Positions 1 through 64,000 of a stretch of DNA of 64,000 bases are shown in pieces; position 1 is the first letter of the stretch; each line of letters opens with the position of its first letter. The stretch comes from an uncultured Nitrospirales bacterium (lineage in GTDB: Bacteria > Nitrospirota > Nitrospiria > Nitrospirales > UBA8639), in the NCBI GenBank assembly GCA_958295805.1, contig OY282373.1, forward strand, positions 1-64,000, given 5' to 3'. The notes beneath the pieces were generated by a model. That model saw only the letters and a list, made by a program, of their open reading frames with translations. It searched no databases and was not told the origin of the DNA. Made by a program: the position numbers and the translations under genes.

Positions 1-566
1 CAGTGGTTGCAAATGCGTTGGAGATAGAAGAAGTAGGTTTCATGTTCCGGCAAGCTGCTGCCGGTCATCCGCCACGGTTCTTCTTTCGTAAACCCGGTTT
101 TGTCAATGCCTTCCACAATGGCCCGCATCGACGTCGCCGTGTCTTCGTAAATGTTCACGAACCGCCATTCTTGGTCCGTCGGAATGTACCCGATTGCGGC
201 TTGGCCGACTTTGGCCCCCGCGTCGAAGATCGTCATCCCTTCGAACACCCCGAACGGCGCATGGTGTTTGCGGCCCACTCGGACGTTCCACACCTGTCCG
301 CCGGGATTGACTTGCTCAATCAACTGCGTGATCTTCACGTCGTAGAACTGGGGATACCCCCCATAGGGTTTGGTCTCCACGTTGTTCCACCACATGTACT
401 CCTGGCCTTTCGAGAACAGCCAGGTGGATTTATCCGCCATTGAACAGGTCTGACAGGCCAAGCAGCGATTGATGTTAAACACAAAGGCGAACTGCCACTT
501 CGGATGCCGTTCCTCATACGGATACAGCATCTTCCGGCCAAGTTGCCAATTATAGACTTCTGGCAT
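1..566 (-). CDS. nxrB: Nitrite oxidoreductase beta subunit, 5' part (runs off left edge)
   Basis: This is the iron-sulfur subunit of nitrite oxidoreductase, which passes electrons from the molybdenum subunit NxrA towards the membrane. About 188 N-terminal residues are visible; the gene continues beyond base 1. The protein starts MPEVYNWQLGRKMLYPYEE and reaches a cysteine cluster motif (NRCLACQTCSMADKSTW) near residue 45, typical of four-cluster ferredoxin-like beta subunits of the DMSO reductase type II family. The ATG at 564-566 is preceded by GGAGGA at good spacing. It follows nxrA by 78 bases on the same strand, the nxrAB order known from Nitrospira. No signal peptide is present; in this family the beta subunit is thought to be exported together with the Tat-targeted alpha subunit. 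Confidence 0.95.
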   Translation of the reverse strand, partial: MPEVYNWQLGRKMLYPYEERHPKWQFAFVFNINRCLACQTCSMADKSTWLFSKGQEYMWWNNVETKPYGGYPQFYDVKITQLIEQVNPGGQVWNVRVGRKHHAPFGVFEGMTIFDAGAKVGQAAIGYIPTDQEWRFVNIYEDTATSMRAIVEGIDKTGFTKEEPWRMTGSSLPEHETYFFYLQRICNH

Positions 567-644
567 AGTTTCCTCCGTTTCTTTGAACCAAACGAAAAGC
601 GTTCAATGTTCTAAATGTCCACATTTGATCTTGGTCTTTTCTCG

Positions 645-3600
645 TTACACCTTGATCTTAATGTGGTCGCCCTTGAGCCACTTGATCATAAACTCATTTT
701 CCTGTCCAGGCGTAAACCCGGTCCGGACTGGCTCCCACGGGCCCCGGCCGCCAATACCGCCGTCTTCTGCCTTCGTAATCCGCATCAGACATTCCTTCGG
801 AGTCGTATTGACCGCGTGGTTGTCCACTTGGTACCCGAATTTGAACTTCCAACCCACCGCGTGTTTGCCTGGCAGCGAGTCGGTCTGATGCATCGGCATC
901 AACCAATCCCGGGTAAAGGACTGTTGCGCCCCGTACCTGAAATTCGATTGATACCCCGTATCCATCGCGATGGCCCGTCCATCCGGCCGCGTTTCATGGC
1001 CTTTCACGGATTTCGCGGTTGCCACGTACGGCGCGTGTTTCGCCATCGTGACGTGGTACGGGAAGGCTGGGTTGTACTTCGACCGAATCATCAACCGCGC
1101 CACTTTGTAATACGGATCTGATGGTTTCCAGCCCCGATACGGACGATCCACCGGGTTGCCGTCAACGTACACGTAGTCCCCGTCGTTAATCCCACGGTCT
1201 TTCGCCGCTTGCGGGTTCATGTGCAATTGATGCTCCCCGACGCCCGGGGTCCGTTTATCCATCCGATACGCATCCCCGAAGTTCGATTCATACATCTGTA
1301 CCCAGTCGTTCACGGACCATTGACTGTGTACCCGATGCCGCGTCTTCGGCGTCACGCAGTAGAATTGATACCCCTTCTCCCACAACGGATTGGAGTACCG
1401 TTTGATTTCCTGCCACGGCAACGCAATGTTCCGCACCGTCTTGTCGTCATGGTGCTGCGCCGTGATCGGAATCCCGTAGTCATCCGGCCGTACATACGGG
1501 TTCGTCGTCATAATCGCATTCGGCAAGTACGGCGTAGCTTCCGTGCCTTCCCGGTGCGAAATGAAGTTTTCCCCGTATTCAATGGCTTCCGGCTCCGTCC
1601 GGTAGTTTTCATACCGGCCAGTCCGCGTCCATTGTGGCTTCGATTCGTTCGTCTCTTCCCAGAACGGTTGCCGCGGATAGGTCCGGCACAGCACCATCCA
1701 GCCCTTCTCGGACTTGAGCATGGTGTCTACGCTGTACCCATACGCCGTACAACTGGCATCCAACAACCGTTGCACGTACACGTCCACCCGGTTGTCGTAG
1801 ACGAACTTGAAGTAATCCCGGAACCGCTTATCACCGGTCATCTCGGTCAATTTCGCGGCAACCCCGGCCGTCGTATCCAAGTCGTTCCGCGTGTCATACA
1901 AGGGCCGAATACCGCCCTTCCACACTTGGAACCACGGATTGGACACCGTCGCCGTATGTTCGGGATAGGTAAATTCCATCCACGTATTGACACCCATTGC
2001 GACATCCGCGTGGTTCACGTCGGACGTCATCTCAATATCCTGGGTGACGATACATTCAATGTGCGGATCGACGTTCTTGACCATGTCATAGTGATGTTTC
2101 GCGTTGTTCAACACGTTCACGTTTGCCACCCAACGGAACTTCGTCGGGGTCGGCATGTGGGTTTTACCCGTGAACACCCGACGACCATACTTGGGCGTGT
2201 TCACGATCAACGCCGTATCGCCATGGTTCCAGTACGCGACCTCTTCACCATAGTAATACCCACGCACGTGTACTTCTTTCCCGTGCGCGTTCGGATCCAA
2301 GGTAATCTTGAACGGATTCTCCGCGGTATGGGTTCCGAGACCGCCACCGGACCACGGCGTGGCGTTCCAGATGCCCGCCTTGTAGTTACCGGCCCAGGTA
2401 TGTTGCCCGGTCCCGAACTTCCCAACGTTCCCCGTGATAATCAACACCATCGCCGCGCCTCGCGCAATGATGGTCTGATGGAAATAGTGGTTCGTTCCTT
2501 CCCCGTTGTGAATCGTCGCCGGCTTAATGGCACCTGAATCTCTCGCCCAACGAACGATCAAGTCCTTCGGGGACCGGTTGATCTGATGCACCGTGTCCAG
2601 GTCATAGTCCTGCAAGTGCACTTGATACAACTGGAAGATCGGAGCCACATCCACTTCACGGCCATTGAGCAACTGCACCCGATACGTCCCGGTCAAAGCC
2701 GGTTCAATGCCGCTCGTGCGGAAATGCCATCCCACTAATTCCCGGTGAATCGGGACAGCCTGATTCTTATTGATGTCCCACATCATGAATCCGCCCAACC
2801 GCGCAATCTTCGCAGGATTCAAGGTTTGCACTTTCCCGGAATACGTCTTGGAAAAATCCGGGAATTTCCATCCCTTAATCACGTCCCGCGGATCCAGATA
2901 TTGCAGCGTGTCCGTCCGGACCAGAATCGGCATGTCCGTATAGGCCGCGCAGAAATCATGGTCGTGCATGTTCTCATCAAAGATGATTTTACACGCTCCC
3001 AGGAACAACGCCGCGTCCGTCTCCGGCCGCACCGGAATCCAGTAGTCCGCGCGATACGCCGTCGGGTTGTACTCCGGCGTGATCACCACGACCCGCGCCC
3101 CACGCTCAATGCTCTCGAGCTTCCAGTGCGCTTCCGGCATCTTGTTCTCGACGAAGTTCTTTCCCCAGCTTGTGTTCAGCTTGGAAAACCGCATGTCGTT
3201 CATGTCAATGTCGGAGGTTTGCACCCCAGACCAGAACGGATGCGCCGGGTTTTGGTCACCGTGCCACGTGTAATTGGACCAATACCGTCCGCCCTGAGCT
3301 TGATTCGGCTTCACTTTCCGAATGTAGGTATCCAACAGGGCACCACAGCCACCGTTCATCCGGGTGACCGCCATTTTTCCAATCACACCCAGGATGGGCA
3401 TCCCCGCCCGGAACTTCATGGTCCGGACGCCCGACCCCTTGGTCATCTCGATCATTTCCGGCGGATAGCCTTGTTCCCGCAACCGACGGGCTCCGGCTTC
3501 ACCGCTGTACCGTTCTGCGATGACGACCATGGCTTTGGCCAGATACGTAAACGCCGTATCCCAGCTTACCCGCAACATGTCATCCAAGTACCGGGAAGTG

Positions 3601-4082
3601 AATTTGTACTTGTTCATGACGTCAGGCGTGAACTCCGGGCTTCCGGCATCCATCCAGGCTTTCCAGCCGCGACGCATCAAGGGACCCTTCAACCGATACG
3701 GCCCATACACCCGACGATGCATCGTGTACCCCTTCAAACACATCCGGGGATTGTGTGCAAACGTCCCACGATTGCCATAAAGGTCTTCGTAGGTTTGATG
3801 GTCATAGTTCTGCTCAACCCGCATCACGACCCCGTTCCGCACAAAGGACCTCACGCGGCAAGCGTGGGTGTCGTTGGGAGAGCAGACCCAAGTAAAGGAT
3901 GAATCATACCGATACTGATCGTGGTACACCCGCTCCCAGGCCCGGTCAGGATACTCGCCCAGCGGGTTCCCCACTTCGACAACCGGTTGCAGCGCGGTCA
4001 AGGCCAAGGCTTTGTCCGCCAACGCCACGGCCGCCACCGTCCCGGTGGTCACTTTCAAAAATTGCCGTCTAGAAAGAAACAT
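645..4082 (-). CDS. nxrA: Nitrite oxidoreductase alpha (molybdenum) subunit
   Basis: This is the catalytic subunit that oxidises nitrite to nitrate and carries bis-MGD molybdenum and one Fe-S cluster. The N-terminus holds a twin-arginine signal (SRRQFLK, then a hydrophobic run ending near ALADKALA), so the enzyme should face the periplasm as in other Nitrospira. Early cysteines (WVCSPNDTHACRVRSF and NPRMCLKG, residues about 65-120) fit the Fe-S site. The Asp-rich GVQTSDIDMNDMRF segment (about residue 290) lies where type II enzymes place the Mo ligand; that is inference. I chose the ATG at 4080-4082 because AGGAGG lies 8 bases upstream; an in-frame TTG at 4088 is too close to that site. The product is about 1,145 residues, the usual NxrA length. 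It probably forms an operon with nxrB. Confidence 0.96.
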   Translation of the reverse strand: MFLSRRQFLKVTTGTVAAVALADKALALTALQPVVEVGNPLGEYPDRAWERVYHDQYRYDSSFTWVCSPNDTHACRVRSFVRNGVVMRVEQNYDHQTYEDLYGNRGTFAHNPRMCLKGYTMHRRVYGPYRLKGPLMRRGWKAWMDAGSPEFTPDVMNKYKFTSRYLDDMLRVSWDTAFTYLAKAMVVIAERYSGEAGARRLREQGYPPEMIEMTKGSGVRTMKFRAGMPILGVIGKMAVTRMNGGCGALLDTYIRKVKPNQAQGGRYWSNYTWHGDQNPAHPFWSGVQTSDIDMNDMRFSKLNTSWGKNFVENKMPEAHWKLESIERGARVVVITPEYNPTAYRADYWIPVRPETDAALFLGACKIIFDENMHDHDFCAAYTDMPILVRTDTLQYLDPRDVIKGWKFPDFSKTYSGKVQTLNPAKIARLGGFMMWDINKNQAVPIHRELVGWHFRTSGIEPALTGTYRVQLLNGREVDVAPIFQLYQVHLQDYDLDTVHQINRSPKDLIVRWARDSGAIKPATIHNGEGTNHYFHQTIIARGAAMVLIITGNVGKFGTGQHTWAGNYKAGIWNATPWSGGGLGTHTAENPFKITLDPNAHGKEVHVRGYYYGEEVAYWNHGDTALIVNTPKYGRRVFTGKTHMPTPTKFRWVANVNVLNNAKHHYDMVKNVDPHIECIVTQDIEMTSDVNHADVAMGVNTWMEFTYPEHTATVSNPWFQVWKGGIRPLYDTRNDLDTTAGVAAKLTEMTGDKRFRDYFKFVYDNRVDVYVQRLLDASCTAYGYSVDTMLKSEKGWMVLCRTYPRQPFWEETNESKPQWTRTGRYENYRTEPEAIEYGENFISHREGTEATPYLPNAIMTTNPYVRPDDYGIPITAQHHDDKTVRNIALPWQEIKRYSNPLWEKGYQFYCVTPKTRHRVHSQWSVNDWVQMYESNFGDAYRMDKRTPGVGEHQLHMNPQAAKDRGINDGDYVYVDGNPVDRPYRGWKPSDPYYKVARLMIRSKYNPAFPYHVTMAKHAPYVATAKSVKGHETRPDGRAIAMDTGYQSNFRYGAQQSFTRDWLMPMHQTDSLPGKHAVGWKFKFGYQVDNHAVNTTPKECLMRITKAEDGGIGGRGPWEPVRTGFTPGQENEFMIKWLKGDHIKIKV

Positions 4083-4185
4083 TCTCAATACCTCCTCGTG
4101 TAAAGACCTTGTTCTGAAGGCCTAACGTGGAATAGATGAACTTGAAAACCCCCAAGAATGTCGGGGTTTGGTGAAACGTGAACAT
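4069..4185 (-). CDS. Possible 38-codon leader ORF overlapping the nxrA start
   Basis: An ORF of 38 codons starts with ATG at 4183-4185 behind a very strong ribosome site (AAAGGAGGTGG, 4188-4198) and ends with TAG at 4069-4071. It overlaps the first 14 bases of nxrA in another frame. The peptide begins MFTFHQTPTFLGVFKFIYS and is hydrophobic and aromatic in its first half. I recognise no family. The position suggests a leader peptide or translational coupling to nxrA, or a small membrane peptide. Its ribosome site is at least as good as that of nxrA. It could be a chance ORF kept by its overlap with the nxrA signals. Confidence 0.4.
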   Translation of the reverse strand: MFTFHQTPTFLGVFKFIYSTLGLQNKVFTRGGIENVSF

Positions 4186-4787
4186 CACCACCTCCTTTCA
4201 TGACTCTGTTTGTTTGATTGTTCATAAATGTCCAACTCTTGTTTCATGGTAAATACTAGCAAATTCCAAGCCATTTTAATGATGGCCATGTATAATTCTT
4301 AACATATTGAAAATAAAGAGAAAATTTGCTTTTGACATATCAGTACTATATTGAAAGATGTTTCCAATCGGTAGCACTATCATGCTCGTATGGTGAACGA
4401 AATGGACAAATGAAAGGGATTTTCAATGAACATTGTCATTGAACAGAAAATTTATCAAATAAAACAATAGATTATGATTTTTCAAGAAAAAGAGGTTTGA
4501 TTGATTTTCTCGATTGTTTACTTGAAGTAACATAATCTCACTGAAACGCGCACCTTCACCGCAATCTGCCTGTTGTTACCGAATGGTAGCAATCAGGACT
4601 CGAAAATCTTGGTGATAGCCGCAACGGAGAACTTCAGAAGGGCAGATGATTGCGGCATCACAGCAAAGAAGGCATTTTCACATTTTCAGTTGAAGACCCT
4701 CAACTGCTGAGGCATCGTCCGGCTGGGACTGGAAGAAGCACCTTACACGTTCCAGCCCAGACATAATATAGTCCGCCCCCCATGAGG
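4186..4787. other. AT-rich upstream region of nxrA, no gene seen
   Basis: About 600 bases are clearly richer in A+T than the flanks and hold no convincing gene on either strand. This is the only long upstream region available to nxrAB, so its promoter and control sites most likely lie here. A perfect palindrome at 4422-4443 is listed separately. I could not pick a convincing -35/-10 pair by eye on the minus strand. Confidence 0.5.
4422..4443. promoter_or_regulatory. Perfect palindrome upstream of nxrA, candidate operator
   Basis: The sequence is TTCAATGA, six bases (ACATTG), then TCATTGAA: a perfect 8-bp inverted repeat with a 6-bp spacer. The size and spacing suit a dimeric helix-turn-helix regulator (Crp/Fnr-like geometry). 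It lies about 340 bp upstream of the nxrA ATG in an otherwise gene-free stretch. No regulator gene lies beside it, so the binding protein is unknown. Confidence 0.35.
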
Positions 4788-4812
4788 CGCCTTCATCTAA
4801 CCAGATGAAGGC
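4788..4812. repeat. Hairpin before the first small ORF
   Basis: CCTTCATCT and AGATGAAGG form a 9-bp stem around a short AACC loop, directly upstream of the ATG at 4817. It resembles the other hairpins here in size but lacks the CATCTCATG core. Confidence 0.4.
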
Positions 4813-4816
4813 ACCC

Positions 4817-5046
4817 ATGACCGGCACCATCGACCGCCAAGAACTGGAACTGCTCATCCAAGCCATGGTCAGATCGACGCCGATGAAATCCAGGTGGAGA
4901 TTGACACGTATTCCGACACCGGCCACCTGAAAATCGACCCCGTGGCCGACATGGCCGACGGCGAACCCGATGCAGACCCATGGCACGGGCAACCCCGAGT
5001 CGAAACCACCCCGGAGAGCCTCAAGGCCGGCGCCATCATCGTTTGA
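4817..5046 (+). pseudogene. Small protein gene broken by a one-base frameshift
   Basis: An ATG at 4817 opens MTGTIDRQELELLIQAM. The frame then has to shift by one base near 4870 to continue as an acidic stretch (DADEIQVEIDTYSDTGHLK onwards, ending SLKAGAIIV) that stops with TGA at 5044-5046. The two parts together would give a 75-residue acidic protein. The smooth protein-like reading on both sides of one indel suggests a recent frameshift or a sequencing error. No family is recognised. It lies in the tiny-gene cluster with the ankyrin gene. Confidence 0.4.
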
Positions 5047-5053
5047 ATTGTCA

Positions 5054-5076
5054 TTCCCGACATCCTTAATCGGGAA
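5054..5076. terminator. Short hairpin after the frameshifted small gene
   Basis: TTCCCGA and TCGGGAA form a 7-bp stem around a 9-base loop, 8 bases after the TGA at 5046. There is no T-run, so it may be a weak terminator or an mRNA 3' end structure. Confidence 0.25.
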
Positions 5077-5125
5077 TCTACAAGCCGAGGCGAGCCACGG
5101 CGGGACGTGCCCAACGCCACAACCC

Positions 5126-5148
5126 GTAGCGCGGCATCTCATGCCGCC
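5126..5148 (+). repeat. REP-like hairpin (GCGGCATCTCATGCCGC)
   Basis: A single copy of the family: GTAG, then a stem GCGGCAT / ATGCCGC around CTC. It lies just before the ribosome site of the ankyrin gene. Confidence 0.7.
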
Positions 5149-5161
5149 GGAAAGGAGCAGC

Positions 5162-5452
5162 ATGACCCTAGAAGAAATCAAAATGACGAAGTTGCATAGG
5201 GCAGCAAAGCGTGGCCACGTTGCCGTCGTGAAGGTGATGCTGAAGGCGAGGGCGGACATGGAGGCGAGGGATGAGAACGGAGGGACGGTGTTGCATTGGG
5301 CGGCAGGCCAGAGACATGCCGAAGCCGTCAAGGTGCTTCTGGAGCATGGGGCGAACGTGGGGGTGAGGGATAAGAGGGGAGCGACCCCACGCAACGTAGC
5401 CGAGCACGATGAGGTCGCCCGGCTGCTTGACCAGGCCACCCGTGAACTGTAG
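5162..5452 (+). CDS. Small ankyrin-repeat protein
   Basis: A 96-residue protein starts at the ATG 5162, 6 bases after AAAGGAG. It has two to three ankyrin repeats: TKLHRAAKRGHVAVVKVML (residues 9-27), a second with TVLHWAAGQRHAEAVKVLLEH, and a shorter last one (GATPRNVAEHDEVARLL). Ankyrin stacks bind other proteins; the partner is not evident. There is no signal peptide, so it should be cytoplasmic. Its stop codon TAG (5450-5452) is part of the GTAGGG edge of the REP-like hairpin at 5449-5471, so the hairpin insertion may have set the present end of the protein. Neighbours are other tiny ORFs of unknown role. Confidence 0.75.
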   Translation: MTLEEIKMTKLHRAAKRGHVAVVKVMLKARADMEARDENGGTVLHWAAGQRHAEAVKVLLEHGANVGVRDKRGATPRNVAEHDEVARLLDQATREL

Positions 5453-5471
5453 GGCGGCATCTCATGCCGCC
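5449..5471 (+). repeat. REP-like hairpin (GGCGGCATCTCATGCCGCC)
   Basis: This copy has a perfect stem. Its GTAGGG edge provides the stop codon of the ankyrin gene, and the ribosome site of the next small ORF follows at once. Confidence 0.75.
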
Positions 5472-5486
5472 AAGAAAGGAGCCATC

Positions 5487-5588
5487 ATGACCCACCGCTT
5501 ACGCACCCACCCGCACGTCATCTATGGCGACGCCGAGACCCAACGGGTTTGGATTGATGAAGTCGAACTGACTCCCGAGGAATCATGA
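5487..5588 (+). CDS. 33-residue protein of unknown function
   Basis: ATG at 5487 with AAAGGAG 6 bases upstream; the peptide is MTHRLRTHPHVIYGDAETQ through to a C-terminal EVELTPEES. No family is recognised. The ribosome site has the same AAAGGAG form as the ankyrin gene's, and the ORF follows that gene after a hairpin. Its TGA overlaps the ATG of the next ORF (TCATGA), which suggests translational coupling. It is very short, so it may be a fragment of a larger ancestor. Confidence 0.4.
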   Translation: MTHRLRTHPHVIYGDAETQRVWIDEVELTPEES

Positions 5589-5656
5589 CGTATCGGATTC
5601 ATTCCCCAGACGGGTTCTGTTGGGGCTACAGCGGGAGCCAAGCCAGCTTGCGTTAG
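5585..5656 (+). CDS. 23-residue ORF coupled to the preceding one
   Basis: The ATG at 5585 overlaps the stop of the previous ORF by four bases. The peptide MTYRIHSPDGFCWGYSGSQ is short, aromatic and contains one cysteine. No family is recognised, and it may be a remnant. Confidence 0.25.
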   Translation: MTYRIHSPDGFCWGYSGSQASLR

Positions 5657-5676
5657 CCATCCTGCCACATAAATCC

Positions 5677-5699
5677 GACGTCATGAGATGACGCCCTAC
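5677..5699 (-). repeat. REP-like hairpin (GGCGTCATCTCATGACG)
   Basis: A copy in reverse orientation, ending in CCCTAC. Its stem bases are GT/AC where other copies have GG/CC, GC/GC or AG/CT, and pairing is kept. Confidence 0.7.
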
Positions 5700-5722
5700 C
5701 TCAGCAGGCGATCTCGTCGCCA

Positions 5723-5745
5723 GGTGTCATGAGATGACGTCCTAC
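5723..5745 (-). repeat. REP-like hairpin (GACGTCATCTCATGACACC)
   Basis: A second reverse copy 46 bases after the previous one, with one imperfect outer pair. Together they form a same-direction doublet. Confidence 0.65.
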
Positions 5746-5767
5746 CCTGCTGCGAGGTAAGAGCGTC

Positions 5768-5863
5768 ATGAACATCCTTGACCGTACCATCCAAATTCGT
5801 ATGAGCCAGGTTGAGGTTGGCGCGACTCGCGAGCATGTCCGAACGCATCGTGGGTTCCCGTAG
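5768..5863 (+). CDS. 31-residue ORF of unknown function
   Basis: ATG at 5768 with GAGGTAAG about 8-10 bases upstream; the peptide begins MNILDRTIQIRMSQVEVGA and ends at TAG 5863. No family is recognised. After it (5864-6004) I see nothing recognisable. Confidence 0.25.
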   Translation: MNILDRTIQIRMSQVEVGATREHVRTHRGFP

Positions 5864-6004
5864 ACGGTATCGAATTGGGGACGGCACGCCCTGCTGAACC
5901 AGGCTGTGTGGCCGGAACAGACGTTGACGGGCTTGATTCGATTGCGCGACCTCGATACGCGTAGAGTTACGCGGAGCGAGATGCGATCAGGATTTGGAAC
6001 GATC

Positions 6005-7042
6005 TCACTGCACGTGTGTACTCAGGGTTAAGGGGACAGGGATCCAGGAATTCCCACCATCTTCACTTCGGAATAACCCCCCGCCGTTCGTTCCGACGTA
6101 CAATACTCGCGGATTGTGAGGCTCCATGGCGATAGCTCGAATGTTGCGATTGGTTAATCCCTCATTGTGGGCAGTCCATGATTGACCGCTGTCCTGACTC
6201 CGAAACATGCCTTTGCTCGTTCCCATGTACAGGTGGTGAACGTTTCCCGGATCCAGGATCAGACAGCTCACGTACTGATCGCCCAGGGCCATCGCCATTC
6301 TGGCCCACGCCTCCCCTTTATTGAGGGTTTTGAACAACCCCTGCGTCGTCCCGGCATAGACTTCATCCGGATTGGCCGGATTGATGAGCAATCGGTTCAC
6401 GCCCAGGGCCATGGACGCCATTTTGGCATCATCCGGGACAAGCCCGTTATTGATTTTGACCCAATGGTCTGCTCCGTCAAAACTCCGGTAGACACCCCCG
6501 CTGGTTCCCGCGTAGATGATATTGGGATGCCTCGGGTCCACGGCCAACGTCACGATAAAATTGATCTCGGTCATGCCGCGCATGTGCTCGTTCCAGGACT
6601 GTCCGCCGTCGGTGGTCCGGAACACGCCCACGGTGGTCGCTGCGTACAGGATTTGGGTGTCCGTCGGGTGAAAAACCAGTTGATTCACATTTGCGGAAAT
6701 CGTCCCTTTCTGAATGCCGGTATTTCTGGGAAGCCAACGCCGTCCCCCATCAGGGCTTTTGTACACCCCATCGGCAAGTGTCCCGACAAAGACGTTGGCC
6801 GGAAGTTGGGGATCAATCACCACGTTCATCACCCGAATGCGGTTCAACCCCTCGGAGAAACGCTTCCATGATCGTCCTCGGTCTCGGGTTTTATAGACGG
6901 CTTCGTCTGTGGCGACGTAGATGATCTTGGTTTTGGTGGGATGCACCGCCACCGAGACGACGCGATCACTGCGCTGGCTACACCCTGCCACCATGAGCAG
7001 GGCCACCCCAAAAACGACCGCGCGTCGGATGCTAGTTGTCAT
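6005..7042 (-). CDS. Lipoprotein with Asp-box (BNR/sortilin-like) beta-propeller repeats
   Basis: A 345-residue exported lipoprotein: signal peptide with a lipobox ending VAGC (Cys21). The rest is a chain of repeats of about 45-50 residues, each with an Asp-box such as TRDRGRSWKRF, SPDGGRRWLP, TTDGGQSWNEH, SQDSGQSWTAH and SEDGGNSWIPV. A typical segment before each box reads HPTDTQILYAATTVGVF. Such repeats fold as a beta-propeller, as in BNR/sialidase-like and Ycf48-like proteins. No catalytic sialidase residues are evident, so a binding or assembly role at the membrane is more likely. A hairpin (7050-7072) separates it from the CrtC/AttH-like gene upstream on the same strand. Confidence 0.8.
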   Translation of the reverse strand: MTTSIRRAVVFGVALLMVAGCSQRSDRVVSVAVHPTKTKIIYVATDEAVYKTRDRGRSWKRFSEGLNRIRVMNVVIDPQLPANVFVGTLADGVYKSPDGGRRWLPRNTGIQKGTISANVNQLVFHPTDTQILYAATTVGVFRTTDGGQSWNEHMRGMTEINFIVTLAVDPRHPNIIYAGTSGGVYRSFDGADHWVKINNGLVPDDAKMASMALGVNRLLINPANPDEVYAGTTQGLFKTLNKGEAWARMAMALGDQYVSCLILDPGNVHHLYMGTSKGMFRSQDSGQSWTAHNEGLTNRNIRAIAMEPHNPRVLYVGTNGGGLFRSEDGGNSWIPVPLTLSTHVQ

Positions 7043-7049
7043 GGAAGGG

Positions 7050-7072
7050 GTAGGGCGTCATCTCATGACGCC
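7050..7072 (+). repeat. REP-like hairpin (GGCGTCATCTCATGACGCC)
   Basis: A perfect stem in the short gap between two leftward genes: the upstream stop is at 7077 and the downstream start at 7042. It could end or stabilise the transcript. Confidence 0.75.
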
Positions 7073-7076
7073 GGAT

Positions 7077-8267
7077 TTATCGATGATTCAATTTCAGGGG
7101 CTTCGCATATCCGGTGAGTTCAACGTACCCACGTCCCGTAATGGGAGTCCCCTGGTACTGACCTTGCACGTCAACCGCCCCTTCCCAATAGGTCACCTGG
7201 GTGCTTTTCGTGGTGCGCAATTCTTGATCGGCAAGCACGGGAGTTATGGCCAACTTCAGGTGACTCGCCGGCACTTCCAGTACCCATTCAGCAGGATATT
7301 GCGCATGGCTGCGTGGGCTGATCCACTGCTTCACCGTGCGGACCTTGATCTCTTCTCGTGTGAGATGTCTGGTGGTGCCATCTTGAAAAATAAGCGTCCC
7401 ACTGGACGTTGGAGCAGCGGACCCATCGGTTTTGCGCAACAGATAGACCATCAATTCCATATTCGAGGCAAATTGCAGGCTGAACCAATCCCACCCGACT
7501 TGATCCCGGCCTAATTCGCCTGAACCGAATTCATGGTCCATCCAACTCGTCCCGTTCACGACGAACGGTTGACGATTCATCCACACCGTGCCCGTCGTCG
7601 CCAAACGAGTGAGTGAATAATAATGGGACGCTTGCCCGGGCGCGACACCCTTGCGACTGATTCCTTCGTGTCCATGGATGACGGGCGGCTTTTGGAGCGT
7701 GAGCAGAAGATCAACGCCGAACGTGGGATCACGTGCCGTGAGACGCAACTGGTGATGCGCCTCCGTCACCGGTTCGAGTCTCCAGCGGTCAATCCAAACT
7801 TTCATCCGATCCGGGCGGGCTCCCGCTTTCCCGAAGGCGGCTCGACTCAATTTTTCGGAAAAGTGAAAGGTTTTCTCTTGAACATCGGTCAACGCAAGGT
7901 GGGCAACATAGACTTGCCGCAACGCCCAGCGTGAAGGATGCCTGGTCACGCGCTGATCATCAATCGCCTTACGGAAAAAGGTGACTTCATAGCCGAATCG
8001 CCGTGCTGACCGGTCATACACGTGGCCGGTGAAGTACCACCATTCCAGCCCATACGTATCATGTGCCCCATGGTCCCGGGGGAAGGCATACGTGTACCCG
8101 GGGACCGCGTGGTTCAAGGTTGACGACGAGGCGTTCGCGGAAGCTGCCCCACTCGGCTGTACGATGAGAGCGGAAAGCCCACAGCACAGGCCCATCACCC
8201 CGACAATCAGTTGCTGGATGTCTTGCCAACGTCCCACAACGGTCTCCCGCAGCAGAAGGACTTTCAT
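7077..8267 (-). CDS. AttH/CrtC-like lipocalin-fold protein, secreted
   Basis: A protein of about 396 residues with an N-terminal hydrophobic signal (QLIVGVMGLCCGLSALIV, then ASA) and the family signature GLEWWYFTGHV. The family motif GTSWMDHEFGSG and further Trp-rich motifs (VGWDWFSLQF, VTYWEGAV) follow. This is the two-lipocalin-domain fold of CrtC carotenoid hydratase and AttH-type proteins. No carotenoid genes are nearby, so the substrate is unknown; a lipid-like ligand is plausible. I chose ATG 8267 because it gives a clean signal peptide; a longer reading up to 8354 would add a polar N-terminus. No strong ribosome site is visible. It is divergent from the Lon-domain gene at 8414. Confidence 0.7.
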   Translation of the reverse strand: MKVLLLRETVVGRWQDIQQLIVGVMGLCCGLSALIVQPSGAASANASSSTLNHAVPGYTYAFPRDHGAHDTYGLEWWYFTGHVYDRSARRFGYEVTFFRKAIDDQRVTRHPSRWALRQVYVAHLALTDVQEKTFHFSEKLSRAAFGKAGARPDRMKVWIDRWRLEPVTEAHHQLRLTARDPTFGVDLLLTLQKPPVIHGHEGISRKGVAPGQASHYYSLTRLATTGTVWMNRQPFVVNGTSWMDHEFGSGELGRDQVGWDWFSLQFASNMELMVYLLRKTDGSAAPTSSGTLIFQDGTTRHLTREEIKVRTVKQWISPRSHAQYPAEWVLEVPASHLKLAITPVLADQELRTTKSTQVTYWEGAVDVQGQYQGTPITGRGYVELTGYAKPLKLNHR

Positions 8268-8413
8268 GAGAAAGGGGCACCGCTTACGGCTTATAGCACG
8301 TGGACGGGAAACGTGCAATCGCCTTTCCTGGACGGATGATTCGTTATTTATCAACCCTCCGGGATGAGATTCGCCCCGTTGACAAGACTTTTGAGCGTCG
8401 GCTATCGTATCTC

Positions 8414-9082
8414 ATGCCTGAATTAGATAACGTCACGTCTTCCGATGCCTTTTCCATTCCACGGATTATTCCGATTTTTCCACTCCCCAACGTGGTCCTG
8501 TTTCCCGACACGTACTTACCCCTGCACATTTTCGAGCCTCGATATCGGGACATGGTGGCCGATGCCGGTCCCGAGGGAGGCTGTATCGGCATGGCGTTAT
8601 TCAAGGAAGGATGGGAAAACGATTATGAGGGAAATCCCCCGGTGTTTTCTCTGGGGTGCGTCGGACGAATAAAAAAGACCCAACTTCTCCCGGACGGACG
8701 GTCAAATCTGATCCTTCAGGGCTTGCAACGGTATGAGATTGAAGAAGAACTGTTTGATGCGCCGTATCGCAAAGCCAGAATCACCGTGCGGTCATGTCCT
8801 CCATATGACGCCCTGATGGAAGATTCCGTTCGATCTGCGCTGGTTGGGTTGACCATACGCTATCTTCAATCTCGAGAGGCCCACGAACTCTGTCAACTCA
8901 TCACCAATGAATCCCTCACGGCTTCCGTGCTCGTGAACAGTCTGTCGTCATGCTTGGACTTTACGACGTTTGACAAACAATTTCTGCTCGAATCCGAAAG
9001 CTTATCCCAACAGGCTCGCCGCTTACTTGATCTCCTGAAATTCAAACTCTCCGACGACGCGCAACCGTCAGGGTGGGGATAA
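8414..9082 (+). CDS. Lon protease substrate-binding (LON) domain protein
   Basis: A 222-residue protein built from the N-terminal substrate-binding domain of Lon protease alone. It has IPIFPLPNVVLFPDTYLPLHIFEPRYRDM near the start, then CIGMALF and GCVGRIKKTQLLPDGRSNL, the usual LON-domain order. There is no ATPase or Ser-Lys protease domain. Stand-alone LON-domain proteins are common in bacteria, but their role is poorly known. I chose ATG 8414 because the domain begins about 20 residues later. Its TAA overlaps the ATG of the ABC ATPase (TAATG), so the two are probably co-translated. Confidence 0.8.
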   Translation: MPELDNVTSSDAFSIPRIIPIFPLPNVVLFPDTYLPLHIFEPRYRDMVADAGPEGGCIGMALFKEGWENDYEGNPPVFSLGCVGRIKKTQLLPDGRSNLILQGLQRYEIEEELFDAPYRKARITVRSCPPYDALMEDSVRSALVGLTIRYLQSREAHELCQLITNESLTASVLVNSLSSCLDFTTFDKQFLLESESLSQQARRLLDLLKFKLSDDAQPSGWG

Positions 9083-10059
9083 TGAATCCCTCTCCGGCAA
9101 TCGAGGTCACAAATTTAGGGAAAACCTATGGCGCAGTGACGGCCATCGAAGACTTGTCCCTCACCGTGCAGACCGGCGAAATTTTTGGGCTTCTTGGCCC
9201 GAACGGCGCGGGGAAAAGCACGACGCTTCGGATTTTGATCACCGTGTTGCCGCCCTCATCCGGGACGGCACGGGTGCTGGGGCACGATGTTCGAACGGAG
9301 GCCGACACCGTCAGAAGTCTCATTGGCTACGTGCCGCAAGAACGGGCCATTGATCGGTTTCTGACCGGCCGCGAGCATCTTGAGCTGCTGGGGGACCTCT
9401 ACCACCTGCCCAAACACGACGCCAAAACACGGATCGACGAACTGTTACGACTCGTCAACCTTGAAGAGCACGCGGACCGGGTGGCCAAAACCTATTCGGG
9501 CGGCATGAAACGCAAACTGGACATTGCGTGCGGGTTGCTGCCCAATCCCAACATCGTGTTTTTGGACGAACCGACCTTAGGCCTTGACGTCCAAAGTCGG
9601 TTGCGGATTTGGGACTATATTCGTCAACTCCGCGACAACGGCCTGACGATCGTCATGACCACCAATTACCTGGAAGAAGCCGACCAACTCTGCGACCGAC
9701 TCGCCATTATCGACCACGGAAACATTCGAGTAACCGGTTCACCCAAAGAACTCAAAGCGGGGTTGGGCGGTGACCGGTTATCAGTGACCATTCAACACTC
9801 CACGCCGGAGAAACTGGCCAAACTGAGTGGAGGGGTCCGCCCGCTCCCCTTTGTTCGGGACATTCGAGAAGTGAGGAACAGCCTGCACATTCGCGTCGAA
9901 TCACCCGAAAAGTCCCTCCCAGCCGTTATGGAAGTCGCCAATCACCTGGATTGTGCAATAGACAGCATTGAGTACCAACGCCCCAGACTGGAAGACGTCT
10001 TCGTGACGTACACCGGTCACCCGTTTACAGGAGAAGACCCTATCATTCCAAAAATGTAG
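9082..10059 (+). CDS. ABC exporter ATPase, DrrA/CcmA type
   Basis: A 325-residue ATPase of the type that drives two-component exporters. It has Walker A (GPNGAGKST), the Q-loop region (YVPQERAIDRFLTG), the signature YSGGMKRKL, Walker B (IVFLDEPTLGLD) and an H-loop position occupied by Asn (MTTNYLEEADQL) where most relatives have THYMEEAE. The C-terminal domain of about 100 residues is typical of DrrA-like proteins. Start ATG 9082 overlaps the previous stop. The stop TAG (10057-10059) lies in the GTAGGG edge of a REP-like hairpin. With the permease 40 bases downstream it forms a complete exporter; the substrate (lipid, polysaccharide or drug) cannot be told from sequence. Confidence 0.88.
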   Translation: MNPSPAIEVTNLGKTYGAVTAIEDLSLTVQTGEIFGLLGPNGAGKSTTLRILITVLPPSSGTARVLGHDVRTEADTVRSLIGYVPQERAIDRFLTGREHLELLGDLYHLPKHDAKTRIDELLRLVNLEEHADRVAKTYSGGMKRKLDIACGLLPNPNIVFLDEPTLGLDVQSRLRIWDYIRQLRDNGLTIVMTTNYLEEADQLCDRLAIIDHGNIRVTGSPKELKAGLGGDRLSVTIQHSTPEKLAKLSGGVRPLPFVRDIREVRNSLHIRVESPEKSLPAVMEVANHLDCAIDSIEYQRPRLEDVFVTYTGHPFTGEDPIIPKM

Positions 10060-10078
10060 GGCAGCATCTCATGCTGCC
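10056..10078 (+). repeat. REP-like hairpin (GGCAGCATCTCATGCTGCC)
   Basis: A perfect stem with AG/CT as the variable bases. It overlaps the stop codon of the ABC ATPase and lies between the two genes of the exporter operon, so it may adjust their relative expression. Confidence 0.75.
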
Positions 10079-10098
10079 TCCGTCAAAGGCCGGACACG

Positions 10099-10884
10099 AT
10101 GAACGTTCACCACTATAGACAAGAAGTGTTGGCCTTGACCATGCGGTGGGTTCGCCGACTCAGTCGGGAGAAATTCAGCATGCTGTTTACGTTGGTGCAA
10201 CCGATGCTGTTCTGGTTGATCTTTTTCGGCAGCCTCTTCCAACGTGCCGCGGATATTCAGATCATTCAGGCCCCGAACTATATGAGTTTTCTGGCGGGAG
10301 GCGTGGTGGTCATGACGGTCCTCAATAACGGATTAGCCGGCGGGGTCGATCTGTTGTTCGATAAAGAAAACGGCTTTTTGGAACGCCTGATGTCTACCCC
10401 CATTCACCGGACGTCCGTGATCGTCAGTCGATACCTCTTTGTCATCACCATCACCGGGATGCAGATTCTGGTCATCCTGAGCATTGCGTTTATCTTTGGC
10501 GTGCGTCCTGAAACCGGTCTTCCGGGCATCGCCGTGATGCTGGTGATCGGGATGTTATTCGGCGTGGGTCTTACGGCTATTTCGATGGCCATGGCGTTTT
10601 CCGTGAAAAGCCACGGAGATTTTTTTTCCGTGCTGGGATTTCTGTCCCTGCCCATGATTTTTTTGAGTTCGGCGCTCGTCCCCCTTTCGGCTATGCCCGG
10701 TTGGATGCAGGTGCTGGCGTTGATGAATCCGATGACCTGGGTCATTGACGCCGTTCGGCCTCTCATTATCACGGGATGGGACGCGGCCATCCCGCAAGTT
10801 GCCATCGCTTTGGGCATCCTGGCGCTCTTTGATGCGCTCTGCTTGTACGGCGGGACCCGAGCCTTCCGACGAGCCATTGGGTAA
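10099..10884 (+). CDS. ABC-2 type exporter permease, DrrB type
   Basis: A 261-residue membrane protein with about six hydrophobic segments. It starts with an amphipathic stretch (MRWVRRLSREKFSMLFTLVQP) followed by FWLIFFGSLF. The ABC-2 signature region near residues 160-200 includes FFSVLGFLSLPMIFLSSALVP and MNPMTWVIDAVRPLI. It forms the channel of the exporter energised by the preceding ATPase. The arrangement with a LON-domain gene upstream may be accidental. Confidence 0.88.
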   Translation: MNVHHYRQEVLALTMRWVRRLSREKFSMLFTLVQPMLFWLIFFGSLFQRAADIQIIQAPNYMSFLAGGVVVMTVLNNGLAGGVDLLFDKENGFLERLMSTPIHRTSVIVSRYLFVITITGMQILVILSIAFIFGVRPETGLPGIAVMLVIGMLFGVGLTAISMAMAFSVKSHGDFFSVLGFLSLPMIFLSSALVPLSAMPGWMQVLALMNPMTWVIDAVRPLIITGWDAAIPQVAIALGILALFDALCLYGGTRAFRRAIG

Positions 10885-10916
10885 TCGTCATCCGACCGGC
10901 CCGTTCATGAACCGCG

Positions 10917-11810
10917 ATGAAACACGAGTCACCTTCCTTCCCCGCCCGTCCTGAAGGATCAGCGAAGCACGTCACGGCCCTGATCCGCCTGCTTTCAGAT
11001 CCGGATCCCCGCATCGCCCAACGCATTCACCGTCAGCTTGTCGACGTAGGCCGCGTGGCCACTCCCTTTCTGCAACAAGCCTGCATGGACGTTGATGACC
11101 CGCTCATGGTTGAACGCCTTCAATCGGTGAACGAAGAGATTGATCGCGTTGACGTTGAACGACGATGGAGCCGGCTGCTTCAGCAACTGCCCCATGAGAT
11201 GGATCTTGAAACCGGAGCCTTTCTCATTGCCCAAACCGCCGAACCGCACTTGGAGGTGCCCGCCTATCAGCAACGCTTGGATGACATGGCCGCGACACTC
11301 AAAAATACCGTGAACCCACGTGAACCGCGCCAAGCCGTGCACACGATCAACGAGTATCTGTTTCAGACGCTGAAATTCAGAGGGAACACTCAAACGTACT
11401 ACGATCCCGATAATAGTTTGCTGCACCGCGTGTTAGATCGCCGGGTCGGGATTCCGATCAGCTTGTCGGTGCTGTATATCCTCGTCAGTCGCCGGCTCAA
11501 TCTGCCGGTGGTGGGGGTCGGGATGCCTGGACATTTTATCGTGAAGCTCCAGGCGCAACCCGTGTTTATCGATTGTTTTAACCAAGGGGCACTGCTCACG
11601 CAAAAAGATTGTGAAAAATTGTTACAACCCTACGGCGTCGAATTTGACTGCCGGCATCTTGACCCCTGTTTCTCTGATCAGATTCTGGCTCGCATGCTCC
11701 GCAATCTCATCGCTATTTTCGAAAACCGCCGGGAATTCACAAACAGGGAAAAATTTTATCGACTGTTCACCATGCTTGAAAACAGAGCAGAGCCTCTGGG
11801 TTTTCGCTAG
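10917..11810 (+). CDS. SirB1/transglutaminase-like core protein
   Basis: A 297-residue protein of the SirB1/YchA-like family with the transglutaminase-like core 2 domain. Recognisable parts are INEYLFQTLKFRGNTQTYYDP, then SLLHRVLDRRVGIPISLSVLY, and VGVGMPGHFIVKL followed by FIDCFNQG. The typical catalytic Cys position is replaced by Ser (IPISLSVLY), as in most members, so peptide cleavage is doubtful. Residues about 15-60 look like a HEAT-like N-terminal helical region. The role in bacteria is unclear. Its stop overlaps the start of the next gene (TAGTG). Confidence 0.8.
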   Translation: MKHESPSFPARPEGSAKHVTALIRLLSDPDPRIAQRIHRQLVDVGRVATPFLQQACMDVDDPLMVERLQSVNEEIDRVDVERRWSRLLQQLPHEMDLETGAFLIAQTAEPHLEVPAYQQRLDDMAATLKNTVNPREPRQAVHTINEYLFQTLKFRGNTQTYYDPDNSLLHRVLDRRVGIPISLSVLYILVSRRLNLPVVGVGMPGHFIVKLQAQPVFIDCFNQGALLTQKDCEKLLQPYGVEFDCRHLDPCFSDQILARMLRNLIAIFENRREFTNREKFYRLFTMLENRAEPLGFR

Positions 11811-12487
11811 TGTCGCCCATGTTATCACCGGTCATCGCCAACCACGTTGCTTCATCTCACCTCAACACCCAACGTGGACAAGCCAACCTCACCACGGTCT
11901 TGATTCTCCTCATTCTGATCGTCGGCGCGGTCTGGATTTGGAACCATCTCGACTTTGACACGCAAGATTTCATTATCGATGAAATCATCCCGGTCCTGCT
12001 TCTCGTGATCGTCGGCACGCTCTTGAGTTGGATCACCGTTCGAAAGATCAAACAAAAAAAAACCCGACTCAAACGCCGCGAGAACCTCATTCAACAATTC
12101 ATCCAGGAAAAGGCACCGAGAAAACGGTTTGAACTCGCAACGGAACTCATTGAACTCAATCAGTATAAACGAGAAGGGCTGGAACGCATCGCGTCGGCAA
12201 TGGCCGAGGTGTTTATTATGACGTTCAAACGATCACTGGGCGATAAACAGCACCGCATTCGAGGAATGGCCGCCAGCTACCTGGGAATCGTACAACATCG
12301 AGACGGCATTCCACTTTTAATGAAGGCGTTAGAAGACGATCACGCCTACGTCCGTGGGTCCGCGGCTTTAGCCCTGGGCCGCCTGCGCGCCACTGAGGCG
12401 AAGGCCAAGTTGGAAGCCATCATGAAAGAAGATTGGGATCAGACCGTGCGAAGCCGCTCCCGCGAAGCGGTGGAGAGAATGAAGTAG
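11810..12487 (+). CDS. Membrane-anchored HEAT-repeat protein
   Basis: A 225-residue protein with two hydrophobic segments near the N-terminus (TTVLILLILIVGAVWIW and IPVLLLVIVGTLLSW). A basic linker rich in Lys and Arg follows, and then two HEAT/PBS-lyase-like repeats (RIRGMAASYLGIVQHRDGI and YVRGSAALALGRLRATEA). The helical part probably lies in the cytoplasm and binds a partner. Start is GTG at 11810, overlapping the previous stop, or ATG at 11819. It is likely co-transcribed with the SirB1-like gene. The specific function is unknown. Confidence 0.65.
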   Translation: MSPMLSPVIANHVASSHLNTQRGQANLTTVLILLILIVGAVWIWNHLDFDTQDFIIDEIIPVLLLVIVGTLLSWITVRKIKQKKTRLKRRENLIQQFIQEKAPRKRFELATELIELNQYKREGLERIASAMAEVFIMTFKRSLGDKQHRIRGMAASYLGIVQHRDGIPLLMKALEDDHAYVRGSAALALGRLRATEAKAKLEAIMKEDWDQTVRSRSREAVERMK

Positions 12488-12518
12488 CAAGAAATCAAGG
12501 AGAGGTTCATTCAGAGGG

Positions 12519-13142
12519 TCAGTGCTCTCCAGTCACACGTCGCATCGCGGCCTGATCTCCATGGGTGAGACGGTATCCCTTGTCGTAGAGCACCTGCATC
12601 CCTTGGGTCAACGCCATGAACTCGGTGGCCTGACGCACGTCGTCGAATTTTCCATTCAGCTTGGCAAGGGGCTCAAAGGGAAGCCCATCCTCAACGGGAA
12701 CCACGCGGAGAGAATCCAGCACGTCTCTCAACTCAATGGCGTCATACCGTTCATTATCATCACGGTCGGCAACCAAGGCGAATTGATAGAACGTCAGGCT
12801 TAAAGAAAGGAAGGATTGGCTCTGAGCAAAGGCTGCCCGGGCTTCATCGATTCCAGGATACCGCTTGGCACAGGGATGCAGGTCAGGGTCCTCGTTTACA
12901 AAAGAGAGGCGTTGAACCTCAGGCCGGTACCTAAAGGACTTTTTCAATTGCTGATAAAACCAGGAAGTACACGACTCCGCCTCGGCAAAATCAACTTTGT
13001 CCTTGGCAATCTGCCGGGTGATGTGCTCAGTAAATCCTCGGAACACTCCCTTCCCCATCGCCGCACCACTTCCCTCAGCCAGCAAAAGGGTGATGAGCAG
13101 GCCGCTCAGAAGACCCATGGCCACTTTTCGGATTATCGGCAT
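12519..13142 (-). CDS. Secreted protein with a single EF-hand loop
   Basis: A 207-residue protein with a signal peptide (MPIIRKVAMGLLSGLLITLLLAE, cut near SGA-AMG). Near residue 140 it has a perfect EF-hand type loop DRDDNERYDAIE (D1, D3, N5, D9, E12), which should bind one calcium ion. The other parts are helical and match no family I know. Two cysteines (EAESCTSW and LHPCAKR) could form a disulfide. I chose ATG 13142 because reading further upstream would run antisense through the HNH gene. It is convergent with the HEAT protein gene. Confidence 0.6.
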   Translation of the reverse strand: MPIIRKVAMGLLSGLLITLLLAEGSGAAMGKGVFRGFTEHITRQIAKDKVDFAEAESCTSWFYQQLKKSFRYRPEVQRLSFVNEDPDLHPCAKRYPGIDEARAAFAQSQSFLSLSLTFYQFALVADRDDNERYDAIELRDVLDSLRVVPVEDGLPFEPLAKLNGKFDDVRQATEFMALTQGMQVLYDKGYRLTHGDQAAMRRVTGEH

Positions 13143-13367
13143 ATCCACAACGGCAGTATAGCATCCCTCCGTATGAGCCGCTAGCTTGGATTGTATCCAC
13201 CCGGGAGCATGAAAATCCTGCCGCTCGTCTCGGACACACACAAGACAGATGAAAAATCTTGGAGACTCCGTTACACTCACCCTCATGCAAATGTCCCCTC
13301 GCCCCAGGAATGACCTGTTCTGAGCGAACCAAAATCTTTCGTCCCTGAAGGGGAGGGAGAAGCCTTC

Positions 13368-13676
13368 ATGACCCCTGACCCGTACTTCGAAATCGACCCG
13401 GACCCGGAAACAGCCACACGTCTTCGCAAAGAACGGGACAAGGCCCGAACCCTCAAACGAACACCCTGGTGGAAACAGCAACTCCAGAAAGGCCGCTGCC
13501 ACTACTGCGGCCAACCGTTTCCGCCCGACCACCTGTCAATGGACCACGTCGTCCCCTTAGCCAGAGGCGGAAGATCAACCAAAGGCAACGTCGTGCCGGC
13601 GTGTATCGCGTGCAATCGAAAAAAAAAGCTGGAAACACCGGCGGAGGCCGCGCTCCGGAAGTTATCAGAATCGTGA
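13368..13676 (+). CDS. Small HNH nuclease
   Basis: A 102-residue protein with a complete HNH core: CHYCGQPFP (first zinc Cys pair), then MDHVVPLARGG (the catalytic His region) and NVVPACIACNRKK (Asn and second Cys pair). The N-terminus is charged and contains ERDKARTLKR. Such free-standing HNH proteins cut DNA in many settings; nothing nearby points to a phage, intron or restriction system. ATG 13368 follows a purine-rich GGGAGGGAGAAG stretch. It is oriented away from the EF-hand gene. Confidence 0.8.
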   Translation: MTPDPYFEIDPDPETATRLRKERDKARTLKRTPWWKQQLQKGRCHYCGQPFPPDHLSMDHVVPLARGGRSTKGNVVPACIACNRKKKLETPAEAALRKLSES

Positions 13677-13751
13677 GAGACCGAGGCGAAAAACGTTCCG
13701 GCAAACAGTCATGCTCTTTTTAGAGACCACGGAAAATCCTTCAATACCCCC

Positions 13752-14438
13752 TTACCGTCGCATGAGCGTGATCCATCGCCAGATATTCAGCAATCCCCCA
13801 AGCGACGCGGCCACGTACGTCAGGGCCGCCGCCGTTAAAATTTTCCGGGCGCCCTCCATGTCCGTCGAAGAAATATAACGGCCTTGTTCCAACACCGGCA
13901 GCGCCCGACGAAAACTGGCGTCCCATTCCACGGGCAGCGTCACAAGATGGACCAACGCCCCGATGGACATCACGGCCAAACCGCCAAGAAACACGAGTAA
14001 GCCGCCGGACGGCGAACGGGTGAGGCCGGCCACGAGAGGAATGCCCAGCATGAGAAAGGACCCGACCTTTTCCGCGCCTTGCGCGAATCGAATGAGTCTG
14101 GTGCGTTCGTGGAGTGGACCGTAACCGGTGTGATCTTGAATGGCATGGCCCACTTCATGCGCCGCAACCGTCACCGCGGTCAACGATTTGCCGTTATAGT
14201 TGGCCGGGAGCAATCGTACCACTTTGGCTGACGGGTCATAGTGATCCCCGAGGTCGGTGGTCTCAACCTGCACGTGCGGCATCTGAAAGCGATCGAGCAA
14301 ATGCCTGGCCATTTCACCGCCGGTCCCGGCATAGTCTTCCCGATGACCGCGATATTTCTTGAAGACCCACGTGGTCCACAACTGCGGCCCCAGCAGAACG
14401 GCGAGGATCATGAGGAAAAGAAAAACGCCACGGAGCAT
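13752..14438 (-). CDS. YugP-type neutral zinc metallopeptidase, membrane
   Basis: A 228-residue membrane protease of the zinc_peptidase_2 (YugP) family. A first transmembrane segment (FLFLMILAVLLGPQLW) precedes the soluble part; the zinc motif is HEVGHAIQDH near residue 100. Typical family features are HYDPSAKVVRLLP and the phrase RLIRFAQGAEKVGSF. Two more hydrophobic segments follow (FLMLGIPLVAGL and LLVFLGGLAVMSIGALVHLV), and VTLPVEWDASFRRALPVL lies beyond them. Substrates are unknown for the family. Confidence 0.88.
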   Translation of the reverse strand: MLRGVFLFLMILAVLLGPQLWTTWVFKKYRGHREDYAGTGGEMARHLLDRFQMPHVQVETTDLGDHYDPSAKVVRLLPANYNGKSLTAVTVAAHEVGHAIQDHTGYGPLHERTRLIRFAQGAEKVGSFLMLGIPLVAGLTRSPSGGLLVFLGGLAVMSIGALVHLVTLPVEWDASFRRALPVLEQGRYISSTDMEGARKILTAAALTYVAASLGGLLNIWRWITLMRR

Positions 14439-14587
14439 GGTCTACCACGTCACGGACGACACCGGATGACCAAGGATACCAATTTCTCGCGCGGATGGCA
14501 CCACCACCCTGACCCCCTGAACCCCTCCACAACGTTCCAAGGGGCACACCAAGCCGTCACGGGAGCACCATCCACGGCTTCGTTTCA

Positions 14588-14617
14588 TTGTCAGGAATCC
14601 GTAGGCTGTGCTAGACT
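14588..14617 (+). promoter_or_regulatory. Promoter of tRNA-Val
   Basis: A -35 box TTGTCA (14588-14593) and a -10 box TAGACT (14612-14617) are separated by 18 bases, placing the start a few bases before the tRNA at 14629. This is a good sigma70-type match. Confidence 0.6.
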
Positions 14618-14628
14618 ACTCGGCGAGT

Positions 14629-14703
14629 GGGCGATTAGCTCAGTGGGAGAGCGCTTCCCTCACACGGAAGAGGTCACTGGTTCGATACCAGTATCGCCCA
14701 CCA
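14629..14703 (+). tRNA. tRNA-Val (anticodon CAC)
   Basis: The acceptor stem GGGCGAT pairs with ATCGCCC, and CCA is encoded (14701-14703). The D-arm (TTAGCTCAGTGGGAGAGC), the anticodon stem-loop CTTCC-CTCACAC-GGAAG with anticodon CAC, and the T-arm CTGGTTCGATACCAG are all intact. It reads GUG valine codons. The TPR lipoprotein gene starts 28 bases downstream and may be partly read through. Confidence 0.96.
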
Positions 14704-14730
14704 TTTCACTCTGTAACCACGTGATCACGC

Positions 14731-15909
14731 TTGAAACCGCCTCACACTTCCCGCACTCGGACAGCCGGCGTGGTTCCGGGGATCCTGGCCCTGTGTCTGG
14801 TAGGCGGCCTCACGGCTTGCGGGACCTCAGCCCCTCCGCCTTCCTATCCCATGCTTCCCCCATCGGCAAGCGACCTTCCGCTGTTGGGCGATACGCGGCT
14901 GTGTGATACGAAACAACAAATCGTCAACCGGTGGCAAGGTACCACCTATCACCTGATGCCCTGGGGTTCGGGCGAACAACTGCAACGATCGGCACAAAGC
15001 ACCCAACCCGACCACGATCGTTTCTACTTTTTCGATGACGAGCAGCGATTGGTGGGAGCCGTCTTCCGGTTTGCACCGGGGTTGGACTTAAAACCCTATC
15101 CCGTGCTGCGTGAAACCTTATCCGCGCTTGAGCCTTCCTCTACGTTTTATTTAGATCCCACGCAACTCATCCATCGTGACCACGCCACCTCCGCCGTGTT
15201 GTATCGAACGGGAGACCACACCAGTACAACCCAATATCTCGTGCTTGAAAATGAAGACGAGCCCGTGCTGCTCGTGGCCTCCATGGCGCTTGATCCGTAT
15301 GAGCAACTGCTGTCGAGTTATCATGAAAAGTATCTGCCTGGTCTCAACCGAAGTTCAGGCCGCACGTCGAAAGCATCCGCGCCGTCATCCGACGCGCCAC
15401 TGAATCTGGATTTTCTGGGGCTGCAACAATTTGCCCGCGGGGAAACGGCGTTGTTTGCATCGTGCGGCCTCAAGCAGCCGACGATTGCGGTTGACGCCTA
15501 TCGGCAATCCATTCAACACGGGCTCAAAGACGAGGCACGCTTAGCCGAAGCCCACCATCGCCTCGGCCTGGCACTTCAGGATCAAGGCCAATTGCCCGAC
15601 GCTCAACGGGAGTTCGAATACGCCTTGACGCTGAACCCCAATGTTCCCGAGATCATCAACAATCTGGGTCGGGTGCTGGCGCAACAGCGACAACGCAAAC
15701 TCGCCATTCAACTCTTTGAACGGGCGCTCGTTTTACGCCCGAATTTTGCCGAGGCCCGGTTTAACTTGGCCGAGAGCCTGGAACAGAGTCACGTGCGGCG
15801 GGCCATCCAAGAATACGAGACCTACCTGGCCCTTGTTGAAGGACTGCCTTGGGAAGAAAAGCGAATCAATCGCGTCGTAGAACGCCTGAAACGGTTAAAG
15901 GGCGGATAG
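14731..15909 (+). CDS. TPR-containing lipoprotein
   Basis: A 392-residue protein with a lipoprotein signal: basic start (MKPPHTSRTRTAG), hydrophobic run and lipobox GLTAC near residue 30. The central part (residues about 50-200) is of unknown fold. The C-terminal third has two to three TPR units (AEAHHRLGLALQDQGQLPDA, then PEIINNLGRVLAQQRQRKLA and AEARFNLAESLEQ). TPRs bind proteins, so an assembly or scaffold role at the membrane is plausible. The start is TTG at 14731, since the only nearby alternative (GTG 14770) would remove the basic signal-peptide N-region. It ends 5 bases before the RNase H-like gene. Confidence 0.65.
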   Translation: MKPPHTSRTRTAGVVPGILALCLVGGLTACGTSAPPPSYPMLPPSASDLPLLGDTRLCDTKQQIVNRWQGTTYHLMPWGSGEQLQRSAQSTQPDHDRFYFFDDEQRLVGAVFRFAPGLDLKPYPVLRETLSALEPSSTFYLDPTQLIHRDHATSAVLYRTGDHTSTTQYLVLENEDEPVLLVASMALDPYEQLLSSYHEKYLPGLNRSSGRTSKASAPSSDAPLNLDFLGLQQFARGETALFASCGLKQPTIAVDAYRQSIQHGLKDEARLAEAHHRLGLALQDQGQLPDAQREFEYALTLNPNVPEIINNLGRVLAQQRQRKLAIQLFERALVLRPNFAEARFNLAESLEQSHVRRAIQEYETYLALVEGLPWEEKRINRVVERLKRLKGG

Positions 15910-15914
15910 GAGCC

Positions 15915-16607
15915 GTGAAATATTACGCCGTCCGCGCAGGACACACGCCGGGCATCTATACCACGTGGCCTTCATGTGAAACCCAGGTCAAGGGATTTCC
16001 CGGAGCCGTCTATAAAGCCTTTTCCACAAAAGAACACGCCGAAGCGTTTATGTCCGGCACCCCTCTGCCCTCACCAGCCACGTCACCCACACAAAGCCAT
16101 ATCCCCTCTCCCCTCGCGGGAGAGGACCAGGGGGAGGGAAGGAACTCATACCATCAACCGTCCACCGCACGGCTGACAACGGATACCGTTCACATTTGGG
16201 TTGATGGCGCCTGTCTGCCTCACGGTGACAAACCGATGCAATTCGGGTGGGCGTATCTCATCTTTGACGGTCAACGGGAACTCCATCGTGCCAGTGGGCA
16301 CGACGTGCCGGCCGAAGCGCGACGGCATCGAAACGTCGCCGGAGAAATCCAAGCGGTCTTGCACGCGCTGGCTTGGTGCCGGGACCATGGGATTGCGACC
16401 GCCACGATCTACGTTGACTACCAGGGCTTAGCCAGTTGGGTGCAAAGCACGTGGAAGACCAGGACACCGTTTACGCAATCGTACGTCGAACGGGTCCGGG
16501 CCTTCGGCATGAACCTCACGTGGCAAAAGGTTCGAGCACACTCCGGCGACCCCTATAATGACATCGTGGATCACCTGGCCAGAGACGCCGCCCGTTCAGC
16601 ACCGTAA
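15915..16607 (+). CDS. Ribonuclease HI with viroplasmin N-domain
   Basis: A 230-residue protein with an N-terminal viroplasmin/RNase H1 hybrid-binding domain (KYYAVRAGHTPGIYTTWPSC, then KAFSTKEHAEAF). A linker and a C-terminal RNase H domain follow. The RNase H acidic residues are visible as WVDGACLP (Asp), AGEIQAV (Glu), IYVDYQGLASW (Asp) and SGDPYNDIVDHLA (Asp), with a His at RAHSGD. It should cut RNA in RNA-DNA hybrids. The start is GTG 15915, the first codon of the domain, with AGGAG just upstream. The linker is encoded partly by a palindromic C/G-rich repeat (16103-16138), a sign of repeat insertion in a tolerant site. Confidence 0.82.
   Translation: MKYYAVRAGHTPGIYTTWPSCETQVKGFPGAVYKAFSTKEHAEAFMSGTPLPSPATSPTQSHIPSPLAGEDQGEGRNSYHQPSTARLTTDTVHIWVDGACLPHGDKPMQFGWAYLIFDGQRELHRASGHDVPAEARRHRNVAGEIQAVLHALAWCRDHGIATATIYVDYQGLASWVQSTWKTRTPFTQSYVERVRAFGMNLTWQKVRAHSGDPYNDIVDHLARDAARSAP
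16103..16138. repeat. Palindromic C-rich/G-rich repeat inside the RNase H linker
   Basis: CCTCTCCC and CGGGAGAGG form a stem, followed by ACCAGGGGGAGGG. This type of dispersed repeat is common between genes of many bacteria; here it lies in frame within a coding linker. Confidence 0.55.
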
Positions 16608-16639
16608 CGGGCGATCACACCGGACCCCTCATGACCAGA

Positions 16640-16984
16640 TCAGGGCGGGGCATAGAGACACGCATCCAAGATGCTCAGAACCTCGTCAAGCACGAATCCT
16701 GGTGCTTTTTCAACAAACTTCACTCGTCGGCTCACGCAATCAACGGACTTGATCTGTTCAACCATAATGGACCCCGTAAGGGACGACTCGGCGGGGATTG
16801 CCACGTGAAAGGGAATATTCCCGAACGTGCTGATTATGGGACACACCATGGCAAGCCCGGTATGTCGATTGAACAAGGTGTGGCTGACCACCAATGCAGA
16901 ACGACGCCCTCTTTGCTCACGTCCTGCCTGCGGGTCGAAGGTCAAGATCACGAAATCCCCTTTCTTTGGAACATATCCGGGCAT
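16640..16984 (-). CDS. mazF: MazF/PemK-family toxin
   Basis: A 114-residue toxin of the MazF/PemK family of mRNA endoribonucleases. Family features are KKGDFVILTFDPQAGREQRG (residues 7-26), RSALVVSHTLFNRHTGLAMVCPI and GSIMVEQIKSVDCVSRRVKF. Its ATG follows directly on the antitoxin stop (TAGATG), the usual tight coupling. It lies downstream of the antitoxin as expected for mazEF. The unit stands between the RNase H gene and the PCP_red gene. Confidence 0.92.
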   Translation of the reverse strand: MPGYVPKKGDFVILTFDPQAGREQRGRRSALVVSHTLFNRHTGLAMVCPIISTFGNIPFHVAIPAESSLTGSIMVEQIKSVDCVSRRVKFVEKAPGFVLDEVLSILDACLYAPP

Positions 16985-17233
16985 CTACCACACTTCCTTC
17001 CCAACGGGTGACCCCCAGTCCAGTTCTTCAGTCTGATACCCGTTCGGCATCTTGGACACCAACGCCTTCAGATCATATCGTCCCCGCACTCGAGTCACGG
17101 GCTCCACGACAATCCGCCCTTTCTGAACGGAAACCTTCACTTCGTCGCCTACGTTCATTCGGGCTTCGGCCAGAAGCGCCTTCGTGACCCGAAGCCCTTG
17201 ACTGTTTCCCCATTTCTGAACCTTGGTCAACAT
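16985..17233 (-). CDS. mazE: MazE/AbrB-family antitoxin
   Basis: An 82-residue antitoxin with an AbrB/SpoVT DNA-binding fold: MLTKVQKWGNSQGLRVTKAL at the N-terminus and GDEVKVSVQKGRIVVEPV in the middle. The C-terminal tail (YDLKALVSKM onwards) should wrap the toxin. I chose ATG 17233, preceded by GAGGAGG at 7 bases. Two GTATATCC direct repeats upstream are a likely binding site for autoregulation. Confidence 0.9.
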   Translation of the reverse strand: MLTKVQKWGNSQGLRVTKALLAEARMNVGDEVKVSVQKGRIVVEPVTRVRGRYDLKALVSKMPNGYQTEELDWGSPVGKEVW

Positions 17234-17258
17234 AGCTTGCCTCCTCAAATAACTAAAT

Positions 17259-17277
17259 GTATATCCTAAGTATATCC
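17259..17277 (-). promoter_or_regulatory. Direct repeats upstream of mazEF, candidate operator
   Basis: GTATATCC occurs at 17259-17266 and again at 17270-17277, 11 bp apart (one DNA turn), about 25 bp upstream of the antitoxin ATG. MazE-type antitoxins repress their own promoters by binding nearby repeats. Confidence 0.45.
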
Positions 17278-17401
17278 CACGTAACTCGAAACACAACGGT
17301 CAATGATGCAGATCTTCGTTCTCGATCTTGTTCGGGAGAAAGGTGAAAACGACGGGGATAAAACTGGTGCGCGAAGTAGCTATGGCCTGAAGTCGGCAAC
17401 C

Positions 17402-18391
17402 CTAGAGTTTGCCTTCGCCTTTGAGGTATTTGCGGAAGCGGTCCATGAGTTCTTCGCCGAGTACGCCGACTTCCGGTTTTTCTTTGGTCATAAACTCTCG
17501 AATTTCTTCCAACCGTTGCTCGGCCTGGTTGTTGCCCTTGAGGCGTTTGACTTTGGCTAAGGCGTCATCGAACGCGTCAAAGGTCAATTCTTTGTATCCA
17601 AAACTTCTGATCCGCTTGACGGCTTTCATCATGGCTTCATTACGAAACGTGGTGAGGTGGTCGGAATCGATTTCCTGTAACCCGAGTTTTCTGGCACGTC
17701 GCTCTGCGGCTTTTCGAATCCCGCTTCGGACAAAATCCGGAGACGTGAGCAACCGTTTCCAGGCCTCGTCCGTCCAGGCGACGTGTTGCTGCGGGGCTTC
17801 CCATAGTTTGACCAGCGTCCGTTCATCAATGGCGGTCCACCCTGCTTCCCTCGCCAAGTCTTCCGCGTCACGCTTCAGCATGTCCGTGACAAAATCCAAG
17901 GCAATGGGCGGCGAATGCTTGACTTTTTCGTGCAGCATGGCCAACGCGCCCTCGGTCCATTCCACCGGCGCGACCGCGGCGTCAGCCTGTTCTCCCATGG
18001 CTTCGACTTTTTCAAACAATTCCACGTTGACTTCCAAATGTCCCCGTTCCCGCGCGATTTCTTCGGTAATTTGTTGAATCATGGCTCGCATGAACTGCGG
18101 CACGTCGTCCAGCCGTTTGCGCGCTTCCGCGGTCCAGGGGACTTTGCCTTGGGCCATCTGGTCAGCGGCTTCGGCCATCCCGGCTTCTCCGCCCATGCTG
18201 CCCATCATCTGTCGCTTGAACTGATCCAGCAATGCCCCGGTGATTTCGGTTTTCTGCAACTCGCGCGCTTTCTTCTCCGCCAACCGCTTGACCATGCCCC
18301 GCAAAAATACAGGCGCCCGCGCGAGGCGATCCAGGGCTTCAGGGGTCCAGGTCACGTCGGTGAGCGTGGTGTCGACTTCAGGCGCACTCAT
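17402..18391 (-). CDS. Protein with four PCP_red (protochlorophyllide-reductase-like) domains
   Basis: A 329-residue protein made of four tandem copies of a small helical domain related to the C-terminal part of the light-independent protochlorophyllide reductase beta chain (PCP_red). Each copy starts with a Trp-Thr motif: VTWTPEALDRLARAPVFLRG (about 9), VPWTAEARKRLDDVPQFMRA (about 85), VEWTEGALAMLHEKV (about 145) and VAWTDEAWKRLLTSPDFVR (about 210). The downstream part of most copies has an RE/AR-G-x-x-x-I/V stretch. No chlorophyll synthesis genes are near, so the domain must have another role here; fold and repetition suggest binding or scaffolding. Its ATG overlaps the stop of the IHF-like gene by four bases, so it belongs to the rpsA-ihfB operon. 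Confidence 0.78.
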   Translation of the reverse strand: MSAPEVDTTLTDVTWTPEALDRLARAPVFLRGMVKRLAEKKARELQKTEITGALLDQFKRQMMGSMGGEAGMAEAADQMAQGKVPWTAEARKRLDDVPQFMRAMIQQITEEIARERGHLEVNVELFEKVEAMGEQADAAVAPVEWTEGALAMLHEKVKHSPPIALDFVTDMLKRDAEDLAREAGWTAIDERTLVKLWEAPQQHVAWTDEAWKRLLTSPDFVRSGIRKAAERRARKLGLQEIDSDHLTTFRNEAMMKAVKRIRSFGYKELTFDAFDDALAKVKRLKGNNQAEQRLEEIREFMTKEKPEVGVLGEELMDRFRKYLKGEGKL

Positions 18392-18693
18392 GGGTTGTCT
18401 TCCTGAGCAGGCTCCACGTTGTTCAAGAGTTCCTTGATTTCTTTACCGGCCTTGAAAAACGGCATTCGTTTTTCCGGCACGGACACGGTCTCACCTGTTT
18501 TGGGATTCCGTCCGTCCTTGGTCCGGCGGATGCGTAAGCGGAAACTGCCAAACCCGCGAATCTCAGTTTTTTCCCCCCGTTTCAAGGCATCACGGATTGA
18601 ATCGAAAATACCATTCACCACCCTTTCCGCGTCACGCCGGCTGAGGGCGGGCGATTTCTCCGTTACTCTTTCAATCAGGTGTGCTTTGGTCAT
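18388..18693 (-). CDS. ihfB: HU/IHF-family nucleoid protein
   Basis: A 101-residue DNA-bending protein: MTKAHLIERVTEKSPALSRR, then VVNGIFDSIRDALKRGEKTEIRGFGSF and the arm motif RNPKTGETVSVPEKRMPFF, which contains the proline that inserts into DNA. The position after rpsA and sppA matches the common cmk-rpsA-ihfB order, so I call it ihfB, though HU versus IHF cannot be settled by eye. A good ribosome site (GGAGAGGAGG) precedes the ATG. Confidence 0.9.
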   Translation of the reverse strand: MTKAHLIERVTEKSPALSRRDAERVVNGIFDSIRDALKRGEKTEIRGFGSFRLRIRRTKDGRNPKTGETVSVPEKRMPFFKAGKEIKELLNNVEPAQEDNP

Positions 18694-18779
18694 TCCTCCT
18701 CTCCTTCATCCCCTTTGCCTCTGCTGACGACACGGTCTCGCCGTCACCGCCCCCTTGCCGTTCCCGTGTTCCGACCGGT

Positions 18780-19670
18780 CTACCACGTCATCACGTACAT
18801 GAGGTTCATGCCCGTCTGGATAGGCAACGCAGGCGCTTTTCCGAATAAGGACCCGACGACCCAGTCACGGAAGGAATAAGGACGGGGAGTTTCGACGACC
18901 GGCGGCGATTGCAATCCGCTCATGTCTGCCGCCAGCTTGACGGCATCCGTCAGATCTCCCAGATCATCCACCAACAGCACGTCTTTGGCTTGCTGTCCCG
19001 TAAAGATCCGTCCATCCGCCAACGCCTCCACGTCTGCCGTATCCAACGAGCGGCCCGCGGCCACGGCTTCGATAAACTGCCGATGGGCGTCATCCAGGAC
19101 CGACTGCAACAGTTGCTGATCTTCTTCTCCCATCATGCGGAACGGCGATCCGACGTCTTTATATCGTCCGCTTTTAATCACAATGTTTTTGACGCCGATT
19201 TTGTTCATGAGATTTTCCAGATTGGCCAATTGCATGACCACGCCGATACTACCCGTGAGGCTCCCCGGGTTGGCCAGGATGCGATCAGAGGCCACCGCAA
19301 TATAATACCCACCCGAGGCGGCCACGGTGCCCATGGAGGCCACGACGGTTTTATGCTTGTCCAGCCTCACCCGTTTGACGGCATTATAGATTTCTTGCGA
19401 GGGCGCGACCCCGCCGCCCGGAGTATCCAGTCGCAGCACAATGGCTTTGACCAGCGGATCGTCGCCATACGTTTCCAACTCATCAACCGTTGCTCGTGAG
19501 TCGAGAATCGGACCTTCAATGCGGATCAGCGCGATCCGCTCTTTCCCCACCAGGGCAAGTTCCGGTAACAGGGCTTTGCCGAACACGGTCAGCGCCCCCG
19601 CAATGACGAGGATCCAAAAGATCCGTCGCCACCGGGAAGAGCGTTTTCGTGAAGAGGGGTCTTCCGCCAT
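18780..19670 (-). CDS. sppA: Signal peptide peptidase SppA (short form)
   Basis: A serine-lysine membrane protease of about 296 residues that degrades cleaved signal peptides. It has one N-terminal transmembrane segment (IFWILVIAGALTVFGKALLP), then RIEGPI and the conserved LRLDTPGGGVAPSQEIY. The catalytic Ser lies in GTVAASGGYYIA and the catalytic Lys in SGRYKDVGSPFR. It is the bacterial short form, not the tandem 67-kDa type. Start taken as ATG 19670; a GTG at 19682 is possible. It lies between rpsA and the IHF gene on the same strand. Confidence 0.92.
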   Translation of the reverse strand: MAEDPSSRKRSSRWRRIFWILVIAGALTVFGKALLPELALVGKERIALIRIEGPILDSRATVDELETYGDDPLVKAIVLRLDTPGGGVAPSQEIYNAVKRVRLDKHKTVVASMGTVAASGGYYIAVASDRILANPGSLTGSIGVVMQLANLENLMNKIGVKNIVIKSGRYKDVGSPFRMMGEEDQQLLQSVLDDAHRQFIEAVAAGRSLDTADVEALADGRIFTGQQAKDVLLVDDLGDLTDAVKLAADMSGLQSPPVVETPRPYSFRDWVVGSLFGKAPALPIQTGMNLMYVMTW

Positions 19671-19694
19671 TGGCGCATCCACTCTGATACTGGG

Positions 19695-21437
19695 CTAGGC
19701 GTCTTGTGGGTCCGCCGGGGGTGCTGCCTTCGTCGAATCCACTAAATCCGCCGTTTCCTTCCCTTGTACGACTTGGCCGATACTCTGATCCGCTTCTCCT
19801 TGAGCGTGATGAAACGCTTCGAGTTCTTGATGGTCTGAATCCTGCGTATATTCTTTGACGCTCAACGCAATTTTCCGTTCTTCACAATCGACTTTGACGA
19901 TCTTGGCCGTCACGGGCTGACCGACGTGAAAGTGCTCTTCCAACGAATTCGGTCCTTCTGCTGCGACCTCACTGACGTGGATCAATCCTTCCACCTCACC
20001 GTCCAGTTCGACAAACACGCCGAAGTCCGCGACCTTGGACACGACGCCCGTGGTCACGCCTCCGACGTGATACCGCGACGGAATTGTCGATTCCCACGGA
20101 TCCGGGGTGAGTTGTTTGTAGCCCAGCGACAACCGCTCTTTTTCTTTGTCGATGCGTAAAATGACGGCGTCCACCCGTTGGCCCTTCTTAAATAATTCCG
20201 AGGGGTGCTTAATATGCCTGGTCCAGGACATATCCGAAATATGAATGAGCCCGTCAATGCCCTCATCCAACCCCACGAAGGCCCCAAAGTCCATGACGCT
20301 TTTCACTTTGCCTTCGATCTGCGTGCCCACGGGATACCGCGACTGAATCACGTCCCACGGATTGGGCGCGGTCTGTTTCATGCCCAGCGAAATCTTTCGG
20401 CCTTGCTGGTCCACGTGGAGCACCTGCGCTTCAATGACGTCGCCCACCGCGACGACCCGGGACGGATGGCGGATTTCATGCGTCCAGGACATTTCCGAGA
20501 CGTGGACCAACCCTTCCACGCCCGGTTCCAGTTCTACGAACGCGCCGTAATCCGTCAGGCTGACCACCTTGCCGGTCACGCGCGACCCCTCCGGGTATTT
20601 GACGGCGATCTCCATCCAGGGATCGGCGGTCTTTTGTTTGAGTCCCAAGGATATGCGGCCGGACTCGCTGTCATACTTGAGCAGCAGCACCTCCACCCGA
20701 TCGCCGATCGAAAACATATCGGACGGATGCCCCACGCGCCCCCAGGAAATGTCCGTGATGTGCAGCAGGCCGTCAATGCCGCCTAAATCCAAAAACGCGC
20801 CGTAGTCCGTGATATTTTTGACCGTCCCGTGAATCAACTGCCCTTCGGCCAGGGTTGACAACGTGCTTTGTCGCCGCTTATCGCGCGTTTCTTCCAACAA
20901 CGCTCGACGGGAAATCACGACGTTGCTCCGCCGATGATTGATTTTAATGATTTTGAATCGAAAGGTTTTGCCCACCAGGGCATCTAAATCGCGAACCGGA
21001 GTGAGATCAATTTGTGAACCCGGCAAAAAGGCCTTGACCCCAATATCGACCATCATCCCGCCTTTAATGCGAGAAATGACTTTGCCTTCCACTTCCCGAT
21101 CCTCTCGATGCGCGACTTCCAGTTCCTCCCAAATTTTCATCTTGTCCGCTTTTTCCTTCGAGAGCAGCAAGTTTCCTTCGGCGTCTTCACGTTGTTCGAT
21201 ATACACCTGGACCTGGTTGCCGACGGCCAGCGTGGTCAGTTCATCGGGCAGAAACTGATTCGTGGAGATCATGCCTTCGGATTTATAGCCGATGTCCACA
21301 ATCACCTTGTCTTTTTGAATGGCGACCACGCGACCTTGCGTAATGGTGCCTTCTTCAAAATTTTTAAAGGTCTCTTCATACAGGGCTTCCAGGGACCCTT
21401 GATCCATGTCTTCGACCGCGTTGAATAACGTGCTCAT
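19695..21437 (-). CDS. rpsA: 30S ribosomal protein S1
   Basis: A 580-residue protein of six S1 RNA-binding domains. The repeats appear as EGTITQGRVVAIQKDKVIVD (about 31), EGKVISRIKGGMMVDIG, HGTVKNITDYGAFLDLGGID, TGKVVSLTDYGAFVELEPG, EGKVKSVMDFGAFVGLDEG and TGVVSKVADFGVFVELDG. It helps bind and unfold mRNA at the 30S subunit. The Shine-Dalgarno site before the ATG is weak (GGATGG), as is known for rpsA messages, where S1 represses itself. It sits between plsC and sppA. Confidence 0.97.
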   Translation of the reverse strand: MSTLFNAVEDMDQGSLEALYEETFKNFEEGTITQGRVVAIQKDKVIVDIGYKSEGMISTNQFLPDELTTLAVGNQVQVYIEQREDAEGNLLLSKEKADKMKIWEELEVAHREDREVEGKVISRIKGGMMVDIGVKAFLPGSQIDLTPVRDLDALVGKTFRFKIIKINHRRSNVVISRRALLEETRDKRRQSTLSTLAEGQLIHGTVKNITDYGAFLDLGGIDGLLHITDISWGRVGHPSDMFSIGDRVEVLLLKYDSESGRISLGLKQKTADPWMEIAVKYPEGSRVTGKVVSLTDYGAFVELEPGVEGLVHVSEMSWTHEIRHPSRVVAVGDVIEAQVLHVDQQGRKISLGMKQTAPNPWDVIQSRYPVGTQIEGKVKSVMDFGAFVGLDEGIDGLIHISDMSWTRHIKHPSELFKKGQRVDAVILRIDKEKERLSLGYKQLTPDPWESTIPSRYHVGGVTTGVVSKVADFGVFVELDGEVEGLIHVSEVAAEGPNSLEEHFHVGQPVTAKIVKVDCEERKIALSVKEYTQDSDHQELEAFHHAQGEADQSIGQVVQGKETADLVDSTKAAPPADPQDA

Positions 21438-21520
21438 TCGTCCATCCTATCGATCGCGTGACGGCGACCGTGGTAACGGAGATTCCGCCATTGTTGACGT
21501 GGAGGCTTCATCTCCTGGGT

Positions 21521-22180
21521 TCATGTCATCGGTACGGCTGAACGGTCCACGCCGCGTAGTTCAGCAATCCGCGCCATTACAGTATTACTGATGTGTGTAT
21601 ACAACTCCTTCCCTTGGTACTCTCGACACGCACGACGAAAATCCATGGCCCCTCCAAACAGGACTTCCACCGGATGCAGCCTGAGCATCCACGCCCCGGG
21701 GGGCAACACCTGATGCGTTCCCCTGAGATACACCGGCACCACGGGACATTGAGCTTCGGCCACGATGGCCCCGATTCCCGGCTTGCCCGGTTGCAACGTG
21801 CCGTCCGGCGAGCGTCCTCCTTCGGGAAAAATCACCACGGCCTTACCTGCTTTCAGCAAATCCACGGCTGATTGAAACGCTTGGCGATCCCACCGCTGGG
21901 GTTTTAAGGGAATCCACCCGAGCCAGCGCAGGATGCGATGCACAAGCGGCTGCGGGAATAAATTGGACCGTCCCAGATAAAAAAGCCGGCGCCTGACGCC
22001 ACATCCCAATAACGGGATATCCGCGTAACTCGCATGATTGGCCGCTAATAACACGCCTCCGGACGCCGGCACGTGGTCCGCGCCTTGCGTGCGATACCGT
22101 AGCAACGCTCGACTCAGGCCGCGACACAGCAACCACAAGATTCCATACGCCACGCTGCTCACGGCCGAACCGGAATCCAC
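21521..22180 (-). CDS. plsC: 1-acyl-sn-glycerol-3-phosphate acyltransferase
   Basis: A 219-residue PlsC-family enzyme that adds the second acyl chain to make phosphatidic acid. The catalytic motif is NHASYADIPLL (NHxxxxD) near residue 48, and the glycerol-phosphate binding motif is VIFPEGGRSPDG near residue 117. A hydrophobic N-terminal part (AYGILWLLCRGLSRAL) likely anchors it to the inner membrane. The start is GTG 22180, overlapping the cmk coding end by 22 bases. plsC next to cmk is a common arrangement. Confidence 0.92.
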   Translation of the reverse strand: MDSGSAVSSVAYGILWLLCRGLSRALLRYRTQGADHVPASGGVLLAANHASYADIPLLGCGVRRRLFYLGRSNLFPQPLVHRILRWLGWIPLKPQRWDRQAFQSAVDLLKAGKAVVIFPEGGRSPDGTLQPGKPGIGAIVAEAQCPVVPVYLRGTHQVLPPGAWMLRLHPVEVLFGGAMDFRRACREYQGKELYTHISNTVMARIAELRGVDRSAVPMT

Positions 22181-22890
22181 TTCATCAAGCGTTCAACCAC
22201 CTGGTCAATCGTCAACGACGAAGAATCAATGACGACCGCATCGTCAGCCGGCGTTAAAGGCGCCACGTCCCGCGATCGATCTTTGGCGTCCCGTTCCTGA
22301 ATGTGCCGACGAATCTCACCGGACGTTTCGGCATAACCGACTTGCACCGTCTCACGGTGCCGACGAGCCGTCCGCGTTTCCAGATCAGCCTCCAGGAAAA
22401 ATTTCACCTCGGCCTCAGGAAACACGCGGGTTCCGATATCCCTGCCTTCTGCCACGATCCCGCCCCTTTGGCCATACTGGCGTTGAATCGGCAACAATCG
22501 CTCGCGCACTTGGGGTAACTCAGCCACAGTGGACGCCAACCGGCTCATTTCCGGAGAACGCAGGTGCGCCGTCACGTCTTCGTTGTCAATGATTGTTCGT
22601 GTCACCCCTTCTTCCAGGGACACGCGAATATCCATTGCCGCAAGAAAAGCCTCCATCGCCGATGTATCCCGACAATCAATCCCTGCTTGATGGAACCCCC
22701 ACGCCATTGCTCGATAGAGCGCGCCCGTATCGAAATAAGCATATCCCAAACGTAACGCCAACGCCCGAGCCACCGTGCTCTTCCCTGCGCCGGCAGGGCC
22801 GTCAATCGTCACGACGAAGCCTTGCCTTTGGGTCTGTCGATGACGCGGATGCACGCAAATATCCGTCTTCACGGATGTGGCCTTCCCCAC
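22159..22890 (-). CDS. cmk: Cytidylate kinase
   Basis: A 243-residue CMP/dCMP kinase. It has a P-loop TIDGPAGAGKSTVARAL, then AYFDTGALYRAMAW, the CMP-binding insert and GRDIGTRVFPEAEVKFFL. The start is GTG 22890 with GAGAGGG 5 bases upstream; this gives about 27 residues before the kinase core. It is the first of cmk-plsC-rpsA. Confidence 0.94.
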   Translation of the reverse strand: MGKATSVKTDICVHPRHRQTQRQGFVVTIDGPAGAGKSTVARALALRLGYAYFDTGALYRAMAWGFHQAGIDCRDTSAMEAFLAAMDIRVSLEEGVTRTIIDNEDVTAHLRSPEMSRLASTVAELPQVRERLLPIQRQYGQRGGIVAEGRDIGTRVFPEAEVKFFLEADLETRTARRHRETVQVGYAETSGEIRRHIQERDAKDRSRDVAPLTPADDAVVIDSSSLTIDQVVERLMKWIPVRP

Positions 22891-22939
22891 AAATTCCCTC
22901 TCCGTAGACGTGAGAGGGCAAGGGTGCGTATTATAGAAT

Positions 22940-24235
22940 CTAGTGAGAAAATGTCAATAAATCCAACAGGTTGTCATGAAATTGTGGGTAGGATGTCGCG
23001 ATACAGTCGGTGTCGTGAATGGTGATCGGTGCATCTCCAGTCAGGGCCGCAATGGCCAGGGCCATGGCCACGCGGTGGTCGCCGTGACTGAGGCAGGGGC
23101 CACCCTTGACGTTCGCGCGCCCTTGCAGAATAAACCCGTCAGGGGTTTCCTGAATGGCAACGTTGAGTTTCGTCAACTCCGTGGCCATGGTGTGAATCCG
23201 ATCGGTTTCCTTGACGCGTAACTCTTCCGCCCCCGTTACCTTGGTTTCTCCCTCAGCCAAAGCCGCTGCCACGCAGAAAATGGGAAATTCATCAATCATT
23301 GTTGGGACTTGAGTGGCGGTAATGGAAATCCCCCGAAGCGGCGAGTGGCGCACGACCAGATCGCCGACCGGCTCCCCGCCCTGGACCCGCCGGTTCAGAA
23401 TCCGGATGTCCGCTCCCATTTCGCCCAGAACGTCCAGGATACCGGTCCTGGCCGGATTCAGCCCAACGTTCACGATCGTGACTTCAGAGTCCGGCACCAG
23501 CGAGGCACCGACAATAAAAAAAGCCGCGGCTGACAAGTCCCCGGGCACGACGAGATCTTGGGCCGCAAAGGTGGGACGACCGGACAGCACAAGGGTCTGC
23601 CTCTCGACTTCGCACGGAATCCCCAGAGACAGGAACATGCGCTCGGTATGATCCCGAGACGGCAAAGGCTCTGAAAACCGGGTCTCGCCCTCGGCAAAGA
23701 GCCCGGCCAAGAGCACGGCGGATTTGATTTGAGCACTCGACACCGGCGAGTGATACGTGATTCCCTTTAACGCCCCGCCCTGAATCGCCAATGGCGCCAA
23801 CTCGCCGCCCTTTCTGCCCTGAATCGCGGCGCCCATCATGCGCAGGGGTGTGACGACCCGACCCATGGGCCGGCTGCGGAGCGAGGAATCACCCGTGAGA
23901 ATGGAACAGAACGATTGGCCGGCCAACGCACCGGCTAATAATCGCAGACCCGTGCCGGAATTGCCGCAGTCCAAGGGCTGCTCCGGCTCGGTTAAGCCCG
24001 ATAATCCCTTGCCGGAGACCAGAACCTTGTCGGAATCCACCTGAATGGAAACGCCCAAGGCTTGAAGCGCGCGGAGGGTATTGAGGCAATCTTCTCCATG
24101 ACAGTATCCCGTAATGGTGGATGACCCTTCGGCTAAGGCACTGACAATCAACGCGCGGTGCGTGATGGATTTATCCCCCGGCACCTGAATCGTGCCCCGC
24201 AAGGGACCTTGCGGGGTGACGGTCAGCGAGTTCAC
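22940..24235 (-). CDS. aroA: EPSP synthase (3-phosphoshikimate 1-carboxyvinyltransferase)
   Basis: A 431-residue enzyme of the shikimate pathway. Conserved motifs include VPGDKSITHRALIVSALAEG at residues 18-37, DCGNSGTGLRLLAG, SLRSRPMGRVVTPL, VSSAQIKSAVLLAG and the C-terminal HGDHRVAMALAIAAL. The start is GTG 24235, overlapping the tyrA stop (GTGA). Its ribosome site (AAGGA) lies in the repeat-derived 3' end of tyrA. Cytoplasmic. Confidence 0.97.
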   Translation of the reverse strand: MNSLTVTPQGPLRGTIQVPGDKSITHRALIVSALAEGSSTITGYCHGEDCLNTLRALQALGVSIQVDSDKVLVSGKGLSGLTEPEQPLDCGNSGTGLRLLAGALAGQSFCSILTGDSSLRSRPMGRVVTPLRMMGAAIQGRKGGELAPLAIQGGALKGITYHSPVSSAQIKSAVLLAGLFAEGETRFSEPLPSRDHTERMFLSLGIPCEVERQTLVLSGRPTFAAQDLVVPGDLSAAAFFIVGASLVPDSEVTIVNVGLNPARTGILDVLGEMGADIRILNRRVQGGEPVGDLVVRHSPLRGISITATQVPTMIDEFPIFCVAAALAEGETKVTGAEELRVKETDRIHTMATELTKLNVAIQETPDGFILQGRANVKGGPCLSHGDHRVAMALAIAALTGDAPITIHDTDCIATSYPQFHDNLLDLLTFSH

Positions 24236-25188
24236 GGAGATCCTTCACTTGTCGTGCGGGCCTGTCGCCGGTCGTTCGGCCTGTCATCTGAGCGAAGCGA
24301 AGGATCGGCATTCCCGTCGCTCAGGACAAGCCGCCGTCGCGCTTCCCGGGCTGTGGCGATGGCTTGCTCCAACCCCTGCCCGTCTTTGGCTTCCACCAAC
24401 GCTTTGAAGTGGTGCACTTGCTTTTCCAAGGCTTCAATCATGACCAGCAGATTGTCCTGATTCCACAGAAAAATATCTCTCCACATTTCCGGTGAACTGG
24501 CCGCAATGCGCGTGGTATCCCGCAACCCGCCGCCGGCATATTCCAACAATTCCGTCACGCCCCGTTGTTGCAGGTCCATCACGGCATTCATGAGAGCGAA
24601 CGCCGCCACGTGCGGGAGATGGCTGACCGCGCCCAGGATCCAATCATGCCTCACGGGATCAATCAATCGTACGACCGAGCCTGCAGCTTCCCATACCTGT
24701 TGCACGCGACGTAAGGCCTCCGGGTCCGTGCGGGCGGTCGGGGTGATGAGGCACAAGGCTCCGGCGAACAATTCCTCGAATGCGGTGCCGACCCCTGATT
24801 GTTCCTTGCCCGCGATGGGATGAGCACCCACAAAAGACACGTGGTCGGGCACCAATGATTCCACCTGCTTCACCAAGGAGCCCTTGACGCTCCCCACGTC
24901 GCTCACGATCGTCCCAGGTTCCAGTACGCTTCCCCACGTCTTGAGATGCGCGGCATAACTTTCCACGGGCGTGGCGAGAATGACCATATCCGTGCCCGAC
25001 ATCGCAGCCTTGGGATCGCGTTCATACGCGTCAATGGCCCCGCGTTCCACCGCCAACGTCAGATTATCCAGGCTTCGCCCCACGCCCACCACGCGGTCGG
25101 CCAAACCCCGGCGCCTCAAGATCATCCCGAGAGACCCCCCGATCAATCCGACGCCGACAATCGTCACCTGTTTGAAATGCACGGCCAT
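24232..25188 (-). CDS. tyrA: Prephenate dehydrogenase
   Basis: A 318-residue NAD-dependent enzyme that makes 4-hydroxyphenylpyruvate. It has an N-terminal dinucleotide site VGVGLIGGSLGM, then VGAHPIAGKEQSG and HDWILGAVSHLPHVAAFAL. The final 30 or so residues (from LSDGNADPSLRSDDRPN) are polar and match the translation of a dispersed TCATCTGAGCGAAGCGAAGG-type repeat, so the C-terminus has been extended by repeat insertion. I chose ATG 25188 as the start of the domain. The 4-base overlap with aroA suggests coupling. Confidence 0.93.
   Translation of the reverse strand: MAVHFKQVTIVGVGLIGGSLGMILRRRGLADRVVGVGRSLDNLTLAVERGAIDAYERDPKAAMSGTDMVILATPVESYAAHLKTWGSVLEPGTIVSDVGSVKGSLVKQVESLVPDHVSFVGAHPIAGKEQSGVGTAFEELFAGALCLITPTARTDPEALRRVQQVWEAAGSVVRLIDPVRHDWILGAVSHLPHVAAFALMNAVMDLQQRGVTELLEYAGGGLRDTTRIAASSPEMWRDIFLWNQDNLLVMIEALEKQVHHFKALVEAKDGQGLEQAIATAREARRRLVLSDGNADPSLRSDDRPNDRRQARTTSEGSP
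24281..24306 (-). repeat. TCATTCTGAGCGAAGCG-type repeat fragment inside tyrA
   Basis: CTGTCATCTGAGCGAAGCGAAGGATC resembles the elements at 42719 and 50601. It lies within the last 75 bases of tyrA and encodes part of its C-terminal tail. Confidence 0.6.
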
Positions 25189-25325
25189 GATGGGGAAGCA
25201 GTTCCTATGCAAATCCAAATCGAAGGAAAAGTATAAAGTGCGTACTTATGGGACTGCAATACATTCGTATGGATACACCTTTGACACTCGAAGAGCGACA
25301 AAAGACTTTTTCAAAAGTTATCCTC

Positions 25326-25354
25326 TTGACATTGCGTTCGCTTAAACGTACGCT
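25326..25354 (+). promoter_or_regulatory. Promoter of the yefM-yoeB module
   Basis: A consensus -35 box TTGACA (25326-25331) and a -10-like TACGCT (25349-25354) are separated by 17 bases. The ribosome site GGAGG follows at once, so the leader is short. The overlapping CGTACG-containing stretch could be an operator. Confidence 0.45.
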
Positions 25355-25374
25355 TTGGAAAACGGAGGTGAACC

Positions 25375-25617
25375 ATGACGACTCTTAACGCAACCGAAGC
25401 CCGGGCCAGGTTATACAAGTTGATTGACGAGGTTTCCCAAATACATGAACCCGTCGTGATTACAGGAAAAAGAAGTAATGCCGTCCTTCTTGCAGAGGAA
25501 GATTGGAACGCGATCAATGAAACGCTCTACCTGACCTCTATTCCAGGAGTGCGAGAATCCATCATTGAAGGAATGGCAACCAGCCTTGATGCGTGTGATA
25601 AAGAACTTGACTGGTAA
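25375..25617 (+). CDS. yefM: Phd/YefM-family antitoxin
   Basis: An 80-residue antitoxin with MTTLNATEARARLYKLIDEV at the N-terminus, followed by PVVITGKRSNAVLLAEEDWNAINETLYL, the typical Phd/YefM fold. The acidic C-terminus should mask the toxin. ATG 25375 has GGAGG 6 bases upstream. Its stop overlaps the toxin start (TAATG). The pair sits antisense to the aromatic amino acid cluster, between tyrA and hisC. Confidence 0.93.
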   Translation: MTTLNATEARARLYKLIDEVSQIHEPVVITGKRSNAVLLAEEDWNAINETLYLTSIPGVRESIIEGMATSLDACDKELDW

Positions 25618-25877
25618 TGTGGGAACTGTATTTCACCCGGCAAGCCAGGAAGGACGCCAAAAAGCTGGCTGCCGCCGGCTTAAAAGAAAACGCTGAAGAA
25701 CTGCTTGATCTCCTTCGAGAAAATCCCTACCAAAATCCCCCACCGTATGAAAAATTAGTCGGCGATTTAGCCGGTGCTTGTTCTCGGAGAATCACGATAC
25801 AGCATCGGCTAGTGTATCAGATACTTGAAAAAAGGAAAGCCGTAAAGGTGTTACGTTTATGGACGCATTATGAATAG
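25617..25877 (+). CDS. yoeB: YoeB-family toxin
   Basis: An 86-residue toxin of the RelE superfamily that cleaves mRNA in the ribosome. Family features are FTRQARKDAKKLAAAGL, NPYQNPPPYEKLVGDLAGACSRR and IQHRLVYQILEKRKAVKVLRLWTHYE. The catalytic residues Glu (YEKL), Arg (SRRI), and the C-terminal His-Tyr (THYE) are present. It overlaps the antitoxin by one base. Confidence 0.94.
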   Translation: MWELYFTRQARKDAKKLAAAGLKENAEELLDLLRENPYQNPPPYEKLVGDLAGACSRRITIQHRLVYQILEKRKAVKVLRLWTHYE

Positions 25878-25948
25878 AGGCAACCTTCATAATCATGAGA
25901 GTCTCCCCGCGAGTCCCTTCGAGGCTCAGGGGAACCTCAGGGCAGGCG

Positions 25949-27046
25949 TCAGGCGTCGATGACGGCACACTGGCCGATGACGTCGGCCAAGGCCTTGAGG
26001 AAGCGCCGGTTTTCCTCAGGCTTTCCGATGGTCACCCGAATCATGGACCCGTGAATGTGTCGAACGATGACGCCTTGGTGCAGCAGTCGGGTAAAGACCT
26101 CATGCCCGTCCCGACGGGTGTCGAAATACACGAAGTTCGCCTGACTCGGCAGGGGATCAAATCCTAATCGTCGAAGACCGTCGTCCACCGCCGCCATTCC
26201 CGTTTCATTGATTGCATGACTGGCGGCGACGTGCTCGTCATCCCCTAACGCCGCCAAGGCCGCGTGTTGGGCCAACGTATTGGTGTTGAAGGGATTGCGC
26301 ACCCGTTGAAGATAGCCGACGATTTCCGGAGTCGTGACGCCGTAGCCGATCCGCAACCCGGCCAACCCGTAGATTTTAGAAAACGTCCGCAACACCGCCA
26401 CTTGGCGTCCTTGTTGCACGTATGCGACGGCGTTGGGAAAGTGCGGGTCCCGCACGTACTCATAATACGCTTCATCGAACACCACGATCACGTGGTCCGG
26501 CACGGTGTTCATGAACGCCTGGACGGCCTCGTGCGTGACCACCGTCCCCGTGGGATTGTTCGGGTTACAGACAAACAGCAACCGCGTTCGGCTCGTGATC
26601 GCCCGGGCCATGGCCGAAAGATCGTACCGCCAGTCTTTCAGCGGCACTTCCACGCAGATCCCGTGTCCCCCGGTCACGGCGAGCTTATACATGACGAAGG
26701 TCTGATCCGCCATCACGGCTTCATCCCCCGGAGCCATGAACGTTTTCACCAGCAAGCTGAGAATCTCATCGGATCCATTGCCCACCACGACGTGATCGGC
26801 CCCCACTTTCCACCGCTCGGCCAGCGCGCGGGTGAGATGATGCGCTCCACCGTCAGGATAGCGGTGCAGGGTGGCGGTTGTCTGGGTAAGCGCGGCCATG
26901 GCCTTGGGTGAGGGGCCCAGCGGATTTTCATTCGAGGCCAGCTTGACCGCCCCATGAATGCCGAGTTCCCGCTCCAGCTCATCCAGGGGTTTCCCCGGCG
27001 AGTACGGGACCAAGTTGGCAATGTCGGGATGCACGCGGATGGGCAC
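25949..27046 (-). CDS. hisC: Histidinol-phosphate/aromatic aminotransferase
   Basis: A 365-residue PLP enzyme of the HisC family. It has LASNENPLGPSPKAMAAL (about 40), YPDGGAHHLTRALAE, VVGNGSDEILSLLVKTF, CNPNNPTGTVV and RTFSKIYGLAGLRIGYG (the PLP Lys in SKIYG). In this cluster between pheA and tyrA it may use prephenate or aromatic keto acids besides histidinol phosphate. The start is GTG 27046, five bases after GAGGA, just after the pheA stop; a longer reading would overlap pheA. Confidence 0.92.
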   Translation of the reverse strand: MPIRVHPDIANLVPYSPGKPLDELERELGIHGAVKLASNENPLGPSPKAMAALTQTTATLHRYPDGGAHHLTRALAERWKVGADHVVVGNGSDEILSLLVKTFMAPGDEAVMADQTFVMYKLAVTGGHGICVEVPLKDWRYDLSAMARAITSRTRLLFVCNPNNPTGTVVTHEAVQAFMNTVPDHVIVVFDEAYYEYVRDPHFPNAVAYVQQGRQVAVLRTFSKIYGLAGLRIGYGVTTPEIVGYLQRVRNPFNTNTLAQHAALAALGDDEHVAASHAINETGMAAVDDGLRRLGFDPLPSQANFVYFDTRRDGHEVFTRLLHQGVIVRHIHGSMIRVTIGKPEENRRFLKALADVIGQCAVIDA

Positions 27047-27054
27047 GTGGTTCC

Positions 27055-28137
27055 TCAGGTGTGCATGGGATACGAACCGAGAATCTTCAAGAACAAACAC
27101 CGGCTCTTCAATTCTTCCAACGTCCGCCGGATTCTCTCCTCATTAACGTGTCCCTCAAAATCGACAAAAAAGATATATTCCCAAGCTTTTCGACGTGAGG
27201 GCCTGGATTCGAGCTTGGTCATATTGATGCCGTTGGAGGCAAACGGTCGCAGTGCGTCATAGAGCGCGCCGGCTTTATCCTTCACGGAGAACATCACCGT
27301 GGTTTTCTCTTTTCCGGTTGGGTCCGAGGCGTGTTGGCACAACACGAGAAATCTCGTGAAATTGTTGACGTTGTCTTCAATCCTCGATTTCAGAATGTGA
27401 AGCCCGTACACGTGAGCGGCAAGGTCTGAAGCAATGGCCGCGGCCCCGGGCTCCGCGGCACAGCGTTCCGCCGCGCGGGAGGTGCTGGGTGTCTCGGCCG
27501 CGGGAACGTTGGGCATATTGGTCTCCAACCAATTGCGACACTGCGCCAGGGCATGAGGATGGGAATAAATCGTGGCGACGTCTTCGATCCGCTCACTCTT
27601 CGACATCAGGTGATGAGAAATTTCCTGCATGACCTCACCATAGATCGTCAGGTTGGAGTCGATAAACAGGTCAAGGGTGTAATTCACCACGCCTTCCGTC
27701 GAATTTTCGATGGGCACGACTCCATACAGCGCGCGGCCGCGTTCCACTTCATCAAACACTTCCTTAATCCCGCTGACCGGCACGTATTGGGCGGATTGCC
27801 CGAATTTTCCCAATGCGGCCAAATGCGTGAACGTGGCCGGAGGCCCGAGGTAGGCCACGGTTTGCATCCCTTCCAACGACAGGGAGGCGGACATGATCTC
27901 CCGATAGACCGGACGAATGGCTTCGTTGGGAAAGGGGCCGGAGTTCTGACGCCAGAGACGTTCGACGATAGCCGCTTCGCGGCCCGGGGTGTGCAGCAGG
28001 GCATTCGGGTCCGCTTGGCGTTTGGCCTTCCCGATGGCAATAACGTGACGCGAGCGCTCATTGAGGAGCGTCAGGATCTCATCGTCCAGTCGATCAATCT
28101 CCTTCCGGGAATCGTCAATGCGTCGTTGCTCAGCCAT
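27055..28137 (-). CDS. pheA: Chorismate mutase / prephenate dehydratase
   Basis: A 360-residue bifunctional enzyme for phenylalanine synthesis. The chorismate mutase part runs RIDDSRKEIDRLDDEILTLL to about residue 90. The dehydratase part has VAYLGPPATFTHLAALG, GVVPIENSTEGVVNYTLDL and SHPHALAQCRNWL. The C-terminal ACT domain (TTVMFSVKDKAGALYDAL, then NMTKLESRPSRRKAWEYIFF) carries the ESRP motif for Phe feedback. Start taken as ATG 28137; a GTG at 28149 is possible. It is the first gene of the leftward aromatic cluster. Confidence 0.95.
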   Translation of the reverse strand: MAEQRRIDDSRKEIDRLDDEILTLLNERSRHVIAIGKAKRQADPNALLHTPGREAAIVERLWRQNSGPFPNEAIRPVYREIMSASLSLEGMQTVAYLGPPATFTHLAALGKFGQSAQYVPVSGIKEVFDEVERGRALYGVVPIENSTEGVVNYTLDLFIDSNLTIYGEVMQEISHHLMSKSERIEDVATIYSHPHALAQCRNWLETNMPNVPAAETPSTSRAAERCAAEPGAAAIASDLAAHVYGLHILKSRIEDNVNNFTRFLVLCQHASDPTGKEKTTVMFSVKDKAGALYDALRPFASNGINMTKLESRPSRRKAWEYIFFVDFEGHVNEERIRRTLEELKSRCLFLKILGSYPMHT

Positions 28138-28234
28138 ACCGTGCCCCACGTGCGCAAGAGCATACGCAGACGCCCACGCCTTTGCAAGAAAACCGATTTC
28201 TTAACCCGAAACGGGTCGAGACTCCCTGATCCTC

Positions 28235-29029
28235 TTACAATCGATTCAATTCGCGCTGTTCCACGGCTGAGGAGACCGTTTTCACCAGCCGATCTTTCCA
28301 GAGTGGTTTGACGAGAAAATCTTTCACGCCGTCGCGAATCATCCCCGCTAACTTTTCGGATCGCAGCAGTCGGGACTGCATGTCCCGTTCTCGTTGAATC
28401 AACAGCCACAAGAGTTTCGACGCAGCCCCACCGAGCACCTCCGTCCGTTCACGTTTGTTCTCGGCAATCAACCCTTCCATGGACGGATCACCGGTGACGT
28501 CAATGATGAGGTCTACATCATCCCGCCGGACCAGGCTCATCGCATCATGGACCACCGGCACGTTGGATTTCTGCGCCAGTTGCAGGCCAGGAGCATCAGG
28601 GTCTTTGTCGGTCATGCCCACCACCTGGGCGGCAGGAAGATGAAGAAACACGTCGAGAAGCGCCTGTCCTCCTTTTCCTGCTCCCACAATGGCCATCTGG
28701 ATTTCTGAAGAACCCGAATCCTGTTGTTCAAGCAGTCCCGTTAAGGCGATCAAGGGAACGTGCGGAAATTGGGTTTTGAAATAATTCAGGGAATCCATCC
28801 CCACGTTCTTGTCGATATCCGTGATGACGGCATCAAGCAACAGGGGATTTTCACCTTCATTGGCCACGCGGACCGCCTGATCCTGCGTCTTAGCCTCCAA
28901 CACGTCGAACCCCGCGGTTTCCAAGGTCGTCCGCATCTCGTGACAAATATCGGGATCGTCCTCAACCAGCAACACGCGGCCGTACCCTGGTGTGGAACCA
29001 AACATCGCTGCAGTTTTCGGTTCTGTCAT
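28235..29029 (-). CDS. Response regulator receiver interrupted by a Rossmann-like domain
   Basis: A 264-residue protein with an unusual build. Residues 18-99 are the first part of a receiver domain: RVLLVEDDPDICHEM (acidic D24/D25), phosphoacceptor D71 in AVITDID, and T97 in PLIALTG. The last receiver part, with the conserved Lys (GVKDFLVKPLW, K241) and the final helix, comes only at residues 229-262. Between them, at about 101-228, lies a separate domain: AIVGAGKGGQALLDVF (GxGxxG nucleotide-binding start), VVGMTDKDPDAPGLQLA, DVDLIIDVTGDPSMEG and the helix SKLLWLLIQRERD. So an NAD-binding-like sensor fold is inserted after beta-4 of an otherwise intact receiver. ATG 29029 has a strong AAGGAGGG site. 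No kinase gene is adjacent. Confidence 0.8.
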   Translation of the reverse strand: MTEPKTAAMFGSTPGYGRVLLVEDDPDICHEMRTTLETAGFDVLEAKTQDQAVRVANEGENPLLLDAVITDIDKNVGMDSLNYFKTQFPHVPLIALTGLLEQQDSGSSEIQMAIVGAGKGGQALLDVFLHLPAAQVVGMTDKDPDAPGLQLAQKSNVPVVHDAMSLVRRDDVDLIIDVTGDPSMEGLIAENKRERTEVLGGAASKLLWLLIQRERDMQSRLLRSEKLAGMIRDGVKDFLVKPLWKDRLVKTVSSAVEQRELNRL

Positions 29030-29060
29030 GATGACCCTCCTTGATTATCAACGGACGTGA

Positions 29061-29098
29061 AAAAAGCCCTTCGGATTTTCAACGTCCGGAGGGCTTTT
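29061..29098 (-). terminator. Rho-independent terminator, possibly bidirectional
   Basis: AAAAAGCCCTTCGGA and TCCGGAGGGCTTTT form a long GC-rich stem with A-runs and T-runs on both sides. It can end leftward transcripts from the ppk2 side before the response regulator gene. Confidence 0.7.
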
Positions 29099-29302
29099 CC
29101 TGAATCTGGCACATCAACGGTCAATAGAAAGACGGCTACCCCATCAACGACCTCTTCGCTGAATGATGTCTCTTACTGAAATGATATACCCCCTCCTCAA
29201 GCGTGTCCAGGCGGACGTGGCCTCACTCACGGATTCTCGACGTTGAAAAACCGGCAATGACCAGGCTCGTCCTCCGACGCCAAGCCGACCCTTGCCTTCA
29301 CC

Positions 29303-29464
29303 GTGACGTCTTCTTCATCATCGGAGTGGGACAACGAGGCCTTGCTGACATCCATGGCGAATCCGACCAAACGTCTCTCCACGGTGTTTTGTCAACCGAC
29401 GTCCACGAACGAAGAACTCGCGGCCTATCAAGCCTTGGTCGAATCCCGCTCGCGGGCGAGCTAG
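29303..29464 (+). CDS. Possible 53-residue ORF or remnant
   Basis: A reading from GTG 29303 (or ATG 29354) to TAG 29464 gives a protein-like sequence: SSEWDNEALLTSMANPTKR, then STNEELAAYQALVESRSRAS. I recognise no family and see no ribosome site. The end overlaps the stop of ppk2 on the other strand. It could be the tail of a decayed gene. Between 29100 and 29302 I see nothing else. Confidence 0.22.
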   Translation: MTSSSSSEWDNEALLTSMANPTKRLSTVFCQPTSTNEELAAYQALVESRSRAS

Positions 29465-30369
29465 CCGTTCTTTTTTCCTGAGCCTCGAAGGTCCCGTCCT
29501 GAGCCTTGAAGGACCTTTTTCGCGTGGGTGTACCGTTGTTGCTGTTCCGACCCGATTCTGGGATACGCAAGGCCGAGCCCCTTTAACGTCTTCACGATGA
29601 TCTCGGCGATACAGGTTCGCATGTAGGGCTTGTTGTCCGCGGGAACGACATACCAGGGCGCCCATGGTCGCGAGGTGGCATTCAGGCACTCTTCATAGGC
29701 CTTCATGTAGCGATTCCAGAGTTTCCGTTCCTTCAGATCTTCCTCGGAAAACTTCCAATATTTTTCGGGTTGTTCGAGCCTGGAGAGCAACCGTTTCTTT
29801 TGTTCAGCCTTGGACACGTTCAACCAGAACTTCAAGATGATCGTGCCGTTGCGCGCCAGATGCTTCTCATGGTCGCGAATGGATTCGTATCGCTCCGCCC
29901 AGAGCCGCTTCAGATCGACGGGATTCCGCGGGACGTCTCTTTCCAGCCATTCGGGATGCACCCGTACAATGAGCACTTCTTCATAATAGCTTCGATTGAA
30001 GATGCCGATCTTGCCCCGTTCCGGCAGTCGAAGGCTCGTCCGCCACAGAAAATCATGTGCCCGTTCCGAGGCCGTCGGCGTTTTGAACGAAAAGACTTGG
30101 CATCCGGAAGGATCGACGCCGCTCATCACGGCTCGAATGGTACTATCCTTCCCCGCGGCATCCATCGCTTGAAAAATCAGTAGCAACGCATATCGTTCAT
30201 CGGCATAGAGCATGCGTTGCCACCCATCCAGTTCATTGACGAGTCGGTGAAGCCTTGACGCGCAGATTTTTTTGCTCGGGGCCTCGGCCGGCGGACGGGT
30301 TCGCGCCTCCTTCACGGCAAATGACCCATCAAATGGAACAAGACACGGATGAGAGGGAACCGGAATCAT
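29461..30369 (-). CDS. ppk2: Polyphosphate kinase 2 family protein
   Basis: A 302-residue enzyme that transfers phosphate between polyphosphate and nucleotides. It has the PPK2 P-loop FQAMDAAGKDSTIRAVMSGV near residue 67, RLPERGKIGIFNRSYYEEVL with the Walker-B-like region, HLARNGTIILKFWLNVSK and NRYMKAYEECL. The type that phosphorylates AMP or ADP cannot be settled by eye. The last 15 or so residues (VLQGSGRDLRGSGKKNG) read through a CCTGAGCCTCGAAGG repeat, so the natural C-terminus may have been replaced. Cytoplasmic. Confidence 0.9.
   Translation of the reverse strand: MIPVPSHPCLVPFDGSFAVKEARTRPPAEAPSKKICASRLHRLVNELDGWQRMLYADERYALLLIFQAMDAAGKDSTIRAVMSGVDPSGCQVFSFKTPTASERAHDFLWRTSLRLPERGKIGIFNRSYYEEVLIVRVHPEWLERDVPRNPVDLKRLWAERYESIRDHEKHLARNGTIILKFWLNVSKAEQKKRLLSRLEQPEKYWKFSEEDLKERKLWNRYMKAYEECLNATSRPWAPWYVVPADNKPYMRTCIAEIIVKTLKGLGLAYPRIGSEQQQRYTHAKKVLQGSGRDLRGSGKKNG
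29478..29520 (-). repeat. CCTGAGC-TCGAAGG repeat at the ppk2 3' end
   Basis: CCTGAGCCTCGAAGG and CCTGAGCCTTGAAGG occur 19 bases apart. The same words occur in the element at 50601-50672. Confidence 0.5.
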
Positions 30370-30431
30370 CGTGCGTGCAACATACTCCTCAATTCGCTGG
30401 TGGCCAAGTACCCGTCACGGTCCACTGACCG

Positions 30432-33400
30432 CTAGCCACTGGACCGGTGCCGCCCCAGGATATCTTCGACAATGACGTACACCGAGGGGACGATGGTGAG
30501 AATAATCACCGTGCCGAAGAGAATCCCGAACCCCAGAGAAACGGCCATCGGAATGATAAACCGAGCCTGGAGCGACGTCTCCAACATCATCGGGGCTAAT
30601 CCGAAGAACGTGGTCAAGGACGTCAGGACAATGGGACGGAAGCGTTTCATCGCGCCGCGAACGACCGCGTCGTGCAGGGGAACCCCTTCCTCTCCGCGAA
30701 TTCGATTCGTCTCGACGATCAACACCAAGGAATCATTCACCACGACGCCCGCCAACGCCACGATGCCGAACAGACTGATGATGCTGAGTCCATAGCCCAA
30801 GAGGATGTGCCCGATCACCGCGCCGATAATGCTGAATGGAATACTCAGCATCACGATCAGCGGTTGCACGTAACTTCTGAACGGCACGGCTAATAACCCG
30901 TAGATCAGAAGCAGGGCCAAGGTAAATCCAACGGTCATCGAGGAAAGTGCTTCTTGCTGTGACGCTTGCTCGCCTTCCAGCGAATACGTGAGCCCCGGAT
31001 ATTTCCGTTGTAACGCTTCCAATTCATTAGCGGTGACTTTCCCCACGATGGCGTTGGCATTGGCGATTTGCTGGTCCACGTCGGCCGTGACCGCGACGAT
31101 TCGACGTCCGTCGCGGCGTTTGATCTCCGTATACGCGTGGCCCGGATCAACCTCCACGGCCTCGGCCAAGGGAATTTCCCCTCCCTCCTCCGTGAACAAG
31201 ACCAGATGTTCGACCGTGAAATAGGAACGGCGTTCCTCTTCGGGCAGCCTCACCATCACCTTCACTTCATCGCGTTTTCGTTGTTGACGCAGAGCCTCAA
31301 TGCCGTAAAAGGCGCCGCGCACTTGCCGGGCCACGTCCGTCGTATTGAGTCCGAGGCTTCGAGCTTCCGGCTTGATTCGAAAACTCATTTGCGGTTTACC
31401 CAGTGACACGCCGTCATCAATATCAATGACTCCTTGATAGTGAGACAAATCCTCGGCCAACTCCCGGGCGGCGGCTTCAAGCGTGGCTCTCGACCGATGC
31501 GTGAGTTCCACGTCGATCGCCGCGCCGCCCGTCGGCCCGGTACTGGATTCAAAATTGAGCGTTTCCACGCCCGGGATCACCCCCACGGCCGCTCGCCAGT
31601 CATTGGCAAAATCCGCTCCACTGAAATCCCGTTGATCCGCGGGCACTAAAAAAACCATCATCCCGACGAGGTGGCTGCCCGGTGTCGCCACGGCTCGACT
31701 CGGCCCCGCTCGCGGCACCGGTGAACCGAGCTGGCTATAGACCCCTCGCAACACGGCATCGCCCCCGCGTCGTTCGATCGTAGCGGTGGCCGTCTCTTCA
31801 AGGCGGCTCAAGACGGTCCTGGAACGTTCTACCGGCACCCCATAGGGCAGGGTGGCCTGGACCATAATAATTTCCGAATCAATCGCAGGGACAAAATGAA
31901 AGGGAAGGTGGCCGCCGGCCACCACGCCCAGGGCCAGAATCAACAACGCCACCCCCACGGCAACCGTGACGTACCGATTGGTCAGCACGAAGCGAAGAAA
32001 CGGCTGATAGTGCGCGTGGATGAAGGCGTGCATGGCGTGACTGAACCACCGTCGCGGGCGATCGAGCACGTCCCAGCCCGTGGCGTGGCCCCGCGTTCTT
32101 CCCAAATGCGCCGGCAACACGAACAAGGACTCGATCAGCGAGACCACAAACACCGCCACCACCACGGAGGGAATCTGTCGCACGAAATTGCCCATGTCGC
32201 CGGGGATGAAAAACATGGGCAAGAACGCCGCAACGTTGGTGAGCACGGCAAAGGTGATGGGACCGGCAATCTCCCGCGCACCGACGATGGCCGCCTGGAG
32301 AAACGGTAATCCCTGTTCCCGTTTCTGGTAAATGATTTCGCCCGCCATCACGGCGTCGTCGACGATAATGCCCAACGTGATGATGAATGCAAACAAGGAA
32401 ATCATGTTGATGGAGGTCCCGGTCAGGGAGATGAACAAGAACGAGCCGATGATGGCCGTGGGCAGGCCGACCGTGACCCAGAACGCCAGTTTGAAGTCCA
32501 GAAACAAGCCAAGCAGCACCAGGACGAGCATCAAGCCGAGAAACGCGTTCTTCAATAACAACTGCATTCGGCCTCGATACAGTTCGGCGTAGTCACCCCA
32601 GACTGCCAGATCAATGCCGGCCGGCAACTCCGGCCGTAATTCAGCCAGATACGCCCGGACGGTATCGGAGACCGACTGAGGCGTTTCCATGCCGACGCGA
32701 AACACTTTGACCTGGATCGCCGGTTGTCCGTTATAGAAGGCTTCTTCATCTGTTTCCGCAAAACCATCGTGGACCGTGGCAACGTCGCCCACCGTGATTC
32801 TGGTACCGTCCGGCGTCGAGATCACGGGCACGTCGGCGAATTCCCGGGCAAAATCACGACGCTCCTGCGTGCGCAATAACACTTCGCCGTTGGCGGTCTT
32901 GACCCCTCCCCCGGGCAGTTCGATGGCGGCTTCTCCGACCTCCCGGGCAATCCGGTCGAGGGTCAAGCCATAGGCCCGCAGGTGCCGTTGCGGCACTTCA
33001 ATGGCAATTTCTCGGGGACGGGCCATGCCCAGGTCCACGAGCGTGACGCCGGGGCGTTGCAACAAGTCATCACGGATACGTTCGGCCACGTCACGGAGAA
33101 TCTGTTCTTCCTGATCGCCGGACACCATCACCGTCAACACCTGATTGCGAACTTCGACCACACTGATGACGGGTTCTTCGGCCAATTCCGGAAACGACTG
33201 AATGCTGTCAATCTCGTTGTTGACGTCTTGCAGGAGACTGTTGACATTGGCGTCGCTGACCAGCTCAATCTCGACCAGGGCTTTATTCTCACTGGCCGTG
33301 GACGTGACGGTTTCGACGCCGTCCAGCCCTCGCACGGCGTTTTCGACGGCCAGAATGATGCCCTGCTCGATTTCTGCCGGGCTGGCACCGGGATAGGCCA

Positions 33401-33572
33401 CGGAGACGCGAATCACGTCCACTTCAAACTGCGGAAACACTTCCTGCTTAAGCTGCGTGCTGACGACCAACCCCCCGAGAATAAAAAACACCATGACGAG
33501 ATTCGCCGCCACCGTGTGGCGCGTCATCCACGCAATCGGCCCGGAATTGGAGGAGGGTTGGTCAGTCGGCAT
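30432..33572 (-). CDS. RND efflux pump inner-membrane permease (HAE1/AcrB-like)
   Basis: A 1,046-residue proton-driven exporter with about 12 transmembrane segments and two large periplasmic loops. The start is WMTRHTVAANLVMVFFILGG. The pore domain follows (AYPGASPAEIEQGIILAVEN), then TM4 with TLGIIVDDAVMAGE, whose two Asp residues carry the protons. The second half contains GIVALAGVVVNDSLVLIVE. It is closer to the multidrug/unknown-substrate HAE1 branch than to the metal exporters. It is the last gene of an OMF-MFP-RND operon (9-base gap after the MFP stop). Confidence 0.93.
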   Translation of the reverse strand: MPTDQPSSNSGPIAWMTRHTVAANLVMVFFILGGLVVSTQLKQEVFPQFEVDVIRVSVAYPGASPAEIEQGIILAVENAVRGLDGVETVTSTASENKALVEIELVSDANVNSLLQDVNNEIDSIQSFPELAEEPVISVVEVRNQVLTVMVSGDQEEQILRDVAERIRDDLLQRPGVTLVDLGMARPREIAIEVPQRHLRAYGLTLDRIAREVGEAAIELPGGGVKTANGEVLLRTQERRDFAREFADVPVISTPDGTRITVGDVATVHDGFAETDEEAFYNGQPAIQVKVFRVGMETPQSVSDTVRAYLAELRPELPAGIDLAVWGDYAELYRGRMQLLLKNAFLGLMLVLVLLGLFLDFKLAFWVTVGLPTAIIGSFLFISLTGTSINMISLFAFIITLGIIVDDAVMAGEIIYQKREQGLPFLQAAIVGAREIAGPITFAVLTNVAAFLPMFFIPGDMGNFVRQIPSVVVAVFVVSLIESLFVLPAHLGRTRGHATGWDVLDRPRRWFSHAMHAFIHAHYQPFLRFVLTNRYVTVAVGVALLILALGVVAGGHLPFHFVPAIDSEIIMVQATLPYGVPVERSRTVLSRLEETATATIERRGGDAVLRGVYSQLGSPVPRAGPSRAVATPGSHLVGMMVFLVPADQRDFSGADFANDWRAAVGVIPGVETLNFESSTGPTGGAAIDVELTHRSRATLEAAARELAEDLSHYQGVIDIDDGVSLGKPQMSFRIKPEARSLGLNTTDVARQVRGAFYGIEALRQQRKRDEVKVMVRLPEEERRSYFTVEHLVLFTEEGGEIPLAEAVEVDPGHAYTEIKRRDGRRIVAVTADVDQQIANANAIVGKVTANELEALQRKYPGLTYSLEGEQASQQEALSSMTVGFTLALLLIYGLLAVPFRSYVQPLIVMLSIPFSIIGAVIGHILLGYGLSIISLFGIVALAGVVVNDSLVLIVETNRIRGEEGVPLHDAVVRGAMKRFRPIVLTSLTTFFGLAPMMLETSLQARFIIPMAVSLGFGILFGTVIILTIVPSVYVIVEDILGRHRSSG

Positions 33573-33581
33573 AGACGGGGG

Positions 33582-34853
33582 TTACTCGGGTAAAGGCGTC
33601 GCAGGGTTGTCGGGCTTACCGAACTTCGGAGAAGAACCCGCCGGAGGCGTCGCGTCGTCAACGGTTTGGAGCAAAAGACCGGGAATCGCCGCGGTTAACT
33701 GACTCGTGATGACCTGCTCCCCATCCTGGAGTCCCCGGCTGATGAGGACCGTATCTTTTCGCGACAGCACGACGTCAATCGGACGGACTTCTAATTGATT
33801 CTCAGCGTTTTTCACCCAGACGCGGGTGCCTTCCCGAATCGTAGGACGCGGCAGGACGATCACGTCGTACAACACGGGACCTTCGATCTCGACCCGGACG
33901 TATTCGCCCAACAACAAAGGACGACGCCCGTTGTCCGGCTTTTCTAATTCCATCGGATCCTGAATGGCCACCAGCACTTGAGCCATCCGGCCGTTCTCCG
34001 TGACGTCGCCCAGCAATTCAACCACCGTTCCTCGTCGTACCACCGGTTCATCATTGCCGATTTCACGAATCACCCGCGCGCGCGCGCCTTGGGACCGACC
34101 GGAACCGGGAAACGTGATCCATTCGAGCTGATGAATGGGAACGCTCACCTGGACGCGAAACTCATCCACGTCCACGAGCGTCGCCACGGAACTTTGCGCG
34201 TTGACGAGCTGGCCCGTCTCGACGGATTCTTGCAGCACCAAGGCGTGAAAAGGGGTTCGGACAATCGTTCGGTGCAAATCCAATTGCGCCTTCCGAAACC
34301 GACTCTTGGCCGCTTGCCACGCCACGTACTTTTCTTTGAGATGCGGCCGGCGAAGGGCAAGTTGTTGGCTTAACGCGGTCATTTCATCGCTCGACGGTTT
34401 CAACAGATTCCACTCGCGCTTGGCCACCGCCTGATTGCCAAGCTCAACCTTCAGATCAAACTCGGCTTCGGCCAAGGAGGCCCGTTGCTCATCCACGGCG
34501 AATTGATAATCACGCGGGTCGATTCGCAGCAGCGCCTCACCTGTTTCGAGTAGGCCACCGATGACAAGTTCGGGATTCAATTGCACCACTCGCCCGCCGA
34601 CTTCCGGTTGCACGATCAATCGCCGATGCGCCTGCACGGTCCCATAAGCGGTGATGACGGCTCGCTCATCCTGCATTCGGGCGGTGAGCACTTCAACAAG
34701 GGTCGGCTTGAGAGTTCTGTCGGCTTTCGGCACGGGCGGACGGCTGAGAATCAAGAGCTGGGCTCCGACCACGGCCAGTCCCAGGATGAGCAGCGGCAGG
34801 CCGATCCGCAGCATTCTTGCTTTGGCTTCAGCAGAGAGCGGCAGGCCGATCAC
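33582..34853 (-). CDS. RND efflux periplasmic adaptor (membrane fusion protein)
   Basis: A 423-residue HlyD/AcrA-type adaptor with an N-terminal membrane anchor (LRIGLPLLILGLAVVGAQLLIL). It has the lipoyl-like half VQPEVGGRVVQLNPELVIGGLLETG, a long helical hairpin (about 110-200), and VRTPFHALVLQESVETGQLV followed by beta-barrel segments. It links the RND permease to the outer membrane channel. The start GTG 34853 overlaps the stop of the channel gene (GTGA), so translation is coupled. Confidence 0.9.
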   Translation of the reverse strand: MIGLPLSAEAKARMLRIGLPLLILGLAVVGAQLLILSRPPVPKADRTLKPTLVEVLTARMQDERAVITAYGTVQAHRRLIVQPEVGGRVVQLNPELVIGGLLETGEALLRIDPRDYQFAVDEQRASLAEAEFDLKVELGNQAVAKREWNLLKPSSDEMTALSQQLALRRPHLKEKYVAWQAAKSRFRKAQLDLHRTIVRTPFHALVLQESVETGQLVNAQSSVATLVDVDEFRVQVSVPIHQLEWITFPGSGRSQGARARVIREIGNDEPVVRRGTVVELLGDVTENGRMAQVLVAIQDPMELEKPDNGRRPLLLGEYVRVEIEGPVLYDVIVLPRPTIREGTRVWVKNAENQLEVRPIDVVLSRKDTVLISRGLQDGEQVITSQLTAAIPGLLLQTVDDATPPAGSSPKFGKPDNPATPLPE

Positions 34854-36322
34854 TGGCGCACCTCCTGCATGGCGAGTTCGTATGATCCGGGTTCAGGATT
34901 CCATCCACCTCCGAGGGCTTTATACAACTGCACCACGGCAATCAACTGATCCCGTCGCGTCTGAACCAGGTCGATTTCCGCGTTGAACGCCTCCCGCTGA
35001 GCCGCCAGCACGTCTAAAGAGGTGGTTTGCCCGTTCAGGTATTCAAGCTGCGCCAACTGCACGGCTTCACGCGAGGCGTTGACGAGGCGTTCCCGGGTTG
35101 TGCGAATTTCTCGAGTTTTTTGATAAGCCAGGAGGGCGTCTTCCACTTCTCGAAACGCTTGTTGGATGGTTTGTTCATAGGCAATGAGTGCCTGTTCTTG
35201 TTGGGCTCGACTCACGGCCAGATTGGCTCGATTACGGCCTGCGTTAAAAATTGGAACCGTGACGGCCGGTCCAAACGTCCAAATCCGTGAGGCCCCGACG
35301 AAGAGATCGGAAAATTCCAGACTTTGTGCGCCAAAATTTCCCGTGAGACTGATCTGAGGGAAAAAGGCGGCTTTGGCCACTCCGATTTTGGCATTGGCGG
35401 CAATCAACCGTTGTTCGGCTTCCAGAATATCCGGACGCCGCTCCAGCAGAGCCGACGGCAACCCCGCGGGCACGTCGGGCGGCAGGGATTGATCCCGTAA
35501 CGACGCCCCTCGAACAACGCGCTCGGGATTTCGTCCCATCAGGATGCTGAGGTGATGTTCCCGTTGCCCGATCTGACGCTCGAGGTCGGGGAGCACGGCT
35601 TCAGCACGGGCCACTTCCTGTTCCGCCCGACGAACGTCCCGAGCCGAACGCTGTCCCATCATTTTGCGCAACCGGATAATCTTGTGCGCCTCCCGTCGGC
35701 TCTTGAGCGTGAGGTTGGCGATCGCGAGTTCAACGTCCAACTCGTGAAGTTCGAAATAGGCCCGGGCAAGGTCACTGACCAGCGTCAAGGCGACCGTATG
35801 GCGCGCCCACTCTTGCGCGAGCAAGTCGGCCTGGGCCGCCTCCGTGGCCCGACGAAGTTTTCCCCAGAGATCAATTTCAAAGGAGAGATCCGCCGTGGCC
35901 TTGTATTGAGTCGTGGCCGGGATTTGCAAAGGCGCGGAAATGCCTTGCCTCCCCCCGGGAAACCCGAACTGCCGCGCCACGGCACTCGACGGTTGAACCC
36001 GCTGGACGCTGGTGTTCCCCGTCACCTGCGGGAATTGATCAGCCCGGGTCGCGCTGAGTCGGGCACGAGATTCTTGCACGCGAGAGGCCGCCATTCTCAT
36101 ATCCTTGTTTTCCGTTAATGCCCGTCGGATGAGGGACTGCAAGTGCTCATCTTGAAAGAGCTCCCACCACCCCAAATCCGCCAAGGACGCCTCCTCGGCC
36201 GTCAACGCCGGCTGCATCCGAAATCCATCGGCGTCGTGCAGCATCGGCCGTTCATAATCTGGCCCCAGGGTACACCCACCTGTGATCACGACGCAGAAAC
36301 CGATTGCAAAAAATCGGGGCAT
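34850..36322 (-). CDS. Outer membrane efflux lipoprotein (OprM/NodT-like)
   Basis: A 490-residue TolC-like channel protein with a lipoprotein signal ending VITGGC. It has the typical opening CTLGPDYERP, WWELFQDEHLQSLI, ALTENKDMRMAASRVQESRAR and two long repeats, the second containing LPSALLERRPDILEAEQRLIAANAKIGVAKAAFFPQ. ATG 36322 is chosen for a clean lipobox. It is first in the efflux operon. Confidence 0.92.
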   Translation of the reverse strand: MPRFFAIGFCVVITGGCTLGPDYERPMLHDADGFRMQPALTAEEASLADLGWWELFQDEHLQSLIRRALTENKDMRMAASRVQESRARLSATRADQFPQVTGNTSVQRVQPSSAVARQFGFPGGRQGISAPLQIPATTQYKATADLSFEIDLWGKLRRATEAAQADLLAQEWARHTVALTLVSDLARAYFELHELDVELAIANLTLKSRREAHKIIRLRKMMGQRSARDVRRAEQEVARAEAVLPDLERQIGQREHHLSILMGRNPERVVRGASLRDQSLPPDVPAGLPSALLERRPDILEAEQRLIAANAKIGVAKAAFFPQISLTGNFGAQSLEFSDLFVGASRIWTFGPAVTVPIFNAGRNRANLAVSRAQQEQALIAYEQTIQQAFREVEDALLAYQKTREIRTTRERLVNASREAVQLAQLEYLNGQTTSLDVLAAQREAFNAEIDLVQTRRDQLIAVVQLYKALGGGWNPEPGSYELAMQEVRQ

Positions 36323-36534
36323 TTCGATGACGTTGCTCAAGATCGGACCGGGATTCATCATTTCCTGCACGTGGATGTTTCTGTGCGATATCTATCTTAA
36401 TGGGCAACCACGTTGATGTCGATACATCATGAAAAACCTTCCCGTCATTTCCTCGGTTTCATTTGGCCACATTGTATCTTAGAATGAGTCGTTATAGCAC
36501 CACTCATTATTCCTGAAAAAAGGAGGGACCAATC

Positions 36535-37170
36535 ATGAAGCAAGACGTTTCTCACGGAAGGGTCGTCATGGTGATTGGCGTCGCGATTTTCTGTCTCGCA
36601 AGCGTCGGGGCCGCGTCAGACAACCGGGACCAGTCAGGATCACAAGGTCAACCGATGGACGCCGCGACGCAAGCCATGATGGAAAAGTGGCAGGACTATG
36701 CGTCTCCCAACGACAACCATAAAATTTTGAACCCGTTGGTTGGGTCGTGGAGTTACGTGGCGAAATGGTGGATGAAACCGGACAGTCCGCCTGAAGTCTC
36801 AAAGGGAATCAGTGAAATACAATGGGTGATGGGCGGCCGCTATCTTCTGAACGCGGTAACCGGCACGTCAATGGGTCAGCCTTTTGAAGGCATAGGCACG
36901 ACGGGATTTGACAACGGCAAGAACGTCTATCAAACGATCTGGATGGATAATATGGGGACGGGGATGATTCTGGGTGAAGGAACCTATGATCCGAACAAAA
37001 AGACCTTAACGGACCACGGCCATTTCACGGACCCCGTCGTTGGGCAGCGGCGTTATCGCGGAGTCATGACGTTCATCAACGACAACCACCACAGCTATGA
37101 AATGTACGGTGCGGATGAGACTGGTAAAGAATTTCGTATGCTGGAGGTCGTCTATACCCGTGAGAATTGA
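36535..37170 (+). CDS. DUF1579-family secreted protein
   Basis: A 211-residue protein with a signal peptide (VVMVIGVAIFCLASVGAAS) and a DUF1579 domain: NPLVGSWSYVAKWWMKPDSP, then ISEIQWVMGGRYLLNAVTGT, GIGTTGFDNGKNVYQTIWMDN and MTFINDNHHSYEMYG. The family forms a lipocalin-like barrel; function unknown. ATG 36535 has AAAGGAGGG upstream. Confidence 0.85.
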   Translation: MKQDVSHGRVVMVIGVAIFCLASVGAASDNRDQSGSQGQPMDAATQAMMEKWQDYASPNDNHKILNPLVGSWSYVAKWWMKPDSPPEVSKGISEIQWVMGGRYLLNAVTGTSMGQPFEGIGTTGFDNGKNVYQTIWMDNMGTGMILGEGTYDPNKKTLTDHGHFTDPVVGQRRYRGVMTFINDNHHSYEMYGADETGKEFRMLEVVYTREN

Positions 37171-37175
37171 AGAGA

Positions 37176-37204
37176 GGCCGGTGGTCAGTCACGAACCACC
37201 GGCC
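37176..37204. terminator. Hairpin after the DUF1579 gene
   Basis: GGCCGGTGGT and ACCACCGGCC form a 10-bp stem with a 9-base loop, 6 bases after the stop at 37170. There is no T-run, so it may be a weak terminator shared with the convergent DoxX gene. Confidence 0.35.
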
Positions 37205-37247
37205 ACTGGTCACTGCTCAGGAAGAGCCGACAAGCGAATCCTTGCCC

Positions 37248-37631
37248 TCACGCGGCACCCCGGGCCTCATCCACGCTCCAAATCCCGGCCCCCCGTGCCG
37301 AGATGTACAGGAAGGCAAAACAATACAGCACGGCCAAGTCTCCCCCGTTCATGATCGGGAAAAACGCCTGCGTCCCATGAGCCATCCAATACGCCGCGGC
37401 CATCAGACCGCTGCACAGGAACGCGGCCCATCGGGTCAACAGTCCCACCATGACCAACACGCCGCCGATCAATTCAATGGGACCGGCGATATACACCACG
37501 AACGGCGGTGCGTCATGGATATGGGCGGGAAAGTCAAAGAGTTTTTCCGTGCCGTGCCAGAGAAACAATAACCCGGTAAAAATCCGCATCAAGGCATAGG
37601 TCTGGTTCGTGTAGGCTTGCATGAACATCAT
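37248..37631 (-). CDS. DoxX-family membrane protein
   Basis: A 127-residue protein with four transmembrane segments: LMRIFTGLLFLWHGTEKLFDF near the N-terminus, FVVYIAGPIELIGGVLVMVGL, WAAFLCSGLMAAAYWMAHG and DLAVLYCFAFLYISARG. These match the DoxX family, which includes quinone-linked and stress-related membrane proteins. GGGAGG lies upstream of the double ATG. The partner is unknown. Confidence 0.85.
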   Translation of the reverse strand: MMFMQAYTNQTYALMRIFTGLLFLWHGTEKLFDFPAHIHDAPPFVVYIAGPIELIGGVLVMVGLLTRWAAFLCSGLMAAAYWMAHGTQAFFPIMNGGDLAVLYCFAFLYISARGAGIWSVDEARGAA

Positions 37632-37754
37632 GACACCTCCCTTGTTTGCTCAAGAACCGATTGTCCGTCCTGCAGAAACCTCATGCTCAATCCTCAAACA
37701 AAAAATCCTTTCTGTCAATGACTAACAAAGCCTCGTAATGACTCGGCAGACTTT

Positions 37755-38048
37755 TCAGACCGCGAGAGAGTCGATCCATCCAACGACTCCACGTGTAGAC
37801 GCCATGACCCTGGCATAGACGTACCCGACAGGATCAGCGTGATGCCGCGAAACAATGACGTGGTCCGTACGTTCGATTCGTTTTTTTGTTGTTTTAGGAC
37901 CTAACCTATAGGGCTTGCCTTCCGGAGTATTTCCGAAACTGTTACTGAACACATGAGAGACGTCGTCGATTACTTCAGAAGACTTAGCCGCCTCGCTCGC
38001 CGGGTAATAGTCAAAGTCGTAAGAGTTATCCGATTGCATAGCTTTCAT
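37755..38048 (-). CDS. Hypothetical protein, 97 residues
   Basis: An ORF of 97 residues: MKAMQSDNSYDFDYYPASE, then a basic middle (GPKTTKKRIERTDHVIV) and ADPVGYVYARVMASTRG. No family is recognised, and there are no signal or membrane segments. The ribosome site is weak. Codon use looks normal for the region, and it may be real. Confidence 0.35.
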   Translation of the reverse strand: MKAMQSDNSYDFDYYPASEAAKSSEVIDDVSHVFSNSFGNTPEGKPYRLGPKTTKKRIERTDHVIVSRHHADPVGYVYARVMASTRGVVGWIDSLAV

Positions 38049-38088
38049 TTATCCCGATCATGGGCAACCAGCGACCACACGTGACGGT

Positions 38089-38550
38089 TTACAGAGGAAC
38101 TTCAGGCGGCTGAGACGTGTCTCGGAAGGACAGAATCCGGCGTTTGCCCTCGGAATCGAGTTGAATAATCAATTCCACGGTGGTCCCGTTCCGGAGAGTT
38201 CGCAGGTCGATGATGGAATTGGAGGTTTGTGGATGGACCGCCAGGAGGGCCTCACCATGCACGAGTTTCCAGCCGGCCTGGAAGAGCGGTGCGTCGTCGG
38301 AACGTTGCTCCCAATTCAACCAGATCACCAGCCCGTCGAAGTCGATGTAACGAACGGTGCCCCGGATACCGGTGGGGTTGGTAAAATTCAGAATATCCGT
38401 TAGAAAGGTATCCAGAGGATGGGGCTCGGTTTGCGCCTGCGTCACAATCGGCCCCTGCACCATGACGAGCATCATGGCCCAGACCAGCCTTCGTTCTCGA
38501 AGGGAGTACCATCTGCAACGTGGTGACGGACGCGGTCTCATGGTCAGCAT
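38089..38550 (-). CDS. Secreted protein of unknown function
   Basis: A 153-residue protein with a hydrophobic signal (RLVWAMMLVMVQGPIVTQAQ). It is followed by a beta-rich region: GIRGTVRYIDFDGLVIWLNW, then GWKLVHGEALLAVHPQ and GTTVELIIQLDSEGKRRILSF. No family is recognised. ATG 38550 is chosen because it gives a signal peptide and starts just beyond the stop of the radical SAM gene. Confidence 0.5.
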   Translation of the reverse strand: MLTMRPRPSPRCRWYSLRERRLVWAMMLVMVQGPIVTQAQTEPHPLDTFLTDILNFTNPTGIRGTVRYIDFDGLVIWLNWEQRSDDAPLFQAGWKLVHGEALLAVHPQTSNSIIDLRTLRNGTTVELIIQLDSEGKRRILSFRDTSQPPEVPL

Positions 38551-38572
38551 CAACGCTCCACCGATTTTTGCA

Positions 38573-39448
38573 TCAGACGGCGTGCGCCGTGGGTCCGGCA
38601 AACCCGTCCCGACTCACGCCGACCCGATTCTTGTCGGCAAAGACTGTACGGAACAGGTCCACGATTTCCTGAAATTTTCGTAACGTCGTCCATTCGCCGT
38701 AGCCCGCTTCCATTAACAGGCGTGGCAATGCCGTCTGTTTGGTCCGTCGCCCGTCCGGGCTGCCGTCCCCGAGCAAATAATGATCCAGGACGACCCGGGT
38801 GCAGGCCCGCTCCAACTCGGTAGCGAATCGCACGGGATCATCCAACGGCAACAAGGGACTCACCGTGGCCACCGCGTGCAAGCCCGCGGCCCGCAAGGCG
38901 TGCAGGGCCTGAATACGCGAGTGGGGGGAATAGGCGTGATTCGGAAACGGAGCCGGTAATTTGGGGTGATCGGTCTCCACCGTCACGTGAACGTGGACGT
39001 CGCACTGCTGTTGAAGTCGCTGCAACAGAGACACATCCTCAACCACCAAGGGCGTGTGCGATTGAATGACCAACAGATCCGGAGCGCGATCCACCATGGC
39101 GTGCAGCAGTTGCCGCGTGGACCGCCGGGTGCGTTCCTGCGGCGGATAGGGCTCGGTCACGCTGGACATAAAAACTTTGAGGGGCTTGGGATCGCCGGAC
39201 CTGGGATGCTTCAATCGATCATACTGCGCACAATAGGCTTCCACCGCTCCTGTCTTGACGTCCAGGAACCCTCCCCACGTCCGTCTCCGGACGTGATACG
39301 GATTCCACCGCGCATAGCAGTACAGGCCGCAGAGCGTCTTGCCCAGCGCACATCCACGGGACGGGTTGATGGTATGGGTAAACCCCGTCCCTAAATATCC
39401 CCCCGTGGGATTCAAAATGGTTTTGCAGGGAATTTCTCTGATTTCCAT
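38573..39448 (-). CDS. Radical SAM protein, SplB-like
   Basis: A 291-residue protein of the SPL-like radical SAM family (often labelled DNA repair photolyase). It starts MEIREIPCKTILNPTGGYLG. The Fe-S cluster site reads RGCALGKTLCGLYCYAR, in which the cysteines are spaced Cx6Cx3C, not the canonical Cx3Cx2C. Later parts (KVFMSSVTEPYPPQE, VIQSHTPLVVEDVSLLQRL, VHVTVETDHPK and ATVSPLLPLDDP) match the TIM-barrel of this family. Start taken at ATG 39448; reading further upstream would run antisense through the next gene's signal peptide. Its substrate is unknown. Confidence 0.75.
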   Translation of the reverse strand: MEIREIPCKTILNPTGGYLGTGFTHTINPSRGCALGKTLCGLYCYARWNPYHVRRRTWGGFLDVKTGAVEAYCAQYDRLKHPRSGDPKPLKVFMSSVTEPYPPQERTRRSTRQLLHAMVDRAPDLLVIQSHTPLVVEDVSLLQRLQQQCDVHVHVTVETDHPKLPAPFPNHAYSPHSRIQALHALRAAGLHAVATVSPLLPLDDPVRFATELERACTRVVLDHYLLGDGSPDGRRTKQTALPRLLMEAGYGEWTTLRKFQEIVDLFRTVFADKNRVGVSRDGFAGPTAHAV

Positions 39449-39512
39449 GGTAAGCTGGACCACCACGTCATCGAACAACGAAGACGGGATACCTGAGCAG
39501 AATGGAAGCTGC

Positions 39513-39974
39513 GTGAAACGAGTCATCTTCATGATCATGCTGACGGGAGCGTTGGCGTTTCCATTCACGGCCTGGGCAACGGATGATCCAGCATGCCCGA
39601 ACAACCTGGCGCACCTCACTGAAGAAATGGAAGCGTTGCTCGCAGGCGTCCACGCCAAAGAATTCAAACGCACGATTCGTACCGCCCTGCACGCTTCCAT
39701 CCCGCACGCTATTGAGCGGGCCGACGGGATCAACGCCCACGTCGCCTTCCTTCAGAAAGAAATTCAGCATCAGGCCCGCGTCGAAACCAGTGCGGAATTG
39801 ATCGCCCGCGACGTCTCGAACAATCCACACAATCCTTTGAAGCCGTGCAAGCGACCCGAGGAGACCGGGTATTGCCACACGGTGGAGCGATACTTCATGG
39901 CAAAAGCGTCGAACTTGGCGAATCGTGGATTTCTGAAAGCCCTTGAGTGCTACCGGCAAGACGGCTACCGCTAG
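39513..39974 (+). CDS. Secreted protein of unknown function
   Basis: A 153-residue protein with a signal peptide (VKRVIFMIMLTGALAFPFTAWA) and four Cys in the mature part (DPACPNN, KPCKRP, GYCHTV and LECYRQ), which could form disulfides. The mature part is mostly helical. No family is recognised. The start is GTG 39513, after GGAAG. It is divergent from the radical SAM gene, with only about 64 bases between starts. Confidence 0.55.
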   Translation: MKRVIFMIMLTGALAFPFTAWATDDPACPNNLAHLTEEMEALLAGVHAKEFKRTIRTALHASIPHAIERADGINAHVAFLQKEIQHQARVETSAELIARDVSNNPHNPLKPCKRPEETGYCHTVERYFMAKASNLANRGFLKALECYRQDGYR

Positions 39975-40094
39975 CCCGCCTCTCTCACCAAGCCTGCCTC
40001 GAAATGATGGAAGACACGGTCGCCCGTTGCCGTCCTGGTAGACGGACATGCGGCTGCACGTCATGCCGACGTTAAAAGAAAGCGTTTCTCAGCT

Positions 40095-40433
40095 TTAGCG
40101 AATTAATGAATTGCGTAAAAGGCCAATGCAGAAATTATTAAGGCTTTCCCCGGACTTGGCGGCTTTAATGGCAAGCGCTTTATGGAGATCTTGACCAACA
40201 CGAATGACGAATTTACCGGAAAAATCTTTCTTTGCGAAAGACTTAGGAAGAGGCAAACCTTCCTCCTTGTGAATTGCTACCCACTCTTCAACAATTTTGC
40301 ACAGCTCTTTATACACTTTTGCTTCATCATCGCCGTGACAACAAGGCCCTAGAAAACCAGGCGAAGAACCCACGTAACATTGATCCTCTTCTGACCACTC
40401 AACTAACTTGATATATTGGTCCGAGATTTTCAT
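40095..40433 (-). CDS. hicB: HicB-family antitoxin
   Basis: A 112-residue antitoxin with the degenerate RNase H-like HicB fold (YIKLVEWSEEDQCYVGSSPGF, then PCCHGDDEAKVYKELCKIVEEW). The C-terminal ribbon-helix-helix DNA-binding part is GKFVIRVGQDLHKALAIKAA followed by GESLNNF. The start overlaps the hicA stop by four bases. Order hicA-hicB is usual. Confidence 0.92.
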   Translation of the reverse strand: MKISDQYIKLVEWSEEDQCYVGSSPGFLGPCCHGDDEAKVYKELCKIVEEWVAIHKEEGLPLPKSFAKKDFSGKFVIRVGQDLHKALAIKAAKSGESLNNFCIGLLRNSLIR

Positions 40434-40624
40434 TTCTTGACCTCCGAGAGGACGGCGGTGACTGCCTTTTCCTGATAACTGAGCGCATCACGACCAGGTT
40501 GGCCGGAAACGGTTATTTTGGCGCCGGAAGGATGCAAAAAATTTCGATGGCTGCCTTTTCCACCTTGATTAACAAATCCAGCTCTTTCAAGCATTGAGAT
40601 TAATTCACGAATTTTTTTCGGCAT
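40430..40624 (-). CDS. hicA: HicA-family toxin
   Basis: A 64-residue mRNA interferase with a dsRNA-binding-like fold: KKIRELISMLERAGFVNQGG, then KGSHRNFLHPSGAKITVSG with the catalytic His (GSHRNF). ATG 40624 is preferred over a TTG three bases upstream. Three ATACT repeats upstream are a likely operator. Confidence 0.93.
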   Translation of the reverse strand: MPKKIRELISMLERAGFVNQGGKGSHRNFLHPSGAKITVSGQPGRDALSYQEKAVTAVLSEVKK

Positions 40625-40626
40625 CA

Positions 40627-40653
40627 ATACTATAATGATACTGATATAATACT
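40627..40653 (-). promoter_or_regulatory. Three ATACT direct repeats at the hicAB promoter
   Basis: ATACT occurs at 40627, 40638 and 40649, each 11 bp apart, overlapping an AT-rich -10 region just before hicA. This phasing on one DNA face suits cooperative binding of the HicB antitoxin. A -35-like TTGGAC lies further upstream on the minus strand. Confidence 0.5.
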
Positions 40654-41039
40654 AACGTGTCCAACCTTCTCTCATCCCCTTCCGACCCTGCGGCTCAGAA
40701 TAACGGCGAGACAGCAATCGCATCTTCTCCGCTTGTATTTCCAGCACTTGACGAGGACAGGGAACGCCTTCGCTTTCGCAGCCGCGGCATCCGGGGCCAA
40801 CGTCTCACCGGACAATGCCGTCTCATAAGGCACGCCCTCGGCATCAAGGAACGCACGCGCTGTGCCGGCACCGACGGCGAAATTGACGTTCTGAGGGACG
40901 TCGCCGGTGGCAAGGAGGGTTTTGAATGCGTCGAGATTGGAACCGCCACTCCGACCACGTGACCCGCGGTGTCCAGCACGGGTCCACCGCTGTTTTCCGG
41001 CTGCACAAGCGCGGTCATCTAGAACAGACAACGGTCAGC

Positions 41040-41096
41040 GTAGGGCCGCATCTCATGCGGCCGTAGAAAACCGGCGCCATGAGATGGCGCCGCTAC
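41040..41096. repeat. REPIN 1 of array
   Basis: Arm A is GGCCGCATCTCATGCGGCC and arm B is GGCGCCATGAGATGGCGCC; they face each other with an 8-base spacer and have GTAG/CTAC edges. Confidence 0.8.
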
Positions 41097-41349
41097 GATG
41101 CTTCGTCACGTGTGCTTCGCAGGAGAGGGCATCGCGTAGCGGGTAACCGTCCACAACCACGCCCGCACCCGGCCGGATGCCCCGGCCCGGACGGAACGTC
41201 GCAAACGCCCCACCCCAGTCCACCGGTCCACGCAACAGAGCCAAGTCGCTGACATCGTCGCGGGCGGTAATGCGCACGGAAACCCCCGGGCGTGATACGC
41301 ACCTGCCCGCCTGCACGGGCACAGTCATCTGGAACAGACAACGGTCGGC

Positions 41350-41421
41350 GTAGGGCCGCATCTCATGCGGCCTGGAAAACCCGGTGCTTGGAAAACCGGC
41401 GCCATGAGATGGCGCCGCTAC
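41350..41421. repeat. REPIN 2 of array
   Basis: Same two arms as REPIN 1, but the spacer is longer and contains a duplicated GGAAAACC word. Confidence 0.8.
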
Positions 41422-41672
41422 GATGCTTCGTCACGTGTGCTTTGCAGGAGAAGACGTCGCGTAGCATGTAACCAATCACAACCACGCCCACACACGGCCG
41501 ATGCCCCGGCCCTGCCGTAACGTCGCAAACGCCCCACCCCAGTCCACCGGTCCACGCAGCAGAGCCAAGTCGCTGACATCGTCGCGGGCGGCAACACATA
41601 CGGAAATTCCGGGCGGGATACGCACCTGCCCGCCTGCACGAGCACAGTCATCTAGAACAGACAACGGTCGCC

Positions 41673-41766
41673 GTAGGGCCGCATCTCATGCGGCCGTAGA
41701 AAACCGACTACGATGCTACCAAGGTCACGGCATTGAAAAACCGGCGCCATGAGATGGCGCCGCTAC
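41673..41766. repeat. REPIN 3 of array (long spacer)
   Basis: Same arms. The spacer of about 55 bases includes CTACGATGCTACCAAGGTCA, which looks like the outer flank of another copy, so this one may have formed by recombination between elements. Confidence 0.75.
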
Positions 41767-42018
41767 GATGCTTCGTCACGTGTGCTTCAAAGGCGAGGAC
41801 GTCGCGTAGCGGATAACCGATCACAACCACGTTCGCACCCGGCCGGACGCCCCGGCCCTGCCGAAACGTCGCAACCGCCCCACCCCAGTCCACCGGTCCA
41901 CGCAGCAGTGCCAAGTCGCTGGCATCGTTGCGCACGGCAACACATACGGAAATTCCGGGCGGGATACGCACCTGCCCGCCTGCACGAACACAGTCATCTA
42001 GAACAGACAACGGTCGCC

Positions 42019-42090
42019 GTAGGGCCGCATCTCATGCGGCCTGGAAAAACCGGTGCTTGGAAAACCGGCGCCATGAGATGGCGCCGCTAC
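42019..42090. repeat. REPIN 4 of array
   Basis: Same arms, with the longer spacer seen in REPIN 2. Confidence 0.8.
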
Positions 42091-42342
42091 AATGCTTCGT
42101 CACGTGTGCTTCAAAGGCGAGGACGTCGCGTAGCGGGTAACCGATCACAACCACGCCCGCACCCGGCCCGATGCCCCGGCCCGGCCGGAACGTCGCAACC
42201 GCCCCACCCCAGTCCACCGGTCCACGCAGCAGTGCCAAGTCGCTGGCATCGTCGCGGGCGGTAACGCGTACGGAAACTGTTGGCAGGATACGCACCTTCC
42301 CGGCTGCACGGGCGCGGTCATCCGGAACAGACAACGGTCAGC

Positions 42343-42399
42343 GTAGGGCCACATCTCATGCGGCCGTAGAAAACCGGCGCCATGAGATGGCGCCGCTAC
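42343..42399. repeat. REPIN 5 of array (one mismatch)
   Basis: Arm A reads GGCCACATCTCATGCGGCC, so one stem pair is lost; arm B is intact. Confidence 0.75.
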
Positions 42400-42651
42400 G
42401 ATGCTTCGTCACGTGTGCTTCGCAGGAGAGGACGGCGCGTAGTGGGTAACCGATCACAACCACATCCGCACCCGGCCCGATGCCCCGGCCCGGCCGGAAC
42501 GTCGCAACCGCCCCACCCCGGTCTACCGGTCCACGAAGCAGAGCCACGTCGCTGGCATCATCGCGGGCGGTAACGCGTACGGAAACTGCTGGCAGGATAC
42601 GCACCTTCCCGGCTGCACAGGCGCGGTCATCTGGAACAGACAATGGTCGGC

Positions 42652-42708
42652 GTAGGGCCGCATCTCATGCGGCCTTGGAAAACCGGCGCCATGAGAGGGC
42701 GCCGCTAC
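42652..42708. repeat. REPIN 6, right end of array
   Basis: Arm A is intact; arm B has GAGAGGGC where others have GAGATGGC. It stands at the array edge, next to the TCATTCTGAGCGAAGCG element. Confidence 0.75.
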
Positions 42709-42718
42709 GATGCTACCA

Positions 42719-42813
42719 ACTGTCATTCTGAGCGAAGCGAAGAATCTACGTGGTCTGTCGTGAACAGGCCTGTACTGGAGATTCTTCTCTTCGAGGCACT
42801 TCGAGGGTTCGTC
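42719..42813. repeat. TCATTCTGAGCGAAGCG-type repeat pair
   Basis: CTGTCATTCTGAGCGAAGCG followed by AAGAATCT is answered by AGATTCTTCTCTTCGAGGCA, so the element can fold on itself. Related words occur at 24281, 29478, 47091 and 50601. Confidence 0.6.
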
Positions 42814-42825
42814 ACGGTGTCGTGC

Positions 42826-45726
42826 TCAGCGGTCTGAAAGATCCTGGGCCGCGGATGGTTTTGGCTGCCACTCCCGCGCCAGCCGTTGCGCTTCAGCAAG
42901 TTGGGCCGGGGTCATTTTCGACTCGATGCGATCGCGAGTGCGTACGACCGTTTCACGCTGCTGCTCGGACTTCGGAAGCCGTGAAGCCGCGACGTTCAGC
43001 CATTTGTGTGCCTGAACGTAGTCCTGCGGCACGCCTTCGCCCTCGGCGTACATGAGCCCGAGATTGACCTGGGCGTCGGCGGCACCCTGATCCGCGGCCC
43101 GGCGATACCAGAGCACGGCCTCCGCGGCATCCTGCGGCACGCCCCGACCTTCGGCGTACATGAACCCGAGATTGACCTGGGCGTCGGCGGCACCCTGATC
43201 CGCGGCCAGGCGATACCAGCGCATGGCTTCCGCGGCATCCTGCTGCACGCCTCGGCCCTCGGCGTACATGATCCCCAGATTGAACTGGGCGTCGGCGTGA
43301 CCCTGGTCCGCGGCCCGGCGGTACCAGCGCACCGCTTCCGCGTCGTCCTGCGACACGCCCCGACCCACGTCGTGCATGAGCCCGAGACCGAACTGGGCGT
43401 CGGCGTGACCCTGGTCCGCGGCCCGACGATACCAGCGCACGGACTCCGCGGCATCCTGCGACACGCCCCGACCCTCGGCGGACATGAACCCGAGGTTGAC
43501 CTGGGCCCCGATGTTTCCTTGTTCCGCGGCCAGACGATACCACCGCACGGCCTCGGCCTTGTCCTGCGAAACCCCTTCACCGTCGTCGTACATAAGCCCG
43601 AGTCTGAACTGGGCGTCGGCGTGACCCTGGTCCGCGGCCAGACGGTACCAGCGCACGGCCTCCTTGACGTCCTGCGACGCGCCCTCCCCCGTGTCGTACA
43701 TAAGCCCGAGACCGAACTGGGCCGTGACGTCACCCTGGGCCGCCGCCTGATGGAACCAGCGCATGGCTTCAGCCTCGTCCCGCGATACGCCATCCCCCTC
43801 GGCGTACTTGTTCCCGAGGATGACCTGAGCCGTGGCGTGGCCCTGCTCCGCGGCCCGATGGAACCAGCGCATGGCCTCGGGACCGTTCTGCGGCAGGCCC
43901 TGCCCTTCCTCGTACATGATCCCGAGACTGACCTGGGCGGTGGCGTCGCCCTCCTCGGCCGCCTGACGGAACCAGCGTGCCGCCTCTTCCTCATCCTGCG
44001 ACACGCCCCGACCCTCGGCGTACATAAGCCCCAGGTTGAACTGAGCAAAGGCGTCGCCCTGCTCCGCGGCCCGACGGAACCAACGTACCGCTTCGGCCTC
44101 GTCCTGCGACACGCCCCGGCCCTCGGCGTACATGTCCCCGAGACTGGCCTGAGCTGTGGCATCACCCTGGTCCGCGGCCCGACGATACCAGCGTACCGCT
44201 TCGGCCTCGTCCTGCGGCACGCCCCTCCCCAAGTCGTACATGAATCCGAGATTGAACTGAGCGAAGACATCGTCCTGCTCCGCAGCCCGACGGAACCAGC
44301 GCACCGCTTCGGCGTCGTCCTGCGGTACGCCCCGACCTTCGGCGTACATAAGCCCTAGGTTGAACTGAGCAAAGACGTCGTCCTGCTCGGCAAGGCCGCG
44401 AAACGTCTCTAATGCGGCGTCGTAGTCACCACGCTCATACGCGGCCACCGCGTCCTCCCACGTCGGAGTTGCCGGAGCGTCAGGCGTCGCCTCGTCCTCC
44501 GTGGCCACGTCTTCAGAAGACGGCAAGGGTTCCCCGGCCGCAGCCGGGGCACCAGACCCCGCCTCAGCAGACGCGTCCACGTCCTCAGAAGACGGCACGG
44601 GTTCCCCGGCCGCAGCCGGGGCACCAGACCCCGCCTCGGCCGCCGCGTCCACATCTTCAGAAGACGGCAAGGATTCCCCGGCCGCAGCCGGGGCACCAGA
44701 CCCCGCCTCGGCCGCCGCGTCCACGTCCTCAGAAGACGGCACGGGTTCCGCTGCCGCAGCCGGAGCGTCAGACCCCGCCTCGGGCTCCGCATTCACGTCC
44801 TCAGAAGACGGCGAGGGTTCCGCTGCCGTAGCCGGGGCACCAGACCCCGCCTCGGCCGCCGCGTCCACGTCCTCAGAAGACGGCAAGGGTTCCCCGGCCG
44901 CAGCCGGGGCACCAGACCCCGCCTCGGCCGCCGCGTCCACGTCTTCAGAAGACGGCAAGGGTTCCCCGGCCGCAGCCGGAGCGTCAGACCCCGCCTCGGG
45001 CTCCGCATTCACGTCCTCAGAAGACGGCACGGGTTCCCCGGCCGCAGCCGGGGCACCAGACCCCGCCTCGGCCGCCGTGGCCACGTCTTCAGAAGACGGC
45101 AAGGGTTCCCCGGCCGCAGCCGGGGCATCAGACCCCGCCTCGGCTTCCGCATTCACGTCCTCAGAAGACGGCGAGGGTTCCGCTGCCGCAGCCGGGGCAC
45201 CAGACCCCGCCGCGGCCGCCGCGTCCACGTCTTCAGAAGACGGCAAGGGTTCCCCGGCCGCAGCCGGAGCACCAGACCCCGCTTCATCCGCCGCGTCCAC
45301 GTCCTCAGAAGACGGCAAGGATTCCCCGGCCGCAGCCGGGGCACCAGACCCCGCCGCGGCTTCCGCGTCCACATCCTCAGGAGAAGGCGAGGGTTCCACG
45401 GCCGCGGCCGGAGCGTCGCGCACTATGTCGGCTTCCGCATCCGCGTCGTCAGCAGGCAATGTTTGCGGGGCCGGGGCACCAGACCCCGCGTCGGCCGCCG
45501 CGTCCACATCTTCAGCAGGCAATGTTTGCGCTGAAGCAGCCGGGGCGCTAATCAGGACCGCCATCAGCACGGCGGCCATCCCTTGCCTCCAAACCGGCCT
45601 CACGGTGGATGCTCCATCCCGTTGCACGTCAGATTGCTCACACGTTTCAATGTCTCCATGGTTTTTCCTTTGTCTCCACGGAGTCGCCAACTTTTTCCCG
45701 GTTTTCATGATCGACACGGCATTCAT
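42826..45726 (-). CDS. Secreted Sel1-repeat protein with 24-residue Ala/Pro/Ser/Glu repeats
   Basis: A protein of about 966 residues. After a signal peptide (MAAVLMAVLISAPAASAQ) come two irregular units and then 12 copies of a 24-residue repeat of the form EDVDAAAEAGSGAPAAAG plus GEPLPSS-like ends. A TPR-like start (YERGDYDAALETFRGLA) and 13 Sel1 repeats of 36 residues follow (AQFNLGLMYAEGRGVPQD then EAVRWFRRAAEQG). The C-terminus (KWLNVAASRLP, then MTPAQLAEAQRLAREW) is the usual end of this Sel1 family. Sel1 repeats form a protein-binding solenoid; the low-complexity part is probably an extended spacer. I chose ATG 45726, with AGGAAAGG upstream. Relatives often carry a trypsin-like domain after the Sel1 part, and remnants of such a domain lie just downstream. 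Confidence 0.85.
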   Translation of the reverse strand: MNAVSIMKTGKKLATPWRQRKNHGDIETCEQSDVQRDGASTVRPVWRQGMAAVLMAVLISAPAASAQTLPAEDVDAAADAGSGAPAPQTLPADDADAEADIVRDAPAAAVEPSPSPEDVDAEAAAGSGAPAAAGESLPSSEDVDAADEAGSGAPAAAGEPLPSSEDVDAAAAAGSGAPAAAAEPSPSSEDVNAEAEAGSDAPAAAGEPLPSSEDVATAAEAGSGAPAAAGEPVPSSEDVNAEPEAGSDAPAAAGEPLPSSEDVDAAAEAGSGAPAAAGEPLPSSEDVDAAAEAGSGAPATAAEPSPSSEDVNAEPEAGSDAPAAAAEPVPSSEDVDAAAEAGSGAPAAAGESLPSSEDVDAAAEAGSGAPAAAGEPVPSSEDVDASAEAGSGAPAAAGEPLPSSEDVATEDEATPDAPATPTWEDAVAAYERGDYDAALETFRGLAEQDDVFAQFNLGLMYAEGRGVPQDDAEAVRWFRRAAEQDDVFAQFNLGFMYDLGRGVPQDEAEAVRWYRRAADQGDATAQASLGDMYAEGRGVSQDEAEAVRWFRRAAEQGDAFAQFNLGLMYAEGRGVSQDEEEAARWFRQAAEEGDATAQVSLGIMYEEGQGLPQNGPEAMRWFHRAAEQGHATAQVILGNKYAEGDGVSRDEAEAMRWFHQAAAQGDVTAQFGLGLMYDTGEGASQDVKEAVRWYRLAADQGHADAQFRLGLMYDDGEGVSQDKAEAVRWYRLAAEQGNIGAQVNLGFMSAEGRGVSQDAAESVRWYRRAADQGHADAQFGLGLMHDVGRGVSQDDAEAVRWYRRAADQGHADAQFNLGIMYAEGRGVQQDAAEAMRWYRLAADQGAADAQVNLGFMYAEGRGVPQDAAEAVLWYRRAADQGAADAQVNLGLMYAEGEGVPQDYVQAHKWLNVAASRLPKSEQQRETVVRTRDRIESKMTPAQLAEAQRLAREWQPKPSAAQDLSDR
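44496..45390 (-). repeat. 72-bp tandem repeat encoding the 24-residue units
   Basis: Twelve near-identical 72-bp units, recognisable by the recurring word GTCTTCAGAAGACGG, fill this stretch. Sequence exchange between units is evident because end variants (EPLPSS, EPVPSS, EPSPSS and ESLPSS) are shuffled. Confidence 0.85.
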
Positions 45727-45823
45727 CCTTTCCTCAACGCGTATGGTCACACTGGCTCACAAAGGACGGCATTATACAAACCCCGCGGGGAGATTCCAAG
45801 AATCCTTCAGGGCCGGGACGCCG

Positions 45824-46987
45824 TTATGAAGAGGGAGCACGGCCGGGCTGGGTCTGCCCGGGAAGCGGAAACGGCTCAGGTTTTCCGAATGGCAGGGTTT
45901 CTACGTACAGCGAGGTCGAGGGGAAGGCAAACGCGGCACCGTGGCTTTCGACGATGTCCTTGACTGTATAGGCCAGTCGTTCCTTACACGCCAACCATCC
46001 CTTCCACTCCGTGGTCCTGGTAAAACAATACAGCATGACGTTGATGCTTGAGGCTCCGAAGGCATCCACGAAGACGAACGTTTCCGTTTTGGAAGGGTCG
46101 AGTTCAAAGTCCCCGCTGACGTTCACGTATTCACCAATATCGTGAATGATCCCGCGCAGTTGGTCGTGCGTCGTGCGATATTCCACGCCGATGGTCCAAT
46201 AAATTCTGCGATTGGTCATGCGAGAAAAATTCACGAGGGCTTCCCCTGCCAACTTTCCGTTCGGAATGGTCACCAAGGCTTTGTCAAAGCGTCGAATTTT
46301 CGTGGCGCGAAAGCCGATGTCCTCCACCATCCCTTCCACGTCCGGCGTGCGAATCCAATTATCTTTTTCGAACATCCGATCCAGAAAGATGGTCAACCCC
46401 GCGAATAAGTTGGCAATGAAATCTTTGGCGCCCAAGGCCACGGCCATCCCGACGAGTCCCAAACTCCCCAGCACGGCCGCCACGTTAAATCCCCACTCCT
46501 GAAAGACGGCCGCGATCGCCAGACAGATCACGATGAACTTGGCGAGTTTCACGAAAAAGCTCTTCATGGTGTCGCGCATGCTCGAACTTCCCATCATGGC
46601 AATCCCGCGGTCCATGAACGAAGACAGTGGATCGACGGCTCGAAACAGCACCCAGAACAACGTCAGCGCGATCAAGGACCGAATGAGTTTGTCGAACGCC
46701 TCCCCGACGGGCGCGGACGTGGGGATGATCTGACCCGCCACGTAAATCCCCACGACCATAAATCCGAATTCCAAGGGTTTTTCCACGGCTGCGAGCAAGA
46801 GATCATCAACGTCCGTTCTGGTCTTCTTGGTCACGGTGCGAAGCGAGGCCACCACGAACCGGAAAAAGACGCGGCGCAGTCCGAGAAAAGCCAACAGCAC
46901 GAAGACGGCGGCCACTACTTGGCCCAGACTGATCCCGAAGGCGCCCGTCTGCCACACCGCGGCCACGTGTTCACCAAATTCCGTCAT
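45824..46987 (-). CDS. MscS-family mechanosensitive channel
   Basis: A 387-residue channel with several N-terminal membrane segments (QVVAAVFVLLAFLGLRRVFF; FGFMVVGIYVAGQII; LIALTLFWVLFRAV; FIVICLAIAAVFQEWGF). The pore helix is VLGSLGLVGMAVALGAKDFIANLFAG, followed by the beta domain EKDNWIRTPDVEGMVEDIGFRATKIR and IPNGKLAGEALVNFSRM. It protects against osmotic downshock. ATG 46987 starts the protein. Confidence 0.93.
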   Translation of the reverse strand: MTEFGEHVAAVWQTGAFGISLGQVVAAVFVLLAFLGLRRVFFRFVVASLRTVTKKTRTDVDDLLLAAVEKPLEFGFMVVGIYVAGQIIPTSAPVGEAFDKLIRSLIALTLFWVLFRAVDPLSSFMDRGIAMMGSSSMRDTMKSFFVKLAKFIVICLAIAAVFQEWGFNVAAVLGSLGLVGMAVALGAKDFIANLFAGLTIFLDRMFEKDNWIRTPDVEGMVEDIGFRATKIRRFDKALVTIPNGKLAGEALVNFSRMTNRRIYWTIGVEYRTTHDQLRGIIHDIGEYVNVSGDFELDPSKTETFVFVDAFGASSINVMLYCFTRTTEWKGWLACKERLAYTVKDIVESHGAAFAFPSTSLYVETLPFGKPEPFPLPGQTQPGRAPSS

Positions 46988-47376
46988 TGCCTCACGCTTC
47001 TGCTCTTCAGCCCGGTTCTCCGCACCTGAACGTTCCGAACGTGGCCCTCACCATAATGAAAATTCTTCAGGGCTTGCAAGATACGGCTCTTTTGCGAAGT
47101 CGATGGTCCGTGACGAGACCCTTCCCTTCGCTCAGGGTGACAACGTCCGGCAAAACACGGCCCCTTTGCGAAGTCGAGGCTCATTCGCTCAGGGTGGCAA
47201 CATCCGGCAAGACACGGCCCATTTACAGATTCGAGGCCGCCCGGGCATCCGAACGCGACGTTGACATTCTTGAACCCGAATGCTTCAAATTATTGTTTGA
47301 CGGACGCGGCACCGACCACCACGCCACGTGACGCCGTCGGGGCATTGCACGCATCATTGAGGAGACCGCGGTCCCC
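46988..47376. other. Gene-free stretch with diverged repeats
   Basis: About 390 bases without a gene. It contains two diverged direct copies of a segment starting TTTGCGAAGTCGA (47091 and about 47165). Each holds TTCGCTCAGGGTG and CAACGTCCGGCAAAACACGG-like words, which links them to the GAGCGAA-type repeat family on the other strand. No promoter or RNA gene is recognised. Confidence 0.5.
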
Positions 47377-48096
47377 GTGCCCACGAACCGACAACGGCTT
47401 CCGAATGTCCACGCTTTGGATTGGGCGTCCATCGAAGAGTCGATGATGACGAGCGGGCACGTCCACGTGCCGCGGCTGCTCCACGCTTCGGCGTGTCGAT
47501 CCTTGCGAACGCTGTACGACGACGATCGTCGGTTTCGATCCAGAATCGTGATGGCACGCCATCGATTTGGACAAGGAGAGTACTCGTATTTTGCGTATCC
47601 CCTGCCGGCTCCGGTGTCCCATTTACGCACCCGGCTGTACGCCTCTCTGTCGCCCATTGCCAATCGAATGATGGAAAAGATGAACCGCCCCCATCGGTAT
47701 CCTTCGACCCTGGCGGCCTTTCGACAACAATGTCGCAGTCAGGGGCAAACACAACCGACGCCCTTACTGCTTCGGTACGACCGTGGGGATTTTAATTGTC
47801 TGCACCGTGATCTCTATGGGCCGACGTTCTTTCCTCTTCAAGCAATGGTCATGTTAAGTCGCAAAGGCAAAGAGTTTGAGGGAGGAGAATTTGTCCTCGT
47901 CGAAAACCGGCCGCGCCAACAATCCCGCGTCACCGTGTTGAATCCCGACCTTGGTGATCTGATTATTTTCCCGGTCTTTGAACGACCCGTTGCCGGACAC
48001 CGTGGAGTCACGCGCGCGAACGTGCGTCACGGCGTGAGCCGCATGGCCGCCGGTCACCGGTGCGTGCTGGGAATCATCTTTCACGACGCACGGTGA
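47377..48096 (+). CDS. 2OG-Fe(II) oxygenase family protein
   Basis: A 239-residue protein with a prolyl-hydroxylase-like core. The iron ligands are visible as LHRDLYG (His-x-Asp) near residue 142 and RHGVSRM (distal His) near residue 220. The Arg in GHRCVLGIIFHDAR lies where 2-oxoglutarate is bound. The strand GGEFVLVENRP and LGDLIIFPVFERPV also fit. The start is GTG 47377; a purine-rich GAGGAGA lies upstream but rather far. The substrate is unknown. Confidence 0.8.
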   Translation: MPTNRQRLPNVHALDWASIEESMMTSGHVHVPRLLHASACRSLRTLYDDDRRFRSRIVMARHRFGQGEYSYFAYPLPAPVSHLRTRLYASLSPIANRMMEKMNRPHRYPSTLAAFRQQCRSQGQTQPTPLLLRYDRGDFNCLHRDLYGPTFFPLQAMVMLSRKGKEFEGGEFVLVENRPRQQSRVTVLNPDLGDLIIFPVFERPVAGHRGVTRANVRHGVSRMAAGHRCVLGIIFHDAR

Positions 48097-48139
48097 TGAA
48101 CACCGGATACACCGGGCGAACGCCAACTCAGCCGTTTGA

Positions 48140-49285
48140 ATGAACGCCGTCATTGCTCAGGATCAAACCGTGGTGCTGGGAGCCATCTTGGTGACCGCGG
48201 CGTTCGTGGGCCTCCGGAGCGAACGGTACGCGTGGGGAGCCGCGTTGTCGGGCGCCGTCGTGACCATGCTGACCACGGTCGTCCTGTCAAACGTCGGAAT
48301 CCTGCCTTCCGCGGCGCCCGTCTACGACCTCGTGTGGGCCTATCTCGTTCCCGTGGCCATCCCGCTGTTGTTGTTCAAGGCCAATCTCTTTCGAATTATT
48401 CGCGAAGCCGGCCACACCCTGGTGGCCTTTGCGTTTGGGACCATCGGGACGGTGGTTGGCGTCCTCATCGCGTTTCACCTGATTCCGACGGGAGAGGAAG
48501 ACTGGAAACTGGCCGCGATATTTTCGGCGACGTACATCGGCGGGTCCGTGAATTACATGTCCACGGCCGAAGCCGTGGGCATGCGTTCCGGCGACCTCCT
48601 CGCCGCCGGAGCCGCGGCGGATAATTTAACGATGACGGTCTATTTCCTCATCCTGTTGACGTTGCCGTCGATTGGGTTCTTGCAGCAGACGTTTACGTCC
48701 GTGCCGAAAACCTCGCCCCCCGCGTCACGGTCACGGCGCTTCGGCTTGTTGGAAAAATGGAGACGACTGACGTTCACGTCAACGAGTCTGGCACTCCTTC
48801 TCGCCGTGGCGTGTTGCGTGGTGGGGTATCAAGCGGCAACGTGGCTGGGAACGCCGAGCGGCGGCATTCTGTTCGTCACGGCCCTGGTCGTGCTGCTCGC
48901 GACGACGTGCGGTCCTCAGCTTGATCGCCTGACCGGAGCCGAAACCATCGGGATCGTCTTCATGCAAATCTTTTTTGCCACGATCGGCGCAACGGCAAAC
49001 GTTGGCGTCGTGCTGACGGTGGGGCCCTGGCTCTTTGTGTACGCCGTCGTCATCGTCAGCGTCCACCTGGTGATCATTCTGACTCTGGGAAAAATCGCCA
49101 AACTCAGCCTGCCCGATATTCTCGTCGCCTCCAACGCCAACATGGGCGGCCCGACCACCGCCGCCGCGATGGCCGCGGCCCGCAAATGGGATTCATTAGT
49201 CGTCCCCGCGATTTTGTGCGGGACGCTCGGGTACGCCGTGGCGACGTTTCTGGGCGTGCTGATCGGAAACGCGTTAAAAACGTGA
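48140..49285 (+). CDS. DUF819-family membrane protein
   Basis: A 381-residue membrane protein with about ten to eleven hydrophobic segments. Typical DUF819 features are YDLVWAYLVPVAIPLLLFKAN, IGGSVNYMSTAEAVGM, AAADNLTMTVYFLIL and ILVASNANMGGPTTAAAMAAAR. The internal similarity of both halves fits a transporter-like fold. The substrate is unknown. It starts at ATG 48140. Confidence 0.85.
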   Translation: MNAVIAQDQTVVLGAILVTAAFVGLRSERYAWGAALSGAVVTMLTTVVLSNVGILPSAAPVYDLVWAYLVPVAIPLLLFKANLFRIIREAGHTLVAFAFGTIGTVVGVLIAFHLIPTGEEDWKLAAIFSATYIGGSVNYMSTAEAVGMRSGDLLAAGAAADNLTMTVYFLILLTLPSIGFLQQTFTSVPKTSPPASRSRRFGLLEKWRRLTFTSTSLALLLAVACCVVGYQAATWLGTPSGGILFVTALVVLLATTCGPQLDRLTGAETIGIVFMQIFFATIGATANVGVVLTVGPWLFVYAVVIVSVHLVIILTLGKIAKLSLPDILVASNANMGGPTTAAAMAAARKWDSLVVPAILCGTLGYAVATFLGVLIGNALKT

Positions 49286-49424
49286 CGGCGGGAACGGCGC
49301 GGACGCGATCAGGAATTTCCATTTTCACGCGAAGTGGTGTACGATAATTTTCACGACGACGATGCGCTCTTTTTTACGAACGGCACGTTCCATTCATTCA
49401 TGATCCCATGACAGGAGGCACACA

Positions 49425-50507
49425 ATGACCGGCAACAAGAGAAGGCAGGACCGTCCGGGCGTCATCAACGATTCTCACCCTCACCGGACGCTGATTCTGG
49501 GACTCCTGCTGACGTTTCTGATCCCTCAGACTGTAATGGCCCAAACCCAAACGGCATTTTCGCTTCACCTCCCTTCAGGCTTGGAACACGATAAACTCGT
49601 GATCCCCGAGGATAACCCGTTAACCGAAGAAAAAGTGGAACTGGGGAAACTGTTGTTTTTTGATAAACGGTTATCGGCCAATGATACCATCGCCTGTGCA
49701 AGCTGCCACGTGCCGGCACTGGCCTTTACCGACGGACAACCCGTTTCCGCCGGCATTCATGAACAACGGGGGGGACGAAGTGCGCCGACCGCCGTCAATC
49801 GCGTCTTCAGCTCAGCCCAATTCTGGGACGGCCGGGCAGCCACGCTTGAAGAACAATCCGTCGGCCCGTTCGTCAACCCCATAGAGCACGGGTTTGCCGA
49901 CCACGACGCACTGGTGGCGAAAGTCAAGACGATTGCCGGCTATCACCCCCTCTTTGAACGCGCGTTCGGACCCGGTCCCATAACGCTCGACCTGATCGGC
50001 AAAGCCATTGCCAGTTTTCAACGCACCTTGTTGTCCGGGAACAGCAAGTACGATCGATTCATCGTGAAAGACGACGCGCAGGCGTTATCCGAAACGGCCC
50101 AAAACGGAGTCGGCATCTTCTTTGGAAAAGGACGCTGTGCAAGCTGCCACTCCGGGTTCAATTTTACGGACGAGGGATTTCACAATCTTGGCGTGGGATG
50201 GGACCGCGAGCAGGTCGACGTCGGCCGCTACGCCGTGACGAAAAAAGCTGAAGACCGCGGCGCGTTCAAAACGCCGACGTTGCGGGAAATCGCCCAAACC
50301 GCCCCGTACATGCACGATGGCAGTCTTGCGACATTAGGCGAAGTGATCGATTTCTACGATCAAGGTGGTATCCCGAATCCGCACCTGGATTCCGCCGTCA
50401 CACCGTTACATCTCACGGAGCAGGAGAAGGCAAATTTAATCGAATTTCTCCATTCCTTGAACGGAGAAGGCTGGCAGGTCACGCCGCCGACCGACTTCCC
50501 AAAGTAA
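49425..50507 (+). CDS. Di-haem cytochrome c peroxidase (CcpA/MauG family)
   Basis: A 360-residue periplasmic protein with a signal peptide (LILGLLLTFLIPQTVMAQ) and two haem c sites, CASCHVPALAFTD near residue 90 and CASCHSGFNFTDEG near residue 238. Other family marks are VELGKLLFFDKRLSANDTIA, RSAPTAVNRVFSSAQFWDGR, FKTPTLREIAQTAPYMHDGS and IDFYDQGG. It should reduce hydrogen peroxide with electrons from cytochromes, useful in a nitrite oxidiser. ATG 49425 has AGGAGG upstream. Confidence 0.94.
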   Translation: MTGNKRRQDRPGVINDSHPHRTLILGLLLTFLIPQTVMAQTQTAFSLHLPSGLEHDKLVIPEDNPLTEEKVELGKLLFFDKRLSANDTIACASCHVPALAFTDGQPVSAGIHEQRGGRSAPTAVNRVFSSAQFWDGRAATLEEQSVGPFVNPIEHGFADHDALVAKVKTIAGYHPLFERAFGPGPITLDLIGKAIASFQRTLLSGNSKYDRFIVKDDAQALSETAQNGVGIFFGKGRCASCHSGFNFTDEGFHNLGVGWDREQVDVGRYAVTKKAEDRGAFKTPTLREIAQTAPYMHDGSLATLGEVIDFYDQGGIPNPHLDSAVTPLHLTEQEKANLIEFLHSLNGEGWQVTPPTDFPK

Positions 50508-50541
50508 ATCCATGGCCTCGTGGGAAAAGGTCAAGCAAGCC

Positions 50542-50574
50542 GGCGGTCGGGGTAGCGTCACGCCACCGACCGCC
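50542..50574. terminator. Hairpin after the peroxidase gene
   Basis: GGCGGTCGG and CCGACCGCC form a perfect 9-bp stem with a 15-base loop, 35 bases after the stop. No T-run follows, so it is only a possible terminator. Confidence 0.35.
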
Positions 50575-50600
50575 CTCCTATCATTCTTCACTCCCCTTCC

Positions 50601-50672
50601 TGTCATTCTGAGCGAAGTGCCTGCCCTGAGCTTGTCCTGAGCCTCGAAGGGCCTCGAAGCGAAGAATCTCAG
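50601..50672. repeat. TCATTCTGAGCGAAG/CCTGAGC/TCGAAGG composite repeat
   Basis: TGTCATTCTGAGCGAAGTGC is followed by CCTGAGC words, two GCCTCGAAG words and GAAGAATCTCAG. It abuts the stop codon of the dapF-like gene at 50669-50671. Confidence 0.6.
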
Positions 50673-51544
50673 CCGCTGAAACGCCCGCTGAAACGCCCCT
50701 GGTACACTTCGGCCACCGGACCCGTCATCGTCAGGTTGTAGTGCGCGTCAACCGTGACGCTCAACGTTCCACCGGGAGCCACGACCTTGACCGGGCTTTC
50801 GACTAATTTCAAGCGCACGCCCGCGCTGGCCACCGCGCAAGCCGAAGAACCCGACGCCTGCGTCTCTCCCACGCCACGCTCCCAGACGAAAATGGAGACG
50901 GCACGTGGGCCGATGGGCACGGCCAGTTGAACGTTGGTGCGTTTCGGAAAGGTGGGATGGGTTTCCAATTCGGGCCCCATGCGGAGCAGATCCTCCCGCG
51001 TCCAGGTCCCGCCCGTGTTCTTAAACACCACGCAATGGGGATTGCCCACGCTGACGCCCGTAAAGCGCAGGGACTGTCCCACGGCTTTGATCGGTTGGAG
51101 GAGTAACTCCGGCGCCTTAATGGTACAGGGCAAGTCACGCGGCCGAAACGAAGCCCGGCCCATCTCCACGGTCGCGCCGTTGACCCGCCCCTTCGGATCG
51201 AACGCCAACTCCACGTGAACGACCCCGCCTTTCGTTTCAACGGAAAACGAACGGCGGCGCGTCCGTTTCGTGGCATAGAGGAAACAGCCGAAAATGCGCA
51301 AACCGTTTCCAGATTTTTCCGCTTCACTGCCGTCCGGGTTGAAAACGCGTAATCCGAAATCCGCCTTTTTTGAAGGAACCAGGGCGACAATGCCGTCGCT
51401 GCCCACTCCCCAATGTCGATCACAGATCGCACGAATGGCTTTGGCGGTCAGCCGAAACGTCAACTGCCTGGGTTCAAGGGCAATGTAATCATTGCCCAGC
51501 CCATGGCCTTTGAAAAACAAATTGTGGGTGGGTGGCTTGTTCAT
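50669..51544 (-). CDS. dapF: Diaminopimelate-epimerase-like protein with Ser at the first catalytic Cys
   Basis: A 291-residue protein of the DapF fold: FKGHGLGNDYIALEP, then HWGVGSDGIVALVPS and FNPDGSEAEKSGNGLRIFG. The second half has SVGNPHCVVF, WERGVGETQASGSSACAVA and the C-terminal TGPVAEVYQG. In known DapF enzymes the pair of catalytic cysteines lies in CGNG and GxxAC. Here the first is Ser (KSGNGLR, codon TCT) and the second Cys (SSACA) is kept. So it may be a different epimerase/isomerase or a weak or altered DapF. The last residues (GRFSGRFSG) come from a 12-bp tandem duplication next to a dispersed repeat. Start taken at ATG 51544; TTG 51556 is possible. Confidence 0.78.
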   Translation of the reverse strand: MNKPPTHNLFFKGHGLGNDYIALEPRQLTFRLTAKAIRAICDRHWGVGSDGIVALVPSKKADFGLRVFNPDGSEAEKSGNGLRIFGCFLYATKRTRRRSFSVETKGGVVHVELAFDPKGRVNGATVEMGRASFRPRDLPCTIKAPELLLQPIKAVGQSLRFTGVSVGNPHCVVFKNTGGTWTREDLLRMGPELETHPTFPKRTNVQLAVPIGPRAVSIFVWERGVGETQASGSSACAVASAGVRLKLVESPVKVVAPGGTLSVTVDAHYNLTMTGPVAEVYQGRFSGRFSG

Positions 51545-51704
51545 GACGTTCAACAAAAATTTACACGGAATGCCATGCCGCGGTCAAAGGTGCCCATGGC
51601 TTCGGTCGTCAAACTTTCCCGGTCGGGCATGATTGTGCTACATCCTTTCCCTACGTGGGTCTCCACGAAGAGAGCATAAGCCGAGGAGACGGGACGCAAC
51701 GACG

Positions 51705-54536
51705 ATGAACCCGCAAGACCAGGATTCGACTCGTCACCACCTGTGTTTGGTGGATGGGTCCGGCTTCATATTTCGAGCGTTCCACGCGCTTCCGGTGCTG
51801 ACCCGACCCGATCGGACCCCCGTCAACGCCGTGCTCGGGTTCAGCAACATGTTGCTCAAACTGCTGGATGATCTGCAAGCCACGCATCTGGCCGTCATTT
51901 TCGATTCGGCACGGGAGTCGTTTCGGAATGAACTGGCTCCGGACTATAAGGCCAATCGCCCCGACCCCCCCGACGAACTCATCCCCCAATTTCCCTTGGT
52001 TCGCGAGGCCACGCGCGCGTTTAACGTGGAATGTATCGAAAAGCCGGGCTTTGAAGCCGATGACCTGATCGCCACCTATGCGCGACAAGCCGAGGCCGCG
52101 GGGATGGACGTCATCATTGTGTCCTCGGATAAAGATCTGATGCAGTTGGTGTCTGATCGAATCAGCATGTTCGACGCCATCAAAAATCGGAAAATCGGCC
52201 GAACGGAAGTCAAGGAAAAATTCGGAGTGGGCCCGGAAAAGGTGGTGGACGTCCAAGCCCTGGCCGGCGATTCGACGGACAACGTGCCGGGAGTCCCGGG
52301 TATTGGGGTCAAAACCGCGGCCCTCCTCATTCAAGAATACGGGGACTTGGATTCACTCCTGTCCCGAGCCGGAGAAATCAAGCAACCGAAGCGACGCCAA
52401 AGCCTCATTGATTTTGCCGATCAAGCCAGACTCTCGCGGAAACTCGTTCGTTTACGAGACGACGTACCCACGGACCTGACCGTGAACCAGTTACAACGAC
52501 GAAGCCCTGATCCTCAACAACTGCTGCCCTTCCTCAACGAACAAGGCTTCAAAGCACTCATGGCCAAAATACAAAGCCGCATGGCGGCTTCCGTCAAGGA
52601 CCGTCCCCACGTCGAAGGCGTACCCACGGCAACGCCTGATGGGCCACCCGCCCCGCACTATGAACTGGTCCAATCCCATGCGGTCTTACAGGATTGGATC
52701 ACCCAGGCCCGTTACGGGGGCGTGGTGGCGATTAAAACCGAAACCACGTCAACGGACAAAACCCGAGCGGAACTGGTGGGACTTTCTCTATGCGTGAGGC
52801 CCGGCCGTGCGTGCTACGTTCCCCTTGCCCATCGCCTTCCTGCCCCAGCCGCCGAATCGGAGCACGCCGACTCCTCTGAAGCAGAGCACGCCTCGCAACC
52901 ACGCGCACCACTCGTCCAGATTCCCCTCGAAGACGCCCTCGATCTCCTGCGTCCGCTCTTCGCGGACCCCTCCGTGCTCAAAATCGGTCATCACCTCAAA
53001 GACGACGTGGTGGTGCTTCAACGATACGGCGTCACCCTCTCACCGGTGGACGACACCATGTTGATGTCCTACGTCCTGGACGGCGGCAGCCACGGCCACG
53101 GCGTGGATGAATTAGCCGAACGCCATTTCGGCCATGCGACGATCACGTTCAAAGACGTCACCGGCACGGGCAAAGCACAACGCACCTTCGACCTGGTCCC
53201 CCTGGAGCAAGCCTTGGCCTACGCCGCCGAACGCGCCGACGTGATCGTATGGTTGCATCAGTTCCTCAAACCACGCTTGCTGGCGGAACGAATGGTCACG
53301 ACGTATGAGACGCTCGAACGGCCCCTGCTTTCCGTCCTGGCAGACGTGGAAGCCGCGGGAATCCACGTTGACCGGGAAAAACTCGAATCGCTCAGCCGAG
53401 AATTTGCCGAACGCCAAGCCGTGCTGGAGAAAGACGTTCACGACCTGGCCGGTCACGCATTCAACGTGGGCTCGCCCAAACAACTGGGCGAAGTCCTGTT
53501 TGACGAACTGCGCATGGCAGGCGGACAAAAAGGAAAATCCGGGGCGTATTCGACCGGCGCCGACGTCCTGGAAACCCTGGCGGCCGAGGGGCACGAACTC
53601 CCGGCAAAAGTCCTGGACTGGCGACAACTCGACAAATTAAAGAGCACGTATACCGACGCCCTGGTTGAGCAGATCAACGCTCGAACCGGGCGCGTCCACA
53701 CGTCCTTCGCCATGGCGGCGACCTCGACGGGCCGTCTGTCTTCAACTGATCCCAACCTGCAAAACATTCCCATTCGTACCGAAGACGGTCGAAAAATTCG
53801 GCACGCCTTCGTGGCCGAGCCCGGCCGGCTCCTGCTGTCGCTGGACTACTCGCAAATTGAACTCCGTCTGCTCGCCCACGTTGCCGACGTCGGGACGCTG
53901 AAACAGGCGTTCCACAACGGTCAGGACATTCACGCCCTGACCGCCGGTCAACTGTTCGGCGTTGCCCCCGACGAGGTGGACCCGACCACGCGGCGGAAAG
54001 CCAAGGCCATCAATTTCGGCATCATATACGGAATCAGCGCATTCGGCCTCGGTCGCCAACTGGGGATTGCCAACGAAGAAGCCGCGGCCTACATGAAAGC
54101 CTATTTTGAACGATACCCGGGCATTCCGGAATACATGGACCGCACCAAACGATTCTGCCGCGAACGTGGCTACGTGGAGACGCTCTTCGGTCGCCGATGC
54201 CACGTGCCGGGCATCCACGACAAAAACGCCGTCCTTCGAAATTTTTCGGAACGGGCGGCAATCAATGCCCCGATCCAAGGCACGGCCGCCGACGTGTTGA
54301 AACGCGCCATGATTCGCGTCCCGCCCGCCTTGGCACGCCACCACCTTGATGCCAAAGCCACCATGCTGTTGACGGTTCACGACGAATTGCTTTTCGAAGT
54401 GGACGCAGAAGCCGTTGAGCAGACGGCTGAAATCGTGAAGCACGTCATGGAATCAGCAACGCTCCCGCCCCTCCAACTCTCCGTCCCCCTCACCGTGGAC
54501 ATAAAACAAGGAACCTCCTGGGGAGAAGCCCATTGA
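51705..54536 (+). CDS. polA: DNA polymerase I
   Basis: A 943-residue polymerase for repair and primer removal. The 5' nuclease part starts LCLVDGSGFIFRAFHALP and has IIVSSDKDLMQLV and GVPGIGVKTAALLIQEYG. The middle 3'-5' exonuclease fold is present but lacks two of its acidic residues: the usual DTET reads IKTETT, and the last YAAED reads YAAERAD, while GHHLKDD keeps its Asp. Proofreading is therefore probably lost. The polymerase part has TGRLSSTDPNLQNIP, LLSLDYSQIELRLLAH, KAINFGIIYGISAFGL and LLTVHDELLFEV. ATG 51705 is chosen as the start of the nuclease domain. Confidence 0.96.
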   Translation: MNPQDQDSTRHHLCLVDGSGFIFRAFHALPVLTRPDRTPVNAVLGFSNMLLKLLDDLQATHLAVIFDSARESFRNELAPDYKANRPDPPDELIPQFPLVREATRAFNVECIEKPGFEADDLIATYARQAEAAGMDVIIVSSDKDLMQLVSDRISMFDAIKNRKIGRTEVKEKFGVGPEKVVDVQALAGDSTDNVPGVPGIGVKTAALLIQEYGDLDSLLSRAGEIKQPKRRQSLIDFADQARLSRKLVRLRDDVPTDLTVNQLQRRSPDPQQLLPFLNEQGFKALMAKIQSRMAASVKDRPHVEGVPTATPDGPPAPHYELVQSHAVLQDWITQARYGGVVAIKTETTSTDKTRAELVGLSLCVRPGRACYVPLAHRLPAPAAESEHADSSEAEHASQPRAPLVQIPLEDALDLLRPLFADPSVLKIGHHLKDDVVVLQRYGVTLSPVDDTMLMSYVLDGGSHGHGVDELAERHFGHATITFKDVTGTGKAQRTFDLVPLEQALAYAAERADVIVWLHQFLKPRLLAERMVTTYETLERPLLSVLADVEAAGIHVDREKLESLSREFAERQAVLEKDVHDLAGHAFNVGSPKQLGEVLFDELRMAGGQKGKSGAYSTGADVLETLAAEGHELPAKVLDWRQLDKLKSTYTDALVEQINARTGRVHTSFAMAATSTGRLSSTDPNLQNIPIRTEDGRKIRHAFVAEPGRLLLSLDYSQIELRLLAHVADVGTLKQAFHNGQDIHALTAGQLFGVAPDEVDPTTRRKAKAINFGIIYGISAFGLGRQLGIANEEAAAYMKAYFERYPGIPEYMDRTKRFCRERGYVETLFGRRCHVPGIHDKNAVLRNFSERAAINAPIQGTAADVLKRAMIRVPPALARHHLDAKATMLLTVHDELLFEVDAEAVEQTAEIVKHVMESATLPPLQLSVPLTVDIKQGTSWGEAH

Positions 54537-54556
54537 AACCGTTGCTAGAGAGCATC

Positions 54557-54630
54557 GTAGGGCGCCATCTCATGGCGCCGGGGTTCCCAGCCCCCCTAGG
54601 TTCCCAAGGCCGCATAAGATGCGGCCCTAC
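54557..54630. repeat. REPIN after polA
   Basis: Left arm GGCGCCATCTCATGGCGCC, right arm GGCCGCATAAGATGCGGCC with one changed core base, and GTAG/CTAC edges. The arm types are those of the array REPINs but in the opposite order. Confidence 0.8.
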
Positions 54631-54645
54631 ATTTCTAGAATCGTT

Positions 54646-54668
54646 GTAGGGCGCCATCTCATGGCGCT
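54646..54668. repeat. Single REP-like hairpin
   Basis: GTAG then GGCGCCATCTCATGGCGC, followed by TTGGTTCCCAAGG. It is a left arm without a partner, perhaps the remains of a REPIN. Confidence 0.7.
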
Positions 54669-54820
54669 TGGTTCCCAAGGTTTTCTTAGAATCCGCAAGA
54701 ATTGTTGAGAAAAAGTCAATTGTCAAAGTGAGGGTGATGCGTTACAATTTTTCGCTTCTCTCTTTAAGGTACCCGTGACGTGGGCCGTCGGCTAGGCGCG
54801 GACAGGTTGCACGGAGCATC

Positions 54821-54895
54821 GTAGGGCGCCATCTCATGGCGCCGGTTTTCCAAGGCCCCCTGAAGGTTCCAAGGCCGCATGAGATACGGCCCTAC
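54821..54895. repeat. REPIN upstream of the Calx-beta locus
   Basis: Left arm GGCGCCATCTCATGGCGCC, right arm GGCCGCATGAGATACGGCC with one mismatched pair. The flanks (AGCATCGTAG on the left, CTACATTTC on the right) match the element at 54557. Confidence 0.8.
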
Positions 54896-55079
54896 ATTTC
54901 GAGCATCGTTGGAGAATCGCCCTGTCCGCGCAGATCCCCACAATGTATACAGTAAGAAGAGGAAACATGCTGTCTCGCATCGTGCATTTCTTTGTCTCGA
55001 CGGATGAACCGTGCTGCACGCCCGAAAGAGGGAAACGCCCGCGTCACCACGCCTCTCACTCGTGGGGGGCGTGGGGGGT

Positions 55080-55092
55080 GGGGGGGGGGGGG
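55080..55092 (+). repeat. Run of 13 G
   Basis: Thirteen consecutive G residues, preceded by two runs of six G (from about 55063). The whole stretch could form a G-quadruplex and is a slippage-prone tract. It lies just before the decayed Ig-like fragment. Confidence 0.8.
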
Positions 55093-55128
55093 TAAGCGAT
55101 GAGCGGCGTGCTTGCCCCTGTCGTCCGC

Positions 55129-55497
55129 CTCGATTGCGGAGAACGGCGTGATGGCCACGGTGGCGAACGGGACATTCGCCCCTGTCGCGCCCCTCGTTCT
55201 GCCCGAGGCGACCGACGAGAGAACCCTGAGCGACGCGCGCACACCCTTGACCATGCCGCCGGGCCTGACCTGGCCCCCCGCGACCCGCACCATCGCCGGC
55301 ACGCCGACCGCGGTCACGGCGAAGCGCGCACCGACACCTGGAAGGCGAACGACTCCGAAGACGACGTGGCGACGCTGACGTTCACCATCGCCGTAGCGGA
55401 GAGACCGAGAGTCAGTGTCACGGACGCCGACGCTGTCCATCAATTCACCGAGCGTGTCGGAGGGCGACAACGGCATGATAACCCTGACGTTGGCATG
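55129..55497 (+). pseudogene. Decayed fragment: putative Ig (He_PIG-like) domain, then the start of a Calx-beta domain
   Basis: Three reading frames have to be joined. The first reads PLVLPEATDERTLSDA, then PPGLTWPPATRTIAGTPTAVTA, the typical end of an He_PIG domain. The second continues as TWKANDSEDDVATLTFTIAV (about 55340-55395). A third gives PTLSINSPSVSEGDNGMITLTLA and stops with TGA at 55496-55498, overlapping the ATG of the giant gene. This is the order expected in a cadherin/Ig-rich surface protein, so it is a frameshifted remnant of one. No intact start is visible. Confidence 0.6.
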
Positions 55498-58400
55498 AAG
55501 CGGTGGATCGCCGGCTGGCGCCTCCACCTTCTCCCCTTGCTGCTCTTCGCCTTCGCCGCCGCCGCGCCCGATGTCGCCGCGCAGACCCCGTCGCTGTCGA
55601 TCAACTCGCCGAGCGTGACCGAGGGGGACAGCGGCTTTCCGAACATGGTGTTCACGGTGACGTTGAGCCCGGCGAGCAGCCAGCGGGTGACGGTGCAATT
55701 CAGCACCAGGGCGAGCCGCAGCACGGCCACGCCGTCGACGGACTACGGGACGACCAGCGGCACGCTGACCTTCGCGGCGGGGGACACCAGCAAGACCTTC
55801 AACGTGTGGGTGAGGGGCGATACGACCGACGAGACGAACGAGACCGTCGTGGCGGAGATTGGCAACGCGAGTGGCGCGACGGTCTCGACGGGTAGCGGCA
55901 CGGGGACGATCATCGACGACGACGGACCGACGGTGTCGATCAACTCACCAAGCGTGACGGAGGGGGACAGCGGCTCGACGAACCTGACGTTCACGGTGAC
56001 GTTGAGCGCGACGAGCGTCCAGCAGGTGACGGTGGCTTACGCCGACGCCGGGACTGGCACGGCCACATCGGGGACGGATTACACGGCGATCACCGCCGGG
56101 ACGCTGACCTTCGCGGTGGGGACGACCAGCCAGACCTTCAACGTATCGGTGACGGGCGATACGACCGACGAGGCGAACGAGACCGTCGTGGTGACCCTGA
56201 GCAGCCCGACGAACGCGACCGTATCAAGTACAGCGGGTACCGGCACGGGGACGATCACGGACGACGACGGGCCGACGCTGTCGATCAACTCACCGAGCGT
56301 GATGGAGGGGAACAGCGGCTCGACGAACCTGACGTTCACGGTGACGTTGAGCGCCGCGAGCGCCCAGCAGGTGACGGTGGCCTATGCCGACGCCACGACC
56401 GGCACGGCCACGTCGGGGACGGACTACACGGCAATCACCGCCGGGACGCTGACCTTCACGGCGGGGACGACCAGTCAGACCTTCGATGTAGCAGTGACGG
56501 GCGATGTCCTGGACGAGTCGAACGAGACCGTCGTCGTGACCCTGAGCGCGCCGACGAACGCGACGATCTCGACGGCGACCGGCACGGGGACGATCACGGA
56601 CAACGACGCGACGCCATCGATCACGTTGACGGTGGATGATAACAGCGTGGCCGAGGACGACGGGGCGACGACGATCACGGTGACGGCTACGGTGGACGGC
56701 ACGACCCGGTTCGCCGCGGCCACGACGGTGACGGTAAGCGTGGCGGGTAGCGGCACGGCGTCGGCGGTGGACTTCGCGGCGGTGACGGGCTTCGACATCA
56801 CTATCGCGGCGGGCGCGGAGAGCGGTACCGGGACCTTCACGCTGACGCCGACGAACGATGCGCTGGACGAGGCCGATGAGACAGTGACGGTGAGCGGCGC
56901 CTCAGGCAGCCTGACGGTGAATTCGGCCACGATCAGCCTGATGGACGACGACGCGACGCCAACGCTGTCAATCGACTCGCCAAGCGTGACGGAGGGCGAC
57001 AGCGGTTCGGCGACCCTGACGTTCACGGTGACGTTGAGCGCGGCGAGCGGCCAGCAGGTGACGGTAGCCTGGGGGTCGGGGACGGGCGGCACGGCCACGG
57101 CGGGGATGGACTACACGGCGATTACCGGCGGCACCCTGACCTTCGCGGTGGGGACGACCAGACAGACCTTCAATGTATCGGTGACGGGCGATACGACTGC
57201 CGAGCCGAACGAGACCGTCGTGGTGACCCTGAGCAATGCGACGAACGCGACCATCGCGACGGCCACCGGCACGGGGACGATCACGAACGACGACGGGACG
57301 ACGTTGTCGATCAACTCGCCGAGCGTGACGGAGGGGAACAGCGGTTCGACGACCCTGACGTTCACAGTGACCTTGAGCGCGGCGAGCAGCCAGCAGGTGA
57401 CGGTGGCCTACGCCGACGCCGGGACCGGCACGGCCACGTCGGGGACCGACTACACGGCCATCACCGGTGGTACGCTGACCTTCACGGCGGGGACGACCAG
57501 CCAGACCTTCAACGTGTCGGTGACGGGCGATACTACCCCCGAGTCGAACGAGACCGTCGCGGTGACCCTGAGCGGCGCGACGAACGCGACGATCGCGACG
57601 GGTACTGGCACGGGGACGATCACGAACGACGACGCGGGCTTGGTCATCACCCCCACTGCCCTGACCGTGACCGAGGAAGGCCCCGGCAAGTCGTTCACCT
57701 TTGCGCTGGCCTCTAATCCCGGGGACGATGTTGAGATTACGGTCAGATTCCGCGCGGACGAGGGACTCGCGATGAGCACCTTCATTGCCGTCAGGAACAA
57801 TCGGGATTTCTTCATCGAGTTCGGGTACGGCACTTCCATTCCGATCACCGTCACGGCCCTCGCGGACAGCAACAGCCAGGACGAGATCAGGAACATCACG
57901 TATGAGGCGTTCAACTACGGCCCCTCGGGCGAGCGGAATGCGGTGGCGGTCACGGTCATCGACGACGACAAGCCGACCGTATCGCTGTCGCTGTCGCCGG
58001 CGTCGGTCTCGGAGAACGCGGGCGTCTCTACGGTGACGGCGACTCTGAGCGAGGCTTCGACCGCGGCCACCACGATCACGGTGTCGGCGGCGGCGGGGAC
58101 GGGCGCGGATTCTTCCGACTTCACCCTGAGTTCGGCGCGGACGCTGACGATCGCGGCGGGCGAGACGACGAGTACCGGCACGGTGACGATCACCGCCGTG
58201 GACAACGCCCTGGACGAACCGGACAAGAGTGTCACCGTGTCCGGTTCGGCATCGAACAGCGTGGGAGTTCAGCAGCCCTCCGACCAGACGCTGACGATCA
58301 CCGACGACGACGGGCCGACGCTGTCGCTCGACTCGCCGAGCGTGACCGAGGGCGACAACGGTTCGACGAACCTGACGTTCACGGTGACGTTGAGCGCGAC

Positions 58401-61400
58401 GAGCGTCCAGCAGGTGACGGTGGCCTGGGCCGACGCCGGGAGCGGCACGGCCACGTCCGGGACCGACTACACGGCGATCACCGGCGGGACGCTGACCTTC
58501 GCGGCGGGGACGACCAGCCAGACCTTCGACGTGGCGGTGACGGGCGATACGCTGGACGAAGTGAACGAGACCGTCGTGGTGTCCCTGAGCAGCCCGACGA
58601 ACGCGACGATCGCGACGGGTACCGGCACGGGGACGATCACGGACGACGACGGGCCGATGGTGTCGATCGACTCGCCGAGCGTGACGGAAGGCGACAGCGG
58701 CTCGACGAACCTGACCTTCACGGCGACCTTGAGCGCGGCGAGCGGCCAGCAGGTGACGGTAGCCTGGGCGGAGGGGACCGGCGGCACGGCCACGTCAGGG
58801 ACGGACTACGAGGCGATCGCGGGCGGTACGCTGACCTTCCCGGCGGGGACGACCAGCCAGACCTTCAACGTGGCGGTGATGGGCGATACGACCGACGAGT
58901 TGAACGAGACCGTCGTGGTGACCCTGAGCAGTCCGACGAACGCGACGATCGCGACGGGTACCGGCACGGGGACGATCACGGACGACGACGGGCCGACGGT
59001 ATCGATTGACTCGCCGAGCGTGACGGAGGGGAACAGTGGTTCGACGACCCTGACGTTCACGGTGACGTTGAGCGCGGCGAGCGTCCAGCAGGTGACGGTG
59101 GACTACGCCGACGCCGGGACCGGCACGGCCACGTCCGGGACGGACTACGAGGCGATCGCGGGCGGGACGCTGACCTTCGCGGCGGGGACGACCCGCCAGA
59201 CCTTCAACGTGGCGGTGACGGGCGATACGACCGCCGAGGCGAACGAGACCGTCATGGTGGCGCTGGTCAATTCGACGATCGCGACGATCGCGACCGCGAC
59301 CGGCACGGGAACGATCACGAACGACGACGGGGTGACGGTGTCGATCAACTCGCCGAGCGTGACGGAGGGGAACAGCGGTTCGACGAACCTGACGTTCACC
59401 GTGACCTTGGGCGCGGCGAGCAGCCAGCAGGTGACGGTGGACTACGCGGACGCCGGGACCGGCACGGCCACGTCCGGGGCCGACTACACGGCCATCACCG
59501 GTGGCCCGCTGACCTTCGCGGCGGGGACGACCAGCCAGACCTTCAACGTGTCGGTGCTGGGCGAGACGACCGCCGAGTCGAACGAGACCGTCGTGGTGAC
59601 CCTGAGCAACCCGACGAACGCGACGATCTCGTCGGCGACCGGCACGGGGACGATTACGAACGACGACGCGGGCGTGGTCTTCACCCCCACTGCCCTGACC
59701 CTGACCGAGGAAGGCCCCGGCAAGACGTTCACCGTGGCGCTGGCCACTAATCCCGGGGACGGGGTTGAGGTTACGATCAGATTCCTCGCGGACCCCGGGC
59801 TCGCGATGAGCAGCTTCATTGCCTTCAGGAACAATCGGGATGTCTACCTCGATTTCGAGTACGGCAGCGATCCCTTTGAGATGACCGTCACGGCCCTCGC
59901 GGACAGCAACGCCAATGACGAGACCAGGTACATCAGGTACACGACGTCCGGCTACCAAGGCGCCGTGGACGTCACTAACCCCCAGAATGCGGTGCGGGTC
60001 AACGTCATCGACGACGACAAGCCGGCCGTGTCGCTGTCGCTGTCGCCGGCGTCGGTCTCGGAGAACGCGGGCGTCTCTACGGTGACGGCGACGCTAAGCG
60101 AGGCTGTGGCCGTGGCCACCACGATCACGGTGTCGGCGGCGGCGGGGACGGCGGCGGACTCTTCCGACTTCACCCTGAGTTCGGCGAACACGCTGACGAT
60201 CGCGGCGGGCGCGACGACAAGTACCGGCACGGTGACGGTCACCGCCGTGGACAACGCCCTGGACGAACCGGACAAGCGCGTCACCGTGTCCGGCGCGGTA
60301 TCGCACAACGGCGTGGCGGCGCCCGCCGACCAGACGCTGACGATCACCGATGACGATCCCACGCCGACACTGTCGCTCGACTCGCCGAGCGTGACGGAGG
60401 GCGACAGCGGCTCGACGACCCTGACGTTCACGGCGACCCTGAGCGCAGCGAGCAGCCGGTATGTGACGGTGGCTTGGGCCGACGCCGCGACCGGGACGGC
60501 CACGTCCGGGACGGACTACACGGCGATCACCGGCGGGACGCTGATCTTCCCGGCAGGGACGACCAGCCAGACCTTCACCGTGGCGGTGACCGGCGACACG
60601 CTGGACGAAGCGAACGAGACGGTGGTGGTGTCCCTGAGCAACCCGACGAACGCGGCCATATCAAGTACGGCGGGTACCGGCACGGGGACGATCACGGACG
60701 ACGACGCAACGACGGCGACGCTGTCGATCAACTCGCCGACCGTGACGGAGGGTGACAGCGGCTCGACGAACCTGACGTTCACGGTGACCTTGAGCGCGGC
60801 GAGCGGCCAGTCGGTGACGGTGGACTACGCCGACGCCGGGACCGGCACGGCCACGTCGGGGACGGACTACACGGCGATTACCGCCGGGACGCTGACCTTC
60901 GCGGCGGGGACGACCAGCCAGACCTTCAACGTGGCGGTGACGGGCGATACGACCTTCGAGCCGAATGAGACCGTCGTGGTGACCCTGAGCGGCGCGACGA
61001 ACGCGACGATCGCGGCGGGTACCGGCACGGGGACGATCACGAATGATGACGCGGGCCTGATCTTCACCCCCACTGCCCTGACCTTGAACGAGGAAGGCGC
61101 CAGCAAGTCGTTCACCATACAACTGGCCACTGATCCCGGGTTTGATGTTTCGTTCGATATCTTTCCGCCCGCCGGGCTCAGGGTGAATAACAGCACTGGT
61201 ACAATACCCTACGATCTCGACTATGGGGACACTCCGGCGTTCTCCGTCACGGCCCTCGCGGACAGCAACAGCGAGGACGAGACCAAGTATATCCAGTATA
61301 GCGCGTTCAGCTACGGCCCCTCGGGCCGTCGGAATGGGGTGGAGGTCACGGTCATCGACGACGACGAACCGGCCGTGTCGCTGTCGCTGTCGCCGGCGTC

Positions 61401-64000
61401 GGTCTCGGAGAACGGCGGGGTGGCCACGGTGACGGCGACGCTGGGCGAGGCTGTGGCCGCAGCCACCACGATCACGGTGTCGGCGGCGGCGGGTACGGAC
61501 ACGGACGCTTCGGACTTCACCCTGAGCGCGGCGCGGACGCTGACGATCGCGGCGGGCGAGACGACGAGTACCGGCACGGTGACGATCACCGCCGTGGACA
61601 ACGCTCTCGACGAATCGGACAAGAGTGTCACCGTGTCCGGCGCGGCCTCGAGCAGCGCGGAAATTCGGCAACCCACCGATCAGACGCTGACGATCACCGA
61701 CGACGACGGGCCGACGGTGTCGATCGACTCGCCGAGCGTGACCGAGGGCGACAGCGGTTCGACGAACCTGACGTTCACGGCGACCTTGAGCGCGGCGAGC
61801 GTCCAGCAGGTGACGGTGGCCTACGCCGACGCCGGGACCGGCACGGCCACGTCGGGGACCGACTACACGGCGATCACCGCAGGGACGCTGACCTTCGCGG
61901 TGGGGACGACCAGCCAGACCTTCAACGTGGCGGTGACGGGCGACACGCTGGACGAAGCGAACGAGACGGTGGTGGTGTCCCTGAGCAGCGCGACGAACGC
62001 GACGATCGCGACGGGTACCGGCACGGGGACGATCACGGACGACGACGCGACGACGGCGACGCTGTCGATCGACTCGCCGAGCGTGACGGAGGGGAACAGC
62101 GGCTCGACGAACCTGACGTTCACGGTGAGGTTGAGCGCGGCGAGCGGCCAGCAGGTGACGGTGGACTACGCCGACGCCGGGACCGGCACGGCCACGTCAG
62201 GGACGGACTACACGGCGATCACCGGTGGTACGCTGACCTTCGCGGCGGGGACGACCAGCCAGACCTTCAACGTGGCGGTGACGGGCGATACGCTGGCCGA
62301 GTTGAGCGAGACCGTCGTGGTGACCCTGAGCGGCGCGACGAACGCGACGATCGCGACGGCGACCGGCACGGGGAGGATCAGGAACGATGACGCGGGCCTG
62401 GTCTTCACCCCCACTGCCCTGACCTTGACCGAGGAAGGCGCCAGCAAGACCTTCACCGTGACCCTGAGCTCCCGCCCCCCCTCAGAACAGGCTACGATCT
62501 TTCTCTACCCGGACCCCGGCCTCGAGTTGAGCGCCGGTACCGCCGGTACCGCCAGGAACCCTGATAATATCACGTTCAATTTCCGGTGGGGGTTTGACAG
62601 CCCCCGCCAGATCACCGTCACGGCCCTCGCGGACAGCAACGGCAATGACGAGACCAGGTACATCAGGTACAGGACGTCCGGCTACGACGCCGTGGACACC
62701 ACTAACCCCCAGAATGGGGTGCGGGTCAACGTCATTGACGACGACGATCCGACCGTGTCGCTGTCGCTGTCGCCGGCGTCGGTCTCGGAGAACGGGGGCG
62801 TCTCTACGGTGACGGCGACGCTGAACAAGGCTGTGACCGTGGCCACCACGATCACGGTGTCGGCGGCGGCGGGGACGGCGGCGGACTCTTCCGACTTCAC
62901 CCTGAGTTCGGCGAACACGCTGACGATCGCAGCGGGCGCGACGACGAGTACCGGCACGGTGACGGTCACCGCCGTGGACAACGCCCTCGACGAACCGGAC
63001 AAGAGTGTCACCGTGTCCGGCGCGGTATCGCACAACGGCGTGGCGGCGCCCGCCGACCAGACGCTGACGATCACCGACGATGACCCCGCGCCGACGCTGT
63101 CGATCGACTCGCCGAGCGTGACGGAAGGGGACAGCGGCACGACGAACCTGACGTTCACGGCGACGTTGAGCGCCGAGAGCGGCCAGCAGGTGACGGTAGA
63201 CTACGCGGACGCCGGGACCGGGACGGCGACCTCGGGGACGGACTACACGGCGATCACCGGCGGTACGCTGACCTTCGCGGCGGGGACGACCAGCCAGACC
63301 TTCAACGTATCGGTGACCGGCGACGCGCTGGACGAAGTGAATGAGACCGTCTTGGTAACCCTGAGCAGCGCGACGAATGCGACAATCTCGACGGCGACCG
63401 GGACGGGAACGATCACGGACGATGAGACGCTGCCGACGGTGGCGCTGGTGCTGTCGCCGGCGTCGATCTCGGAGAGTGGCGGGGTCTCGACGGTGACGGC
63501 GACGCTGTCGGGGGCATCAAGCGAGGCGGTGACGGTGACGGTGGACGCGGCGGCGGGCACGGGGGCGATTCCCGCGGACTTCGCGCTGTCGAGCGCGACG
63601 ACGCTGACGATCGCGGCGGGGGACACGACGAGTGCGGGCGCGGTGACGGTGACGGCGAACGGGAACGCGGTGGATTCGCCCAATAAGCAGGTGACGGTCT
63701 CGGCGACGGTCTCGGGCGGCAACAATGTCGTGGCGCCGTCGAACGTGATGCTGACGCTGACGGACGATGAGACGCTGCCGACGGTGGCGCTGGTGCTGTC
63801 GCCGGCGTCGATCTCGGAAAGTGGCGGGGTCTCGACGGTGACGGCGACGCTGTCGGGGGCGTCGAGCGAGGCGGTGACGGTGACGGTGGACGCGGCGGCG
63901 GGCACGGGGGCGATTCCCGCGGACTTCGCGCTGTCGGGCACGACGACGCTGACGATCGCGGCGGGGGATACGACGAGTTCGGGCGCGGTGACGGTGACGG
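55495..64000 (+). CDS. Giant secreted Calx-beta repeat protein (runs off right edge)
   Basis: One frame stays open from ATG 55495 to the end of the window, over 2,835 codons. The N-terminus is a signal peptide (MKRWIAGWRLHLLPLLLFAF, cut near VAAQ). Then follow 14 Calx-beta modules of about 114 residues. Each starts with an SINSPSVTEGDSG-like strand, contains DYTAITGGTLTFAAGTTSQT and ends in TGTGTITDDD. Four blocks of a different kind interrupt them (near 57640, 59680, 61050 and 62400). Each joins a LTVTEEGPGKSFT-type domain to a LSLSPASVSENAGVSTVTAT domain, and at the right edge two 345-bp copies of the latter type follow. One further variant domain lies near 56610. Calx-beta modules bind calcium and form long rods, so this is probably a surface or matrix protein. 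Base composition is clearly more GC-rich than its neighbours. No ribosome site is visible before the ATG. Confidence 0.88.
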   Translation, partial: MKRWIAGWRLHLLPLLLFAFAAAAPDVAAQTPSLSINSPSVTEGDSGFPNMVFTVTLSPASSQRVTVQFSTRASRSTATPSTDYGTTSGTLTFAAGDTSKTFNVWVRGDTTDETNETVVAEIGNASGATVSTGSGTGTIIDDDGPTVSINSPSVTEGDSGSTNLTFTVTLSATSVQQVTVAYADAGTGTATSGTDYTAITAGTLTFAVGTTSQTFNVSVTGDTTDEANETVVVTLSSPTNATVSSTAGTGTGTITDDDGPTLSINSPSVMEGNSGSTNLTFTVTLSAASAQQVTVAYADATTGTATSGTDYTAITAGTLTFTAGTTSQTFDVAVTGDVLDESNETVVVTLSAPTNATISTATGTGTITDNDATPSITLTVDDNSVAEDDGATTITVTATVDGTTRFAAATTVTVSVAGSGTASAVDFAAVTGFDITIAAGAESGTGTFTLTPTNDALDEADETVTVSGASGSLTVNSATISLMDDDATPTLSIDSPSVTEGDSGSATLTFTVTLSAASGQQVTVAWGSGTGGTATAGMDYTAITGGTLTFAVGTTRQTFNVSVTGDTTAEPNETVVVTLSNATNATIATATGTGTITNDDGTTLSINSPSVTEGNSGSTTLTFTVTLSAASSQQVTVAYADAGTGTATSGTDYTAITGGTLTFTAGTTSQTFNVSVTGDTTPESNETVAVTLSGATNATIATGTGTGTITNDDAGLVITPTALTVTEEGPGKSFTFALASNPGDDVEITVRFRADEGLAMSTFIAVRNNRDFFIEFGYGTSIPITVTALADSNSQDEIRNITYEAFNYGPSGERNAVAVTVIDDDKPTVSLSLSPASVSENAGVSTVTATLSEASTAATTITVSAAAGTGADSSDFTLSSARTLTIAAGETTSTGTVTITAVDNALDEPDKSVTVSGSASNSVGVQQPSDQTLTITDDDGPTLSLDSPSVTEGDNGSTNLTFTVTLSATSVQQVTVAWADAGSGTATSGTDYTAITGGTLTFAAGTTSQTFDVAVTGDTLDEVNETVVVSLSSPTNATIATGTGTGTITDDDGPMVSIDSPSVTEGDSGSTNLTFTATLSAASGQQVTVAWAEGTGGTATSGTDYEAIAGGTLTFPAGTTSQTFNVAVMGDTTDELNETVVVTLSSPTNATIATGTGTGTITDDDGPTVSIDSPSVTEGNSGSTTLTFTVTLSAASVQQVTVDYADAGTGTATSGTDYEAIAGGTLTFAAGTTRQTFNVAVTGDTTAEANETVMVALVNSTIATIATATGTGTITNDDGVTVSINSPSVTEGNSGSTNLTFTVTLGAASSQQVTVDYADAGTGTATSGADYTAITGGPLTFAAGTTSQTFNVSVLGETTAESNETVVVTLSNPTNATISSATGTGTITNDDAGVVFTPTALTLTEEGPGKTFTVALATNPGDGVEVTIRFLADPGLAMSSFIAFRNNRDVYLDFEYGSDPFEMTVTALADSNANDETRYIRYTTSGYQGAVDVTNPQNAVRVNVIDDDKPAVSLSLSPASVSENAGVSTVTATLSEAVAVATTITVSAAAGTAADSSDFTLSSANTLTIAAGATTSTGTVTVTAVDNALDEPDKRVTVSGAVSHNGVAAPADQTLTITDDDPTPTLSLDSPSVTEGDSGSTTLTFTATLSAASSRYVTVAWADAATGTATSGTDYTAITGGTLIFPAGTTSQTFTVAVTGDTLDEANETVVVSLSNPTNAAISSTAGTGTGTITDDDATTATLSINSPTVTEGDSGSTNLTFTVTLSAASGQSVTVDYADAGTGTATSGTDYTAITAGTLTFAAGTTSQTFNVAVTGDTTFEPNETVVVTLSGATNATIAAGTGTGTITNDDAGLIFTPTALTLNEEGASKSFTIQLATDPGFDVSFDIFPPAGLRVNNSTGTIPYDLDYGDTPAFSVTALADSNSEDETKYIQYSAFSYGPSGRRNGVEVTVIDDDEPAVSLSLSPASVSENGGVATVTATLGEAVAAATTITVSAAAGTDTDASDFTLSAARTLTIAAGETTSTGTVTITAVDNALDESDKSVTVSGAASSSAEIRQPTDQTLTITDDDGPTVSIDSPSVTEGDSGSTNLTFTATLSAASVQQVTVAYADAGTGTATSGTDYTAITAGTLTFAVGTTSQTFNVAVTGDTLDEANETVVVSLSSATNATIATGTGTGTITDDDATTATLSIDSPSVTEGNSGSTNLTFTVRLSAASGQQVTVDYADAGTGTATSGTDYTAITGGTLTFAAGTTSQTFNVAVTGDTLAELSETVVVTLSGATNATIATATGTGRIRNDDAGLVFTPTALTLTEEGASKTFTVTLSSRPPSEQATIFLYPDPGLELSAGTAGTARNPDNITFNFRWGFDSPRQITVTALADSNGNDETRYIRYRTSGYDAVDTTNPQNGVRVNVIDDDDPTVSLSLSPASVSENGGVSTVTATLNKAVTVATTITVSAAAGTAADSSDFTLSSANTLTIAAGATTSTGTVTVTAVDNALDEPDKSVTVSGAVSHNGVAAPADQTLTITDDDPAPTLSIDSPSVTEGDSGTTNLTFTATLSAESGQQVTVDYADAGTGTATSGTDYTAITGGTLTFAAGTTSQTFNVSVTGDALDEVNETVLVTLSSATNATISTATGTGTITDDETLPTVALVLSPASISESGGVSTVTATLSGASSEAVTVTVDAAAGTGAIPADFALSSATTLTIAAGDTTSAGAVTVTANGNAVDSPNKQVTVSATVSGGNNVVAPSNVMLTLTDDETLPTVALVLSPASISESGGVSTVTATLSGASSEAVTVTVDAAAGTGAIPADFALSGTTTLTIAAGDTTSSGAVTVT
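63421..64000 (+). repeat. 345-bp near-identical tandem repeat in the Calx-beta gene
   Basis: The segment starting GATGAGACGCTGCCGACGG at 63421 recurs at 63766 with only a few changes, a 115-residue period. The second copy reaches the window edge. It is the least diverged repeat in the gene and therefore the most recent duplication visible. Confidence 0.85.

Follow-up and report, generated by a model that had tools for sequence, protein, structure and literature searches.

The gene studied here lies on the minus strand of the window (the whole 64,000-nucleotide stretch of DNA analysed) as one open reading frame, from an ATG at 29029 to a stop at 28235. Its product, referred to below as the nested protein, has a receiver segment at each end, with an NAD-type Rossmann domain and a long helix between them (Table 1). 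A terminator-like hairpin with a T run lies at about 29061-29096 (minus strand), between a promoter-like site and the ribosome-binding site. A leader RNA or riboswitch ahead of the gene was considered and rejected: Rfam returned only a sub-threshold match on the wrong strand, and the hairpin was not seen in same-genus orthologues.

Table 1. Position of the nested gene and its parts in the window
Feature	Position	Strand	Basis
Nested receiver / NAD-type Rossmann protein, whole gene, 264 aa	28235..29029	minus	ORF and translation
Shine-Dalgarno AAGGAGG	29036..29042	minus	Strong; kept ahead of nine of nine same-genus copies
Receiver part 1, residues 17-98 (β1 to β4; E23/D24, phospho-acceptor D71, T97)	28736..28981	minus	Pfam PF00072 19-103; AlphaFold strands/helices E18-22 to E93-98; invariant residues
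Variable linker, residues 99-108	28706..28735	minus	Low pLDDT 102-105; dN/dS 0.72 vs 0.07-0.18 elsewhere
Inserted NAD-type Rossmann domain, residues 109-201 (GAGKGG 116-121, D141, DVTG 177-180)	28427..28705	minus	PF01408 25.2 bits; isolated model pLDDT 90.4; Z 12.0 to 4lrs; similarity to kinase sensors 224 vs receivers 32
Signalling helix, residues 202-231, homologous to the helix leading into HisKA in relatives' kinases ('SEKLAGM'); predicted at receiver α4 position	28337..28426	minus	Continuous model helix; kinase similarity
Receiver part 2, residues 232-264 (β5 with K241, α5)	28238..28336	minus	One receiver fold with part 1; similarity to receivers 78, kinases 20 (shuffled level)

Elsewhere in the window, a gene at 645-4088 (minus strand) encodes an NxrA of 1147 aa, with a score of 1561 bits against 7b04_B, subunit A of nitrite oxidoreductase, which supports the suggestion of the first-pass annotation that the host is a nitrite oxidiser. 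A PPK2 polyphosphate kinase gene (29461-30369, minus strand) lies upstream of the nested gene; it was not seen beside the nested gene in any of the further genomes read from this genus. A YefM/YoeB-type toxin-antitoxin pair (25375-25877, plus strand) interrupts an aromatic amino acid cluster encoded on the opposite strand, where it lies between a tyrA-like and a hisC-like gene.

Receiver segments and fold closure

The Pfam Response_reg profile (PF00072) matched residues 19-103 (1.2e-11) and the match ended there; the C-terminus matched only the β5/α5 ends of other response regulators. Alignment to sister receivers placed the acidic pair at Glu23/Asp24 and not at Asp24/Asp25 as first annotated, whereas the other landmarks named at that stage, Asp71, Thr97 and Lys241, were upheld. 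The DxxMP loop that follows the phospho-Asp, a common but not strictly defining receiver feature, is two residues shorter in all nested forms (DIDK--xxG versus DIRMPKxNG).

The whole protein was modelled with AlphaFold2 from an input in which receivers were cut at residue ~103, Rossmann domains had been excised from kinases, and no more than three rows, two of them from nested relatives, spanned the full nested form, because ordinary receivers linking both halves would have built the answer into the alignment; β5-α5 was covered by these three rows only. The model (pLDDT 83.1, pTM 0.54) has β1-α1-β2-α2-β3-α3-β4 at residues 18-98, the Rossmann domain at 110-200, a helix at 202-231, β5 at 235-241 and α5 at 245-263. 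In structural alignment its residues 16-263 matched the complete receiver 3jte with a Z of 18.8 and 1.7 Å over 115 of 126 residues, and both halves therefore close into one receiver with a complete active site, as had been proposed. The same alignment identifies the Lys strand as receiver β5, and the opposing possibilities named in the first-pass annotation, separate incomplete domains or a Lys strand belonging to another fold, were rejected. Helix 202-231 stands in for α4 in the model, in which the two junctions, 102-105 and 227-232, are modelled with low confidence (pLDDT under 50 at the second) and the domain orientation is undefined (pTM 0.54). When the whole model was searched with Foldseek, most alignments were mixed, at rmsd values of ~15 Å or more, because Foldseek bridges the insert badly; these were resolved by VIA-align.

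The inserted Rossmann domain

The NAD-binding Rossmann profile PF01408 matched residues 111-176 in the whole-protein search at 23.3 bits, just under its curated cut-off of 24, and the insert searched alone rose over that cut-off (25.2 bits); nine of ten family members matched at E 0.01 or better. Modelled in isolation (pLDDT 90.4, pTM 0.79), the insert resembles the NAD domains of Gfo/Idh/MocA proteins and acetaldehyde dehydrogenases (best Z 12.0, 4lrs), with which it shares the GxGxxG motif, the acidic residue at the end of β2 and the Rossmann fold. The nested protein lacks their catalytic domain, and its Rossmann domain is a putative sensor module. Rex, the NADH-sensing repressor, likewise uses a Rossmann domain for redox sensing and matched the insert weakly by profile (3e-4; Z 10.1), but it is a winged-helix protein without a receiver. 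Many dinucleotide folds matched about equally well (Z 10-12), and the fold therefore does not single out one ligand. Gly116, Gly118, Gly120, Gly121 and Asp141, the acidic residue at the end of β2, are invariant in the family alignment. The profile, isolated model and structural matches thus bear out the initial description of the insert as nucleotide-binding-like. We consider it very probable that the protein consists of a single receiver domain into which a folded NAD-type Rossmann domain has been set.

Mosaic origin from an adjacent gene pair

Most relatives have two adjacent genes instead: a 144-aa single-domain receiver (104 bits to PF00072), then a Rossmann-HisKA-HATPase_c kinase. In the neighbourhoods that were read, this pair is followed by genes for a dCache-HAMP-PAS kinase and a Tll0287-like haem protein. 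Relatives of the insert sit N-terminal to HisKA in the kinases encoded by the adjacent genes, in keeping with the mention in the first-pass annotation of Rossmann-like modules beside sensor kinases. For residues 1-98, similarity was 220 to the sister receivers and 28 to the sister kinases, whereas residues 111-201 gave 32 and 224, respectively. The helix (202-231) followed the kinases, with kinase scores of 51 and 31 and receiver scores at shuffled level; the values for residues 202-221 were 18 against receivers and 51 against kinases. Residues 232-264 returned to the receivers (78 versus 20). A shuffle control covered the three C-terminal pieces, and the low scores there equal shuffled level.

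The joints are also visible in short motifs. The nested protein retains TEKTAAMFGG, the tag at the N-terminus of the sister receiver. Its kinase homology stops at SEKLAGM, immediately ahead of the phospho-His segment AHDINNP, and the receiver α4 motif FPDxxMATxFxK is absent, the kinase helix running into β5. Searches of the nested protein gave no match to HisKA or HATPase. The nested protein is therefore a mosaic of the neighbouring pair, consisting of receiver β1-β4, the kinase sensor and signalling helix, and receiver β5-α5. The first-pass annotation had correctly located an insertion between Thr97 and the Lys strand, but had taken it for a simple insert of ~128 residues, whereas α4 itself has been replaced by the neighbouring kinase's sensor and signalling helix; its divisions at 18-99, 101-228 and 229-262 are refined to a receiver of about 17-98 plus 232-264, with linker, Rossmann domain and helix as in Table 1.

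Relative to the NAD-domain histidine kinases of Nitrospirota, the inserted domain and exit helix are homologous (~45-50% identical), but the nested protein has neither phospho-His nor HATPase and carries its Rossmann domain within a receiver rather than N-terminal to HisKA. With single-domain response regulators of the CheY/DivK/Spo0F type it shares the receiver fold, acidic pair, Asp, Thr, Lys and the lack of an output domain; it differs from them in the shortened DxxMP loop and in having the α4 sequence replaced by a Rossmann domain of 93 residues and a helix of 30. The putative ligand of the Rossmann domain is a dinucleotide, NAD(H) or one like it, as for the parental kinase.

On trees of the separate parts, a single change accounts for the nested forms in each case, with bootstraps of 92% for the receiver part and 30% for the Rossmann part. 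A single origin of the nested form, in Nitrospirales, is likely from these trees, with weak support in that of the Rossmann part. One genome (G249, contig L095) carries a nested gene with D71N at 68-928, 4.3 kb upstream of a parental receiver/NAD-kinase pair at 5251-6974, possibly a trace of the original duplication.

A second kind of NAD-type Rossmann kinase (Rossmann-HisKA_3-HATPase) was also observed (L022, 1387-2547; C1 of the window's own genome, ~1056155-1057315). It is followed by a LuxR-type regulator gene, nrdR-like and glyA-like genes adjoin, and relatives occur in most Nitrospirales genomes scanned.

Distribution and selection

As anticipated, the same nested order recurs in other Nitrospirota: it was found in 17 Nitrospirales genomes of eight genera and two families, at near-constant length (264-290 aa). 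These comprise nine of 14 genomes of the window's genus together with G015 (two copies), G024, G025, G026, G249, G142 (in which the last part of the copy is masked in the record), G162 and G173. No copy outside Nitrospirales was found at E 1e-60 in a 395-genome sample of the phylum, and a search for plasmid carriage found nothing beyond an ordinary receiver match. A contig labelled Gammaproteobacteria (L025, JAALKB010000128.1) has a nested gene that groups with the G015 and G025 copies; we suspect that it is mis-binned. The genus of the window is apparently GTDB 'bin75', i.e., Candidatus Nitrosymbion, which is known mostly from marine sponges (PMC11812461).

In an alignment of 13 homologues, Glu23, Asp71, Thr97, Lys241, GxGxGG, Asp141 and DVTG were invariant, and Asp24 nearly so. 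Median dN/dS among nine same-genus orthologues was 0.155 overall: 0.136 for receiver part 1, 0.181 for the Rossmann domain, 0.137 for the helix, 0.065 (the lowest) for β5-α5 and 0.72 for the linker. Every part of the nested protein except the linker is under purifying selection. Derivation from two neighbouring genes could also have left functionless fusion debris, or the order could be an assembly error, but the probability of either is close to nil and both were rejected, given conservation of the order and length across these genomes, the dN/dS of ~0.16, the conserved ribosome-binding site and the retained active-site residues.

The nested protein and its parental genes

The parental pair has been lost from G000. 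Neither the dCache partner, in the g1 genomes tested, nor a parental-type NAD-kinase, in the window's own and the other g1 genomes, was found; the latter genomes have only a HisKA_3 kinase with a different linker. In G015 (L099) the parental receiver and dCache kinase genes are kept, the NAD-kinase between them is missing, and two nested genes lie elsewhere. These losses indicate that the nested protein is maintained on its own. They bear on the proposal that it regulates an NAD-sensing kinase, poisoning or tuning the parental enzyme through mixed dimers formed by the shared signalling helix. The kinase origin of that helix is in its favour, as is the co-occurrence of both proteins in G024, G025 and G249 (in the last at the nearby loci described above), but persistence of the nested protein where its supposed target is missing, in G015 as in the g1 genomes, those tested lacking the dCache partner too, makes this role very unlikely.

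Proposed mechanism

Receivers are among the commonest bacterial switches, and their output is carried by the α4-β5-α5 face, which shifts upon phosphorylation. In kinases, a helix conveys the sensor signal into the phospho-His helix. We propose that α4 of a single-domain receiver was replaced, probably once, by the NAD-type sensor and signalling helix of the adjacent-gene kinase, such that the helix that formerly carried the sensor signal to the phospho-His helix would now enter receiver β5 directly. The ligand state of the Rossmann domain would tilt the α4-β5-α5 face, tune phosphorylation of Asp71 by a separate kinase, or both; ligand state and Asp71 phosphorylation would then act on the same face. 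Since there is no output domain, any effect must pass through a partner or a phosphorelay: the nested protein would either bind another protein or serve as a carrier of phosphate or a sink for it. One nested protein could in this way respond to a metabolite as well as to a phosphate signal. Because the host encodes NxrA, a redox or NAD(H) signal is plausible in this nitrite oxidiser. As a whole, the explanation that the protein is a single-domain regulator with α4 replaced by the neighbouring kinase's sensor and helix, and its face set by ligand and phosphate, has in our judgement an even chance of being correct.

The receiver might alternatively be a phosphorylation-independent scaffold whose state is set by the Rossmann domain alone, as in aspartate-less or ligand-controlled receivers, both of which are known (PMC4395418). 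Phosphorylation may indeed be altered or absent in some nested forms, to judge from the shortened DxxMP loop common to them all and from the substitutions D71N in G249 (L077/L095) and D24G in L010, and the single Asn at position 71 means that dual input is not universal. As a general account, however, the scaffold is rather unlikely: 18 of the 19 distinct nested sequences retain Asp71, which sets all nested forms examined except that of G249 apart from aspartate-less receivers; Thr97 is kept in 19 of 19, Lys241 wherever it is readable, and Glu23 is invariant; and the strongest constraint falls on β5-α5.

Returning to the regulator set by both ligand and phosphate, a more specific version is that a two-component pair has collapsed into one switch, with the grafted sensor and helix serving as α4 and the dinucleotide driving the output face, in coincidence with phosphorylation or as a substitute for it. 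This is tentative, and we rate it less likely than not; if true, the collapsed pair would be a natural domain-insertion allosteric switch.

Some fungal receivers (Ssk1 and some hybrid kinases) have predicted disordered inserts in the α2-β3 and α3-β4 loops (PMC8510515); these are likewise inserted sequences, but not folded domains replacing α4. A nested receiver with a folded sensor in place of α4 was not found in the open-access papers searched. A conserved ligand-binding domain at this position would show metabolite sensing wired straight into the output face, and a route by which a sensor kinase could fuse with its receiver. Since close relatives still have the two parental genes, the proteins before and after the merger can be compared directly in the laboratory.

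One subgroup of nested proteins has an N-terminal transmembrane-like helix, identified by eye (L011/G025, 1498-2370; L093/G015, 1247-2119; L025, 1705-2634). Directly behind the L025 copy lies a Tll0287-like CxxCH haem gene, assigned to that family by resemblance to the L096 protein. The membrane-anchored relatives and the haem gene are circumstantially consistent with a redox setting near the membrane.
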